Below, in pieces: positions 1-49,131 of a DNA stretch of 49,131 nt. Each line of letters opens with the position of its first letter. Position 1 is the stretch's first letter. Source of the stretch: Hassallia byssoidea VB512170 (GTDB lineage: Bacteria; Cyanobacteriota; Cyanobacteriia; Cyanobacteriales; Nostocaceae); the NCBI RefSeq assembly GCF_000817785.2, contig NZ_JTCM02000046.1:1-49131 (forward strand), read 5' to 3'. The translations under genes were made by a program, and so were the position numbers. Under the pieces are notes generated by a model. The model had not been told where the DNA came from, searched no databases, and was given only the letters and a program-made list of their open reading frames with translations.

Positions 1-8
1 AATAAAGA

Positions 9-77
9 ACCCCACCCCGCATTTGAAGAGCGCAAACGCTCCCCTCCCCGCAAGCGGGGAGGGGTTGGGGGTGGGGT
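9..77. repeat. G/C-rich palindromic intergenic repeat
   Basis: The outer arms (CCCCACCCC near 10 and GGGGTGGGG near 68) are inverted, and an inner hairpin CCCCTCCCCG-CAAG-CGGGGAGGGG sits inside. The element lies directly against the truncated end of the GxxExxY remnant that follows, so it may have taken part in the truncation. This type of palindrome is common between cyanobacterial genes; whether it is mobile is inference. Confidence 0.6.
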
Positions 78-102
78 ATTAGGGAATGAGTGCAAGAGGT
101 CT

Positions 103-252
103 ATTGAATTGAAAGCCGTTCAAAACCTAGCCCCCATCCACGAATCTCAAGTAATGTCCTACCTGAAAATGACCAAACACCCCCTTGCCCTCCTCATCAA
201 CTTCAACGTCCCCATCCTCAAACAAGGCATCAAACGCATTATCCTCTTCTAA
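103..252 (+). pseudogene. C-terminal remnant of a GxxExxY protein
   Basis: The frame from 103 encodes about 49 residues that start IELKAVQNLAPIHESQ and run through YLKMTK and LLINFNVPILKQGIKR to a stop at 250-252. This is the conserved C-terminal third of GxxExxY proteins, a PD-(D/E)XK-like family common in cyanobacteria; the ELK and the LINFN stretch are typical. The N-terminal part with the name-giving motif is missing, and upstream sequence is a G/C palindrome instead of coding sequence. No start codon fits. I read it as a gene truncated by repeat insertion or rearrangement. It could also be the end of a gene whose 5' part was displaced. The family match is from memory of the motif. Confidence 0.7.
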
Positions 253-432
253 TCTTCTCTTGGCGCTCTTGGCACCTTGGTGAGTCCAGCCCCCGTCTTC
301 TCCCAAGGGGAGACGCTAAAAGCGAAGGCGGTTTCCGTCACGATGGGGGACTGGCGAACCCAAAGGGCGGTTCGTTCTTACTAAACTTAATCAATTTATT
401 CATATGTATATTTTGTCTTTTTATCAAGATGA
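253..432. repeat. Intergenic stretch with nested short palindromes
   Basis: No gene was seen. The stretch contains short palindromic modules such as CTCCCAAGGGGAG near 300 and the string GACTGGCGAACCCAAAGGG near 350. A near-identical string (CTGGCGAACCCGAAGGG) recurs near 38388 and 25802, so this is part of the dispersed repeat family seen elsewhere in the window. Confidence 0.5.
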
Positions 433-2391
433 TTAAATACTCATGTCAGCAAAGTGGTCGAGTAGCAAGCGGTGGATAAAACGATAGCGACCACCGATTT
501 GTTGGATAATCCGACGTTCTGCCGCACGACTAAGGAATTTGGCATAATTCCAGGGAATGTAGTGGTTATACCGAAGTACCAAGCGGAGGGAAAAATGTTG
601 TATACAGGCAAGTCCACCACCATACAAAAATGCCAGAACAACTATCAAAGCTTGAGAACCACTTAAAATTATAGTGACTTCAGTTGCTGAAATAAATTGA
701 AGTAAAAATGGTTTTAACCAAATTTGTCCAAAGAGAAAAATAAAGCTAAATAAAATTGTCAGCACAACCATATTTTTAGCAGAAGCCCTAATACCTTGAT
801 TGGGAATTGATTTGTTTACAATCTCTCCTTTTAGCCCAGAAATTAGCCCTAAAATCAGCCCTAAAATCAGCCCTATAATCAGCCCAAAAATCAACCCATA
901 AATCAGCCCAGAAATCAGCCCTATAATCAGCCCTAAAATCAGCCCTATAATCAGCCAACCAATAAAACTTTTAATAAATTTTATGAATGTCGTAACTGTA
1001 AATGAAAATTGAATTGTTTCCACCATTTCAATACTACTTTGCCCAATAATCAGCCCTATCAGCCCAAAAATCAGCCCAGAAATCAGCCCAATAATCAGCC
1101 CTATCAGCCCAAAAATCAGCCCAAAAATCAGCCCAAAAATCAATCTTTGCCGACGATTCTGCAACCAATTCGGCTGCATATTCTCAATTAAAAACTCCGT
1201 TTGTGTTCCTCGCAATCGTTTCGCTAAAAACACCAAAAAATGCATAATCTTCTTGCGCTGTGGTTCCCCTTTCCCTACAGGCAACAACTCAAATCTACGC
1301 TCAATATAGGCATCAAATAATTCTTCCTTCGTCTGTATTGCCCTTCCTTGATAGGCAACCAACATCATCGACAATAACAGAGGAGTCCTTGCCAACTCCA
1401 AAAACTCCGCATTATTTTGAATACTTTGCCACAAATCCCCTCGCTGCAACTGAGTTAAATAATTTTGAATTTGTCCATCTAATAATTCTTGCAAACATAC
1501 CGCACCATGTAACCTCGAAAGTATTTCCTCCCCCGCAAGATATTCCTCCTCCCGACAGCAAACCACTAAATCCCGCGTTGCATCTTCCTGCAAATATTGA
1601 TTAATTGCTCGAATACATTTTCTCTGTTTTTCCAAACCCAACTCATCCAACCCATCCAACAACGGTAAAATCTCACCCTGTTGTAACCAAACCCGACTTA
1701 TCCCTGGTGCGAGGTTATATTCCTGCTTGATTTGCAAAATCATCCAATCTAAAATACTCACACTATCATCCCGCCAAGTCGAAAGCTCAAAAATCATCGC
1801 TATCGGTTGATTGTTGTCCTGTTTGGCTATATCGAGTAATTCCTTTGCCAAATTCAACAAAGTCGTAGTTTTTCCGCCTCCCGGTTGCCCTAAAATTAAT
1901 AAACGTCCGCTAATATCACCCCGTCGCAATACATCCACCATCTTGTCGAGTACCTGGGGCTGACTCGTAGTATTGTTAACCGAGACTGTATACAAAGTTT
2001 GTAACGGCTTTCTACCAACTTGTTGGGGTTGTTCCTCCCGCATCAAATCCAGCATCAACAAATTATGCAAGGAATCGTCCAACCGTTGTTTTACCTTGGT
2101 TGCTTCCGCTTCGAGTAACCTGGGACGAATTGTCGGATCGATATTTGCAGGTGCATCTTCCGGTTGTTGCTTTATTTGCTGGTAGGTGAGCCAGATAAAC
2201 ACCAGCCCGATGATAATAAAAGCAGCGATCGCAATCTTGTTTTCAGCGAAGATTTTTGCAACATCCTGGGAATTCTTTGCTTGCAGTAAATCTTTCAGCG
2301 CTGGTAATTGGTTGCTGATATAGCCAACGATAAGGGTAGCGATCGCAATACTAATAGCTAAAAATGCTGGTTTTTTAAGCAGCTTTTTCAT
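433..2391 (-). CDS. NACHT-family NTPase with membrane repeat region
   Basis: A 652-residue STAND-type NTPase. Two hydrophobic segments lie near residues 8-28 and 52-70. The NACHT core follows: Walker A GQPGGGKTT at 168-176, a Walker B/NACHT motif LLPLLDGLDELG near 242-252 and conserved CCREEEYLA at 278-286. Residues 418-520 are a chain of GLI-x-GLI repeats likely forming several tight transmembrane helices, followed by two more hydrophobic stretches (540-595). The end, YAKFLSRAAERRIIQQIGG then FIHRLLLDHFA, is the usual C-terminus of cyanobacterial NACHT proteins. NACHT proteins are signalling switches, many in defence or cell death; the trigger and effector here are unknown. A membrane-disrupting role for the repeat region is only inference. 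The gene stands alone, with an inverted repeat upstream. Confidence 0.85.
   Translation of the reverse strand: MKKLLKKPAFLAISIAIATLIVGYISNQLPALKDLLQAKNSQDVAKIFAENKIAIAAFIIIGLVFIWLTYQQIKQQPEDAPANIDPTIRPRLLEAEATKVKQRLDDSLHNLLMLDLMREEQPQQVGRKPLQTLYTVSVNNTTSQPQVLDKMVDVLRRGDISGRLLILGQPGGGKTTTLLNLAKELLDIAKQDNNQPIAMIFELSTWRDDSVSILDWMILQIKQEYNLAPGISRVWLQQGEILPLLDGLDELGLEKQRKCIRAINQYLQEDATRDLVVCCREEEYLAGEEILSRLHGAVCLQELLDGQIQNYLTQLQRGDLWQSIQNNAEFLELARTPLLLSMMLVAYQGRAIQTKEELFDAYIERRFELLPVGKGEPQRKKIMHFLVFLAKRLRGTQTEFLIENMQPNWLQNRRQRLIFGLIFGLIFGLIGLIIGLISGLIFGLIGLIIGQSSIEMVETIQFSFTVTTFIKFIKSFIGWLIIGLILGLIIGLISGLIYGLIFGLIIGLILGLILGLISGLKGEIVNKSIPNQGIRASAKNMVVLTILFSFIFLFGQIWLKPFLLQFISATEVTIILSGSQALIVVLAFLYGGGLACIQHFSLRLVLRYNHYIPWNYAKFLSRAAERRIIQQIGGRYRFIHRLLLDHFADMSI
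833..1143. repeat. In-frame 9-12-nt tandem repeats inside the NACHT gene
   Basis: Two blocks (about 833-953 and 1045-1143) consist of repeated AATCAGCCCTAA/AATCAGCCCAAA units on the plus strand, which read as GLI-x-GLI on the coding strand. The unit is a multiple of three, so copy number can change without breaking the frame. The blocks are separated by non-repeated coding sequence. Confidence 0.85.
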
Positions 2392-2516
2392 GTAGGAGAC
2401 TCAAGAGCAGAGCTTACTTGGATTAATTATTACCACATTTCTCTATTAGTACCCTTTGAGTTAAGCATATTTCGAGAATCACTGATTTATTTATGCCCTA
2501 AACCCCAATACTCACT

Positions 2517-2567
2517 AATTACGCACTTCGATCGCTGATACTTTGTGCGATCGCCAAGTGCGTAATT
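2517..2567. repeat. Inverted repeat containing HIP1-like GATCGC cores
   Basis: AATTACGCACTTCGATCGC at 2517-2535 is mirrored by GCGATCGCCAAGTGCGTAATT at 2547-2567. There is no T-run on either side. It lies between the NACHT gene and the next minus-strand gene, where it could act as a weak terminator for the gene ending at 2652 or be a small dispersed palindrome. Confidence 0.6.
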
Positions 2568-2651
2568 ACAGCTTCTCATCAAAGCGATGTCTACGAAAAG
2601 CTCGCCTACGCAAGATTTGCACTTTACAAAATTTGTGTCATAGTGTGCATC

Positions 2652-3074
2652 CTAGCTTGTCGCTACTCGTTTGTTTCCATTTCTGTTACCGTCTACACTG
2701 GCAATAAATGACGGTTGCTGTGAACTAGAAGACTCACCTCGCAGTCCTTTGCGGCGTTGGGTCTTAGGAACTCCTCCCGCCATGCCATATTCTATACTGC
2801 TTTTGCCATATTTAGCACCAACTCCCATCAGCATGTGCTCTGTCATATCTCCCAATTCACGCTCTGTTTGGAGCATTTCACTGTACAATTTATCCACGTT
2901 AGAAAGGGCGCTGTTGTATGCGTTCTCCTTAGTTCGCATCGTCTCAATTAGAGTTGAGAAAGCTCTTAGAGTGAGTCCATTGCCCACATCTAAATTTCGC
3001 TCAATTGAGTTCATACCAGCCGCACGCCGCACTGCTTTTTCTAACACCGGAGAGCTTCTTTTTCTACGCGCCAT
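2652..3074 (-). CDS. Conserved hypothetical protein, helical, basic N-terminus
   Basis: About 140 residues beginning MARRKRSSPVLEKAVRRAAG. The frame stays open upstream to 3107, but the preceding codons (MLTVLCYKVYI) look non-native and the ATG at 3074 begins the conserved-looking basic region. The middle (LTLRAFSTLIETMRTKENAYNS onward, roughly residues 35-75) is heptad-like and probably helical. The C-terminus is Ser/Gln-rich and basic, ending KRVATS. I cannot assign a family or function. It has no close operon partner: the flanking stretches are repeats. Confidence 0.6.
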   Translation of the reverse strand: MARRKRSSPVLEKAVRRAAGMNSIERNLDVGNGLTLRAFSTLIETMRTKENAYNSALSNVDKLYSEMLQTERELGDMTEHMLMGVGAKYGKSSIEYGMAGGVPKTQRRKGLRGESSSSQQPSFIASVDGNRNGNKRVATS

Positions 3075-3709
3075 AATATACACCTTGTAACATAGTACCG
3101 TTAACATTCTTTACCTTAAAAAATATCCGTACGATCAGCCTGAGAGAATTCCGGCAAATCTACAACGGCTTTTGCTACAAGCGATCGTTGTTATAAATGC
3201 GCGAATTACTGAAATGAGAAAGCATTTAAGCCAAATGAATAAGCAAACTCCGGTTTGCTTGCGGAAAACACTAAAATGAGAAAGCATTTAAGCCAAATGA
3301 ATAAGCAAACTCCGGTTTGCTTGCTGGAAAACACCTTTAGGAGAAAGTAATTAGGCATTTTGAGAAAGATTAATTTTGGGGGCTGCGAGATGCCCGACGA
3401 AAGGAAAGGTGGGCACTCTGTACGATCGCATTTCTGATGATGGGGTTGATATAGGCGATCGCACGCTTCGCAACTGTGTCAAATAAGCGATGTAGCAGCG
3501 ACAAGAAGCAGTAGATGCATTTCAATAAAGGAAAATAGAAAGAGATGGTTGTGAAACAAAAATTTCAGCTTGACAAATTAAATAAAATGTGATTCAAGCA
3601 TATTTATTCGAGCTAACTCTTTTATTTAACCTACAATTTACTACTCATCTGCACCATATCCAAGTTATCCAGGCTATTAAAAAGCCATATTCACGTTAAT
3701 TTAGGAATT
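3075..3709. other. Gene-free stretch with tandem repeats and HIP1 sites
   Basis: No supportable gene was seen. The stretch holds the 62-bp tandem repeat listed separately, GCGATCGC-type sites near 3181 and 3457, and A/T-rich sequence leading to the promoter of the PheS-like gene. Confidence 0.5.
3212..3324. repeat. Two tandem copies of a 51-nt unit, 62-bp period
   Basis: The copies at 3212-3262 and 3274-3324 are essentially identical. Each starts AAATGAGAAAGCATTTAAG and ends in the perfect hairpin AAGCAAAC-TCCG-GTTTGCTT. A shared GGAAAACAC tail follows both. No coding frame was seen. Confidence 0.85.
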
Positions 3710-3739
3710 TTGAATAAGCGCATGTAGTATAGTTATAAT
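3710..3739 (+). promoter_or_regulatory. Sigma70-type promoter upstream of the PheS-like gene
   Basis: TTGAAT at 3710-3715 and TATAAT at 3734-3739 are separated by 18 bp. They lie 28 bp upstream of an ATG (3767) that is preceded by a purine-rich GAGAGG at 3755-3760. Confidence 0.55.
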
Positions 3740-3795
3740 ACAAAAACATTTAACGAGAGGCAAAAAATGAACCACCTGGACTTCTAAAACCGGAC

Positions 3796-4797
3796 TTGAC
3801 GAACCCGGCAAATGGCATTCATGTCATAAATCTTATCGTCTACAAAATAGCCGAAGTTCTTCAAGCGTCCGGATATGCACAACCAACAATTTGGCAATCT
3901 TCTCCTATCACCACAGTCGCCAATAACTTCGACAAGCTTTATATCCCTGCTGAAAGTTTGTCTCGTTCCCCAAAATACACGCGCTACCTTAGTGATGGTA
4001 GGCTGTTAAGAACTCACACCAGTGCAATCATACCAGAGTTACTTCCCCATTTAAAGGGGGAACAACTGATTATCCACCCAGGTATCTGTTATCGTCGCGA
4101 TGTGGTGGATAAACGCCATGTGGGTGAACCGCATCAAATGGATGTTTGGTTGATAAACTCATGTAACGTCTCTACAGTTAAATTCATCGAAAGCATTCTT
4201 TATGCAGTTCTTCCAAACGTAACTTACCGCTTGAATGAAACCGCACACCCCTACACTCGCAATGGTGTAGAAATTGAGGTGTTAGTTAATGGTAACTGGT
4301 TAGAAGTTGGAGAATGTGGGGAAGTTCACCCAGGTTTACTGCAACCAGGTTACAACGGTTTAGCATCAGGTTGGGGATTAGATCGTTTGGCGATGTTAAT
4401 AAAGGGGATAGATGACATTCGCTTATTGCGAAGCACCCATCCCCAAATTGCTAACCAAATGACGAACCTGGAACCCTATTGTTTGGTGTCCAATCAACCC
4501 ACTATCAACCGAGATATGTCGATTGTCACCCGGAGAGATACTGAATTAGAAGACATTTGTGAAAAGATAATTGAGGTGTTGGGTAATGATGCTGAACTAT
4601 TAGAGTCAGTGGAAATATTAAGCGAAACTGACTATCAACAACTTCCCGAAAAGGCAATTCATCGCTTGGGTATCCAACTTCATCAGAAAAATCTTTTAGT
4701 GCGGATGACTCTGCGAAGTTTGCACTCGTCAATTACGAATCAACACGCTAATATCTTACGCGATTTAGTTTATCAGCGAATTCATCAAGGTGAATAA
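3796..4797 (+). CDS. Stand-alone PheS-like ligase with C-terminal FDX-ACB domain
   Basis: A class II aminoacyl-tRNA synthetase fold of the phenylalanyl type in one chain. Motif 2 is YRRDVVDKRH then EPHQMDVW (residues 99-118) and motif 3 is SGWGLDRLAMLIKGIDDIRL (191-210). The tail from about 228 (LVSNQPTINRDMSIVTRRD) is an FDX-ACB anticodon-binding domain. This order matches mitochondrial PheRS, not the bacterial alpha2-beta2 enzyme. The Phe-pocket FPF of PheS aligns with HPY (151-153) and the EG after FHQ is DV, so the substrate may not be phenylalanine. The open frame starts at TTG 3796, inside the conserved DLTNPANG region. A better ATG with a ribosome-binding site at 3767 is in another frame and stops after six codons (MNHLDF). 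A one-base shift at 3784-3787 would join the two frames. It may be a frameshifted gene or a sequencing error. Confidence 0.75.
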   Translation: MTNPANGIHVINLIVYKIAEVLQASGYAQPTIWQSSPITTVANNFDKLYIPAESLSRSPKYTRYLSDGRLLRTHTSAIIPELLPHLKGEQLIIHPGICYRRDVVDKRHVGEPHQMDVWLINSCNVSTVKFIESILYAVLPNVTYRLNETAHPYTRNGVEIEVLVNGNWLEVGECGEVHPGLLQPGYNGLASGWGLDRLAMLIKGIDDIRLLRSTHPQIANQMTNLEPYCLVSNQPTINRDMSIVTRRDTELEDICEKIIEVLGNDAELLESVEILSETDYQQLPEKAIHRLGIQLHQKNLLVRMTLRSLHSSITNQHANILRDLVYQRIHQGE

Positions 4798-4813
4798 CGC
4801 AAGTAGAAAGATA

Positions 4814-4933
4814 CTCTCGTTCTCTCGTTCCCACGTTCCACCTGGGAATGCCTACAAGTGGGCTGCTGCCTCCTGTATGCTAGAGGCAGAGCCTCTAAGA
4901 ATCTGTTCCCAGGCTGGAGCCTGGGAACGAGTG
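4814..4933. repeat. MITE-like inverted-repeat element
   Basis: Imperfect terminal inverted repeats: CTCTCGTTCCCA at the left and GGGAACGAGTG at the right, with internal palindromes such as TTCCCAGGCTGGAGCCTGGGAA near 4907. There is no coding capacity. It separates the convergent PheS-like and FGGY kinase genes. The Cys-Gly-Thr-Thr-Cys-Cys-Cys termini are a common cyanobacterial repeat type. Confidence 0.65.
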
Positions 4934-4953
4934 AAACTCCTAACTCCTAACTT

Positions 4954-6213
4954 TTAACTTTTAACTTTCTCCACTCCTCGCATCGCTAAAAGCGCTGTCC
5001 CATAGGCTGCTTGCGTATTTACCGAATACGGCATGTCAACTTGCAAACATTCTGCTCTCATCGCCGTCCAAGTGTCATTTGCCGCACCACCTCCAGCGGT
5101 GTAAACACGCTTTAACTTATCTGCTCCAAGCCGCTGTAATAATTCATACGCCCGCGCCTCTATTCGTGCCATACTTTCCAACAACCCATGTAAAAATTCC
5201 ACCGGATTATCTGGACGCGGTTCTAATCGCGGTGGTAAATTCGGGTCATTAATTGGAAAGCGATCGCCAATTTTCAACAACGGATAATAATCCAACCCGC
5301 TTTCTTCTTCTAAATCAATTTCACGACTGTATTTTTCTAACTCAGCATCCGTGAAAAATTGCCGCAACACTGCACCCCCAGTATTGGAAGCACCCCCAGT
5401 TAACCACAAATCCCCTAAACGGTGGCTGTAAATTCCATACCTTGCATCTTCAACGCGAGTACGACTCAACAGCTTTAACACCAGCGTCGAACCCAGAGAA
5501 GTCACCGCATCACCGGGTAATTTTGCACCACTGGCGATAAAAGCGGCGATACTATCAGTTGTACCAGCACATACTAAGCAATCTTCTCTTAAACCGAATT
5601 TAGCCGCAATTTCTGGAAGTAATTGAGCGATCGCACTCCCAGGAGTTACTACTTTTGGTAGATGAATTGGTATTTGCAGTTCTTCTAGCCATTCCGGGTA
5701 TCGAAAATTTTCCACGTCATAACCCAACTTCAAAGCGTTGTGGTAATCGCTTATACCCAACTCCCCATGCAATAAAAACGCCAGCCAATCTGCCTGATGC
5801 ATGAAATATTTAGCTTCTGTGAAAGATGGTTGTAAAGACATCCACAGAAGTTTAACTAAGCTGGAAGTAGCGCTTAATACGGTATGATTTGCGGGTGCGA
5901 CATTTTGCAAGCGTTCCAGCATGACTGCACCCCGCGCATCATTGTACAACAGCGGTGCGTCTACGGGCTTTCCAGCGGCATCGCACAGCATGACGGTAGA
6001 GGAAGTTCCATTGATGGCGATCGCCTTTATTTTAAGGCGCAATTCTGAGGGGATTTGTTCTAACAAGGTAAACAAAGCCGTTTGCCAGCAAGTCGTCTTA
6101 CCTTGATTTGACATTTCCCAAGGATACCGCACCTCTGAAAGTATATTCCCTTCAAAGTCAATCACCACAGCCCTAGCACCAGAAGTCCCAAAATCGATAC
6201 CCAGATAAAACAT
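4954..6213 (-). CDS. FGGY-family sugar kinase, probable D-ribulokinase
   Basis: A 419-residue kinase of the ASKHA fold that phosphorylates a pentulose with ATP. The N-terminal phosphate loop is GIDFGTSGARA (5-15, with Asp7 and Thr10), the catalytic base is Asp220 in CAGTTDSIAAF, and a second ATP motif is YTAGGGAANDTW near 367-378. At 419 residues it is shorter than classical xylulokinases (about 490) and matches the plant and cyanobacterial XK-1/SePSK group, reported to prefer D-ribulose. Substrate assignment is by family resemblance only. The gene is monocistronic, with a heptanucleotide repeat just upstream. It is often annotated xylB; I leave the symbol blank for that reason. Confidence 0.87.
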   Translation of the reverse strand: MFYLGIDFGTSGARAVVIDFEGNILSEVRYPWEMSNQGKTTCWQTALFTLLEQIPSELRLKIKAIAINGTSSTVMLCDAAGKPVDAPLLYNDARGAVMLERLQNVAPANHTVLSATSSLVKLLWMSLQPSFTEAKYFMHQADWLAFLLHGELGISDYHNALKLGYDVENFRYPEWLEELQIPIHLPKVVTPGSAIAQLLPEIAAKFGLREDCLVCAGTTDSIAAFIASGAKLPGDAVTSLGSTLVLKLLSRTRVEDARYGIYSHRLGDLWLTGGASNTGGAVLRQFFTDAELEKYSREIDLEEESGLDYYPLLKIGDRFPINDPNLPPRLEPRPDNPVEFLHGLLESMARIEARAYELLQRLGADKLKRVYTAGGGAANDTWTAMRAECLQVDMPYSVNTQAAYGTALLAMRGVEKVKS

Positions 6214-6236
6214 ATATTAATTTTTTCTAAAAAAGC

Positions 6237-6285
6237 TTGACTTTTGACTTTTGACCTTTGACCTTTGACCTTTGACTTTTGACTA
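6237..6285. repeat. Short tandem repeat, TTTGAC[CT] heptamer
   Basis: About seven head-to-tail copies of the heptamer TTTGACT/TTTGACC immediately upstream of the sugar kinase, in the promoter position of that minus-strand gene. Confidence 0.9.
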
Positions 6286-6382
6286 CTTTTTGTAACAAGT
6301 TATTCCCCAATCTTGGCAAAACAGGGAAAAGTAGTAAACGAACCGATCAAAATTCCGATTCTATTTGGAGGATTCGATAGAG

Positions 6383-6481
6383 ATGCATATATCAGATGTT
6401 CAAGTCTACATAGCTCTAGTTGTGGCGCTGTTTACAGGGATTCTGGCTTTGCGTTTAACAACAGAACTTTACAAATCTTAA
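6383..6481 (+). CDS. psaM: Photosystem I reaction centre subunit XII (PsaM)
   Basis: A 32-residue protein starting MHISDVQVYIALVVALFTG and ending LTTELYKS. It has a single membrane helix and the characteristic N-terminal SD-x-Q and C-terminal TELYK of PsaM, a small thylakoid membrane subunit at the trimer interface of cyanobacterial photosystem I. A strong ribosome-binding site, GGAGGA at 6367-6372, lies 10 nt before the ATG. The gene is easily missed because of its size, and a longer overlapping frame from 6313 has no such support. It is monocistronic; an inverted repeat follows. Confidence 0.93.
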   Translation: MHISDVQVYIALVVALFTGILALRLTTELYKS

Positions 6482-6505
6482 GTTGCCTGATATTGGGACT
6501 GTAAA

Positions 6506-6553
6506 TTAGGGATTAAGAAAAAATACCATAAATTTTTCATCATTAATCCCTAA
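6506..6553 (+). terminator. Inverted repeat after psaM, possible terminator
   Basis: TTAGGGATTAA at 6506-6516 pairs with TTAATCCCTAA at 6543-6553 across an A/T-rich loop. It starts 25 bp after the psaM stop. No T-run follows the stem, so a Rho-independent terminator is only possible, not clear. Confidence 0.4.
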
Positions 6554-6788
6554 TCGCTAATATCCCCATCTGCCATCCCAGGCAAAGTATCAAAAAGCTA
6601 ATAATCCTGGCAGTACGAAAGCAGTTTCCATCTTGCGGCTTGATACCGTGGATTGTCGGCAACTGACTACTTACGTTTGCCAGGTTTATTTTTAACTATT
6701 AACATACGTGTAGCAATCTCGAAAAAATGAAGTAATATGACAGCTAAATAAAACCGTAATTAGTCTTGGTTAGATTTTTACGGTCAGT

Positions 6789-7229
6789 ATGACAGCAGAG
6801 CGCGAGGTTATTTTTAATACTATGAATGCATTTCAACCTTCCAGACCCCCACTAGAACCTATACAAAAACGTCGGGTTGCTCCAAGACCACGCCGACATC
6901 TAAGACAACGTTCTTATCAGGTAATGGCATTGGAAACTACGGTAAAAATAGGGGTTAATGTTGTCATTTCAGTCGCCGCAGCATCTGCCTTGGTACAACT
7001 TTTGCCTTACCATTGGTTACAGCAAGACAAATTAAGAGAAATTGGCACTGAAGTCAAGTTGATGGAAGTACGTGTCAACACTTTAAACACAAAATTTAGC
7101 CGTAACTTCGATCCGCGCGAAAATAAAACTATTATGCAACAACAATCTTATCGATTTGACCCCAGCCAGCGTCAGGTCGTGATTATAAATAAAGATGGCT
7201 CAGAAGTCGAACAATTACCTGATCGCTAA
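6789..7229 (+). CDS. Conserved membrane-anchored protein, function unknown
   Basis: Up to 146 residues. An alternative ATG at 6822 (MNAFQPSRPPLEP) would give 135 residues and looks as likely. A proline- and arginine-rich cytoplasmic N-terminus (PIQKRRVAPRPRRHLRQRS) is followed by one hydrophobic segment (residues about 50-72, VKIGVNVVISVAAASALVQLL), then a short helix likely to be coiled coil (KLREIGTEVKLMEVRVNTLN). The C-terminus is polar. It resembles small single-pass cyanobacterial proteins of unknown role; I cannot name a family. It lies 307 bp after psaM in the same direction but without obvious operon linkage. Confidence 0.7.
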   Translation: MTAEREVIFNTMNAFQPSRPPLEPIQKRRVAPRPRRHLRQRSYQVMALETTVKIGVNVVISVAAASALVQLLPYHWLQQDKLREIGTEVKLMEVRVNTLNTKFSRNFDPRENKTIMQQQSYRFDPSQRQVVIINKDGSEVEQLPDR

Positions 7230-7839
7230 TCACCAACAGTTAATAGTTAATAGCTATTAGTTTTAAAACTATATAGTTATTATCTATTAGCTGTTAGTTC
7301 AATATTATTGCTTTGTTATTATTAAAAATTAGCAAATTGTTTGGAAATTACTTGCACCCACATCAACTTATTTTTTCTTTCACAAGCAAACGCAATTTAA
7401 GTATAATATGCTATGCGACGTGCTTTGAAAATTAATAGATTTTTGAAATACACGTAGGGTCCGGCTTAAAGGAGTGTGGATGTTCCTCCCCCTTTAGAGT
7501 CCGTTGTGCGAGGACGAAGTCCGTAACGCACCAAGAGCTATTGATGGTGCGTTAGGCTCTGAAGAAAGCACCCTACAAGACTACTAAGTATAATATGCGA
7601 CGTGCGGCAAAATGAATAGACACGCTCTATTAGACATAAAAGTCGTAGGGACAATTCATGAATTGTCCCTACAAAGGAATTCGGGCAACGCATAATTGTT
7701 TTCCACGACGTTTGTCTATTGCACTTCGGTCTCATCTAAAACGATCGCAACTTTTTAGCAATCCCTAGCATAAAGCGATCGCTATTACCCTAAACATCGC
7801 ATATTTACATCATTTTACAATTTGCGGTTTTTTAGTTAC
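7230..7839. repeat. Repeat-rich intergenic stretch
   Basis: No gene was seen. It contains GGTGCGTTA/GCACCCTAC modules between about 7508 and 7575 (also found at 19333-19409), two copies of AAGTATAATATG-x-GCGACGTGC (7399 and 7586), and the perfect palindrome at 7645-7672. HIP1 sites lie near 7741 and 7775. The frames here are spurious. Confidence 0.7.
7645..7672. repeat. Perfect 28-bp palindrome
   Basis: The arms GTAGGGACAATTCA and TGAATTGTCCCTAC are exact reverse complements with no loop. This GTAGGG-CAATTCATGAATTG type is a frequent dispersed palindrome in cyanobacteria. Confidence 0.9.
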
Positions 7840-7858
7840 AATGATAACCGTTATCATT
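7840..7858 (+). promoter_or_regulatory. Zur/Fur-type operator upstream of the COG0523 GTPase
   Basis: AATGATAACCGTTATCATT is a near-perfect palindrome with the TGATAA-n-TTATCA core of Fur-family operators. It lies 105 bp upstream of the GTPase start at 7964. Zur is favoured over Fur because of the zinc-related targets, but the two consensus sequences overlap. Confidence 0.75.
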
Positions 7859-7963
7859 AAAGTTCGGCATTCGCTTTTGCAACAAGCGATTGATGAAAAG
7901 ACTCGTTTATCACTTCCAGAGTACAAATTTAACTCACTACACCTAAAGGAAAAAGCAGGAAAT

Positions 7964-8995
7964 ATGACTAACACAGCGATTAAAACCCAAACTGATACTG
8001 AAGTACTCGACATTCCTAAGCAGGGAATGCCAGTCACAATTATTACAGGATTTTTAGGTAGTGGTAAAACCACGCTGCTTAACCAAATTCTCAAGAATAA
8101 GCATGACTTAAAAGTTGCCGTCCTCGTCAACGAATTTGGGGACATTAATATAGACAGTCAGTTGCTCGTATCAATGGATGAAGATATGGTAGAACTGAGC
8201 AATGGCTGTATTTGTTGCACAATTAACGATGGCTTAGTTGATGCTGTTTATCGAGTTCTAGAACGAGAAGATAACATCGATTATCTAGTGATTGAAACGA
8301 CTGGTATTGCCGATCCACTGCCGATTATCCTTACCTTTCTCGGTACAGAACTTCGAGATTTAACTAAAATCGATTCTATCATAACTGTGGTAGATTCCGA
8401 GGCGTTTACCCCAGAACATTACGAAAGTGATGCAGCATTAAAACAAATAACTTATGCAGATGTAATTCTGCTGAATAAAACTGACATCGCAACTCCAGAA
8501 AAGTTGGAGGAATTAGAAGCTTATATTCAGGATGTGAAAGGGGGAACCAGAATTTTGCATACTAGATATGGGGAAGTAGCGTTACCTTTAATTTTAGATG
8601 TGGAGTTGACTCCAATAGATGAGTATACTTCTAAAGTGTCAGAAGATACTCACGAGCATCATCATCATCATGACCATGAGCATCATCATCACCATCACTC
8701 CAATCATTTAGAAAATGATGGATTTGTATCTGTATCTTTTGAAAGCGATCGCTCTTTTGATATCCACAAATTTCAAACATTTCTCACCGAACATTTGCCG
8801 CAAAATGTCTTTCGTGCTAAAGGTCTACTTTGGTTCAGCGACAGCAACTTAAGACATATTTTTCAACTTAGCGGATCGCGTTATCAATTAGATGCAGATG
8901 AATGGAAAACTCAGCCGAAAAATCAATTGGTTTTGATTGGTAAGCATCTGGATAATAGCAAAATTCACTCTTTACTAAACGAATGTTTAGTATAA
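7964..8995 (+). CDS. COG0523 (CobW/ZNG1-like) zinc-chaperone GTPase
   Basis: A 343-residue G3E P-loop GTPase. Walker A is GFLGSGKTT (29-37); the family-defining metal site GCICC is at 81-85; switch and guanine motifs are ETTGIADP (111-118) and NKTD (171-174). A His-rich loop (about 230-248, THEHHHHHDHEHHHHHHSNH) precedes the CobW C-terminal domain (about 254-343). Such proteins deliver metal, often zinc, to clients under limitation. The frame is open upstream to 7841, but the ATG at 7964 follows AAGGAAAAAGCAGGA, and the earlier codons overlap the operator. The upstream Zur-type box and the neighbouring znu genes support a low-zinc role. The cobW name is avoided because no cobalt chelatase is nearby. 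Confidence 0.92.
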   Translation: MTNTAIKTQTDTEVLDIPKQGMPVTIITGFLGSGKTTLLNQILKNKHDLKVAVLVNEFGDINIDSQLLVSMDEDMVELSNGCICCTINDGLVDAVYRVLEREDNIDYLVIETTGIADPLPIILTFLGTELRDLTKIDSIITVVDSEAFTPEHYESDAALKQITYADVILLNKTDIATPEKLEELEAYIQDVKGGTRILHTRYGEVALPLILDVELTPIDEYTSKVSEDTHEHHHHHDHEHHHHHHSNHLENDGFVSVSFESDRSFDIHKFQTFLTEHLPQNVFRAKGLLWFSDSNLRHIFQLSGSRYQLDADEWKTQPKNQLVLIGKHLDNSKIHSLLNECLV

Positions 8996-9001
8996 CCTTG
9001 T

Positions 9002-9017
9002 AATGATTATCATTATC
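9002..9017 (-). promoter_or_regulatory. Zur/Fur-type half-conserved operator before the FAD gene
   Basis: The reverse complement GATAATGATAATCATT matches twelve consecutive bases of the TGATAATCATTATCA consensus. It lies only 6 bp before the ATG at 9023 of the broken FAD gene and just after the stop of the GTPase gene. Confidence 0.6.
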
Positions 9018-9022
9018 TACAA

Positions 9023-9720
9023 ATGGAAAATACTCCGCCGTCCTTACCGAATAAAATTGACTTAGCAATTATCGGTGCTGGTCTTCATGCATTAACATTG
9101 GTAACTCACTTGCTGCAAAAGCGGCAAACTATGCAGGGTAAGTTTCTCGTGTTTGACCCTAGTGGTAAGTGGATGAGTCGGTGGCAACATCAATTTGCGG
9201 CTTTGGAAATTCCCCATTTGCGTTCGTGAAACGTGCCGAAGGCAATCGCCTGCCGTTCATCATCCCGACCCAAATCATTTTGGCTTGCGTAAATTTGCTG
9301 AGAATCGCTCAACTGAATTACACGTACCTTATGATTTACCGGGAACTCAGCTATTTGCAGATTTTTGTCAGGATGTAATTCAGCGCTTTGCATTGCAACA
9401 GCGAGTAATTCCCGGTTTGGTAACTCGCATTGAACCTTTGCCTCACCTAATTCATCCTCGCTTGCGTTTGTGGTTGCAAGATGGACAATCAATTATTGTG
9501 CGGCGGGTGGTACTGGCAACCAATAGCGCTAAAATTCAGATACCCGATTGGGTAAACCAAATTGAGTCAGCGTATCCTGAAGATAGACTTTGCCACTCAA
9601 GCCCCGTAGATTTACGCAAGTTAACCTTAACGGGTGAAAAAGTATTAATCGTCGGTGGTGGGTTAACCAGTGGACACTTGGCTGTAGGTGCCATTTCTCG
9701 TGGTGCAAAAGTTCACTTGT
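9023..9720 (+). pseudogene. FAD/NAD(P)-binding oxidoreductase, frameshifted and truncated
   Basis: The N-terminus has an FAD Rossmann motif (DLAIIGAGLHALTLVTHLL), then reads to AALEIPHLRS and hits a stop made by a 22-nt insertion at 9227-9248. Removing the insertion restores HLRS-PAVHHPDPN-HFGLRKF in one frame, as in lysine/ornithine N-hydroxylase-like flavoproteins. The second part continues through a second dinucleotide motif (KVLIVGGGLTSGHLAVGA) and then ends abruptly at GAKVHL, where the sequence switches to a metallophosphoesterase. About half the protein is missing, so it is non-functional. Its position after the zinc GTPase and under its own Zur-type box suggests it was once in the same regulon. 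Confidence 0.85.
9227..9248. mobile_element. 22-nt SDR-like insertion disrupting the FAD gene
   Basis: The insertion contains the hairpin TGCC-GAA-GGCA and is flanked by TCG on both sides (9224-9226 and 9246-9248). Its removal restores the reading frame exactly. Size and form fit the small dispersed repeats (about 21-27 nt) described in Nostoc genomes. That it is a mobile insertion is inferred from the restored frame. Confidence 0.7.
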
Positions 9721-9721
9721 A

Positions 9722-10111
9722 GCATTAGAACGAGTACTTTCTTCAGGGGCAGATGTACTATTTTGCGGTCATACTCATGTTCCTTATGTCCGTACTTTAG
9801 ATGCGGGAAACTTACAAATTCGTGTTAAAAGTGAAGGCAAAGAACAGGAAATTAGTTTTAACGCACCTTTAAAGCGAATTGTCAACGTTGGTTCAGTGGG
9901 AGAACCCAGACATGGGCGATGTTTGGCAACTTATGTAATTTATGACACCGAATCTCAACAAGTAACCCTGCGAGAAGTTCCTTACGACTACCAAAAAACT
10001 TGTGCAGCGATTATCGGAAAAGGCTTACCAGCAATTTTCGCATGGCGTTTAGCGCAAGGCTTAGAATATGCAGAAAAAGCTGACGATCCGACTCATGTTT
10101 GTAATCGGTAA
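9722..10111 (+). pseudogene. C-terminal part of a calcineurin-like metallophosphoesterase
   Basis: The frame encodes about 129 residues starting ALERVLSSGADVLFCGHTHV. It retains the C-terminal metal-binding GHTH motif and the INVGSVGEPRHG-like strand (VNVGSVGEPRHGRC) typical of YfcE/MJ0936-type phosphodiesterases. The N-terminal half with the D-x-H, GD-x and GNHD metal ligands is absent; the FAD gene remnant runs straight into it. The next downstream gene belongs to the same superfamily, so two phosphoesterase genes probably stood in tandem before a deletion. A shorter frame from 9896 is not a credible independent start. Confidence 0.8.
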
Positions 10112-10276
10112 TGGGGAATGGGGAATGGGGAATGGGGAATGGGTAATGGGTAAGTAGTATTTTAACAACCATCAACTATCAACTATCAACCATCAACCAT
10201 CAACAAATATCAACTATCAACCATCAACCATCAACAAATATCAACTAACAACTAACAACTATCAACTATCAAAATA
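10112..10276. repeat. Heptanucleotide tandem repeats, GGGGAAT then ATCAACC/T
   Basis: About five copies of GGGGAAT-type units (10113-10157) are followed by about 15 copies of CAACCAT/CAACTAT units (10163-10276), right up to the start of the next gene. The repeats occupy the whole space where a promoter or ribosome-binding site would be expected. Confidence 0.92.
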
Positions 10277-10278
10277 AT

Positions 10279-11022
10279 ATGAAATGGGCGATTTTAAGTG
10301 GAATCGAAGGTAATCTAGCGGCTTATGAAGCTGTGCTGGCAGATATTAAACGTCAAAGTCGCTCTTATGAAGCATTGTATATTCTTGGTGATTTAGTCGG
10401 ACCAACACCAGAATCTGAAAAATTGGTAGAACGGGTGCGTAAACCCTTCAGGGGAGAATTAGAACCTCTCGTTTGTAAGGGATGGTGGGAAGAGCAATGT
10501 TTAATTTTACACGGTCTTGGTGCTAATGGAGAACCGACTGAGTTGTTAGAGAAATATGGAGGAGAAACGGTAAAACTATTATGGGAATCTGTTTCACGTC
10601 AGACAGTGCAATGGATTAGAAACTTAGATTTTGGCTTCTTTGAATTGGATTGTTTATTAATTCACGGAACAAGCGTATCTGTGAGCGAAAAATTAACACC
10701 TGAAACTTCGCCAATTATTATGTGCGATCGCCTGTCCCGAATGCAAGCCAATAACTTATTCTGTGGTCGTTCTGGTTTATCCTTTCAATACCAACTACAA
10801 GCAGGTTCCATCACCACAGCAGTTACTACCCTCGATAGTCAAGCTTATAGTAAAACCATAAAAATGACCCAAAGTCAAATTATTGGCGTAGGTAACGTAG
10901 GACGCACTCCTGGAGAAGCAACCTACACCCTCTACAACCCAAACGCAAATCAAGTCGAATTCAAAACTGTGCGCTACGGGCAAAGCAAAGGTTTTGCAGT
11001 CAACAAAATTAAAGCAATTTAA
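10279..11022 (+). CDS. Metallophosphoesterase-like protein lacking metal ligands
   Basis: A 247-residue protein with the outline of a calcineurin-like phosphoesterase: an N-terminal strand AILSGIEGNLAAYEAVL corresponds to the usual ISDIHGNLEALEAVL, and YILGDLVGPTP to the GD-x-VGxGP motif. The D-x-H ligands have become G-x-E, and the final GHTH-type motif is not present (FCGRSGLSF replaces it). GNVG in IIGVGNVGRTPG matches the NVGSVG strand. It is therefore unlikely to hydrolyse phosphodiesters by the usual two-metal mechanism. It may be a degenerate paralogue of the broken upstream gene or a binding protein. The reading frame is intact. Heptanucleotide repeats fill the upstream region. Confidence 0.7.
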   Translation: MKWAILSGIEGNLAAYEAVLADIKRQSRSYEALYILGDLVGPTPESEKLVERVRKPFRGELEPLVCKGWWEEQCLILHGLGANGEPTELLEKYGGETVKLLWESVSRQTVQWIRNLDFGFFELDCLLIHGTSVSVSEKLTPETSPIIMCDRLSRMQANNLFCGRSGLSFQYQLQAGSITTAVTTLDSQAYSKTIKMTQSQIIGVGNVGRTPGEATYTLYNPNANQVEFKTVRYGQSKGFAVNKIKAI

Positions 11023-11208
11023 AATTAGATAAACACGTAAACAGTGCAAATCCGACAAACACCTATAGCAATCCTAAATAAAAGCGTGAAACTCTCTCCT
11101 TCCTCTTCCTCTGTGCCGCGCCAGTCGCTACAACGGGGGGAACCCCCGCAACGCGCTGGCTTCTCTGTGTCCTCTGCGGTTCGTTTCTCAAAAGCCTTTT
11201 TTCACAAA
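11023..11208. other. Intergenic region with a nested repeat
   Basis: No gene was seen. A common CTCTGTGTCCTCTGCGGTTCG-type cyanobacterial repeat is split by the 47-nt palindromic element at 11116-11162. Confidence 0.6.
11116..11162. mobile_element. 47-nt palindromic element with 7-nt flanking duplication
   Basis: The element starts CCGCGCCAGTCGC and ends CGCGCTGGCTT, with an inner hairpin GGGGG-GAA-CCCCC. CTCTGTG occurs on both sides (11109-11115 and 11163-11169). Joining the flanks rebuilds a standard CTCTGTGTCCTCTGCGG repeat, which makes an insertion event convincing. It shares architecture with elements at 31201, 34257, 34311 and near 38320. Confidence 0.75.
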
Positions 11209-11757
11209 TCAAATAGAACTGCTATAAATAGCGTCACGACAACTATCCAAAAGTGCGTTGAGTTTCCTTTTAACTTTCCACGGATTTCGACCTATTAGCA
11301 AAGCCACAATCACAGCTTCATCAGGATTTCTCCCAGTCCGCTTCACAGACGCGATCGCATCAAAATTAGATAACCCTCGACTGTAGACTAACCAAGCAGC
11401 AAGTACATGTCCCGTGCGTCCAACTCCACCAGAACAATGGACAACTACTTTCTCACTTTCTTGATTTGCTATGGCTAAAAATGGTAAGATTTTATTAGTC
11501 AAAGTTTCCAACTCAGCAAGCTGGAAATCCTCAATTGGTGTCCAACATACTCGCTCCATACCAAATTCAGACTGATATATCTCTAGCAGATTTTCATAAC
11601 GAGCCAACTGAGAATTTGAAAGCAAACAACAAACTCGTTGAATGCCTTGTTGCTTCATAAAGTTAATCCAATCAGAAACTTGCTGCTGAGATTTTCCAGG
11701 CTTCGCTGCACCGAATACAATCATCTCATTCTCGTCAGCCGCAGCAAATTTGTACAT
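11209..11757 (-). CDS. Dual-specificity/tyrosine-type protein phosphatase
   Basis: About 182 residues starting MYKFAAADENEM. The frame opens three codons earlier (MHN). It has the cysteine phosphatase P-loop VVHCSGGVGRTGH, with Cys111 and Arg117 in the longer numbering, and an upstream acidic loop WTPIEDFQLAE supplying a probable general acid (Asp80). It would remove phosphate from Tyr, Ser/Thr or phosphoinositide-like substrates; the true substrate is unknown. The C-terminus (about 30 residues after GRNPWKVKRK) is basic. Its 5' end overlaps the remnant of an aspartic protease gene (11735-11785), so its own upstream region may have been reshaped by a rearrangement. Confidence 0.83.
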   Translation of the reverse strand: MYKFAAADENEMIVFGAAKPGKSQQQVSDWINFMKQQGIQRVCCLLSNSQLARYENLLEIYQSEFGMERVCWTPIEDFQLAELETLTNKILPFLAIANQESEKVVVHCSGGVGRTGHVLAAWLVYSRGLSNFDAIASVKRTGRNPDEAVIVALLIGRNPWKVKRKLNALLDSCRDAIYSSSI

Positions 11758-11785
11758 ATTGTGCATTCACATTTCCAACAATCAT
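11735..11785 (-). pseudogene. N-terminal stub of a clan AA aspartic protease
   Basis: The frame MIVGNVNAQ then YVQICCG-stop. MIVGxVNA is the characteristic first strand of small cyanobacterial clan AA retropepsin-like proteases, which are usually encoded right after the protein family seen in the next remnant. The ATG overlaps the stop of that gene (ATGA at 11785-11782). After nine residues the homology ends and the phosphatase 5' region takes over, so only a stub remains. Confidence 0.6.
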
Positions 11786-12060
11786 CCTTCTTTGTAGATG
11801 CGACCTGCACGCCCATCGACGAACATAGCGATCGCCAATTTTCAAGGGACCAGATTTGTGCATCTGGACACCGAGCTTCAAGACGCATCGAGGCACTGAC
11901 TTCATTGATGTCGATTTACCATGCACCCGTCTCAATGTCGATCGCCACAATCTTACCATGATTGCCTGCAACAAATGCGCGATCGCACGCTCGAAAAGTA
12001 GATTTCATCACCGCGTCTCGCAAATTCTTCTTTGCTGTAGCGGGGTTGTCGTACTGCCAT
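11782..12060 (-). pseudogene. Decayed partner gene of a clan AA protease (antitoxin-like)
   Basis: From an ATG at 12060 the frame reads MAVRQPRYSKEEFARRGDEI, then shifts. A second frame gives VAGNHGKIVAIDIETGAW and then an in-frame stop; the text continues IDINEVSASMRLEARCPDAQ and, after another shift, IGDRYVRR and finally GRAGRIYKEG-stop. Joined, these pieces form the usual roughly 90-residue cyanobacterial protein with GKxVAIDIETG and ARxPDAQxW motifs that precedes a clan AA protease. At least two frameshifts and one stop make it non-functional. The toxin-antitoxin-like reading of the pair is inference. Confidence 0.75.
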
Positions 12061-12142
12061 AATCTTGTTCGGTTAAGCGTGAATGGCATCAAAATTACTT
12101 CTATTTTATTTCATGCTGCTAACTAAAACCAAAAATATTGTA

Positions 12143-13189
<1,047 letters not shown>

Positions 13190-13302
13190 CATCCATTTTA
13201 GTAAGAATATTTCTTATTAATTGAGGGTGTAAAATTCTAGCGATCGCCAAATTTGAAAAAATGTAGTGTAAATGTGAATAAAGTGGTAAGCTACTTTGAT
13301 GC

Positions 13303-13421
13303 GATCGGTTCTGATGGAAAGCCATCAGACGCAAGGGGGAAAGTTCGGTGTAAATCCGGCACTGTCCCGCAACTGTGATGAGACGTGGAATCTAGCCTCA
13401 GAGTCAGAATGCCCGCCGATA
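13303..13421 (+). promoter_or_regulatory. Cobalamin (AdoCbl) riboswitch
   Basis: Conserved elements in order: a P2/P3-like hairpin CTGATGG-AAAG-CCATCAG (13311-13328), the core GGTGTAAATCCGGC followed by TGTCCCGCAACTGTGATG, and the B12 box GAGTCAGAATGCCCGCC (13401-13417). ATCGG at 13304-13308 and CCGAT at 13416-13420 can form P1. It lies about 280 nt before a TonB receptor gene and presumably lowers expression of the uptake genes when cobalamin is plentiful. An open frame through it is spurious. Confidence 0.92.
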
Positions 13422-13562
13422 GTAACATTAAACACACATCTGCGAGGTACGGATGATACATCAGAATTTTCGATTTGCAAGCTACAGGTATCAGTTCCAA
13501 TTCAGGCATTACTTCCAATCAAATACTGTTTTGATTTGTTAAGAATTATTCTTATTAGTTAT

Positions 13563-13604
13563 TTAGTGTCTTGGTAATTATGCTTTGAAGCATTAAGACA
13601 CTAA
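13563..13604 (+). promoter_or_regulatory. Long stem-loop in the riboswitch leader
   Basis: TTAGTGTCTT (13563-13572) pairs with AAGACACTAA (13595-13604), and the loop holds the palindrome ATGCTTTGAAGCAT. No T-run follows. It may be part of the riboswitch expression platform or a processing site. Confidence 0.5.
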
Positions 13605-13623
13605 CAGTCATTATCGTCATAAG

Positions 13624-13655
13624 TCTGCTTTATCGAAAGCAGATTGAAATTTTGT
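13624..13655 (+). terminator. Possible attenuator hairpin before the TonB receptor gene
   Basis: TCTGCTTT-ATCG-AAAGCAGA (13624-13643) followed by TTGAAATTTTG. It is compact and followed by a T-rich stretch, so it could act as a weak intrinsic terminator controlled by the riboswitch. It lies 60 nt upstream of the receptor start. Confidence 0.45.
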
Positions 13656-13701
13656 TTGCGAATTAGCCGAATAACCTTCTTAACTCACAGCGAGGAGTCT
13701 G

Positions 13702-15750
13702 ATGTATACTTTTCGTGCAAATATTTATTGGGAATTTTTCTTAATACTCAACTTGATAGCTATATCTACAATATTCAACGGGGGGAAGGTTTCTGCACAG
13801 AATACCCCATCAAATGAAATACCGACACCGGAAAAAGAAGCAGACATTGAATTAAACGTCATCGACAAGCTACTGAATCAACCAGTCTTCTCTCCCTTCC
13901 GTACTGAAGGGACAGTGAAAGACTCAACCCGTCCTGTGTACGTGATTACAGGTCAAGAAATCGAAGCGCAAGGTGCTAGAAATGTCCGAGAAGCGATACG
14001 ATTTCTTCCCGGAGTTCTTCCTGATGGAACCGTTGGTACGGAAGTTCAAGCATTCAGCGGTCAATTCATTCGTGGTTCTAACAGCAGTCAAGTCTTGATT
14101 CTGTTGGATAGTAAACCGATTAATAACCTGGGTTCCGGTGGGTTTGACTTGTCAGAAATTCCCAGCAATATCATCGAACGCATAGAAGTATTACCGGGTG
14201 GTGGTTCTACCTTGTATGGTTCTGGTGCGATCGGTGGGGTAATCAATATCATCACCCGTCGTCCGACAGACAAACCCACTACCGAAGTCAAGGTAACTGC
14301 TGGTGCTTATGGATTGAATCAGCAGAGTATCCAAACTACCGGAAAAGCTGGGAATCTGGGATATTCTATCGGGTACAACCGCACTCAAGCTGAATACAAT
14401 TATCCTTATTCAATTCCGGAAGCAAATTTTGAGGGAACAAGAAAGAATAATGATGTTCTTGCTAACAATTTCAACCTCAAACTCCAAGCAGATTTAGATA
14501 AGCGCAATACCCTGACATTTTCCGCGCTTTATTTGGGTAAAGAACAGGGAATTCCCGGAGGTGTCCCCATTCCCCTACCTAGATTTGGTCAGGGATATTT
14601 TAACAGCTTGACTGACAATAATCGCAAATACACCGACCAAGTTCTCACAGATTTAACTTGGAATTCTAAACTTGGACAAGGTGAAGATTCGTTACTTACC
14701 GCCAAATTTTACGCTGATTTTATCAACAGTAAATCTGAGAATCTGACATTACCAGCTTCATCCCAAAGGAGGTTTGATAATCAGCAAGATTCCTATGGAG
14801 TTCAAGTTCACCACAACTGGAAATTTGCCAGAAATCAAACTTTAACTTATGACTTTGATTATCGCAGCGTTGCCGCAAAAAATAGCACCTTCAATTATTC
14901 CACAAATCTCAACAGCATTACCTACAACGATAGTATTGAGCAAGGTGCAATATTTGCTCGTTATGAAGTAGATTTAACACCAAATTATAGTCTTAACTTT
15001 GGTTTGCGACAAGATTTTAGCAGCTTAACTAACGGTTCATTTACCTCACCATCTGTCGGTACAAAACTTGCACTTTCTGATACCACCATCCGCGCTAACT
15101 ATATTAGAAATTTTCAAGCACCCAGCCTTTTCAACTTATACGCAAACGGTGGTACTTATGTAGGCAATCCCAATCTTAAACCAGAAAAAGGTGATAGTTA
15201 CGATATTGGAATTGACCAAAAATTAGGTAAATTTGGCTTGTTGCGTTTGACTTATTTCAACAACACCATCTCTGACTTAATCGCTTATAACTTCGCAGTT
15301 CCCGTAGCGACTTACGAAAATATTGGCTTAGTCCGCACACAAGGAATTGAGGCTTCATTAAATCTGCAATTAGCCAATAATATCTACGCATTTGTGAATT
15401 ATACGGCAAATGACCCCCGGATTCTCGAAAGTACAAATTCTGCGGAGGAAGATAAAGAATTAAGATTTGCCGATGCAGATAGTATCAATGCGGGTATTTC
15501 CTATGAGAATTATAAAGGATTATATGCAGGGTTCCTCATGCACTCATTAGGTGCATATCCGACGAATAACACCAACACTGAATCACTATCAGGGTACACA
15601 ACATTTGATATAAAATTGCGAATACCTTTGAGTGAACAATTAACAATTAATGGTAACGTAGATAATATCTTTGACCAAAGATATCAGTTATTTGCCGGCT
15701 ATCCTGATGCGGGGAGAGTTTTTCAAGTCGGATTTCACTGGAAATTTTAA
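13702..15750 (+). CDS. btuB: TonB-dependent outer-membrane receptor, probably for cobalamin
   Basis: A 682-residue receptor with a signal peptide (hydrophobic FFLILNLIAISTIF, cleavage likely near VSAQ at 31-34). The plug domain (about 65-185) contains VYVITGQEIEAQGARN and RGSNSSQVLILLDSKPIN, then VLPGGGSTLYGSGAIGGVIN. A roughly 490-residue beta-barrel follows, ending in an aromatic QVGFHWKF that suits outer-membrane insertion. The ribosome-binding site is GAGGAG at 13691. Control by the upstream cobalamin riboswitch and the downstream FecCD permease and binding protein point to cobalamin or a related corrinoid; the sequence alone would also fit a siderophore receptor. Confidence 0.85.
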   Translation: MYTFRANIYWEFFLILNLIAISTIFNGGKVSAQNTPSNEIPTPEKEADIELNVIDKLLNQPVFSPFRTEGTVKDSTRPVYVITGQEIEAQGARNVREAIRFLPGVLPDGTVGTEVQAFSGQFIRGSNSSQVLILLDSKPINNLGSGGFDLSEIPSNIIERIEVLPGGGSTLYGSGAIGGVINIITRRPTDKPTTEVKVTAGAYGLNQQSIQTTGKAGNLGYSIGYNRTQAEYNYPYSIPEANFEGTRKNNDVLANNFNLKLQADLDKRNTLTFSALYLGKEQGIPGGVPIPLPRFGQGYFNSLTDNNRKYTDQVLTDLTWNSKLGQGEDSLLTAKFYADFINSKSENLTLPASSQRRFDNQQDSYGVQVHHNWKFARNQTLTYDFDYRSVAAKNSTFNYSTNLNSITYNDSIEQGAIFARYEVDLTPNYSLNFGLRQDFSSLTNGSFTSPSVGTKLALSDTTIRANYIRNFQAPSLFNLYANGGTYVGNPNLKPEKGDSYDIGIDQKLGKFGLLRLTYFNNTISDLIAYNFAVPVATYENIGLVRTQGIEASLNLQLANNIYAFVNYTANDPRILESTNSAEEDKELRFADADSINAGISYENYKGLYAGFLMHSLGAYPTNNTNTESLSGYTTFDIKLRIPLSEQLTINGNVDNIFDQRYQLFAGYPDAGRVFQVGFHWKF

Positions 15751-15862
15751 GTTGTTTTTACTTTTTCTCATGTTTTAGCAAAGAAATTGTCATAAAAACT
15801 CCGCGTTACTTTGCGCTTACCTTAGCGTCCCTCTGCGTTTAAATCTTCTCCTTGAAAAAATC

Positions 15863-16735
15863 ATGAATGAATTCCAAACCTGGGTAACACCATTAAACAA
15901 CATCGTCACTGAAACTACTTTGACTGGCTGGAAAATTGAATACGAACACTTTGATTGCAATAGTGATACTCTCGCTTGTTTACTTTACACTTTATTCCAA
16001 GAAAATTGGCATCAAGTAGGGTTAGGACATATCGAACAAGGTAGCGTATTAGAATTAGAATTTCACGAAGCACCAAAAAAATGCGTTCTTTACGATGGAT
16101 ATCTGACAATCATCGCTAATGATTGGCACTTTCATTTATGTATTGAAGAAAATTTCGGTGGTCCAAATTCGGAAACACCTATAGAACTACGACAACAACG
16201 TTTAATTAATAAAGGTGCATTTTATCGTCGTCTTAACCCTGAAGGAACACCAAAAACATGGGGAATTCAACTTTGGAATGGTGCGGGAGAACAAGCGATG
16301 ACAATTTTCTTACCCAATCCTTACGTTGAAGATGAAAATCTCTTACCTGAAGGGAAAGCTAATTTTACTAAATTAGAACTTTATCACGAACTTAGGGACA
16401 TTTATGTATTAGGTAAAAAATCGATACCATTTGATAAAAATCCACTCAAATGTCCTTATATTGCAGTTTGTACTTCCGGACGCTGTTACCCTTCCCGAAA
16501 TTGGCAACCTATATTTGAAGCGTTAAAATCAGCACTAACCAAAGCAAAGTTAAATATTGATGTGAGAACTTCTGGTTGTTTAGAAGTTTGTCAACTTGGT
16601 CCTGTAGTTTATCATTCAGTTGATAGAACTTGGTACACTCGGGTTAAACCAGAAGTAGCAGAAATAATTGTTAATGAACATTTAGTTCAAGGTAATAAAG
16701 TTACTCAACATATATATCCACCAGATTCGGTTTAG
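15863..16735 (+). CDS. Two-domain protein with thioredoxin-like [2Fe-2S] ferredoxin
   Basis: A 290-residue soluble protein. The N-terminal part (about 1-190) lacks a recognised domain but has conserved-looking aromatic strands (WHFHLCIEENFGGPN, FYRRLNPEGTPKTWGIQ). The C-terminal part (about 197-285) is a thioredoxin-fold ferredoxin: AVCTSGRCYPSRNW carries C-x4-C and SGCLEVCQLGPVVYH carries C-x3-C, the four usual cluster ligands. Its place between the riboswitch-controlled receptor and the binding lipoprotein suggests a redox step in cobalamin handling, such as reduction or ligand exchange after import. That role is inference. The start follows CTCCTTG, a fair ribosome-binding site. Confidence 0.75.
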   Translation: MNEFQTWVTPLNNIVTETTLTGWKIEYEHFDCNSDTLACLLYTLFQENWHQVGLGHIEQGSVLELEFHEAPKKCVLYDGYLTIIANDWHFHLCIEENFGGPNSETPIELRQQRLINKGAFYRRLNPEGTPKTWGIQLWNGAGEQAMTIFLPNPYVEDENLLPEGKANFTKLELYHELRDIYVLGKKSIPFDKNPLKCPYIAVCTSGRCYPSRNWQPIFEALKSALTKAKLNIDVRTSGCLEVCQLGPVVYHSVDRTWYTRVKPEVAEIIVNEHLVQGNKVTQHIYPPDSV

Positions 16736-16814
16736 GAATTATCTCACGCAAAGTTTTCTCAACTTTTAGTGTTGAAAACGGGAGAAATTTTTACTTAGTA
16801 CATTCTTTCATATA

Positions 16815-18026
16815 ATGACTTTAAAAATTTGCCTAGGTCAATGGAGTATCTTTTTTTCTTTAATTTTATGTGTAGCTACTTTCATCGTCTCCTGTAACAA
16901 TATAATCAATCCTCCTGAGAAATTAGCAGATGCAAAAACTTGCCGGCAAAACTATAATCCAAATACTGATTACTTCCCGAATAAGTTGACAGTGAATTAC
17001 GCCATCGGTTTTACTGTAGAATATAATAAAAATTATAAACTTATTACCGTAAAAAATCCTTGGCGCGATGCTAAAACTAGTTTTCAATATGTTTTAGTGC
17101 AATGTGGGACACCTGTACCAGCAGGGTTTGATAAAAGTCAAATAATTACTGTTCCCGTAAATTCGGCTATCTCGCTTTCCACAACTCATCTACCTCACTT
17201 TGCTAAATTAGGAATAGCCGATAAACTACTTGCTGTCAGCGATACTAAAAAAGTGAATACACAAGCAGTACTTGAGAATATCAAAGCAGGAAAAATCGCT
17301 GAAGTCGGGAGTAATGGTAATTTGAATATTGAGCGAGTTTTAGAACTTAACCCTGATGTAGTGATAACATATGGTACAGGGAACCCTCAAACAGATAGTC
17401 ATCCCAAATTGTTAGAAGCCGGTTTAAAAGTAGCGATAAATGCTGAGTATATGGAAACTTCTCCGTTGGGACATGCGGAATGGTTAAAGTTTACGGCTTT
17501 ATTGTTTAATAAAGATGAGATTGCAGAGAAAGTTTTTCGAGAGACATCGCAAAAATACAAAGCTGTAGCTGCAAAAGTAAAATCTCTCAAAAAACGTCCC
17601 ACCGTCTTTACTGGATTTAACTTTAAAGGGACTTGGTATGCACCAGGATGTAAAAGTTATGCTGCCAAATATTTAACTGATGCAGGTGCTGATTATCTTT
17701 GTGTAGATAATTCCTCTGGTAGTATACCTTTATCGTTTGAAGATGTATTTGCACGCGCTATCAAAGCAGATTATTGGTTAAATGTTAGTCAGTCATGGCA
17801 AACTTTAAAAGATGCAATAACCGAAGATAATCGCTATGAAGAATTCAACGCAGTTAAAAAGGGTAATGTTTATAATAATAACCTTCGCGTAAATTCTAAT
17901 GGTGGTAATGACTATTGGGAAAGTGGAACTAGTAACCCCGATGTAGTTTTATCCGATTTAGTCAAAATTATGCATTCAGAACTATTACCAAATCATCAAC
18001 TAATTTATTACCAAAAATTGAATTAA
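16815..18026 (+). CDS. btuF: ABC transporter substrate-binding lipoprotein, BtuF-like
   Basis: A 403-residue exported protein with a lipoprotein signal (FIVSC, Cys at about 27) and a class III periplasmic-binding-protein fold. It reads VPVNSAISLSTTHLPHFAKLG near residue 118, a central ERVLELNPDVVITYG, and a C-terminal DPDVVL-like NPDVVLSDLVKIMH, all typical of BtuF/FepB-type binding proteins. A roughly 90-residue N-terminal extension before the core is longer than in Escherichia coli BtuF. Given the cobalamin riboswitch upstream it most likely binds cobalamin; iron-siderophore binding is the alternative. It is followed by the permease gene, with a small insertion-like sequence between them. 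Confidence 0.78.
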   Translation: MTLKICLGQWSIFFSLILCVATFIVSCNNIINPPEKLADAKTCRQNYNPNTDYFPNKLTVNYAIGFTVEYNKNYKLITVKNPWRDAKTSFQYVLVQCGTPVPAGFDKSQIITVPVNSAISLSTTHLPHFAKLGIADKLLAVSDTKKVNTQAVLENIKAGKIAEVGSNGNLNIERVLELNPDVVITYGTGNPQTDSHPKLLEAGLKVAINAEYMETSPLGHAEWLKFTALLFNKDEIAEKVFRETSQKYKAVAAKVKSLKKRPTVFTGFNFKGTWYAPGCKSYAAKYLTDAGADYLCVDNSSGSIPLSFEDVFARAIKADYWLNVSQSWQTLKDAITEDNRYEEFNAVKKGNVYNNNLRVNSNGGNDYWESGTSNPDVVLSDLVKIMHSELLPNHQLIYYQKLN

Positions 18027-18068
18027 CTCTCTTTCTTCTCTTCTCTGCGTTCTCCGCGTTCTCTGCGG

Positions 18069-18098
18069 TAGCCTGCGGCAAGCCACTTCGTGTCTACG
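18069..18098. repeat. SDR-like short sequence between binding-protein and permease genes
   Basis: The common intergenic string TCTCCGCGTTCTCTGCGGT is interrupted by a short AGCCTGCGGCAAGCC hairpin module followed by ACTTCGTGTCTACG. It resembles the small dispersed repeats found elsewhere in the window. Confidence 0.5.
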
Positions 18099-18121
18099 TT
18101 TTCCTAATTCTCAACAATTTA

Positions 18122-19180
18122 ATGCCCAAAATAAAAAATAAATTTAAAACCCATATCCCTGTAATATTCCTCGGTTTAACTAGCATATTAATTCTCGCAT
18201 TTCTACTCGATATTGCCTTTGGTTCCGTCCAAATTCCGCTCAAAGAAGTCATCACCATCTTACTTGGTGGAGAATCTTCCCAACCCACCTGGACAAATAT
18301 TATCCTCAAATTTCGTTTACCTAAAGCATTAACTGCAACCTTTTCTGGTGCTGCTTTAGGTGTCAGCGGTTTACAAATGCAAACATTATTTAGAAATCCA
18401 TTAGCAGGACCATTCATATTAGGAATTAGTTCTGGTGCTTCCTTGGGAGTCGCTTTAGTTCTCCTCACCGTTAGCGCAACTGGTGGAGGTTTATTATTCA
18501 AAAATTCCGGGATACTCGGTGATTTAAGTTTAGTAATAGCTGCTTCTTTTGGTGCTGCTGTCGTGTTGGGAATAGTGTTAATTGTCTCGCAGCGGGTATC
18601 AGATACAATGACGTTATTAATTTTAGGATTATTATTTGGTTACGCAACTTCTGCCATTGTGAACATTTTACTAAATTTTAGCGATCGCACTCAAATTCAA
18701 AGCTACTTAATCTGGACTTTTGGTAGTTTTTCCGGTGTCACTTGGAGACAACTAACAATCCTTATACCCATAATCATTTTCGGTTTATTAATAGCATTAT
18801 TGCTATCTAAACCTTTGAATGTTCTAATTTTAGGTGATACCCATGCTCTCACTCTCGGTTTAACTGTCCAACAAGCACGATTCTGGATTATTACCAGTGC
18901 CTCTATCTTAGCAGGAGCGATTACTGCTTTTTGCGGTCCTGTGGCATTTTTAGGTGTAGCTGTTCCTCACTTATGTCGCAGTCTATTAAATACTTTAGAC
19001 CATCGGGTGTTGGTTCCAGCAGTCACAATTATGGGTGCAATTTTAGCATTAATTGCAGATTTACTAACGCAATTTCCCGGAAGTCAAACAGTTTTACCTT
19101 TGAATTCAGTTACTGCTTTGATTGGTACACCGGTGGTAACGTGGGTGATTTTGCATCGGAATTCGCGATCGCACTTGTGA
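18122..19180 (+). CDS. btuC: FecCD-family ABC permease, BtuC-like
   Basis: A 352-residue inner-membrane permease with about ten hydrophobic segments. Family motifs: FRLPKALTATFSGAALGVSGLQMQ (residues about 62-85, R-L-P-R/K), RNPLAGPFILGISSGASLG (90-108) and, near the end, GPVAFLGVAVPHLCRSLL, the coupling-helix region. It would pair with the BtuF-like lipoprotein and an ATPase. No ATPase gene of this system is present: the next genes are a repeat and the oppositely oriented zinc transporter, so the ATPase must be encoded elsewhere or shared. Confidence 0.85.
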   Translation: MPKIKNKFKTHIPVIFLGLTSILILAFLLDIAFGSVQIPLKEVITILLGGESSQPTWTNIILKFRLPKALTATFSGAALGVSGLQMQTLFRNPLAGPFILGISSGASLGVALVLLTVSATGGGLLFKNSGILGDLSLVIAASFGAAVVLGIVLIVSQRVSDTMTLLILGLLFGYATSAIVNILLNFSDRTQIQSYLIWTFGSFSGVTWRQLTILIPIIIFGLLIALLLSKPLNVLILGDTHALTLGLTVQQARFWIITSASILAGAITAFCGPVAFLGVAVPHLCRSLLNTLDHRVLVPAVTIMGAILALIADLLTQFPGSQTVLPLNSVTALIGTPVVTWVILHRNSRSHL

Positions 19181-19187
19181 TTTATAT

Positions 19188-19300
19188 AAGTTAGGACTTA
19201 CGCAAAAATCGCTTATAATCTTAATTTATCGAACCGCCAAGACGCCAAGAACGCCAAGGAGTAAGAGTTTGAGAGAGTTTTTGCGTAAGTCCTATAACTT
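19188..19300. mobile_element. 113-bp MITE-like element with terminal inverted repeats
   Basis: The left end AAGTTAGGACTTACGCAAAAA (19188-19208) is matched by TTTTTGCGTAAGTCC-TATAACTT (19278-19300), differing by a small bulge. The interior carries GAACCGCCAAGACGCC units. There is no coding capacity. GACTTACGCA ends are widespread in cyanobacterial non-autonomous elements. Confidence 0.75.
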
Positions 19301-19332
19301 TTAAGAAAGCAAATTATAAGAAGACCATTAAT

Positions 19333-19409
19333 GGTGCGTTAAACTACCCTTCTCCTGTCGGAGACGCTCCGCGAACGGGTTCCGCGTCAGCGGTACGTTA
19401 TAACGCACC
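19333..19409. repeat. Inverted-repeat element, GGTGCGTTA arms
   Basis: GGTGCGTTA at 19333-19341 and TAACGCACC at 19401-19409 bracket nested palindromes (GGAGACGCTCCGCGAACGG and CCGCGTCAGCGG). Similar arms occur at 7508-7575. The element sits 4 bp before the stop of the zinc permease gene. Confidence 0.7.
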
Positions 19410-19413
19410 CTAC

Positions 19414-20295
19414 TTATTCTCCTCGTTTTAAAGACCGAAAAATTCTTGCTGAATTTTTGACAGTATTTGGACGAGTCAAAATTCCTTGAGAGGGACTCAA
19501 TAGCAACGCTAGAACAAATAAACTAGAAACGACTAATACAATCGCTGCCCCTGATGGCACATTTAAATAGTAGCTGATATACATCCCCGCTATACTGCTA
19601 ATTATACCAATAATTGCTCCTAACATCATCATTTGGTGTAATTCTTTAACTAATAAATAAGCTGTGATAGCTGGACCAATTAACAAGGAAACTACTAAGA
19701 CCACACCCACAGCTTGCATACTCGCAATGATAGTCAGGGTGATGGCAGAAATTAAACCAACGTGAATTAAGTTTACGGGTAATCCGATAGCTTGAGCCGC
19801 TAAAGAGTCGAAAGTGTAAAATAGCAACTCTTTGTAAAATAACTTTACGCCCAGCAAAACAATAACAGTAATAATTAAAGTTCGCCAAACATCAGATTCA
19901 GTAACTCCTAAAATATCACCAAAGAGAAAGTGATGTAAATCAAGTTTGCTTTTTAAGAGAGTAATTAGCATAATTCCCAATGCCAAAAACCCAGAGAAAA
20001 CCATTGCCATCGCGACATCTACTTTGACACGCGATTGAGATTGAATCCAAGCAATAATCAAGGTGCTAAATGTCCCGGAAATAAACGCACCTAGGAAAAT
20101 ATCGACACCAAAGAAAAAGGCGATCGCTAAACCTGGTAAAACTGCATGAGCAATTACATCTCCCAGCAAACCCATGCGTTGCACAATCAAATAACTACCG
20201 ACAACTGAACACAAAACCCCCAACATAATCGCTGTAAATAGCGCATTCCGCATGAATTCAAAATCAAGCGGTTCTAACAGCAAATTAAACATCAA
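19414..20295 (-). CDS. znuB: Zinc (metal) ABC transporter permease
   Basis: A 293-residue ABC-3 family permease with about eight hydrophobic helices. It starts MMFNLLLEPLDFEFMRNALF, and family-typical sequence includes GDVIAHAVLPGLAIAFF (about 45-61, the conserved S/A-H-A), FGDILGVTESDVW and SMQAVGVVLVVSLLIGPA. It overlaps the ATPase gene by 4 bp (ATGA), so translation is coupled. Zur-type control and its partners make zinc the likely substrate; manganese is the alternative in this family. A polar tail of about 25 residues follows the last helix. Confidence 0.9.
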   Translation of the reverse strand: MMFNLLLEPLDFEFMRNALFTAIMLGVLCSVVGSYLIVQRMGLLGDVIAHAVLPGLAIAFFFGVDIFLGAFISGTFSTLIIAWIQSQSRVKVDVAMAMVFSGFLALGIMLITLLKSKLDLHHFLFGDILGVTESDVWRTLIITVIVLLGVKLFYKELLFYTFDSLAAQAIGLPVNLIHVGLISAITLTIIASMQAVGVVLVVSLLIGPAITAYLLVKELHQMMMLGAIIGIISSIAGMYISYYLNVPSGAAIVLVVSSLFVLALLLSPSQGILTRPNTVKNSARIFRSLKRGE

Positions 20296-21020
20296 ATTAT
20301 TTCCCTTTGCAACAAAAATACTCCATCTCCATAAGCTTCTTGAATATTCTTAGCAGTAATTACCTCAGAGCGAGAACCATCAGCAATAATTGTTTTATTT
20401 AATAATAAAAATCTGTCATATCTTCGCGAAGTTTCACCTAAATCATGACCGACAACCAGCAAAGTTTTACCTTGCAATTTCAATTCGTTAAAAACTTCAA
20501 AAATTATCGCTTCCGTTTTTTTATCAACTCCGACAAATGGCTCATCAAAAAAGAATAACTCAGCTTGTTGAGCAAGCGATCGCCCTAAAAATACCCTTTG
20601 CTGCTGTCCCCCCGACAACTCCCCAATTTGACGCTTTCGCAACTCCCACATTCCAACTCGCTCTAACGCTGTTCTCACTATTTCTTGAGATTGACGAGAG
20701 TGCGAGCGAAACCAACCTGTATGACGAGTCCGAGACATCATCACCACATTCTGCACTGTTATCGGATAATCCCAGTCAATTTGACTTCTCTGAGGTACAT
20801 AAGCAACTTGTGCCAGATGCTGTTTCAAAGAACCGTTACGAAACTTAATCACCCCACTTTCACAGGGAATCAAGCCCAGAATTGCCTTCACCATCGTGCT
20901 TTTACCCGCACCATTCGGACCTATCACACCGACGATTTGCCCAGGTTCCAAGCGAAAACTGACATCATCAACCGCAGAAACACCTCTGTAGTTGACAGCT
21001 AGATGACGAACTTCTAACAT
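20292..21020 (-). CDS. znuC: Zinc (metal) ABC transporter ATPase
   Basis: A 242-residue ABC ATPase. Walker A is GPNGAGKST (about 34-42), the Q-loop is in AYVPQRSQIDWDYP, the signature is LSGGQQQRV (about 136-144), Walker B is ELFFFDEPFVGVD, and the H-loop is VGHD. The PQRSQIDWDYPITV string is typical of zinc/manganese importers. The gene is first in the minus-strand operon, 16 bp from a perfect Zur-type palindrome, and overlaps the permease gene by 4 bp. Confidence 0.93.
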   Translation of the reverse strand: MLEVRHLAVNYRGVSAVDDVSFRLEPGQIVGVIGPNGAGKSTMVKAILGLIPCESGVIKFRNGSLKQHLAQVAYVPQRSQIDWDYPITVQNVVMMSRTRHTGWFRSHSRQSQEIVRTALERVGMWELRKRQIGELSGGQQQRVFLGRSLAQQAELFFFDEPFVGVDKKTEAIIFEVFNELKLQGKTLLVVGHDLGETSRRYDRFLLLNKTIIADGSRSEVITAKNIQEAYGDGVFLLQREII

Positions 21021-21035
21021 GATTATCCATGTGCA

Positions 21036-21050
21036 TGATAATCATTATCA
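21036..21050. promoter_or_regulatory. Perfect Zur-type operator between znuC and znuA
   Basis: TGATAATCATTATCA is a fully symmetrical palindrome located 16 bp before znuC and 33 bp before the first znuA ATG. One bound dimer or dimer pair could repress both divergent transcripts. It is also compatible with the classical Fur consensus; the targets favour Zur. Confidence 0.88.
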
Positions 21051-21082
21051 TAAGCTAAAAAAATCGTCTACTGGCATCAAAA

Positions 21083-22093
21083 ATGTTAAAAAATCTACAC
21101 ATGAAAAGTATTGCTGTCTTGGCACTTAGCCTCGGCTTACTTGGATGCGAGACTACCCCGCCAACAAGTCAACAAAATAATACCACGTCTGGTGATGCTT
21201 CTAGTGTTCCCACATCCACCCCAGCATCTACATCTAGCGAACTTCCGTTAGTTGTCGCAACTAACACTGTAGTGTGTGACTTAACAAAGCAAATTGCTGC
21301 GACTACCGTTAATCTTAAATGTTTGATTGACCCTGGTGCCGACCCCCATGTTTACCAACCCAAGCCAGACGATCGCAAAGCAATAGAACAAGCTAAGTTG
21401 ATTGTATACGGCGGCTATGACTTTGAACCTGAGTTGATTAAGTTAATTAAAGCAACTTCCAACTCAGCTACGAAAGTCGCAGTCGATGAACTTGCGGTTC
21501 CCAATCCGCTTTCATTCGAGGAAGACGGCAAAACTGTCATAGATCCGCACGTTTGGCACAATGCCCAGAATGGTGCAGCGATGGCGAAAGTAATTGGTGA
21601 CAACTTGAGTATATTAAAACCGGAAAATACTCAAAATTATAGTGATAATACGCAAAAGGTAATCGGGGAAATTAGCCAAATAGACACTTGGATTAAATCG
21701 CAAGTTGCCACAATTCCCCAGAAATCGCGCAAGCTGATAACTACTCACGATGCTTTAGGTTACTACGCTTCATCTTACGGAATTCCTGTAGAACAAGCGC
21801 TAGGAGGCATTAGTACCGAAGAAGCACCAACAGCAGCACGAGTCAGTGGATTAGTAAAAGATATCAAAAAAGTCGGTGTACCAACGATTTTTGCGGAAAC
21901 AACGATTAATCCCAAGCTAATTACAGCGGTAGCCAAAAACGCAAATGTTAAGGTTTCACCACGAGAACTATACGCCGATGGTTTGGGTGAAAAGGGCAGT
22001 GAAGGCGAAACTTACCAAAAAATGTTAATTGCCAATACCCAAACGATTGTTGAGGGGTTGGGAGGCAAATACACCCCGTTTGCAGCTAAGTAA
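21083..22093 (+). CDS. znuA: Zinc (metal) ABC transporter substrate-binding lipoprotein
   Basis: A 336-residue cluster A-I binding protein. The ATG at 21101 (MKSIAVLALSLGLLGC) gives a compact lipoprotein signal with lipobox LGLLGC and may be the real start; the ATG at 21083 adds six residues. Ligand motifs: DPGADPHVYQPKPDD, DPHVWHN, THDALGYYA and near the C-terminus LYADGLGEKGSEGETY. The usual His-rich loop of many ZnuA proteins is absent; a Ser/Thr/Pro linker follows the lipid anchor. The motif at the fourth ligand is also seen in manganese-binding MntC proteins, so the metal is inferred mainly from the Zur-type operator it shares with znuC. Confidence 0.88.
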   Translation: MLKNLHMKSIAVLALSLGLLGCETTPPTSQQNNTTSGDASSVPTSTPASTSSELPLVVATNTVVCDLTKQIAATTVNLKCLIDPGADPHVYQPKPDDRKAIEQAKLIVYGGYDFEPELIKLIKATSNSATKVAVDELAVPNPLSFEEDGKTVIDPHVWHNAQNGAAMAKVIGDNLSILKPENTQNYSDNTQKVIGEISQIDTWIKSQVATIPQKSRKLITTHDALGYYASSYGIPVEQALGGISTEEAPTAARVSGLVKDIKKVGVPTIFAETTINPKLITAVAKNANVKVSPRELYADGLGEKGSEGETYQKMLIANTQTIVEGLGGKYTPFAAK

Positions 22094-22149
22094 TTTGTAG
22101 TAAGCACTCGTGTGTGCTTAAAATAGGCGTTAAAACGCCTACTACGAAT

Positions 22150-22860
22150 TTAAGAACACAGCAACTCACCCAACCAATTTTCGACTTTTAAACGCAAACG
22201 CGAGCTACGTTCATCCTTACGAGTGCTTAGGAGTGGTAGTTGATTTAAAGCACGGCGATAATCAGCGATCGCACAATTCCAATCGCCCCACAGATGATAA
22301 GTTCTGCCTCGTTCAGCTAAAATGTGGTCTTCAAGTTGACCGAAAAGTAGTGCTATCTCAAAAGCGTCAATTGCTTCTTCGTATTGTCCCAAATCCCGTA
22401 AGGTAATGCCTCGGTTAATTTGTGCCCGAACATGGCTGGGGTGCAAATCAATCGCCCGATCGTAGTCGGCGATCGCCGATGTTAATTCTCCACAAGCTGC
22501 GTAGTAATTTGCGCGATTGTTATAAGCGCTGGCTAACTTGGGGTTGAGGTGTAGTGCTTTGTTGTAATCCCAGAAGGCTTTTTGTCTTTCACCACTTTGA
22601 AAATAAATCAGCCCCCGGTTATTGTAGTCTACGGCATTGTGGGGATGACGGTTGATTAGTTGACTTAACAGGGCGATCGCTTCGGTGTAATCTCCTTGTT
22701 GGGCTAATCTCAAAGCACAAGAGCGTAAGTAACTGTCTTCATTAGCAGATTCCCCGCTACTGTTAGCCTGATGCTGTTGAGCATAACTTGTGTTTTTTAA
22801 AACAGCTTTTTTTAAGTAAGTTTGCTCACTCTCAGATGCTAAAAATGGGTTTGTATTCAT
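22150..22860 (-). CDS. Tetratricopeptide-repeat protein
   Basis: About 236 residues from the ATG at 22860 (MNTNPFLASESEQTYLKK), which follows CAGGAAAAT. The frame opens 12 codons upstream, with no ribosome-binding site. At least four TPR units are visible, e.g. GDYTEAIALLSQLINRHPHN, RQKAFWDYNKALHLNPK, GELTSAIADYDRAIDLHPS and GQYEEAIDAFEIALLF. It has no signal peptide or catalytic domain, so it is probably a soluble scaffold of unknown partner. It converges with znuA. Confidence 0.85.
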   Translation of the reverse strand: MNTNPFLASESEQTYLKKAVLKNTSYAQQHQANSSGESANEDSYLRSCALRLAQQGDYTEAIALLSQLINRHPHNAVDYNNRGLIYFQSGERQKAFWDYNKALHLNPKLASAYNNRANYYAACGELTSAIADYDRAIDLHPSHVRAQINRGITLRDLGQYEEAIDAFEIALLFGQLEDHILAERGRTYHLWGDWNCAIADYRRALNQLPLLSTRKDERSSRLRLKVENWLGELLCS

Positions 22861-22896
22861 ATTTTCCTGCCTGAGCCTCTTGCTCTGTAAGATCAA

Positions 22897-23363
22897 CTTA
22901 TAATTTTCTTGTCAAGAGTGGTTTCGTCCCTGTGTCACTTGTTAAGGTGTCTATGAGTACTTGGGTACAAGTATCAAGAACAGGTGGGAGTGTTCGCCCT
23001 ATACCAATAATTGATGCTTCAACCTGATAATAGATACGTCATCCCCAAGTCCAATTCCAGAAACAGCTTTTTATCAATCCAATAGACTAGTCAACAAGTG
23101 AGAGCGACAACTTGGTAGAATGCCAACAAGCCCTTAACTAGGGATTGAGGGGTACTGGGGAATGTGAAAACTCCGAATCGAACTTAAGAACCCTTCTTTT
23201 TCAACGGCTTTAGGCGAACCTCAAAACCTCGACGGTTTATTATTCCCAAAAAATTTGCGAATTTTCACATCAATGAAGAAATTTTTGCTTTGAAAAGTAA
23301 GAATTTTCTTGACAGTACCCAATTTCTGAATCTGACTTTTAAATTAAGAGCGAAGATTTTCTT
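22897..23363. other. 467-bp region without a recognised gene
   Basis: Between divergent genes. It holds A/T-rich promoter-like sequence but no clear -35/-10 pair that I would defend. A 24-codon frame (starting MSTWVQVSRTGG, near 22952) lacks support. Confidence 0.5.
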
Positions 23364-23828
23364 ATGACAACTGCAATTTCCTACGCCAACGCTCCCGATT
23401 TAGTCGGTGATGATTACATCGTTATCGGTTTGGCTACGTGCTTCATCAAAGAAGATGGAGAAGTTCATCAAGTCGAAGTTATAGAACCTATTCCCTCTGC
23501 GGCTTTAGAAGCGATTTTTAAAGGTATTCCCACTTCCTATAAGTTGGCTTGCGGAACAACTTTGGCATCTGTGTTGGACCAAGATACGCAATATTTACCA
23601 GATGGCTTTCCTGCCAACGCTCAATTTGGAGAGGAATTTGTGCCCAGAGCGTTTGCAGCTGCTCGCACTTACAAGCGTCGCGAAACCGCAAAATCCCTGA
23701 TTCCTCTAGGTACAACTTATACAGAGTTCAAGTATTCCACCGAGCGCAAGCGGGTACTAAATGCCAAACGAGTTGTTAACAAGGAAGATAACGTTAAACA
23801 ACATTCCCACACGCACAAAGTTCTTTAA
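23364..23828 (+). CDS. Conserved hypothetical soluble protein
   Basis: 154 residues starting MTTAISYANAPDLVGDDYIV. It has alternating hydrophobic strands (YIVIGLATCFIKEDGEVHQVEVIEPIPSAALEAIFKG, described here in pieces only by position 17-52), a FVPRAFAAARTYKRRETAK helix and a His-rich end (HSHTHKVL). No known catalytic motif or membrane segment is visible. The next gene (glutathione S-transferase-like) starts 12 bp after its stop in the same direction, so they are probably co-transcribed. I do not recognise the family. Confidence 0.7.
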   Translation: MTTAISYANAPDLVGDDYIVIGLATCFIKEDGEVHQVEVIEPIPSAALEAIFKGIPTSYKLACGTTLASVLDQDTQYLPDGFPANAQFGEEFVPRAFAAARTYKRRETAKSLIPLGTTYTEFKYSTERKRVLNAKRVVNKEDNVKQHSHTHKVL

Positions 23829-23840
23829 TTTTTGGTGATT

Positions 23841-24392
23841 ATGTTGAAGCTTTACGGTGGCGATCGCAGTCGCGCATCAATTGTCAAGTGGTATCTAGAA
23901 GAACTAAGTATTCCCTACGAATTTGTCAAGCTTGATATGCAAGCTGGAGAACACCGTCAGCCCGAATTTCTGGCAATCAATCCGATGGGGAAAGTCCCGG
24001 CAATTGTAGACGGAGATTTTCAGCTTTGGGAATCAGGAGCAATTTTGCTGTATCTCGCCGAAAAGTATGGCAAGCCACCTTCAGTAGAGGAACGCGCAAT
24101 AATTGCCCAGTGGGTGTTATTTGCCAATTCCAGCTTGTCTACAGGAGTTTTTGTCGAAGCTAATCGAGAGCGAGAAATGCCGCGCTTGATGACTCCCCTG
24201 AATCAAATTCTAGAGCAGCAACCTTTCATACTAGGCAATGAATTCACCGTTGCTGATGTAGCAGTCGGTTCTATTCTGGGTTACATTCCCATGATGCTCA
24301 AATTAGATTTGAGCGCTTACCCAGCTGTGTTGAACTACATCAAGCAGATAGCTCAACGTCCAGCATTTCAAAAAAGCATCGGGGGTGGATAG
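23841..24392 (+). CDS. Glutathione S-transferase family protein
   Basis: 183 residues from ATG 23841 (MLKLYGGDRSRASIVKWYLEE); the frame is open to 23832 but only through TTG/GTG codons. The N-terminal thioredoxin fold has the cis-Pro GKVPAIVDGDFQLWESGAI (about 53-71, with E-S for glutathione binding). The helical C-terminal domain contains FILGNEFTVADVAVGSIL, the N-capping box of the GST fold. The catalytic Ser/Tyr is probably Ser10 or Ser13. It would conjugate or reduce small electrophiles. It is somewhat shorter than the usual 200 residues. Heptanucleotide repeats start at its stop codon. Confidence 0.86.
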   Translation: MLKLYGGDRSRASIVKWYLEELSIPYEFVKLDMQAGEHRQPEFLAINPMGKVPAIVDGDFQLWESGAILLYLAEKYGKPPSVEERAIIAQWVLFANSSLSTGVFVEANREREMPRLMTPLNQILEQQPFILGNEFTVADVAVGSILGYIPMMLKLDLSAYPAVLNYIKQIAQRPAFQKSIGGG

Positions 24393-24523
24393 TGGATAGT
24401 GGATAGTTGTTAGTGGATAGTGGTTAGTGGTTAGTGGTTAGTGGTTAGTGGTTAGTGGTTAGTGGTTAGTGGTTAATTGTTGATTCCCCCCATTACCCAT
24501 TACCCATTACCCATTCCCCATTA
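24388..24523. repeat. Heptanucleotide tandem repeats (GTTAGTG and CCCATTA)
   Basis: About twelve copies of GGATAGT/GTTAGTG units (24388-24475) followed by about five CCCATTA units up to the stop of the yajQ gene. Confidence 0.92.
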
Positions 24524-25012
24524 CCGATAGTTCGTAAATTGTAGAGCCACCGGGTAATCTTCTTGCTTCAACCGCTGAATTACAGTTTGCAAGTCATCTT
24601 TATTTTTAGCGCTAACTCGTACAGCGTCACCTTGAATTGACGCTTGTACTTTTTTGAATTCGTCACGAATCAATTTAGAAATTTGCTTGGCAATTTCCTG
24701 GCTAATGCCTTTTTGGAGTTTGATTTCTTGACGGACGCGGTTTCCGCTGGCTGATTCAACTTTGCCAAAATCAAAGATTTTTTGAGAGAGACTGCGCTTG
24801 GCGGCTTTTTCGCGCAGGATGGTGTGTACAGACTCTAAGGTAAACTCGCTGTCGGTGCCGATGGTAATGTTGTCTTCGCCCAGTTCGACAGTAGTTTGAG
24901 AGTCTTTAAGATCGTAACGGCTTTTAACATCTCGGACAACTTGATCGACGGCGTTGACCAATTCTTGTCTGTCAAAATCGCTGACAATATCAAAGGAATA
25001 GGTAGAAGCCAT
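24521..25012 (-). CDS. yajQ: YajQ family nucleotide-binding protein
   Basis: 163 residues starting [24 protein letters not shown], with [19 protein letters not shown] and the C-terminal half [20 protein letters not shown] then [13 protein letters not shown]. These are the hallmarks of YajQ (UPF0234), two ferredoxin-like folds; a member has been described as a cyclic di-GMP receptor and others bind RNA. The role in cyanobacteria is not established. The length is normal for the family. Confidence 0.93.
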
Positions 25013-25015
25013 AGA

Positions 25016-25223
25016 ACATTTTGGATTTTAGATTTTGGATTTTGGATTGGAATGGTTAGTGGTTGGTGAACCACTGCGCTATCGCGCTCTGCCGACAGTC
25101 ACGCAAGTGGTGAACCCGAAGGGTTGATAGTTGTTGGTTGATAGTTGCTGGGTTGGAAAAAGTACGCTCCCGCTAACTATGCTCCCACTAACCACTAACT
25201 ACCAACCACTAACTATTACCAAA
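25016..25223. repeat. Repeat-filled gap
   Basis: It contains GATTTTGGATTTTGG-type repeats (25020-25050), a GTGGTGAACCCGAAGGG module and GGTTGATAGTTGTTGG/ACTAACCACTAACTACC tandem repeats. No gene was seen. Confidence 0.75.
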
Positions 25224-25619
25224 CTAGCCATTAACTTGAATGATGCTGAGGGCGAAAAGAGTACCCCAACTGAGGGAGCCAACAGCAAACATGAGCGATC
25301 GCAAAAGGGGTATATTCAAAATATAAAAGATTGAGTATAGCAACCGAGCCGCAACGAAAGCGATCGCTGCGACTACTGCGATAGGAGAATTCACATTCGT
25401 TACGTATGCCATCAAAGCTGCGGCAGCAAAAATCATAAATCCTTCAAAAGAATTTTGATGTGCCCAGGTAGCTCTTTGCGCGTAGGCTGGTAGCTTATCA
25501 AACATAGCGCGGGGAGCAGACTGATCGTATCCCACACGCAAACGACTATAAGCCACCACCAAAAACGGCAGATAAATTAGCACCGCAGCGGCTGCGATAG
25601 AGTACAAAAAAATAGTCAT
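25224..25619 (-). CDS. MAPEG family membrane protein
   Basis: 131 residues with four hydrophobic helices (about 4-24, 60-76, 78-96, 105-127). The family-typical motifs are RAMFDKLPAYAQRATWAHQNSFEGFMIF (about 37-64; R-A-x-x-A-H-x-N-x-x-E) and ARLLYSIFYILNIPLLRS. MAPEG proteins act on glutathione-dependent or eicosanoid-like substrates in membranes; bacterial substrates are mostly unknown. It stands alone between repeat blocks. Confidence 0.87.
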   Translation of the reverse strand: MTIFLYSIAAAAVLIYLPFLVVAYSRLRVGYDQSAPRAMFDKLPAYAQRATWAHQNSFEGFMIFAAAALMAYVTNVNSPIAVVAAIAFVAARLLYSIFYILNIPLLRSLMFAVGSLSWGTLFALSIIQVNG

Positions 25620-25870
25620 TGGTTATTGGTCAAGAGTCATTAGTCATTAGTCATTAGTCAAGAGTCATTGGTGAGCCAGTGCGTTGGGGAGGCAGTGCGG
25701 TCTTGGGGTTTCACGCCACTCCCCTCAAGTCGGGAAACCCGCCCACGGGGGTGGCTCCCCAAGTGGAGCATCTGCCGTCGGCTGTGCCGACTTGAAGCAC
25801 CTGGCGAACCCCGAAGGGGTCAGTGGTCAAAAATACACATACCAACGACACTCGTACAAATAACTAATGA
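25620..25870. repeat. Composite of tandem GTCATTA repeats and nested palindromes
   Basis: Tandem GTCATTA units (about 25636-25668) are followed by a composite of modules shared with other sites: GAGCCAGTGCGTTG, AAGTCGGGAAACCCGCC, CATCTGCCGTCGGC and CTGGCGAACCCCGAAGGGG. It looks like several nested insertions of the palindromic element described at 11116 and 34257. Confidence 0.75.
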
Positions 25871-26374
25871 CTAATCAAAGTAGAACAATGTCACCACTTT
25901 TCTTTGTTCTTCTGCCTCACCACAAGTTTGCAACAAAGTGCGACTGTCGTGAAAAGCAAAACAAATTAATTGTTGACAACGAGAAACAATTTCCTTGTTA
26001 CACAGGTAACTAGCTTCAGCAAGAGACAGATGATCGTTACTGGGATTTTCAACCAGATGCATTACCTGTTCTAATTGCTGTCGCGATTCATTGGGCTGGC
26101 GTTCCAAGCTTTGGGGTAGAATCACCGTTAATAAATTAGCATCAGCCCGCATTGCTCCCCGGATGGCAGCTGAATTGGTACCTGTGGCACCAGAGGTGAT
26201 GATTCGATTCCCTGATAAAACCAGGGCATAAGTCATCATCTCAATGAGGCTCTGATGCGTAATCGGAACGTGGCGCGAACCTAGCAAGGCGATTCGTTTA
26301 GAACCTGTTTGCTGGATAGTTGCCAGTTCTTGGGCTAATGTATCGAGGTTAATAAGGTCTATGGACTGACTCAA
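25871..26374 (-). CDS. SLOG/DprA-like Rossmann-fold protein
   Basis: 167 residues. RIALLGSRHVPITHQ (about 27-41) and RIITSGATGTNSAAIRGAM (about 57-75) match the nucleotide-binding motifs (GSR and SGGAxGxD/N) of the SMF/DprA and LOG superfamily, and CNKEIVSRCQQLICF resembles the third motif (R-N-xIxxSD). It is much shorter than DprA proteins (about 290-380) and lacks their extra domains. It could bind a nucleotide or single-stranded DNA, but no function is proven. Cyanobacterial homologues are often called DNA recombination-mediator protein A. Confidence 0.75.
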   Translation of the reverse strand: MSQSIDLINLDTLAQELATIQQTGSKRIALLGSRHVPITHQSLIEMMTYALVLSGNRIITSGATGTNSAAIRGAMRADANLLTVILPQSLERQPNESRQQLEQVMHLVENPSNDHLSLAEASYLCNKEIVSRCQQLICFAFHDSRTLLQTCGEAEEQRKVVTLFYFD

Positions 26375-26486
26375 AGATGGACAGAATCAGATTAAACAAC
26401 CCAGATATTCTACCAAACAGAGTGTAGATACGAATGGCTTGTGGTGAAACATTAATACAATTTTTTGCTTGCTGAATTTAATAGCT

Positions 26487-26523
26487 GGATGGTTTGGGGT
26501 TGGTAACTGTTACCAAACCATCC
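26487..26523. terminator. Strong inverted repeat between two minus-strand genes
   Basis: GGATGGTTTGG (26487-26497) pairs with CCAAACCATCC (26513-26523), with a nested palindrome TTGGTAACTGTTACCAA. It lies 79 bp downstream of the Pta-like gene, so it is a candidate terminator for that gene even though there is no adjacent T-run. Confidence 0.5.
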
Positions 26524-26601
26524 TCAATACTTCATAGATAACGCCATTCAGGAGGATTTTACCTTGTCTTCCATCAGCCTAGCTGCGTTCTTACACTAGT
26601 T

Positions 26602-27696
26602 TCACTGCATTGCCACTGCGGGATTTAAGCCGAGTTGAGACAACAAGCGGTTAATATCGAAATGTTCAGCCATCAATTGGCTAATGCAGTGAACTTTAAT
26701 CGGTTCGTGGACGCGCACTTGACCGAAAGTGCGGTCAACAATTTCTACAGTGGTGAGGGTATCCAAATCAACTGACAAAATGGGTATTTCTAGTTCTTCA
26801 GCGCGATTGAGGATGAACGAAGGTGGTGGGAGTTGTCCGGTAAGGATAAGACATTGAGTGGAAGTTTCCAAAGCAGCTTGTTGAATTTCCACACGATCGC
26901 CTCCTGTAACTACCGCCATATTTCGCCGTTTGCGGAAATACTTCACTGCGGAGTTGACATTCATCGCCCCAATTGCTAAACTCTCAACCATTAAATCTAG
27001 GCGATCGCTACCACAAAGAACTTGGGCATTTAACTGCTTTACCAATTCGCCAACGCTAACACTGCGTAGCAAGTCGTTTTTCGGCAACATTCCCAGTACG
27101 GGAATACCTTGTTGTTCCAAAAACGGACGCAACTGAGCATCAACTTCTTCTATTTGGGTTCCGGGGATGTCGTTGAGGACAACACCAATTAAGCGATCGC
27201 CTACCCGCTGTTTCGCTCCTAACAGTGCCTCAACTGAAAGCAGCGATTTATAACGACATACCAACAACACAGCTGCATCAACAACATCAGCCACTTGCAG
27301 CAAAGACAAGTCAAATAAATTGCCTTCTGACAAATTGCCAGGACCTTCTAACAATACCAAATCGCCGCCAAAAATTGGTAAATATTGCTGTCCTAAAGTG
27401 GCACGATAATCAGTTTTGTCTTCTCCACGCAAGCGTTTTTGTATAGCTACTTCATCTAAAGCAAGCATTGTCGGTGCAATCCGGTTTGAAGGTAAATTGA
27501 GGCTGTTGGCAATAAATTGCACATCTTCCTCAACTACGCTTCCTTCAAATTCACTTAAACTTGTACCTAACGGTTTACCGTAGGCAATATCTAGTCCTTT
27601 TTGCTGTAACTGATGCGACAAACCTAAAACTGTAGCAGATTTGCCACTGTAACTTTCAGTTGAGCCAATGAGCAAATACTTAGCAGATTTTGGCAC
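26602..27696 (-). CDS. Phosphotransacetylase-like (Pta N-terminal, DRTGG) protein
   Basis: About 364 residues from a GTG at 27696 (VPKSAKYLLIGSTESYSGKSA), which is preceded by AAGGAG 7 nt earlier. The frame continues upstream to 27780, but that part looks non-native. Domain 1 (1-220) is a P-loop BioD/Pta-N fold with GSTESYSGKSA and LVLLEGPGN; domain 2 (about 225-330) is a DRTGG domain with LDLMVESLAIGAMNVNSAVKYFR and MAVVTGGDRVEIQQAAL. The catalytic C-terminal phosphate acetyltransferase domain of Pta is absent, so it is probably a regulatory or scaffold protein of acetyl-phosphate metabolism, not a full enzyme. Confidence 0.82.
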   Translation of the reverse strand: MPKSAKYLLIGSTESYSGKSATVLGLSHQLQQKGLDIAYGKPLGTSLSEFEGSVVEEDVQFIANSLNLPSNRIAPTMLALDEVAIQKRLRGEDKTDYRATLGQQYLPIFGGDLVLLEGPGNLSEGNLFDLSLLQVADVVDAAVLLVCRYKSLLSVEALLGAKQRVGDRLIGVVLNDIPGTQIEEVDAQLRPFLEQQGIPVLGMLPKNDLLRSVSVGELVKQLNAQVLCGSDRLDLMVESLAIGAMNVNSAVKYFRKRRNMAVVTGGDRVEIQQAALETSTQCLILTGQLPPPSFILNRAEELEIPILSVDLDTLTTVEIVDRTFGQVRVHEPIKVHCISQLMAEHFDINRLLSQLGLNPAVAMQ

Positions 27697-27902
27697 ACAT
27701 GCACTCCTTATTTCAAAAGAAAGTAGAATCCAGCTAGATCCTAATTCTAGGTCGAAGTTCGCGTTCAAGGTTGCTACCAAACTGATTGACTGAAGCGATC
27801 GCCCAAATTTAAAGGATACTTTCTAGCTTGAAATCCTACCTTTTTTGGGCGAAGTTGCTAAAACCGAGAATTATTGAATTATATTTCCCCGCTTTGCTTT
27901 GT

Positions 27903-28277
27903 TTATTCCTCTACACGCAGCAGTTTGCGGTAAAATGCTTGTGAAAAATCAGTTATGCGATAGCGCTTATAATTTTCCATCAGTTCAATTAAAAAATTAA
28001 TAAACTCGAAACTTGCCATCATCAGTTCATAACTTAACTCCGCGTCGCCATCAAACTGCAATCGGCAACGAGTTAAGTCTGAGGGTAGGGTGGCAATATT
28101 CCAAGTAGCGACAAAGGGAACGTGTTCGCTGCCCTCTATTTTGCGTTTTCCCTCCAAAACGCCTTTTTGATAAAGACCAATGGCATAACGCAAAAAATCG
28201 CGTTTGCTGCCTTGAACGTAAGGTAAGTACACACTTGCTTGTTGTTGAGTCGCTGGCTGGAGTTGCTCAAAAGACAT
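27903..28277 (-). CDS. ebsA: EbsA-like protein (type IV pilus/biofilm suppression)
   Basis: 124 residues starting MSFEQLQPATQQQASVYLPY. Conserved-looking features are PFVATWNIATLPSDLTRCRLQFDG (about 54-77), ELSYELMMASFEFINFLIEL and the C-terminus DFSQAFYRKLLRVEE. I believe this is the cyanobacterial protein EbsA, found with type IV pilus assembly and biofilm self-suppression in Synechococcus; the assignment is from memory of the sequence and only moderately certain. It contains no membrane segment. It stands alone, with long repeats upstream. Confidence 0.6.
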   Translation of the reverse strand: MSFEQLQPATQQQASVYLPYVQGSKRDFLRYAIGLYQKGVLEGKRKIEGSEHVPFVATWNIATLPSDLTRCRLQFDGDAELSYELMMASFEFINFLIELMENYKRYRITDFSQAFYRKLLRVEE

Positions 28278-28363
28278 AATTTAATACTCCTCTAGTTAGT
28301 TGACAACCGGAGATTTAGGTAGCTTTGAATAGTGTTCCCAAAAAATTGTTATGCATAACTATG

Positions 28364-28650
28364 GGGGAGTGGGGAATGCGGAGTGGGGAGTGGGGAGTGG
28401 GGAATGGAGAGTGGGGAATGGGGAATGGGGAGTGGGGAGTGGGGAGTGGGGAGTGGGGAATGGGGAATGGGGAATGGGGAGTGGGGAGTGGGGAATCGGT
28501 AATTGGTAATTGGTAATGGGTAATGGTTGTAGAATAACCACTAACAACCAACAACCAACCACTAACAACCAACCACTAACAACCAACCACTAACAACCAA
28601 CCACCAACAACTAACCACCAACAACTAACCACCAACAACCAACCACTACC
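28364..28650. repeat. Long heptanucleotide tandem repeats
   Basis: About 22 units of GGGGAGT/GGGGAAT (28364-28520) are followed by about 16 units of AACCAAC/CACTAAC type (28537-28650). Frames across them encode only low-complexity peptides. The whole block separates the EbsA-like gene from the divergent radical SAM gene. Confidence 0.95.
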
Positions 28651-28720
28651 AAAAGAATGTTGACTGTTGGTTAACTACGTTTAAAGATGTCTTAAGGAAA
28701 ACTTTTAGTGGGTTTACACT

Positions 28721-29695
28721 ATGGCTCCGCTGGTTGCAAATTATTACTTGACGTATCGCTGTAATGCCCGCTGTCACTTTTGCAACATTTGGGCATTAGA
28801 ACCGGGAAAAGAAGCTGATTTTGAAACGATTAAGCGTAATTTAGAAGATTTACGCCGTTTGGGGACTAAATATGTAGACTTTACGGGTGGCGAACCTTTA
28901 TTGCGACATGATGTCGGGGAGATTTATACAGAGGCAAAACGTCAAGGTTTTTATACCAGCATGACGACGAATACCATTTTGTATCCGAAAAAAGCCAAGG
29001 AAATTCAAGGTTTAGTAGACTTTTTGAATTTCTCTTTGGATGGTGCGGATGCGGAAACTCACGATCACTCGCGTGGTGTGAAGATTTTTGACAATTTGGT
29101 AGAGTCGGTAGCGATCGCTCAATCATTAGGAGAGTACCCGGTACTAAATCATACCGTTACTGCCCAAAATTACGATCGCATTCAAGAAGTCGCAGCATTA
29201 GGACAAAAACTAGCTGTTCGCGTCTGGCTGAACCCTGCCTTTACTGCCTATGACCAATACAACTCTAATAAGAATCCCACCCCGGAAATGGTAGCGGCAA
29301 TCGAAGCTGCTGCAAGGAAATATAAAAATGTCGGCTACAATAAGGCTGCATTGGCTTTTATTGAAGCTGGGGGCAATGATACCAAAAATCCCCGCTGTAA
29401 GGCGGTGGATGCCGTGATTGCGATTTCTCCCAATGACGAGCTGCTATTACCTTGTTACCATTTTGCCCAAACCGGAGTTCCGATTAACGGACGACTTTAC
29501 GACCTCTATCGTGAGTCTGAAGAAGTGGAACAGTATCGGCAATCTCAAGGTAAGCTAAAAGTGTGTGAAGGTTGCACAGTTTGGTGTTACCTGATACCCA
29601 GCTTCTTTATGGGTGTAGACAAATACTGGTTATTGAATCAAGTAACTTATGCCAGCGAATTCCTGGCCCGAAAACGATTCTTACAACGAGCTTGA
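28721..29695 (+). CDS. Radical SAM protein with C-terminal cysteine cluster
   Basis: A 324-residue enzyme. The [4Fe-4S] motif is C14-NAR-C18-HF-C21; the GGEPLL motif (56-61) binds SAM. The C-terminal part carries NPRCKAV, LLPCYHF and CEGCTVWCYL, five cysteines resembling a SPASM/Twitch auxiliary cluster region. The last 47 bp overlap the start of the glycosyltransferase gene, implying coupled translation and a shared pathway. The substrate is unknown; a modification linked to membrane lipid or glycan synthesis is inference from the neighbour. The start codon choice is the ATG after a T-rich stretch; no good ribosome-binding site is visible. Confidence 0.82.
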   Translation: MAPLVANYYLTYRCNARCHFCNIWALEPGKEADFETIKRNLEDLRRLGTKYVDFTGGEPLLRHDVGEIYTEAKRQGFYTSMTTNTILYPKKAKEIQGLVDFLNFSLDGADAETHDHSRGVKIFDNLVESVAIAQSLGEYPVLNHTVTAQNYDRIQEVAALGQKLAVRVWLNPAFTAYDQYNSNKNPTPEMVAAIEAAARKYKNVGYNKAALAFIEAGGNDTKNPRCKAVDAVIAISPNDELLLPCYHFAQTGVPINGRLYDLYRESEEVEQYRQSQGKLKVCEGCTVWCYLIPSFFMGVDKYWLLNQVTYASEFLARKRFLQRA

Positions 29696-31103
29696 TCCGC
29701 TCAACTCTTTATTTTCTGATTTATCGGGAGATGACGAGTTGGAGATAGAAGAGGTAGAAACCGATCCTGTGTTTCTACCATCCCGGTTTCAAGGTCGGAG
29801 AAAAAAAGCCGCTCTAGTTTTGACTGTTGTCTGGAGCGGCACGATCGCTTTACATTTAGTTTCTTGGGGTTCTATTTTTATCCTAGGATTGACCACTATC
29901 CTAGGAATTCATGCCCTGAGAATCGTGTTTGCTAGACCGGGCAAAGAACACTTAGTAGGGGAAAGTAATTTCTTCCCCTACCAAGAGGAAATGCTGGGTG
30001 ATTTACCAAAAGTATCTGTATTAGTGGCGGCTAAAAATGAAGAAGCAGTTATTGCCAATTTAGTCAAGAATCTTTGTAGTCTAAAATACCCGCAAGGTAA
30101 TTACGAAGTCTGGATAATTGACGATAATAGCAACGACACAACGCCGCAGTTATTAGCACAACTAACGGAAAAATACAATAACCTAAAGGTATTAAGACGT
30201 TCAGCAGAAGCGAGTGGGGGTAAGTCAGGGGCATTAAATCAAGTTTTGCCACTGACGCAAGGGGAAATTATAGCGGTGTTTGACGCTGATGCGATTGTGT
30301 CGCCAGACTTGCTGCTGCGGGTAATACCCTTGTTTGCCAAAGAAAAGCTGGGGGCAGTGCAGGTGCGAAAAGCGATCGCCAACGCAAAAGAAAACTTTTG
30401 GACAAAAGGTCAAATGGCAGAAATGGCAGTTGATGCCGTTTTCCAAAAGCGGCGGATTGCCATTGGTGGAATCGGCGAACTGCGGGGAAATGGTCAATTT
30501 GTCCGGCGCGAAGCTTTGGAATGCTGCGGTGGCTGGAATGAAGAAACCATCACCGATGACTTGGATTTGACATTCCGCCTGCATCTAAACGACTGGGATA
30601 TTGATTGTGCTTTTAATTCAGCGGTGGAAGAAGAGGGCGTGACAAATGCGATCGCTCTTTGGCATCAGCGCAACCGTTGGGCAGAAGGCGGATATCAGCG
30701 CTATTTAGATTACTGGGATTTGATTCTTCGCAACCGCATGGGGAGAAGTAAAACCTGGGATTTGCTGATGTTTTTGCTGATTATGTATATTTTACCGACA
30801 GCAGCAGTACCAGATTTATTGATGGCGATCGCTCGGCATCGTCCACCAATATTAAGTCCAGTCAGCGGCTTGACAGTCACCATGTCGATGGCGGGTATGT
30901 TCGCAGGTCTAAAGCGGATACGTCAAGATAAAGAGAAAAAATTTCGCGTTTCTAGCTACTTTGTGCCCCTGCTTCAGACATTACGCGGAATTATATACAT
31001 GTTCCACTGGTTTGTAGTCATGAGCAGCGCCACTGCCCGCATGTCAGTCAGACCAAAGCGCTTGAAATGGGTGAAAACACTGCATCAGGGGACTGGGGAT
31101 TAG
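29649..31103 (+). CDS. mgdA: GT2 glycosyltransferase, probable monoglucosyldiacylglycerol synthase
   Basis: A 484-residue membrane GT2 enzyme. Two hydrophobic helices (about 56-90) precede the catalytic domain: VSVLVAAKNEE (about 119-129), WIIDDNS, VFDADA (D-x-D, about 209), TDDLDLTFRL (the acceptor-site ED/DD) and the Q-x-x-R-W motif HQRNRWAEGGYQRYLDYW. Three hydrophobic helices follow. The layout and length match Sll1377 of Synechocystis, the beta-monoglucosyldiacylglycerol synthase that makes the precursor of galactolipids of thylakoid membranes. A cellulose-synthase-like or chitin-like role is less likely. It overlaps the radical SAM gene; no separate promoter was seen. Confidence 0.78.
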   Translation: MPANSWPENDSYNELDPLNSLFSDLSGDDELEIEEVETDPVFLPSRFQGRRKKAALVLTVVWSGTIALHLVSWGSIFILGLTTILGIHALRIVFARPGKEHLVGESNFFPYQEEMLGDLPKVSVLVAAKNEEAVIANLVKNLCSLKYPQGNYEVWIIDDNSNDTTPQLLAQLTEKYNNLKVLRRSAEASGGKSGALNQVLPLTQGEIIAVFDADAIVSPDLLLRVIPLFAKEKLGAVQVRKAIANAKENFWTKGQMAEMAVDAVFQKRRIAIGGIGELRGNGQFVRREALECCGGWNEETITDDLDLTFRLHLNDWDIDCAFNSAVEEEGVTNAIALWHQRNRWAEGGYQRYLDYWDLILRNRMGRSKTWDLLMFLLIMYILPTAAVPDLLMAIARHRPPILSPVSGLTVTMSMAGMFAGLKRIRQDKEKKFRVSSYFVPLLQTLRGIIYMFHWFVVMSSATARMSVRPKRLKWVKTLHQGTGD

Positions 31104-31275
31104 GGACAAGGGGACAAGGGAGACAAGGGGGACAAGGGAGACAAGGGGACAAGGGGACAATTTCTTTCTATTACCTATTCCCCATGCCCAATGCCCCATG
31201 ACGGCAGATGCTTCAAGTCGGCAGAGCCGCCCAACGCACTGCCTCCCCCATGCCCAATGCCCCATGCCCAATTCC
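31085..31275. repeat. GGGGACAA tandem repeats and one palindromic element
   Basis: GGGACAAG-type repeats (about 31098-31160) follow the glycosyltransferase stop. The palindromic element listed at 31201-31244 is inserted in CCCCATG-type repeats. No gene was seen. Confidence 0.85.
31201..31244. mobile_element. 44-nt palindromic element, family member
   Basis: It begins ACGGCAGATGCTTCAAGTCGG and ends CCCAACGCACTGCCT. CCCATG flanks both sides (31195-31200 and 31247-31252), as expected of a small duplication. Same architecture as the elements at 11116, 34257 and 34311. Confidence 0.65.
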
Positions 31276-33171
31276 CTAATCTTCTTCCGCTTCTTCTAAC
31301 AAATCAGGTGCAGTTGTATCTGACACTTCTACAGCTTCTTCTGTGAAGCGGATAATTTGACCATCAAAAAATTTCGCGAGACTTCGAGCTGAATTCGCCA
31401 CTTGATCGGCATTTTCCATATCAGCGACGGAGAAAGGTGGTGCAGGCGATCGCGGTGGAGGCATTTGCACTGCTTGCCCAACTGAGTCCGATTCCGTTCT
31501 TGCGGATCGGTTTTTTGCTGGCTGGGAAACTTCTGCTGGCGGGGTTATATTATCGCTTTGATTATTAATTTGAGAACTCGGCGGAGGTTGCGCTTTTACG
31601 CCGTTAGGCTTTGGGGGAGTAGAAGGTGGTGACGACCCGCTGATTAATTCTAGATTTACTTTTATCTGACGCTGGAAAGCCTTTTCAAAGGCTGTGGCAA
31701 TTATAGGCTGTTCTGTCTGAAGCCTTTTATACCAAGCTGGTGATTTAATTCCAATTCGGGCAACATTACCATCAAACTCAATCAGATGGCACATTTGACG
31801 CAGCAATGAACCTGTAGAAACTGGTAGGTAAGTCACTACCTTTTGCCAAGTTTCTGCAAGTGAAGCATCGTTGGATTCTGGAGGGGTTTCTGCTGGAGGA
31901 GTGGGGGAAGCGTGATGTGGGGGAGATGGGGGAGATGAGGAAGATGAGGAAGATGAGGGAGTGGGGGGAGATGGGGGAGATGGGGGAGTGGGGGAGGATG
32001 GGGGAGTGGGGGGACGATGATTGCTTGGCGATGCTGTTGGGGTAGTGATGGGTGCTAGGCTTGGGGCTGCGGATTGGGTGTTGGCGCTGGGTAATAAGCC
32101 TAGCAATGTGACTTCTAACCACAAACGCGGCTGAGTGGTGTTTTTGATTTGCACTTCAGCGGTTCGCAGGTGTTGCTGTCCTGTCAAGATTGTAGTTATG
32201 TCTAACTGTTGGGCGAATTCAACGATCGCTTTCCAAGTTTGGTCTGTACAAGTAACTAAATCTTGGCGTTTGGGCGCAGTTTTGGCGATGAGTAAATCGC
32301 GGTAGAATGCAGCAAGATTCTGAAGAATAGTTAAAGGTTCGCGACCACGGTCAAGGATTTTGCGGGTGCTGTCAAGAACCGCTTCGGGATTATTTTGAGC
32401 GATCGCGTTCACCAATACCAGTAAATCTTGTTCGCTTACCGAACCGACTAAATCCCAAACTCGCTCTGGTGTCACTTCACCGGATAATAGTGCTAATTGG
32501 TCGAGCAAACTTTCTGCATCGCGCAATCCACCTTGAGCAATTTGGGCAACTAATTTTACAGCGTCATCAGAAATATTGATATTTTCTCGGCTGGCGATCG
32601 CTTTCAAATGCTTCACCATCGCCTCTACCTGAATTCGCCTAAAATCAAACCTTTGACAGCGAGAAATAATTGTTGGTAAAACTCTTTGCGGGTCTGTTGT
32701 CGCCAAGACAAAGACAACGTGTCTCGGTGGTTCTTCTAATGTCTTTAGTAGCGAATTGAATGCCGCATTACTGAGCATGTGACACTCATCAATGACATAA
32801 ACCTTATAGCGACATTGAACCGGGGCAAACTGCGCCTTTTCAATTAGTTCGCGGATATTATCGACACCAGTATTGCTGGCGGCATCGATTTCTATTACAT
32901 CTAGAGAATAGCCTTTAGTGATTCCCTGACATACATCGCAGATGCCGCAAGGTTTTGCTGTGGGTTTGTCACTATTAAGACAATTGAGGGATTTGGCGAG
33001 AATTCTCGCACTAGAGGTTTTCCCCGTACCTCGCGGACCAGTAAATAAATATGCTGGGGCTATTTTAGCTGTACGAATGGCGTTAGTGAGAGTCAAGGCG
33101 ATCGCCTCTTGACCCACCAATTCAGCAAAACTCTTTGGGCGATACTTGTGGTGCAGCGGTTCGTAAGACAT
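31276..33171 (-). CDS. dnaX: DNA polymerase III subunits gamma/tau
   Basis: A 631-residue clamp-loader ATPase. Walker A is FTGPRGTGKTSS (43-54), zinc ligands Cys64, Cys75, Cys78 and Cys81, the DE-x-H box IDECHM (127-132), then LLKTLEEPPRHVVFVLATTD and the SRC sensor. Residues about 365-430 are a Pro/Ser/Thr linker encoded by GGGGGAGAT-type repeats, followed by a domain III/tau-like part. The C-terminus is acidic. No intein is present, although some cyanobacterial dnaX genes carry one. It is the last gene before the tandem paralogue pair, in opposite orientation. Confidence 0.96.
   Translation of the reverse strand: MSYEPLHHKYRPKSFAELVGQEAIALTLTNAIRTAKIAPAYLFTGPRGTGKTSSARILAKSLNCLNSDKPTAKPCGICDVCQGITKGYSLDVIEIDAASNTGVDNIRELIEKAQFAPVQCRYKVYVIDECHMLSNAAFNSLLKTLEEPPRHVVFVLATTDPQRVLPTIISRCQRFDFRRIQVEAMVKHLKAIASRENINISDDAVKLVAQIAQGGLRDAESLLDQLALLSGEVTPERVWDLVGSVSEQDLLVLVNAIAQNNPEAVLDSTRKILDRGREPLTILQNLAAFYRDLLIAKTAPKRQDLVTCTDQTWKAIVEFAQQLDITTILTGQQHLRTAEVQIKNTTQPRLWLEVTLLGLLPSANTQSAAPSLAPITTPTASPSNHRPPTPPSSPTPPSPPSPPTPSSSSSSSSPPSPPHHASPTPPAETPPESNDASLAETWQKVVTYLPVSTGSLLRQMCHLIEFDGNVARIGIKSPAWYKRLQTEQPIIATAFEKAFQRQIKVNLELISGSSPPSTPPKPNGVKAQPPPSSQINNQSDNITPPAEVSQPAKNRSARTESDSVGQAVQMPPPRSPAPPFSVADMENADQVANSARSLAKFFDGQIIRFTEEAVEVSDTTAPDLLEEAEED
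31893..32015. repeat. Tandem repeats inside the dnaX linker
   Basis: GGGGGAGATG/GGGGAAGTG-like units, the same base pattern as intergenic heptanucleotide repeats, run through the coding sequence and give the S/P-rich stretch SSSSSSSSPPSPP on the minus strand. The frame is preserved. Confidence 0.85.
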
Positions 33172-33466
33172 GCAATTGAAACGTCAATGCCAAGAAGATT
33201 GGTTAATTAGTAGCACTCAATCATAGTTTGCCATAAAACTATTTTAAACTTACCGCCCTTTATTGTGGATAGCGAAATTGCCGCTTCTAATTGTCTTCCT
33301 TCTAATGGTTGATTTTATCGTCTGCATCAACATAAAAATTCATATAGACTGTTAAAATTTATGAATTTTTAATTTATAATTTCTAATTCGCAAAGCGCTT
33401 AAGCGATCGAGTATGTCGTAGACATCGCTACAATCTTAAAATAATCAACACTCAGGGGTGCAGCAG
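33172..33466. other. Divergent intergenic region, dnaX to short paralogue gene
   Basis: No gene was seen. A small palindrome GCGCTTAAGC lies near 33395 and a possible SDR-like string TATGTCGTAGACATCGCTAC near 33412. The region must hold promoters for both divergent genes; none stands out. Confidence 0.45.
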
Positions 33467-34186
33467 ATGCTCAATAGGCTCCTTCACTGGCTTAAAAGGT
33501 TTTTTCAACGCTTGTTTGGTAAAAAACAGACTTCATCCTCATCAGTGGCTGACGTTCAAAAAGAACCCGCTCCACCCCTGAGCGATACGGATCTAGAATT
33601 TCTCTTCAGCGAACTTTTAGAAGGAGTACATCAAGCACGAGGGCAAGCTTGGGCGCTGAAGTGGCTGCATAATATTGAACATCGCATCTCGACTCAACGT
33701 TGGCTGGAATGGTTACAGCGCTTTAGTGAAAAATTGCTTGCATCATCAGCACCTAATAATGAATTAGCATCCCGGATGGTGGATCTGGGTGAGTTGGAAG
33801 TCGGCGAAGTCGGCGATGCTGCCTATGATATTGGAATGCGACTGTTGACACGCAATGTCAGCGAACCAGTATGGGAGTATGAGGGACCAGATACTATCAA
33901 GACCACTCCTGGACTCGAACAAACCACTTCTGCGCCAACAGCACCAGCAGTAGGAGAAGAAAACCCTCCGAAAAAAGAATTATCAACCGATCCTGCACCC
34001 GCAGCAGAGTCAGAAACTGTGCCGGAGGAAGAATTGCAAACCGTCACCCTAGACGAGTTGTTTGTGATGTTGCAGCAGGATGAAAGCTTACGCCAGCAAA
34101 TTTCCCAACAGTTAGGAATTGAGACAGACGATCCGCAATTAATTGTCCAGGAATTGTTTAATCAATTTCAAGCTGCGAATCAATAG
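33467..34186 (+). CDS. Short paralogue of the CHAT protein N-terminal domain
   Basis: 239 residues from ATG 33467 (MLNRLLHWLKRFFQRLFGKK); GTG 33458 is possible. The basic amphipathic N-terminus could bind membrane. Residues about 40-135 (DLEFLFSELLEGVHQARGQ, RWLEWLQRFSEKLLAS, MVDLGELEVGEVGD, IGMRLLTRNVS) match the first about 140 residues of the next gene. A VWEYEGP motif follows, then a Pro/Glu-rich linker and a helical TLDELFVMLQQDESLRQQIS segment also present in the next protein. It lacks TPR and CHAT regions. It could be an adaptor, inhibitor or substrate for the larger protein. Function is unknown; the relation to the neighbour is visible in sequence. Confidence 0.78.
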   Translation: MLNRLLHWLKRFFQRLFGKKQTSSSSVADVQKEPAPPLSDTDLEFLFSELLEGVHQARGQAWALKWLHNIEHRISTQRWLEWLQRFSEKLLASSAPNNELASRMVDLGELEVGEVGDAAYDIGMRLLTRNVSEPVWEYEGPDTIKTTPGLEQTTSAPTAPAVGEENPPKKELSTDPAPAAESETVPEEELQTVTLDELFVMLQQDESLRQQISQQLGIETDDPQLIVQELFNQFQAANQ

Positions 34187-34256
34187 GACTGGGGAATAGG
34201 GAATTGCGAATGGGTAATGGGGAATGGGTAATAGAAAGAAATTGTCTCCCTTGTCC

Positions 34257-34300
34257 ACGCCAGATGCTTCAAGTCGGCAAAGCCGCCCAACGCACTGGCT
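34257..34300. mobile_element. 44-nt palindromic element, copy A
   Basis: It starts ACGCCAGATGCTTCAAGTCG and ends GCCCAACGCACTGGCT, with an inner hairpin CGGC-AAA-GCCG. CCCTTGTCC occurs directly before and after (34248-34256 and 34302-34310), like a target duplication. Confidence 0.8.
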
Positions 34301-34310
34301 CCCCTTGTCC

Positions 34311-34354
34311 ACGCCAGATGCTTCAAGTCGGGAAACCCGCGCAACGCACTGGCT
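34311..34354. mobile_element. 44-nt palindromic element, copy B
   Basis: It is nearly identical to copy A; the inner hairpin is CGGG-AAA-CCCG, a compensating change that keeps the stem. CCCTTGTCC again flanks both sides (to 34310 and 34356-34364). Confidence 0.8.
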
Positions 34355-34508
34355 CCCCTTGTCCCCCCACTCCCTATTCCCCACTCCCCATTCCCCATTC
34401 CCCATTCCCCATTCCCCTTGATAATCTACTAGGTTTTTAAGTAATGCTTACTTTTTTTAACACAGCGCTCGTTAAAATCTATGAGAAACAACATCCAGAG
34501 TGCGGCAG

Positions 34509-37500
34509 ATGCTCAAGCGGCTAGTTCAGTGGCTTAATAAATTTTGGAAACGCGCCTTTGGCACGAAACGGACTCGTTCTCAAAACCGTATAAAAAGACA
34601 AAATGTGGTGCATCAAGCACCGGAATTAACAAACGCCGATCTTGAAGTTTTGTATAACCAACTGCTAGAAGGCGTACATCAGGCACGAGGACAACAGTGG
34701 GCGCAGAAATATCTGCAACGAATGGAAAATAGAATTAGTGTTGACCGCTGGCTTGATTGGTTGCTGAGTTTTGGCGAAAAATTGTTAGCATCACCCGCAC
34801 CGAATAATCAGTTAGCAACGCGAATGGTGCAACTGGGTGAACTTGGTGTGGGCATAATTGGCGATCTTTCTTATGACATTGGTATCCGGTTGTTGACGCG
34901 GAATTTAGGAGAAATTTATTCGGACGAAAACGAGGAAAATGCTGAACCTACAACGTCTACAGCAATTCTCACTGCTATTGAAGTTGGGGATGCGGAAAAC
35001 TTTGAAGAACTCGAATGGCAGTATGAAGCGCCAGAAACTGAAACTAGTACTGAGGATGTGCCAAGCGCTGACGCAAATCGGGAAATACAAAACGGCGAAT
35101 TAGTATGGGAGTTTCAAGCGCCATCCGCTGAAAGTATAACGCCGACACCAGAGGAAACTCAAAGCGAAGAAGAATTGATAGAAAACTTGAGCGAACTGGT
35201 ATGGGAGTTTCAAGCGCCAGAAGTTGAAAGTATAACGCCTGCACCAGAGGAAACTCAAAGCGAAGAAGAATTGACAGAGAACTTCGGCGAATTGGTATGG
35301 GAGTTTCAAGCGCCATCCGCTGAAAGTATAACGCCTGTTGTGGAAGAGGTATTACCCGTTAGCCTTATGTCTGTTGGCGAAACGTTGGTCGAAAACAGCC
35401 CAGAAGCATCTACACAAACAACTTGGGATGAGTCGCTGGCAAATTTAGAACCAGATGTAGCCCAGACGCTAGATGAGTTGTTGGTCAGATTAGACCAAAG
35501 TACCAGCTTAGTCCAGCAACTCGCTTCCGGATTGGCAATTCCAAAGACTGAACCACCACTATTAGTTAGTACTGATACTCAGGCACAAGAATGGTTTTAT
35601 CAAGGACTTCAGCAAGCCAAGACTGGTGATTTGTCAGGTGCGATCGCTTCTTACAATCAAGCTTTACAAATTAACCCGTCTATGTATGAAGTTTGGTTTA
35701 ATCGAGGTTTGACATTATTTCACTTAGGACATTTTGAAGATGCGATCGCCTCTTATGATAGAGCCTTAGAACTTAAACAAGACTTTTATAAAGCTTGGTA
35801 CAATCGAGGCGGCATCTTAGGCGAATTAGGACAATTCTCGGAAGCGATCGCCTCTTTTGATGTCGCACTGGAAATTCAGCCAGACTACGAAGAAGCTTGG
35901 GCTAGCCGAGGTTTCGCCCTGCTGAAATTAGGAAGGTTATCAGAAGCGGTTTTTAGTTACGACAAAGCACTCGAATTGCAACCAGAAGACCCGCAAAACT
36001 GGTATTACCGAGGAATTGCCCTCGCCGTAGATCAACGAAACTCGGAAGCGATCGCCTCTTACGACAATGCATTAGAAATTTATCCAGATTATCCCGAAGT
36101 TTGGATCGACCGAGGCGTAGTGCTAGGACAATTAGGACAATGGTCAGAAGCAATTGAGTCTTGGGATAAAGCTTTAGAAATTCAACCGCATTTTTACTTA
36201 ACTTGGTTCAATAGAGGTATTGCCTTAGACAATTTAGGACGGCGAACAGAAGCGATCGCCTCTTATGACAAAGCGATAGAAATCAATCCGGAATTTCACT
36301 TAGCTTGGTACAACCAAGCTTCTTCGCTGTTTCATATCGGAGAATTTGTAGAAGCGATCAAAGCTTATGATGGTGCTTTGCAACTTCAACCAGATTATTG
36401 GGAAGCTTGGATTGGTCGAGGTACATCCGCAGGAATGGCAGTAAATCCGATTTTGAAAGAAGGCGATTATGATGCAAAATTGATCAGTTACGAAGCTGGA
36501 TTGGACTATGTTCGCCAAGATACACACCAAGAAGGTTGGGGAAGATTGCATTTAGCGATCGCCAACGCACACTACGACCGAGGAAAAAGACATCCCGCAC
36601 CCCGCTATTATTGGCGTGAAGCCGTATCAGAGTACGATCGGGCGCTTTTAACCCTCACACAAGAAGACTTTCCCCAACTGCATCTAGAAGTATTGCAAAA
36701 CTTTATCAAAGCGCTTTTAGGTTTGGGGGAAATCACACTAGCCCAAGAATTATTACAACACGCTACAGATGCATGGCAACGTTTATTAAATGAACCAAGT
36801 TCTGAAGAAAGTAAAAAACAACTAGCTTTGAAATTTGCTGGTTTTGGACAGTTAGCAGTTGATTTAGCCATACAATCTGGCGAATGGCGACAAGCTTTAG
36901 AAATCGCCGAATACAACAAAAATGCTTGTTTAACTTGGCTGATTTTTGGTTGGACTGATGACATCTCTTCACCTAATTATCCAGAAATTCAACAACTTAT
37001 TAATCCGACAACCGCAATCATTTACTGGCACATCAGCCCTTACGCTTTACGCACCTTCATAATCAAAGATAATGCCCCAGAACCCATCCCCGTCTTTACA
37101 CCCATAATTAGTGCCGCAGTAAGTGATGAATTTCCCCTACCTGAAGCGGTGCAAATTTTGGTGGAATTAGAAGATTGGTTAGACGATTGGAATCAACAAT
37201 ATCAGGAATATCGCACTTTAGATCAAGACAAACAAAGCAAAGATAATCATTCCTGGTTAGTGGATATGGAACAGAGGCTTTTGCATCTGAAAAATATCCT
37301 TAATATTTCCACCATCGAACACGAACTTGAAGGCATCAACCAATTAATATTAATTCCCCACCGCGACTTACACAGATTCCCTCTTCATGCCCTTTTCAAT
37401 ATTTCTTCTGAGTCAGAATCGCCGAGAAATGCAAATTACACAATTACCTATTTGCCAAGCGCTCAAATCGGCTTATCTTTAAATTACCAACTAGAACCCC

Positions 37501-38285
37501 AAGCAAATGAAGAGAAATTATTAAGTATTGAACATCCCAACAGTACAGATTATCCGCCACTAAAATTTGCCAAACTTGAATCGGAAACTATTAGCCAAAT
37601 GTTTGATAATCCCAAACGATACCAAGGAGCGCAAGCTACTAAAAATGTAGTAGAATATGCCATATCTTGTGATTACAATATATTTCATTTTACAGGTCAT
37701 GGAATCGACAATTTTATTGACCCGAAAAAATCACAACTGGTATTATCAGGTGAAGATAAACTAACCTTAGAAGAAATCTGCCAAAAGACACTTACAAGCT
37801 ACAATCTAGTTACTCTCTCAGCTTGCGAAACTGCTATTACTAGCAAGCAAACTATTAGCAGCGAGTATCTAGGTTTAGCGAATGGTTTTTTAAGTCGTGG
37901 TTCGGCTCATGTAATTAGTACCTTGTGGACTGTAGAATCAACAGCAAATGCCTTATTGATGATTGAGTATTATCGACGACGACAGCCAAACAAATTAGAA
38001 GCAACAGCCTTAGCAGAAGCGACAAAATGGCTAAAAGAACTAACAGTTGGAGACTTGAAAAAATGGTATGAAGATTTGCTAAACACTTTGCCCGCCGATG
38101 AATTCAGAATTAAGGCGTATTTAGCGACAGAAATGTATAGAACTAGAAAACTCGCAGCAGATGAAAAGCTGTACAATCATCCTTACTATTGGGCAGCATT
38201 CACAATTGCAGGTAAACTAATTGCCAAAGCGAAATCAGACGACCTAGAAAATTTTTACACCCTAATACTCGACCAAGAATTTTAA
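34509..38285 (+). CDS. TPR-CHAT protease-like protein
   Basis: About 1258 residues from ATG 34509; GTG 34500 is possible. Residues 1-140 match the short upstream paralogue. Then comes an acidic linker with VWEFQAP repeats (35094-35342), eight TPR units (about 355-635, e.g. GQFSEAIASFDVALEIQP), a helical part and a C-terminal CHAT domain. The CHAT dyad is visible: FHFTGHGID (His near 1064) and LSACETA (Cys near 1106), followed by GFLSRGSAHVISTLW and an alpha-helical cap. CHAT domains are caspase-like cysteine proteases of bacterial conflict and signalling systems, so the TPRs may sense a partner and release the protease. No sign of transfer was seen. The upstream gap is filled with repeats. 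Confidence 0.87.
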   Translation: MLKRLVQWLNKFWKRAFGTKRTRSQNRIKRQNVVHQAPELTNADLEVLYNQLLEGVHQARGQQWAQKYLQRMENRISVDRWLDWLLSFGEKLLASPAPNNQLATRMVQLGELGVGIIGDLSYDIGIRLLTRNLGEIYSDENEENAEPTTSTAILTAIEVGDAENFEELEWQYEAPETETSTEDVPSADANREIQNGELVWEFQAPSAESITPTPEETQSEEELIENLSELVWEFQAPEVESITPAPEETQSEEELTENFGELVWEFQAPSAESITPVVEEVLPVSLMSVGETLVENSPEASTQTTWDESLANLEPDVAQTLDELLVRLDQSTSLVQQLASGLAIPKTEPPLLVSTDTQAQEWFYQGLQQAKTGDLSGAIASYNQALQINPSMYEVWFNRGLTLFHLGHFEDAIASYDRALELKQDFYKAWYNRGGILGELGQFSEAIASFDVALEIQPDYEEAWASRGFALLKLGRLSEAVFSYDKALELQPEDPQNWYYRGIALAVDQRNSEAIASYDNALEIYPDYPEVWIDRGVVLGQLGQWSEAIESWDKALEIQPHFYLTWFNRGIALDNLGRRTEAIASYDKAIEINPEFHLAWYNQASSLFHIGEFVEAIKAYDGALQLQPDYWEAWIGRGTSAGMAVNPILKEGDYDAKLISYEAGLDYVRQDTHQEGWGRLHLAIANAHYDRGKRHPAPRYYWREAVSEYDRALLTLTQEDFPQLHLEVLQNFIKALLGLGEITLAQELLQHATDAWQRLLNEPSSEESKKQLALKFAGFGQLAVDLAIQSGEWRQALEIAEYNKNACLTWLIFGWTDDISSPNYPEIQQLINPTTAIIYWHISPYALRTFIIKDNAPEPIPVFTPIISAAVSDEFPLPEAVQILVELEDWLDDWNQQYQEYRTLDQDKQSKDNHSWLVDMEQRLLHLKNILNISTIEHELEGINQLILIPHRDLHRFPLHALFNISSESESPRNANYTITYLPSAQIGLSLNYQLEPQANEEKLLSIEHPNSTDYPPLKFAKLESETISQMFDNPKRYQGAQATKNVVEYAISCDYNIFHFTGHGIDNFIDPKKSQLVLSGEDKLTLEEICQKTLTSYNLVTLSACETAITSKQTISSEYLGLANGFLSRGSAHVISTLWTVESTANALLMIEYYRRRQPNKLEATALAEATKWLKELTVGDLKKWYEDLLNTLPADEFRIKAYLATEMYRTRKLAADEKLYNHPYYWAAFTIAGKLIAKAKSDDLENFYTLILDQEF
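35094..35342 (+). repeat. 32-codon repeat, VWEFQAP motif
   Basis: Units start at 35094, 35190 and 35286, each 96 nt long (the third partial). They encode ELVWEFQAP followed by an acidic PEETQSEEEL stretch. A single related VWEYEGP occurs in the short paralogue and VWEFQ-like EWQYEAP just upstream in this protein, so this may be a linear binding motif. Confidence 0.9.
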
Positions 38286-38444
38286 TAATTTCTTCTTCGT
38301 AGTGAGCCAGCGCGGTCTTGGGGGTTTCCACGCCAGATGCCTCAAGTCGGGAAACCCGCCCACGGCACTGGCTCCCCATGAGCGACTGGCGAACCCGAAG
38401 GGTGAGCGATTCATCGCTCAATCGCTCACTACAAGATTAAATCT
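38286..38444. repeat. Nested palindromic elements after the CHAT gene
   Basis: It contains GCGGTCTTGGGGGTTTCC, the ACGCCAGATGCCTCAAGTCGG...GGCACTGGCT module (about 38331-38374) and an ACTGGCGAACCCGAAGGG module. GAGCGATTCATCGCTC is a palindrome near 38403. It is the same composite as at 25671. No gene was seen. Confidence 0.8.
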
Positions 38445-38984
38445 CTAATACAACGGTTTTTTTATCTGCAAGTGTGCCAGTAGTTCTGTGGCTGATCTGC
38501 CAATTCCAAAACCCACTGGATCATAACCCTCTCCCCCAGAATTGACTTGCCAATGAACTAAAGTAACTTTTGGTGACTGCGCGATCGCTACAATAAGTGA
38601 AGTGCCAATTTCGTTATGCGTGCTAGTTATCCCACCATAACTACATTCAATCCCAAGTTCGTTACCACAAACACTAATGATATTCAACTGTGAGTGTGGA
38701 CAAGTAATTTTATGTTTGCCACTTTCTAGAGGCGATATAAAATCTTCAGAATAATTATACTCGTCAATATACAAATCGTAAGCACCTTGATAATTGCAGC
38801 CTCCACATGGTGCATTGATTAAGTTGCCAACAAACTGGCAATGTACAAACCCAGATAGCGAATGCTGCCGCACCAAATTAACAAGGCATTCAGCATCAGA
38901 CAAAGCAAAAGTGGCATTGAAGTAGTAGTGAGGACCTTGCCCGGATTCTTGAATTTCCCAGAACCAGTTTTGATATTTACTCAT
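38445..38984 (-). CDS. Unknown Cys-containing soluble protein
   Basis: 179 residues starting MSKYQNWFWEIQESGQGPHYYF. It contains eight cysteines, including C-GG-C (APCGGCNYQG, about 59-68) and ITCPHSQ, VCGNELGIECS, so a metal or disulfide site is possible. It also has a G-rich end (NSGGEGYDPVGFGIGRSAT). No signal peptide or membrane helix is seen. I do not recognise the family and make no functional claim. Confidence 0.6.
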   Translation of the reverse strand: MSKYQNWFWEIQESGQGPHYYFNATFALSDAECLVNLVRQHSLSGFVHCQFVGNLINAPCGGCNYQGAYDLYIDEYNYSEDFISPLESGKHKITCPHSQLNIISVCGNELGIECSYGGITSTHNEIGTSLIVAIAQSPKVTLVHWQVNSGGEGYDPVGFGIGRSATELLAHLQIKKPLY

Positions 38985-39033
38985 ATAAAAGCATGATTTC
39001 CCTTAAAGACATGCACAAAGGCATAATGATTGT

Positions 39034-39459
39034 ATGTCTATCATTATTCTTACAAGCTTACTTTTTATCGTCCCCGTTCACACAAATACATTTGTTCGCG
39101 CTCAGTCACCACAGACATCTACTCAAAATTCCACTGAAAAGATTTTCACCAAAGAGGAGTTATACTTTGGTTTATCCAAACCAGGAGGAAAGACAATATC
39201 AGAGTTAGAATGGCAGCTATTTTTGAACCGCGTAATTACACCCCGCTTTCGTGAAGGACTAACTGTAATAGACACCCACGGGCAATATTTAAATAGTTCT
39301 GGCAAACTAACCAGAGAAAAGACCAAGTTAGTCATTTTGATTTACGAAAATAGCCGTACTAAAAATCAGATGATTGAAGAAGTGATAGCAAGTTATAAGC
39401 GAAAATTTCAACAGGAATCTGTTTTGCGGGTAACTAGCACTGTTAAGGTATCTTTCTAA
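39034..39459 (+). CDS. DUF3574 secreted protein
   Basis: 141 residues with a hydrophobic export signal (MSIIILTSLLFIVPVH, cleavage near VRAQS). The mature part matches DUF3574: LYFGLSKPGGKTISELEWQLFLN, TPRFREGLTVIDTHGQY, REKTKLVILIYEN and KFQQESVLRVTSTVKVSF. The function is unknown. The signal peptide lacks a positive n-region. The +1 frame just upstream (38993, MISLKDMHKGIMIVCLSLFLQ) also looks like a signal start, so a frameshift near 39040-39060 cannot be excluded. Its stop overlaps the ATG of the glycosylase gene (TAATG), indicating one transcript. Confidence 0.75.
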   Translation: MSIIILTSLLFIVPVHTNTFVRAQSPQTSTQNSTEKIFTKEELYFGLSKPGGKTISELEWQLFLNRVITPRFREGLTVIDTHGQYLNSSGKLTREKTKLVILIYENSRTKNQMIEEVIASYKRKFQQESVLRVTSTVKVSF

Positions 39460-40100
39460 TGATATTCCCAAAAATTTTAACTGAGGATAATTTTGCTGAT
39501 GGTTTGAACTTTCTGATATCACGAGATTCAGACTTGGCGGAAATTTTCACTCGCTTTGGTAAACCACCGCTTTGGATACGCGAACCCGGTTTTTCTACAC
39601 TTATTCAAATTATTTTAGAACAACAAGTTTCTCTCGCATCAGCAAAAGCAGTTTATACTCGTTTGCAAGCAGCTATATCTCCAATTACTCCAGAGTTATT
39701 TCTGCAACTTGATGATGTGGAAATCAAACGAATAGGATTTAGTCGGCAAAAAACTCTTTACGCACGCACATTAGCACAATCTATCATTGCAGGACAGCTT
39801 GATTTATCTAGCCTCAGCACGATGGATGATGAAGAAGTACGCAGTATCCTGAAAAAGCTCAAAGGTATCGGCGATTGGACAGTTGATATATATTTAATGA
39901 TGGCACTCAGGCGACCTGATAGTTTACCCAAAGGTGATTTGGGTTTAATATTAGCTATACAGAAAGTTAAACGATTAGAACATCGACCTTCATCGGCAGA
40001 AATTGAACTTATAGCTGAAATTTGGCGACCTTGGAGAGCAGTAGCCACGCGCTTATTATGGCATTATTATCTCAGTGAGCGATTACTCCGACAGAAATAA
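39459..40100 (+). CDS. DNA-3-methyladenine glycosylase, AlkA-like
   Basis: 213 residues of the HhH-GPD superfamily that excises alkylated bases. LLEQQVSLASAKAVYTRL-type helix (LEQQVSLASA near 53-62) and hairpin-helix-hairpin plus catalytic loop LKGIGDWTVDIYLMMAL then PKGDLGL, with catalytic Asp160. There is no N-terminal AlkA domain, so it is a compact bacterial-type enzyme like archaeal or cyanobacterial short forms. No iron-sulfur cysteines follow, which argues against endonuclease III or MutY. It overlaps the DUF3574 gene by one base. Confidence 0.9.
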   Translation: MIFPKILTEDNFADGLNFLISRDSDLAEIFTRFGKPPLWIREPGFSTLIQIILEQQVSLASAKAVYTRLQAAISPITPELFLQLDDVEIKRIGFSRQKTLYARTLAQSIIAGQLDLSSLSTMDDEEVRSILKKLKGIGDWTVDIYLMMALRRPDSLPKGDLGLILAIQKVKRLEHRPSSAEIELIAEIWRPWRAVATRLLWHYYLSERLLRQK

Positions 40101-40119
40101 AATTTTACTCATCCTGAAG

Positions 40120-40824
40120 CTAACGCTTTTGGCAAATATACTCAGCATATTCAGTTGTTGGGTAATCTTTTTCTATAATCTCAAAGCCACTTCGCGTTAA
40201 CATACTTTCTAGAATCCAAGCAAAAGTGCTGTTTTCTTCACGCACATGCATTTCAAAGTCTGCTTTAGTGAAACCTTCACCCGCAGGTTTTGCTACACGA
40301 TTTATCCAAGCGTCGATACTTGAACAATACTCGTTAGGTTTAAAAGAAAAAACTACATCTCGCAGATACAGCACTCCTCCCGGTTTCAACATTGACTGCA
40401 TCCGCAACAATCCCACCATCTTCCAAAAATCGGGCAAGTGATGAAAGGCAAACTTCGTTACAATATAATCAACTGGTTCGCCTTGGTGTTCGTAAGTAAG
40501 AAAACCAGCACGATAAAACTCGATATTTTCAGCATTGGCAGCACTGGCTTTGTGTCGAGCATAAGATAACATAGCATCAGACACATCCACAGCATATACG
40601 TAAGCCCCTGCAACTGCTGCTTCAATGGCAAAAGTAGCCGTTCCTGTTCCTATTTCAATTACAGTATGTCCTTTTGAAATGCCCAGACGTTGAATTAATG
40701 CCTGATTGACTTCGGGAGTATTTGATGTTTGTTTGCGATCGTAGGATTGCACTTGTGCAGCATCCTCAAAATCAACGCCAATCTGTTGCAATTCATCATA
40801 ATACCACCCAGGAATCATAGTCAT
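40120..40824 (-). CDS. Class I SAM-dependent methyltransferase
   Basis: About 234 residues from MTMIPGWYYDELQQIGVDFED (ATG at 40824; MRCSQ at 40839 is possible). Motif I is VIEIGTGTATFAIEA (about 55-69), motif II-like YVYAVDVS and post-motif DYIVTKFAFHHLPDFWK and LKPGGVLYLRDVVFS. The fold is that of small-molecule methyltransferases of the UbiE/COQ5 type. The substrate cannot be told. It faces the glycosylase gene tail to tail. Confidence 0.85.
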   Translation of the reverse strand: MTMIPGWYYDELQQIGVDFEDAAQVQSYDRKQTSNTPEVNQALIQRLGISKGHTVIEIGTGTATFAIEAAVAGAYVYAVDVSDAMLSYARHKASAANAENIEFYRAGFLTYEHQGEPVDYIVTKFAFHHLPDFWKMVGLLRMQSMLKPGGVLYLRDVVFSFKPNEYCSSIDAWINRVAKPAGEGFTKADFEMHVREENSTFAWILESMLTRSGFEIIEKDYPTTEYAEYICQKR

Positions 40825-40945
40825 TTGACTGCACCGCATTTTTTAACAGGTTTGGCATTCTCACCCCAATAACCGTCTTCAGGGCAAGTAAATAGCAGTC
40901 TACAATAGTAGCCTAAAGAAGGATTATGCCCAAGCAAGTGATTAT

Positions 40946-42421
40946 ATGACTTCATCTGCTCTTGTAAAAACTGAGTACGAAGCGATTATTGGTCTAGAAA
41001 CCCATTGTCAGCTGAGTACTAACACCAAGATTTTCTCTAATAGTTCTACGGCTTTTGGTGCTGACCCCAATACTAACATTGACCCGGTTTGTATGGGTCT
41101 ACCTGGGGTATTACCCGTACTCAACGAAAAAGTATTAGAATACGCTGTGAAAGCGGGTTTAGCGTTAAATTGCCAAATCGCTAAATATAGCAAGTTTGAC
41201 CGCAAACAGTATTTTTATCCGGATTTACCGAAAAATTACCAAATTTCTCAATACGACTTGCCGATCGCTGAACATGGCTGGTTAGAAATTGAGTTAGTCG
41301 ATGCTGATGGTAATCCAATGCGGAAAAAAATCGGCATCACCCGCTTGCACATGGAAGAAGATGCCGGAAAATTAGTTCATGCGGGAAGCGATCGCCTTAG
41401 TGGTTCTACTTATTCTCTGGTAGACTACAATCGAGCAGGTGTGCCTTTGGTAGAAATTGTCTCCGAACCAGATTTGCGTTCCGGACAAGAAGCTGCTGAA
41501 TATGCTCAAGAATTACGTCGCATTGTCCGCTATATCGGCGTGAGTGATGGTAACATGCAAGAAGGTTCTCTCCGCTGCGATGTCAACATCTCTGTGCGTC
41601 CGATTGGACAAAAAGAGTTTGGCACGAAGGTGGAAATTAAGAATATGAACTCTTTTAACGCCATCCAACGCGCGATAGAATACGAAATTGAACGCCAAAT
41701 AGCCGCAGTAGAAGCAGGCGATCGCATTATTCAAGAAACTCGTCTTTGGGAAGAAACTTCTCAACGCACTATTAGTATGCGCGTTAAAGAAGGCAGCAGC
41801 GATTATCGCTACTTCCCAGAACCAGATTTAGCACCGATTGAGGTAACAAACGAACAATTAGCATCTTGGCGTAGTACACTACCAGAGTTACCAGCAGCAA
41901 AACGCCATCGTTATGAATCTGATTTAGGACTTTCACCTTACGATGCACGAGTGTTGACTGAGGAAACTACTGTTGCTGCGTATTTTGAAGAAGCGATCGC
42001 ACTTGGTGCAAATCCCAAACAAGCTGCTAATTGGATTATGGGCGATATCGCCGCATACCTCAATAAGCAAAAACTCAGCATCACCGAAATTGCCCTTACT
42101 CCTACCAATCTAGCAAAAGTCATCACCCTCATTGAAAAGGGTACCATCGGCAGTAACAAAGCAAAAGAGAAATTACCAGAGTTGCTAGCTGGTAATTCTC
42201 CCGATGAAGTATTCAAAGGTGAAGAAAAAATCTCTGACGCTAGCGTACTCGAACCGATTATAGACCAAATTATCGCCGCCAATCCCAAAGAACTAGAAAA
42301 ATACAAAAGCGGTAAAACCAACCTCAAAGGCTTTTTTGTCGGACAAGTTCTCAAACAAACCGGTGGACGCGCAGATCCAAAACTGACTAACGAATTAGTA
42401 GACCAAAAGTTGAATAACTAG
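40946..42421 (+). CDS. gatB: Aspartyl/glutamyl-tRNA amidotransferase subunit B
   Basis: A 491-residue GatB, which with GatA and GatC turns Glu-tRNAGln and Asp-tRNAAsn into the amide forms. YEAIIGLETHCQLST (10-24), KYSKFDRKQYFYPDLPKNYQ (zinc/ammonia channel region), RLHMEEDAGK, DYNRAGVPLVEIVSEPD and the C-terminal YqeY-like tail (VLKQTGGRADPKLTNELV) are all present. GatA and GatC are not in this window. It is preceded by a short promoter region and followed by repeats. Confidence 0.97.
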   Translation: MTSSALVKTEYEAIIGLETHCQLSTNTKIFSNSSTAFGADPNTNIDPVCMGLPGVLPVLNEKVLEYAVKAGLALNCQIAKYSKFDRKQYFYPDLPKNYQISQYDLPIAEHGWLEIELVDADGNPMRKKIGITRLHMEEDAGKLVHAGSDRLSGSTYSLVDYNRAGVPLVEIVSEPDLRSGQEAAEYAQELRRIVRYIGVSDGNMQEGSLRCDVNISVRPIGQKEFGTKVEIKNMNSFNAIQRAIEYEIERQIAAVEAGDRIIQETRLWEETSQRTISMRVKEGSSDYRYFPEPDLAPIEVTNEQLASWRSTLPELPAAKRHRYESDLGLSPYDARVLTEETTVAAYFEEAIALGANPKQAANWIMGDIAAYLNKQKLSITEIALTPTNLAKVITLIEKGTIGSNKAKEKLPELLAGNSPDEVFKGEEKISDASVLEPIIDQIIAANPKELEKYKSGKTNLKGFFVGQVLKQTGGRADPKLTNELVDQKLNN

Positions 42422-42515
42422 TGAAGGGGACGCTTGGACTGGGGATTGGTGACTGGGGACGCTTGGACTGGAAAAAGAATTATTACCCATTACCCATTCC
42501 CCTTTCCCCTTCATA
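42422..42515. repeat. Direct repeat GGGGACGCTTGGACTGG and CCCATTA/CCCCTTT units
   Basis: GGGACGCTTGGACTGG occurs twice (about 42427 and 42457) after the gatB stop, followed by CCCATTACCCATTCCCC repeats. It is a tandem-repeat spacer before the small-RNA array. Confidence 0.75.
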
Positions 42516-42563
42516 AAAGATGGGTGCAACACCTCAGCCCCAAAATGCTATACTGTGATAATT

Positions 42564-42611
42564 AGATGCACCCTGATGATCTGGAGAGCTGCCCAAGTGG
42601 CTCTCCTTTTT
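42564..42611 (+). ncRNA. Small RNA cassette, copy 1
   Basis: The predicted transcript begins near AGATGCACCCTGATGATCTG and ends in the terminator stem GGAGAGC...GCTCTCC-TTTTT. A -10-like TATACT is at 42550-42555. The -35 box is weaker than in copies 2 and 3. The loop reads TGCCCAAGTG, against CACCCAAGTA in the other copies, with the stem intact. Confidence 0.65.
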
Positions 42612-42675
42612 CATTTTTGTGGTTTTCAGAGAAATTGCGTCGAACTGATTTTCCGAAAAAACTTGCTAGGGGGTA

Positions 42676-42703
42676 TTGCACCTCACCCCAGATGTGGTAT
42701 TAT
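42676..42703 (+). promoter_or_regulatory. Promoter of small RNA copy 2
   Basis: TTGCAC (42676-42681) and TATTAT (42698-42703) are spaced 16 bp, placing a start near 42710-42713. The same pair occurs before copy 3. Confidence 0.7.
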
Positions 42704-42712
42704 ATGTTAAGT

Positions 42713-42760
42713 AGATGCACCCTGATGATCTGGAGAGCCACCCAAGTAGCTCTCCTTTTT
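42713..42760 (+). ncRNA. Small RNA cassette, copy 2
   Basis: AGATGCACCCTGATGATCTG followed by GGAGAGC-CACCCAAGTA-GCTCTCC and TTTTT. It has its own promoter and intrinsic terminator and no reading frame of note. The predicted transcript is about 48 nt. The whole promoter-RNA-terminator cassette matches copy 3 almost exactly. Confidence 0.78.
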
Positions 42761-42900
42761 CGTTTTTATGGTTGCCAAAGAAATTGCTTACACTTATATC
42801 TTGCACATACCACAGTCAACGCAGAAAATAGAAAGTGGTCTAATCGGTGTATGTGTAATTCCAAATCTCAAATCAAAAATAAAAAACTTTTTAGGGGGTA

Positions 42901-42928
42901 TTGCACCTCACCCCAAATGTGGTATTAT
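42901..42928 (+). promoter_or_regulatory. Promoter of small RNA copy 3
   Basis: TTGCAC (42901-42906) and TATTAT (42923-42928), 16-bp spacing, identical to copy 2 apart from one base in the spacer. Confidence 0.7.
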
Positions 42929-42937
42929 ATGTTAAGT

Positions 42938-42985
42938 AGATGCACCCTGATGATCTGGAGAGCCACCCAAGTAGCTCTCCTTTTT
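42938..42985 (+). ncRNA. Small RNA cassette, copy 3
   Basis: Same transcript and terminator as copy 2. It ends about 135 bp before argJ. A 157-codon frame running through the copies is a by-product of the repeats. Confidence 0.78.
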
Positions 42986-43119
42986 CGTTTTTGTCCTAAA
43001 CTTGCCAGCGTTGCAAATAGGCAAGTTATTAATAACTAACAAATTATCACTCTTTGGGTAACGAAGACTTGATATAATCGCCCCTCAAGCAAAGAGTAAT
43101 AGTTGAAGGGATACGAATA

Positions 43120-44433
43120 ATGAATGACTGGCAGGAAATTACTGGTGGTGTGACAGCACCTAGAGGTTATCGGGCAGCAGGAATTACCGCAGGTTTGAAA
43201 CCTTCGGGATTGCCAGATTTGGCTTTGATAGTATCAGATGTAGAGGCGATCGCAGCTGGTGTATTCACCACTTGCCAAGTAAAAGCCGCTTGTGTAGATT
43301 ATTGTCGTCAACGTTTGCAAGCAAAGCATAGCGCTCGTGCTATACTCTGCAACGCGGGACAAGCAAATGCAGCAACAGGTAACGAAGGCTGGTTAGATGC
43401 TTTAGAATGTGCGATGCTATTAGGGCAAGAGCTAAATATGCCTTCAGAATCGATTCTGCTTGCTTCTACAGGTGTAATCGGTCAGAGAATTAAGATGGAA
43501 CCCTTGCGGAGTGGGATTGGTAAGCTGGTGGCAGCATTATCAGAAACAGGTTCAGATGCAGCAGCTGGGGCGATTATTACTACCGATTTAGTTACAAAAT
43601 CAATTGCATTAGAAACAAGTATAGGCGATCGCCCGGTGCGAATTGGTGGCATTGCCAAAGGTTCGGGAATGATTCATCCGAATATGGCAACGATGTTAGC
43701 ATTTGTTACTTGTGATGCCGCAGTTGCACCTACTCTGTGGCAACAAATGTTAAGTCGCGCAGCTGATAGAAGCTTTAATTCAATTACCGTGGATGGTGAT
43801 ACTAGTACCAATGATAGCTTGATAGCGCTTGCCAACGGTCAATCTCGCACCCCAGCAATTACGGAAATGGGTGCAGAAGCGGAAAAATTAGAAGCGATGT
43901 TAACAGCAGTATGTCAGCATTTAGCGAAAGCGATCGCTCGTGATGGTGAAGGTGCAACTTGTCTGATTGAAGTGCAAGTTAGTGGGGCAACCGATGAACA
44001 AGCAGCGAATCAAATCGCTAAAACCATCGCCGGCTCATCTTTAGTTAAGTCTGCCATATTTGGACGCGATCCAAACTGGGGACGCATCGCTGCTGCTGCT
44101 GGACGTGCGGGTATTCCTTTTGAGCAAGAAAACCTGCAAATTAAGTTAGGGGATTTCTTAATGATGGAGAATGGTCAACCTTTAGCTTTTGATCGCAAAG
44201 CAGCGAGTGCTTATTTAAAACAAGCAGCAGCGAATGCTTCTAAACCACAAGATATGATGGCTACGAATATGAGTAATGATTTGTCGGGGGATAGAAGTAC
44301 AATCAAGGCTCAAAGTTTAGATAATCCGGTGATAATTGCAGTTAGCGTTGGTAATGGACACGGTTCGGGTAAAGCTTGGGGTTGTGATTTGAGTTACGAC
44401 TATGTGAAAATTAACGCCGAGTATACAACTTAA
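43120..44433 (+). CDS. argJ: Bifunctional glutamate N-acetyltransferase/ornithine acetyltransferase
   Basis: A 437-residue ArgJ, which transfers acetyl groups in the cyclic arginine pathway and may also start it with acetyl-CoA. The self-cleaving site is KGSGMIHPNMA-T191-MLAF, where Thr191 becomes the nucleophile of the beta chain. Other hallmarks are ILCNAGQANAATG (75-87), STGVIG and FGRDPNWGRIAAAAGRAG. It starts after GAAGGG. The upstream small-RNA array ends about 135 bp before it; a regulatory link is not shown. Confidence 0.96.
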   Translation: MNDWQEITGGVTAPRGYRAAGITAGLKPSGLPDLALIVSDVEAIAAGVFTTCQVKAACVDYCRQRLQAKHSARAILCNAGQANAATGNEGWLDALECAMLLGQELNMPSESILLASTGVIGQRIKMEPLRSGIGKLVAALSETGSDAAAGAIITTDLVTKSIALETSIGDRPVRIGGIAKGSGMIHPNMATMLAFVTCDAAVAPTLWQQMLSRAADRSFNSITVDGDTSTNDSLIALANGQSRTPAITEMGAEAEKLEAMLTAVCQHLAKAIARDGEGATCLIEVQVSGATDEQAANQIAKTIAGSSLVKSAIFGRDPNWGRIAAAAGRAGIPFEQENLQIKLGDFLMMENGQPLAFDRKAASAYLKQAAANASKPQDMMATNMSNDLSGDRSTIKAQSLDNPVIIAVSVGNGHGSGKAWGCDLSYDYVKINAEYTT

Positions 44434-44474
44434 GAGTAACGAACCGCCAAGGACGCCAAGGACGCCAAGAAGAG
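44434..44474. repeat. GGACGCCAA tandem repeat
   Basis: GAACCGCCAAGGACGCCAAG then GACGCCAAG directly before the next start codon. The same unit lies inside the element at 19188-19300. Confidence 0.75.
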
Positions 44475-45350
44475 ATGCCGAAAGTAGCAGATATCGGTGG
44501 GAAGCGTTTAATTAGTTTAGCGCCAGATGCTTGGGTAAAATGGGTAACGCAGTCCCCCGATGTCTTGGCTAGAGAAATTCTGGCTTCGGAATTTCAGTGG
44601 ATTAGCCGAGAAAGCGATGTTGTAGTTAAAGCTTACCATCCGCAAATTAAAGATTTTTTGGTGTTGAATGAGTTACAATTGCGCTACAACACCCGCTTAC
44701 CTCGGCGAATGCGTGCTTATGCGGCACTGGCAGAGGAAAGATATAATTTACCAGTTTACCCGGTACTGATTAACATTTTGCCTCCATCGGAGACAATGGA
44801 AATTGTCAGCGGCTATGAATCCCAGGTTTTAGGGTTACAAGCGCGTCAAGATTATCGGGTGATTAATTTGTGGGAAGTTGACGCACAGATTGTTTTTCAA
44901 CAACCTTTACCATCCTTACTTCCTTTTGTACCTGTGTTGAAAGGTGGGGATGAGGTAGCGGTGGTACAGCAAGCTGTACAAGCTTTACGTGCTGATGAAC
45001 AATTAAATGAACTAGAACCGCTGTTAGCCTTTTTTGCTAGCTTTGTATTGTCTAGTCCTTTAGTGCAGCAAATTATGAGGTGGGATATGGCTGTGTTACA
45101 AGAATCTCCTTGGTATCAAGAAATTTTGCAGCAAGGAGAGATACGAGGAGAAACACGAGGAGAAACACGAGGTTTACTCTCTGCTATTGAATTGGGTTTG
45201 GAACTGAAATTTGGCGCTGAGGGGTTACAGTTAATGCCAGAAATCTCTCAAATTACCGATTTAGATGTGTTAAAGACGATTCGCGAAGGATTGCGGACAA
45301 TGAATTCTCTAGAGGAAATTAGGCAAATTTATACAATAAATGAAACATGA
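44475..45350 (+). CDS. Rpn-family recombination-promoting nuclease-like protein
   Basis: 291 residues of the PD-(D/E)XK transposase-nuclease (PDDEXK_2) superfamily. The core is ESDVVVKAYHPQIKDFLVLNELQLRY (about 46-71, with D and E-x-Q-like E-L-Q) followed by RRMRAYAALAEERYNLPVYPVLINILP. A variable middle and a tandem repeat EIRGETRGETRG (from 15-bp DNA repeats, about 45136-45165) precede a DUF4351-like helical tail (LSAIELGLELKFGAEGLQLMP). It would cut DNA and promote RecA-independent recombination, by analogy to Escherichia coli RpnA. It overlaps the next gene by 4 bp. Confidence 0.82.
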   Translation: MPKVADIGGKRLISLAPDAWVKWVTQSPDVLAREILASEFQWISRESDVVVKAYHPQIKDFLVLNELQLRYNTRLPRRMRAYAALAEERYNLPVYPVLINILPPSETMEIVSGYESQVLGLQARQDYRVINLWEVDAQIVFQQPLPSLLPFVPVLKGGDEVAVVQQAVQALRADEQLNELEPLLAFFASFVLSSPLVQQIMRWDMAVLQESPWYQEILQQGEIRGETRGETRGLLSAIELGLELKFGAEGLQLMPEISQITDLDVLKTIREGLRTMNSLEEIRQIYTINET

Positions 45351-45898
45351 ATTTTCTCGAACATCCGCAACGCATTTCTGTAGTTGGGACTAGCGGTTCT
45401 GGTAAGACGACTTTGGCGAAGCAAATTTCACAGCGTCTTACCATTCCTCATATAGAACTAGATTATCTGCACTGGCAACCGAATTGGGTGGAAGTGCCGA
45501 ATGATGTGATGAGAGAAAAAGTTTCTCAAGCGCTGTCGGGCAATGCTTGGGTAGTAGATGGAAATTATAGCATGGTGCGCGATATTGTTTGGGGAAAAGC
45601 TGATACAGTTGTTTGGTTAGATTATTCTTTGTCGGTGGTAATAAGTCGTGTAGTTTTGCGGACATTTCAGCGGGTGGTGAAGCAACAAGAAGTCTGCAAT
45701 GGCAACCGTGAAACTTGGAAAACTACTTTCAGCCGTGAATCAATAATTTTATGGGCGCTTCAAACTTATCATAAAAATCGTAGGCAATATGCGCTGCTAT
45801 TGAAAAAACCTGAGTATGCACACCTTAATATTGTACATTTGCGATCGCCTGCATCTGCACAAAATTGGTTGTCACTAATTCCAACGTATTATGAGTAA
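45347..45898 (+). CDS. P-loop kinase, FlaR/AAA_17-like
   Basis: 183 residues. Walker A is VVGTSGSGKTTLAKQ (12-26), then IPHIELDYLHWQPNWVEVP, the acceptor motif of FlaR/adenylate-kinase-like proteins, and VVDGNYSMVRDIVW. RTFQRVVKQQEVCNGNRETW carries a lid-like Arg-rich region. It is probably a nucleotide or small-molecule kinase; the name 'DNA topology modulation protein' for the family is historical. It overlaps the nuclease gene (ATGA) and the Uma2 gene (8 bp), so all three are translated together. Confidence 0.82.
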   Translation: MNFLEHPQRISVVGTSGSGKTTLAKQISQRLTIPHIELDYLHWQPNWVEVPNDVMREKVSQALSGNAWVVDGNYSMVRDIVWGKADTVVWLDYSLSVVISRVVLRTFQRVVKQQEVCNGNRETWKTTFSRESIILWALQTYHKNRRQYALLLKKPEYAHLNIVHLRSPASAQNWLSLIPTYYE

Positions 45899-46508
45899 CT
45901 TACAAACCAAAATAGCGACTGATACATGGATACCCGCAACTTGGGATGAATACATCCAAGAAATTGAAAATCCGGCACGCGAAAAAGCCAAGGGTTACTA
46001 CTACAACGGCAAAATGAGGATTGAAATCGAAGCAATCGGTAGTGACCATTCGCGAGACCATACAATTATAATTGTTACTGCTAGCAGCTACGCAGCTATT
46101 AAAAACATTCCCATGAATGGCAAGGATAACTGCACCTACCGAAAAACAAACTTTAATGAGGCGCAACCTGATGTATCTTACTACGTTGGTGAAAATGCTG
46201 ATGTCATTCCTTGGGGAACTTCTATCATCAACCTCGATAACTATCCACCGCCAAATTTAGTCATTGAAGTTGCAAATACTTCTTTAGCAGATGATAAAGG
46301 TGAAAAACGTCTGCTGTATGAAGAATTAGGAGTAGACGAATACTGGATTATAGATGTGCGGAATGTCCAAGTTATTGCTTTTGCGGTAGAAAATGGCGGT
46401 AGTCGCAAAATTACTCAATCTCTGGTTTTACCTGGTTTAGCAATTTCTGTTTTAGAAGAAGCTTTCCGGCGTACTCGACAAATGAATCAAAGCCAAGTTG
46501 TAGCTTAG
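45891..46508 (+). CDS. Uma2-family (DUF820) putative endonuclease
   Basis: 205 residues of the Uma2 PD-(D/E)XK family that is greatly expanded in cyanobacteria. QPDVSYYVGENAD (the PD) and PNLVIEVANTSLADDKGEKRLLYEELGVDEYWIIDV (the E-V-x-S/T-x-S and K) are clear from about residue 88 to 155. It ends with an LVLPGLAISVLEEAFRR helix. The biological role of Uma2 proteins is unknown. The start ATG lies inside the preceding gene's last codons. Confidence 0.86.
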   Translation: MSNLQTKIATDTWIPATWDEYIQEIENPAREKAKGYYYNGKMRIEIEAIGSDHSRDHTIIIVTASSYAAIKNIPMNGKDNCTYRKTNFNEAQPDVSYYVGENADVIPWGTSIINLDNYPPPNLVIEVANTSLADDKGEKRLLYEELGVDEYWIIDVRNVQVIAFAVENGGSRKITQSLVLPGLAISVLEEAFRRTRQMNQSQVVA

Positions 46509-46706
46509 TTATTATCGCAATTTCAGCAATAATTTCTAAAAATTTATATTACAGCAATTTTCATTTTTTTAAACAATACTCTTACATTCTTCTCTGCGAC
46601 TCTGCGCCTCTGCGTGATACAAAAAAGGTATGGTTCATTTACCTGAAAATAGCTGTAATAGTCCTTAAAACCGAAAAAGAGGCAATAAACCCCTTTTTCA
46701 TCATCT
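46509..46706. other. Intergenic region with CTCTGCGCCTCTGCG repeat
   Basis: Convergent gap. The string TTCTCTGCGACTCTGCGCCTCTGCG near 46593 is a common cyanobacterial repeat also seen near 11163 and 18036. No gene was seen. Confidence 0.6.
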
Positions 46707-47393
46707 TTATAATCGTTGCAGCAGACTTAAACCGTGGGTATCAGTACCACAAGTGTTGTAAAGATTAAATTCATTAGCTAGCTGTTGTACCTGTTTTGAT
46801 TCTAAGGCACTTGCTCGCCAAGGATTAGGATTATTATAGGCGTAATACGTTTCCACACCATCGATACCAGCCTCAGCAGCAGCGGGAATTAAGTCGAAAT
46901 GCGATCGCCTATAACGAGCTGGATGAGCGAGTACCGCTAATCCCCCAGCATTGTGAATCGCTGCAATCACGTTAGCTATCTGATAATCTTCACCAGTAGC
47001 AATCTTTCTTTGCAGATAGCGTTTTATACTGGGATGTTCTGGCTCAAAAGCATAACCCAAAATGTGAACTTCCACATTTAAAAGGTTGGCATTAATTTCT
47101 ACACCACTCCACAGGTGAGGAGAATTTGCACCTGGGTTGTTCCACTTCCAGTCTTCTAACCAAGTTTGTGCTGCTTGGTAGCCGTTAATACTATGATGGT
47201 CTGTGATCGCAAATCCTTTTAAACCAATAGCGATCGCCTGTTCCATCAATGCAGCCGGCTGCAACCTGCCATCAGAATGGACAGTATGCATGTGAAAGTT
47301 AAAACACCTCGGACAGCTTTGTGCGTCGATGTTCTGGAATACTTCTTTTAAAAGTTCCCTGGAAGTAGAAGTCCGGGCAAAATTTACAGCCAT
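46707..47393 (-). CDS. PHP-domain phosphoesterase, YciV/TrpH-like
   Basis: 228 residues. Metal-binding motifs: FHMHTVHSDGRL (about 33-44), ITDHHS (about 63-68), GVEIN, VLAHPARYR and CGTDTHG near the C-terminus. These are the PHP motifs of the RNase AM/TrpH group, which hydrolyse 5'-ends or short oligonucleotides in other bacteria. The protein is shorter at the N-terminus than YciV (about 290) but the motifs are complete. It lies downstream of purM in the same orientation with a 320-bp gap. Confidence 0.87.
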   Translation of the reverse strand: MAVNFARTSTSRELLKEVFQNIDAQSCPRCFNFHMHTVHSDGRLQPAALMEQAIAIGLKGFAITDHHSINGYQAAQTWLEDWKWNNPGANSPHLWSGVEINANLLNVEVHILGYAFEPEHPSIKRYLQRKIATGEDYQIANVIAAIHNAGGLAVLAHPARYRRSHFDLIPAAAEAGIDGVETYYAYNNPNPWRASALESKQVQQLANEFNLYNTCGTDTHGLSLLQRL

Positions 47394-47717
47394 AACCCCC
47401 TCTGAAAAGTATGCAATCTAACACTCCAACAAGATAGATTTACAGATGACAAATACCAGCACTGTAAATCAGTGTTGGAGCCGCTATTTTTTCAGCTTCA
47501 TCAGCAAATTTTTTCAATATGTTAAGACTACGTTAGCAAATTCAAAGGCTAACGGTCATGAGTATTTTCGATGGTAGTTATGAAGAATTGTAACAAATAG
47601 AGCAATTAGTGTCCGTAAAAGACGCAGGTCAGATCGAGATTAAATCGTACTTCCGCATAGAGAGAAGCTCTACACTAATAAAAAAGTAATCAGTATATAG
47701 ACAGAAAATCCTATATT
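47394..47717. other. Gene-free stretch downstream of purM
   Basis: It contains the hairpin CCAGCACTG-TAAAT-CAGTGTTGG at 47456-47478. Its minus-strand side is followed by TATTTG and its plus-strand side by AGCCGCTATTTTTT. It could end purM transcripts or form an upstream element for the PHP gene. I saw nothing else. Confidence 0.5.
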
Positions 47718-48746
47718 TTAGTATGGTAATTCTAATAATTCGCCATTACCAGCAATTACTTGTGCGATCGCATAGGCGGAAATATCCTGTGATTGAAAGT
47801 AATTAATCGTCTGTTCTACTTGATTTGGTGGAACTAGCAAGACAAATCCAATCCCCATATTGAAAGTGTTATACATCGCTTCCGGACTAACTGAACCAGT
47901 TTCAGCTAGCCACTGAAATACAGGAGGAATAGTCCAACTATCAGGGTTAATTTTAATCGCTTGATTTTTCCCCAAGCATCGCGGTAGATTTTCTGGTAAT
48001 CCACCACCAGTAATATGAGCCATACCGTGAATTTCTAAGCCTGCTTTACGCGCAGCAAGAACCGGTTTGACGTAAATGCGGGTAGGTGTGAGAAAAGTTT
48101 CGCCTAAAGATTGACCGTTTAGTAATTCTGGGCGATCGCTCCAAGATAAATTGCGTTCATTGATAATCTTTCTCACCAAACTAAAGCCATTGCTGTGGAC
48201 ACCACTGCTAGGGAGTGCGATCGCAACATCTCCTATTTGCACCTGAGAACCATCCAGCATCTGGCTTTTTTCGACAATTCCCACACAAAACCCAGCCAAG
48301 TCATACTCACCGACTTGGTAAAAACCTGGCATTTCTGCGGTTTCTCCTCCCAGCAAAGCACAACCAGCCAGCTTACATCCAGAAGCTATACCCGCAACCA
48401 CCTGAGTTAATTGCTCTTTTTCTAACTTACCTGTAGCGACATAATCTAAAAAAAACAGCGGTTCGGCGCCAGATGTCAGCACATCATTAACGCACATCGC
48501 TACTAAATCAATACCAACAGTATCATGGCGATTAACAGCAGAAGCGATTTTCAGCTTTGTACCTACACCATCCGTCCCGGAAACCAAAACTGGTTCCTTG
48601 AAACCCCCAGGTAATTGAAAGCAGCCACCAAAGCCACCCAATCCGCCAATTACTTCCGGTCGAAAGGTGCTGTGAACCAAATTGCGAATTTGATCTACAA
48701 AAGCTCGACCAGCCTCTACATCAACTCCTGCATCCCGATAATCCAT
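47718..48746 (-). CDS. purM: Phosphoribosylformylglycinamidine cyclo-ligase
   Basis: A 342-residue PurM (AIR synthetase), step five of purine biosynthesis, which cyclises FGAM to AIR with ATP. Hallmarks: [79 protein letters not shown]-like [12 protein letters not shown] and [13 protein letters not shown]. Length is normal. It is an independent transcription unit. Confidence 0.97.
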
Positions 48747-48961
48747 AACACTTAGTCAATAGTCACTGTTTCCACAGTAGATGAGTATAGAGTCAAAAGT
48801 ACATAGTTGGTGAGTTTTTAACTAAGTAGATGGGCATAAATAAACGCTTCGTCAGGTAATATATCGAAAAAGTCCAATGATTCAATAGTTAGGCTGCTTC
48901 AGGTTACTGCTCTCGACAGTACTTGGAGGCTCGGCAGGTGAGGTGATTGATCCCTAACTGC
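48747..48961. other. Promoter region of purM
   Basis: Between purM and the partial LysR gene; both are on the minus strand. No clear operator. A TTACTGCTCTCGACAGTAC inverted repeat (about 48904-48922) is the only structure noted; it could be a LysR-type or terminator site. Confidence 0.4.
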
Positions 48962-49131
48962 TCACGTATCATCATGATTTGCCTTCCATTGTGTCGTCTT
49001 CCGTGCCAAGCTGAGAAATGCTCTTATTACTGGAGAGGAATCATGCTGCCGCCAAGCAAGATAAAGTCCGGTCTTAGGTGTCTGCTCTTGTAAGGGTCTG
49101 TAAATGACTCCGCTTCTGTGGAAATTTTGCA
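48962..49131 (-). CDS. LysR-family regulator, C-terminal end (cut by window)
   Basis: The minus-strand frame from the window edge encodes 55 residues: QNFHRSGVIYRPLQEQTPKTG, then LYLAWRQHDSSPVIRAFLSLAR and a stop at 48964-48962. VIYRPL, the LYLAWRxxDxSPV string and the FL-x-x-AR helix match the C-terminal effector-binding domain of LysR transcriptional regulators. The DNA-binding part lies outside the window. The 3' end is about 215 bp from purM. Regulated genes cannot be deduced. Confidence 0.75.
   Translation of the reverse strand, partial: QNFHRSGVIYRPLQEQTPKTGLYLAWRQHDSSPVIRAFLSLARKTTQWKANHDDT

Follow-up and report, generated by a model that had tools for sequence, protein, structure and literature searches.

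The gap between gatB and argJ in Hassallia byssoidea VB512170 holds three repeated units, and the question raised by this locus is whether they are genes for small RNAs, to which known RNAs they may be related and on which messengers they might act. The window analysed is the whole stretch of 49,131 nucleotides (contig NZ_JTCM02000046.1, forward strand, positions 1 to 49,131).

The units between gatB and argJ and their relation to NsiR1

The gap contains three direct repeats of 112 nt each, at 42507, 42656 and 42881, the first and the last being 71% and 97% identical to the middle one (100%). They hold three units of about 51 nt, each with a -10 element, a common 5′ end and a Rho-independent terminator (Table 1). 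The window contains exactly three occurrences of the 19-mer ATGCACCCTGATGATCTGG, 0.01 being expected, and a 26-mer of the units was found nowhere else in the 7.5-Mb host genome in a search allowing up to three mismatches. The original prediction, made from the letters alone, had described -10 hexamers TATACT or TATTAT, the hexamer TTGCAC at -35 of copies 2 and 3 at a spacing of 16 nt, and a conserved terminator stem with a changed loop, and all of these are present. It was also right as to the three units, but the conserved part starts one or two bases ahead of the AGATGC that it had given as their beginning.

Table 1. Features of the gatB–argJ region in window coordinates.
Feature	Position	Strand	Basis or remark
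gatB	40946-42421	+	Pfam GatB_N, GatB_Yqey; conserved upstream neighbour on the same strand, synteny
Copy 1, degenerate HetR-operator-like palindrome TGGGTGCAACACC	42521-42533	+	8/10 to GGGGTNNNACCCC; fails strict GGGN5CCC
Copy 1, -10 element TATACT	42549-42554	+	Most class A relatives have it at the same offset from the box
Copy 1, predicted sRNA, 51 nt	42561-42611	+	Start inferred from -10 position
Copy 1, box TTAGATGCACCCTGAT	42562-42577	+	
Copy 1, terminator hairpin, then TTTTT	42583-42606	+	Terminator scan, fold
Copy 2, degenerate HetR-operator-like palindrome GGGGTATTGCACC, over the -35	42670-42682	+	Fails strict GGGN5CCC
Copy 2, -35-like TTGCAC, 16-nt spacer	42676-42681	+	Sequence
Copy 2, -10 element TATTAT	42698-42703	+	Sequence
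Copy 2, predicted sRNA	42710-42760	+	Start inferred
Copy 2, box GTAGATGCACCCTGAT	42711-42726	+	
Copy 2, terminator hairpin	42732-42755	+	Repeat, fold
Copy 3, degenerate HetR-operator-like palindrome GGGGTATTGCACC	42895-42907	+	Fails strict GGGN5CCC
Copy 3, -10 element TATTAT	42923-42928	+	Sequence
Copy 3, predicted sRNA	42935-42985	+	Start inferred
Copy 3, box	42936-42951	+	
Copy 3, terminator hairpin	42957-42980	+	Repeat, fold
argJ	43120-44433	+	Pfam ArgJ; downstream neighbour on the same strand, synteny

The folds predicted for the three 53-nt stretches had energies of -20.1, -16.4 and -16.4 kcal/mol (z -3.4, -3.3 and -3.3), and in the window folds the box is unpaired save for its 3′ part. 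A generic terminator scan detected, of the units, only the terminator of copy 1, 1.2 terminators being expected by chance, and a generic promoter scan of the window gave none at the three units. The assignment of the unit promoters therefore rests on comparison with relatives, and transcript starts are predicted near 42561, 42710 and 42935 from the positions of the -10 elements. A 157-aa open reading frame at 42566-43039 runs across all three terminators and was taken as spurious. Right behind gatB a 17-nt direct repeat, GGGGACGCTTGGACTGG, was observed at 42426-42442 and 42455-42471.

A search of Rfam at the gathering cut-offs gave no match at the units; the one match in the window is a cobalamin riboswitch at 13289-13434 (56.5 bits). 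In a permissive search of Rfam, the check that had been proposed, all three copies gave sub-cut-off matches to NsiR1 (RF02399), scoring 25.3, 25.3 and 17.4 bits where the cut-off is 39. Among the eight matches up to E = 10 in 42400-43120, three were NsiR1 and none belonged to any other cyanobacterial family, Yfr1 included. The 5′ end of the units, (G)TAGATGCACCCTGAT, is the 5′ end of NsiR1; the NsiR1 5′ sequence GUAGAUGCACCCUGAU is exact in copies 2 and 3, and copy 1 differs from it at the first base.

Ten places of the host genome score above the NsiR1 cut-off, eight of them in an array on contig C180 and the other two as single homologs at C115:65533-65583 and C79:19383-19440. The C180 array adjoins a CHAT-domain reading frame of 827 codons on the opposite strand, the product of which is taken as HetF; the same arrangement, with the NsiR1 array adjoining hetF, is described in PMC9045159. 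The host therefore has a true NsiR1 array beside hetF, and the triplet of the window, which has the 5′ end of NsiR1, forms a separate second locus. Judged by score, promoter or locus, the predicted RNAs of the window are not members of RF02399. They are like NsiR1 in the first 16 nt, in a length of about 50-60 nt, in having their own promoters and terminators, in tandem copies and in their occurrence in Nostocales, but differ from it in locus (gatB–argJ against hetF), in promoter (TATA-type against DIF1) and in terminator; the DIF1 hexamer TCCGGA near -35 is absent at the three window copies. The kinship to tandem sRNA arrays of Nostocales that had been proposed thus finds support in the NsiR1 5′ end. 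The accompanying statement that the sequence is not NsiR1 holds for a separate branch with another promoter at another locus, but not for the 16 nt at the 5′ end.

Qrr and OmrA/B are multi-copy sibling sRNAs and resemble the units in that several promoters drive RNAs of one seed, their sequences and hosts being unrelated. Yfr1 and Yfr10, described as short RNAs with one conserved motif in otherwise variable sequence (PMC6778093, PMC4734099), are likewise one motif on variable bodies, but the Yfr1 motif CACUCCUCACACC is unrelated to the window box. What is already known comprises NsiR1, its array and one relative in a non-heterocystous genus, a 57-nt NsiR1-like RNA being reported for Limnospira, which has no heterocysts (PMC8400943). 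No description of the gatB-linked branch, of its HetR-like promoter palindrome or of the class-wide 16-nt box was found in the literature searched, supplements and most subscription papers lying outside it (copies may be in Table S3 of PMC4734099).

Distribution of the box, promoter classes and genomic setting

The exact 16-mer GTAGATGCACCCTGAT was found in 205 of 388 genomes of the class, and GATGCACCCTGATGATCTGGAGAG with up to three mismatches in 154 of 388 genomes of the order, the reversed-pattern controls giving 0 in both counts; several families are without any occurrence. At least 116 stretches of named genomes carry the 16-mer followed by a T run. Genera among the stretches listed are Nostoc, Calothrix, Fischerella, Dolichospermum, Microcoleus, Symploca, Leptolyngbya, Spirulina, Okeania, Hydrococcus, Chamaesiphon and Microcystis, and the box is also present in species that never form specialised nitrogen-fixing cells. 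One of the stretches, from a Clostridia record (L141), is without promoter elements and was treated as a chance match. Among copies with promoter and terminator context the box is exact in 260 and has one to three mismatches in 36, a count that tilts to exact copies because an exact match was the basis for fetching the loci. Within the box, AGATGCA hardly varies and the few changes fall mostly outside it, the commonest being C12 to T, mainly in copies adjoining HetF.

Comparison of 287 distinct copies of the 15-mer, from 173 loci, revealed two promoter classes. Class B, defined by a hexamer with at most one mismatch from TCCGGA between -44 and -31, comprises 165 copies, with the hexamer mostly at -38 and TCCGGA exact in 98. 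Class A comprises 117 copies with a TATA-type -10 element, most often at -14, and no TCCGGA-like hexamer; it includes L199, placed by its palindrome, and single copies of the class B arrays L140 and L205. Five copies fit neither class, and the window copies are of the TATA type. The hexamer TCCGGA is the DIF1 motif, and DIF1 promoters are described as requiring HetZ in Anabaena (PMC7377430).

The palindrome GGGGTNNNACCCC is exact in 56 of the 117 class A copies and present with at most two mismatches in 92; among the 100 copies having it with up to three mismatches, it starts at -42 in 81. It was exact in 0/1170 shuffles, no shuffle coming below two mismatches, and it was found within two mismatches in none of the 165 class B copies. 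In many class A promoters of relatives it has the shape of the HetR operator of hetP, GAGGGGTCTAACCCCTC, a 17-bp inverted repeat of which GGGnnnnnCCC is stated to be needed (PMC4192349). The strict form GGGN5CCC occurs in 78/117 class A and 3/165 class B copies. In all three window copies, by contrast with the hetP operator, one half-site is degraded and the strict form is absent, the palindromes having 8/10 bases. The strict form is also absent from several other Nostocales, two Microcystis loci, Hydrococcus, 'Cyanothece' and L014-L024 of one family. Microcystis, Hydrococcus and 'Cyanothece' are usually regarded as unicellular. Since the site is absent in several groups and often degraded within heterocyst formers as well, the idea that the palindrome follows the presence of HetR is put forward here as a hypothesis. 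The HetR-operator-like palindrome over the -35 region of class A, together with the DIF1 promoters of the other branch, suggests that two arms of the HetR cascade may drive RNAs with the same seed.

The two classes differ in their surroundings. gatB and/or argJ are present at 65 of the 94 loci that have class A copies (a total in which L140 and L205 are included) against 1 of 74 class B-only loci, where it should be considered that the loci from the order-wide GATGCACCCTGATGATCTGGAGAG search were fetched with a class A-like pattern and that the flanks are short, so that unlinked loci may be linked further out. For the 114 named loci with copies the corresponding figures are 29/47 for class A against 1/64 for class B, three loci belonging to neither class. 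All 76 class A copies found with gatB lie on the gatB strand, a median of 143 nt separating the first copies from where the match to GatB ends (n = 56), and all 61 found with argJ lie upstream of it on the same strand. The cassette, whose possible absence beside argJ in relatives had been considered in the original prediction, is present with argJ in the same place in many of them. Of the 64 named class B loci, 16 contain HetF or the pair of genes at the other end of the array. The sole class B-only locus with gatB or argJ is L234 of Leptolyngbya sp. SIOISBB, in which argJ is directly followed by a class B copy.

In a scan of 20 loci the NsiR1 cut-off was passed by five non-host class B copies (Symploca L165, Phormidesmis L167, Coleofasciculus L236, L177 and L171) and by four copies with a class A promoter and without gatB or argJ (two in L239, one each in L219 and L213), and by none of the 11 gatB/argJ-linked loci. 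Symploca, Phormidesmis and Coleofasciculus are usually regarded as non-heterocystous.

The terminator stem was examined in 30 class A RNAs, where pairing is kept in 94.1% of cells, against 47-62% in slid versions. Two-sided changes number 17 against 7.7 in shuffles, and the covariation score is 0.306 against 0.235 ± 0.018, a value reached by 0/500 shuffles; two of the five covariation measures lay within the shuffles (pairs changed on both sides, 54/500; further pair types, 123/500). In the best predicted folds of 72 class A RNAs, 809/1152 box bases are unpaired and 343/1152 paired. The earlier proposal of an RNA under selection, with its own promoter and terminator, is supported.

Candidate targets and probable mode of action

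The original prediction had pointed to CTGGAGAG as a string that could act on an mRNA or a ribosome-binding site. Its GGAGAG is the left arm of the terminator stem, and this role is not supported, since the 5′ end is the most conserved part and the candidate target sites are complementary to the 5′ end. Three places of the host genome outside the sRNA genes match the 16-mer with at most two mismatches. At one, the complement, 13 nt of it perfect, stops 12 nt short of the start codon of a gene for a RecQ-type helicase; at another, 49-64 nt upstream of an alkaline/neutral invertase gene, two 7-pair blocks surround two central mismatches, the site of a same-genus relative being more degraded; the third lies away from any gene start. 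These gene names come from our reading of the proteins. The third candidate, an MFS transporter, was chosen not by the box search but through a comparison of GCATCTAC-ATG places between the host and genome G721. The pattern GCATCTACN{4,34}ATG is noisy, with 118 places in the host and 113 in G721; among the 100 matches listed for each, six places are shared, four in coding sequence and two at gene starts, those of the transporter and of a small protein. To this comparison recQ was added by hand, its host place being outside the 100 matches listed.

For each of recQ, the invertase and the transporter, 60 genomes from the family of the host were searched for orthologs, with a match in 59, 58 and 56, respectively, and the 5′ regions of the best 30 loci per gene were compared, 28 remaining after exclusion of the host and the same-genus relative. 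A fully paired GCATCTAC (G-U allowed) was found at the expected place in 9/28 recQ, 20/28 invertase and 18/28 transporter loci, counts that are optimistic because the genomes are related, recQ and the invertase moreover having been picked because the host matches, and orthologs not being independent. None of 300 shuffled motifs reached these counts, the best giving 5, 2 and 6, respectively. In sites with up to two mismatches, transitions that preserve pairing outnumber those that break it by 33 to 8 (p = 0.011); pairing-breaking transversions number 17 over the three genes, 10 of them in recQ. The transporter site lies one base ahead of the GTG/TTG start, and that of the invertase is among the few conserved 5′ blocks, beside the ribosome-binding site and a block upstream. 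The three gene families of relatives thus have conserved sites at the 5′ ends of their mRNAs, with predicted pairing to the box. No target of the alr3234 type was found in the host, which gives a single match to the HetP family model. In the same-genus relative (G303) a 12-nt complement of the box was seen near position 1500 of L275, about 65 nt upstream of a pyruvate kinase-like start.

We consider it probable that the units are paralogous genes for trans-acting antisense sRNAs, forming a gatB/argJ-linked branch of a class-wide superfamily that includes NsiR1. Each unit would be transcribed from its own sigma-70-type promoter and end at its own terminator, giving an RNA of about 51 nt with the 5′ end GUAGAUGCACCCUGAU as its seed. 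The seed would pair, through the core GCAUCUAC, with sites at or near the start codons of several mRNAs, the candidates being those of recQ, the alkaline/neutral invertase and the MFS transporter. Pairing would most likely block translation, by analogy with NsiR1, for which action on hetF by antisense and binding to the start region of alr3234, lowering its expression, are described (PMC9045159). Copy number would set the dose, and the different promoters would perhaps set timing and place. What the data show directly is the sequence and its conservation, the synteny, the two promoter classes, covariation in the terminator and conserved candidate sites; for the window units we infer transcription, pairing, the sign of regulation and HetR control.

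The box begins at the predicted transcription start in both classes, so that selection could act on initiation or on a bound protein, and the box would then be a DNA element or protein-binding site and not an RNA seed. This is unlikely, as the box is common to two promoter classes with different -35 and -10 elements, NsiR1 with the same box is described as acting as RNA (PMC9045159), and at mRNA starts there are conserved sites complementary to it, in which transitions tend to preserve pairing. It is quite unlikely that the units serve their neighbours as leader attenuators or terminators, either by terminating gatB or as tandem leaders whose read-through sets argJ expression. The class A copies found with gatB or argJ do lie on the same strand, after the former and before the latter, but there was no argJ match within the 2.6-5.8 kb of sequence downstream of the copies in several gatB-linked loci, namely L137, L149, L151, L160, L210, L217 and L233. 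Moreover, the same box heads copies with other terminators at hetF and in phage contigs, as well as plasmid copies with other neighbours, and a shared 16-nt 5′ end is not needed by a leader.

The ATG within the box, a few bases past the predicted start, could open a leaderless mini-ORF (ATG CAC CCT GAT..., Met-His-Pro-Asp), but the box shows no surplus of changes at its third codon positions (3, 0 and 3 cases) over those at first and second positions, and TAA stands right behind GAT in 15 class B copies, which makes a peptide product very improbable. Scarcely credible is a mobile repeat devoid of regulatory role: the copies are many and occur also on plasmids and in phage contigs, but the promoter classes share little beyond the 5′ box, the class A terminator stem covaries and many families of the class have copies in the position beside gatB.

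A wider picture may be drawn tentatively, its chances appearing to us somewhat below even, in which NsiR1 would have branched off late, as a form specialised for heterocysts, from an sRNA system that predates these cells. That system would have one conserved 16-nt seed, a core gatB copy under a HetR operator and extra copies under DIF1 promoters that depend on HetZ. In filamentous cyanobacteria that never form heterocysts, the two arms of the HetR cascade would meet on a single post-transcriptional regulon, which takes in recQ, the invertase, a transporter and other genes, and phages and plasmids would carry copies, perhaps tapping the regulon. The conserved sRNA on the gatB side could provide a direct handle on the role of HetR without heterocysts and on the origin of NsiR1, because a HetR-like operator stands ahead of the sRNA in many relatives and is missing in the four named loci from genera usually regarded as unicellular. 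For a seed that varies so little within the class, the data also supply targets that can be tested.

Copies on viral contigs and plasmids

No match was obtained among phage records with the NsiR1 array as a query. Of 37 viral contigs containing the 15-mer, 33 were judged by eye to be chance matches; a viral scan in which a terminator was required gave 14 further contigs, none convincing by eye. Two related viral contigs, L071 (near 8819, minus strand) and L084 (near 3673, plus strand), carry an NsiR1-like cassette of the DIF1 type, with an exact box, a terminator and TCCGGA, which is exact in L084 and has one change in L071; between them they contain terminase, portal and head-protease genes. 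In the putative viral contigs L093 (near 11006) and L069 (near 1640, minus strand), of 74 and 103 kb, a terminator-like hairpin comes after the box.

Two plasmids of Allocoleopsis franciscana PCC 7113 carry a class A cassette with the exact palindrome GGGGTGACACCCC (L556:3001-3099 and L557:3001-3100). Each cassette lies just upstream of a helix-turn-helix gene, which is followed by defence-like genes, with an HmaC-like ATPase on one plasmid and a LeoA-like GTPase together with a type I methyltransferase on the other.
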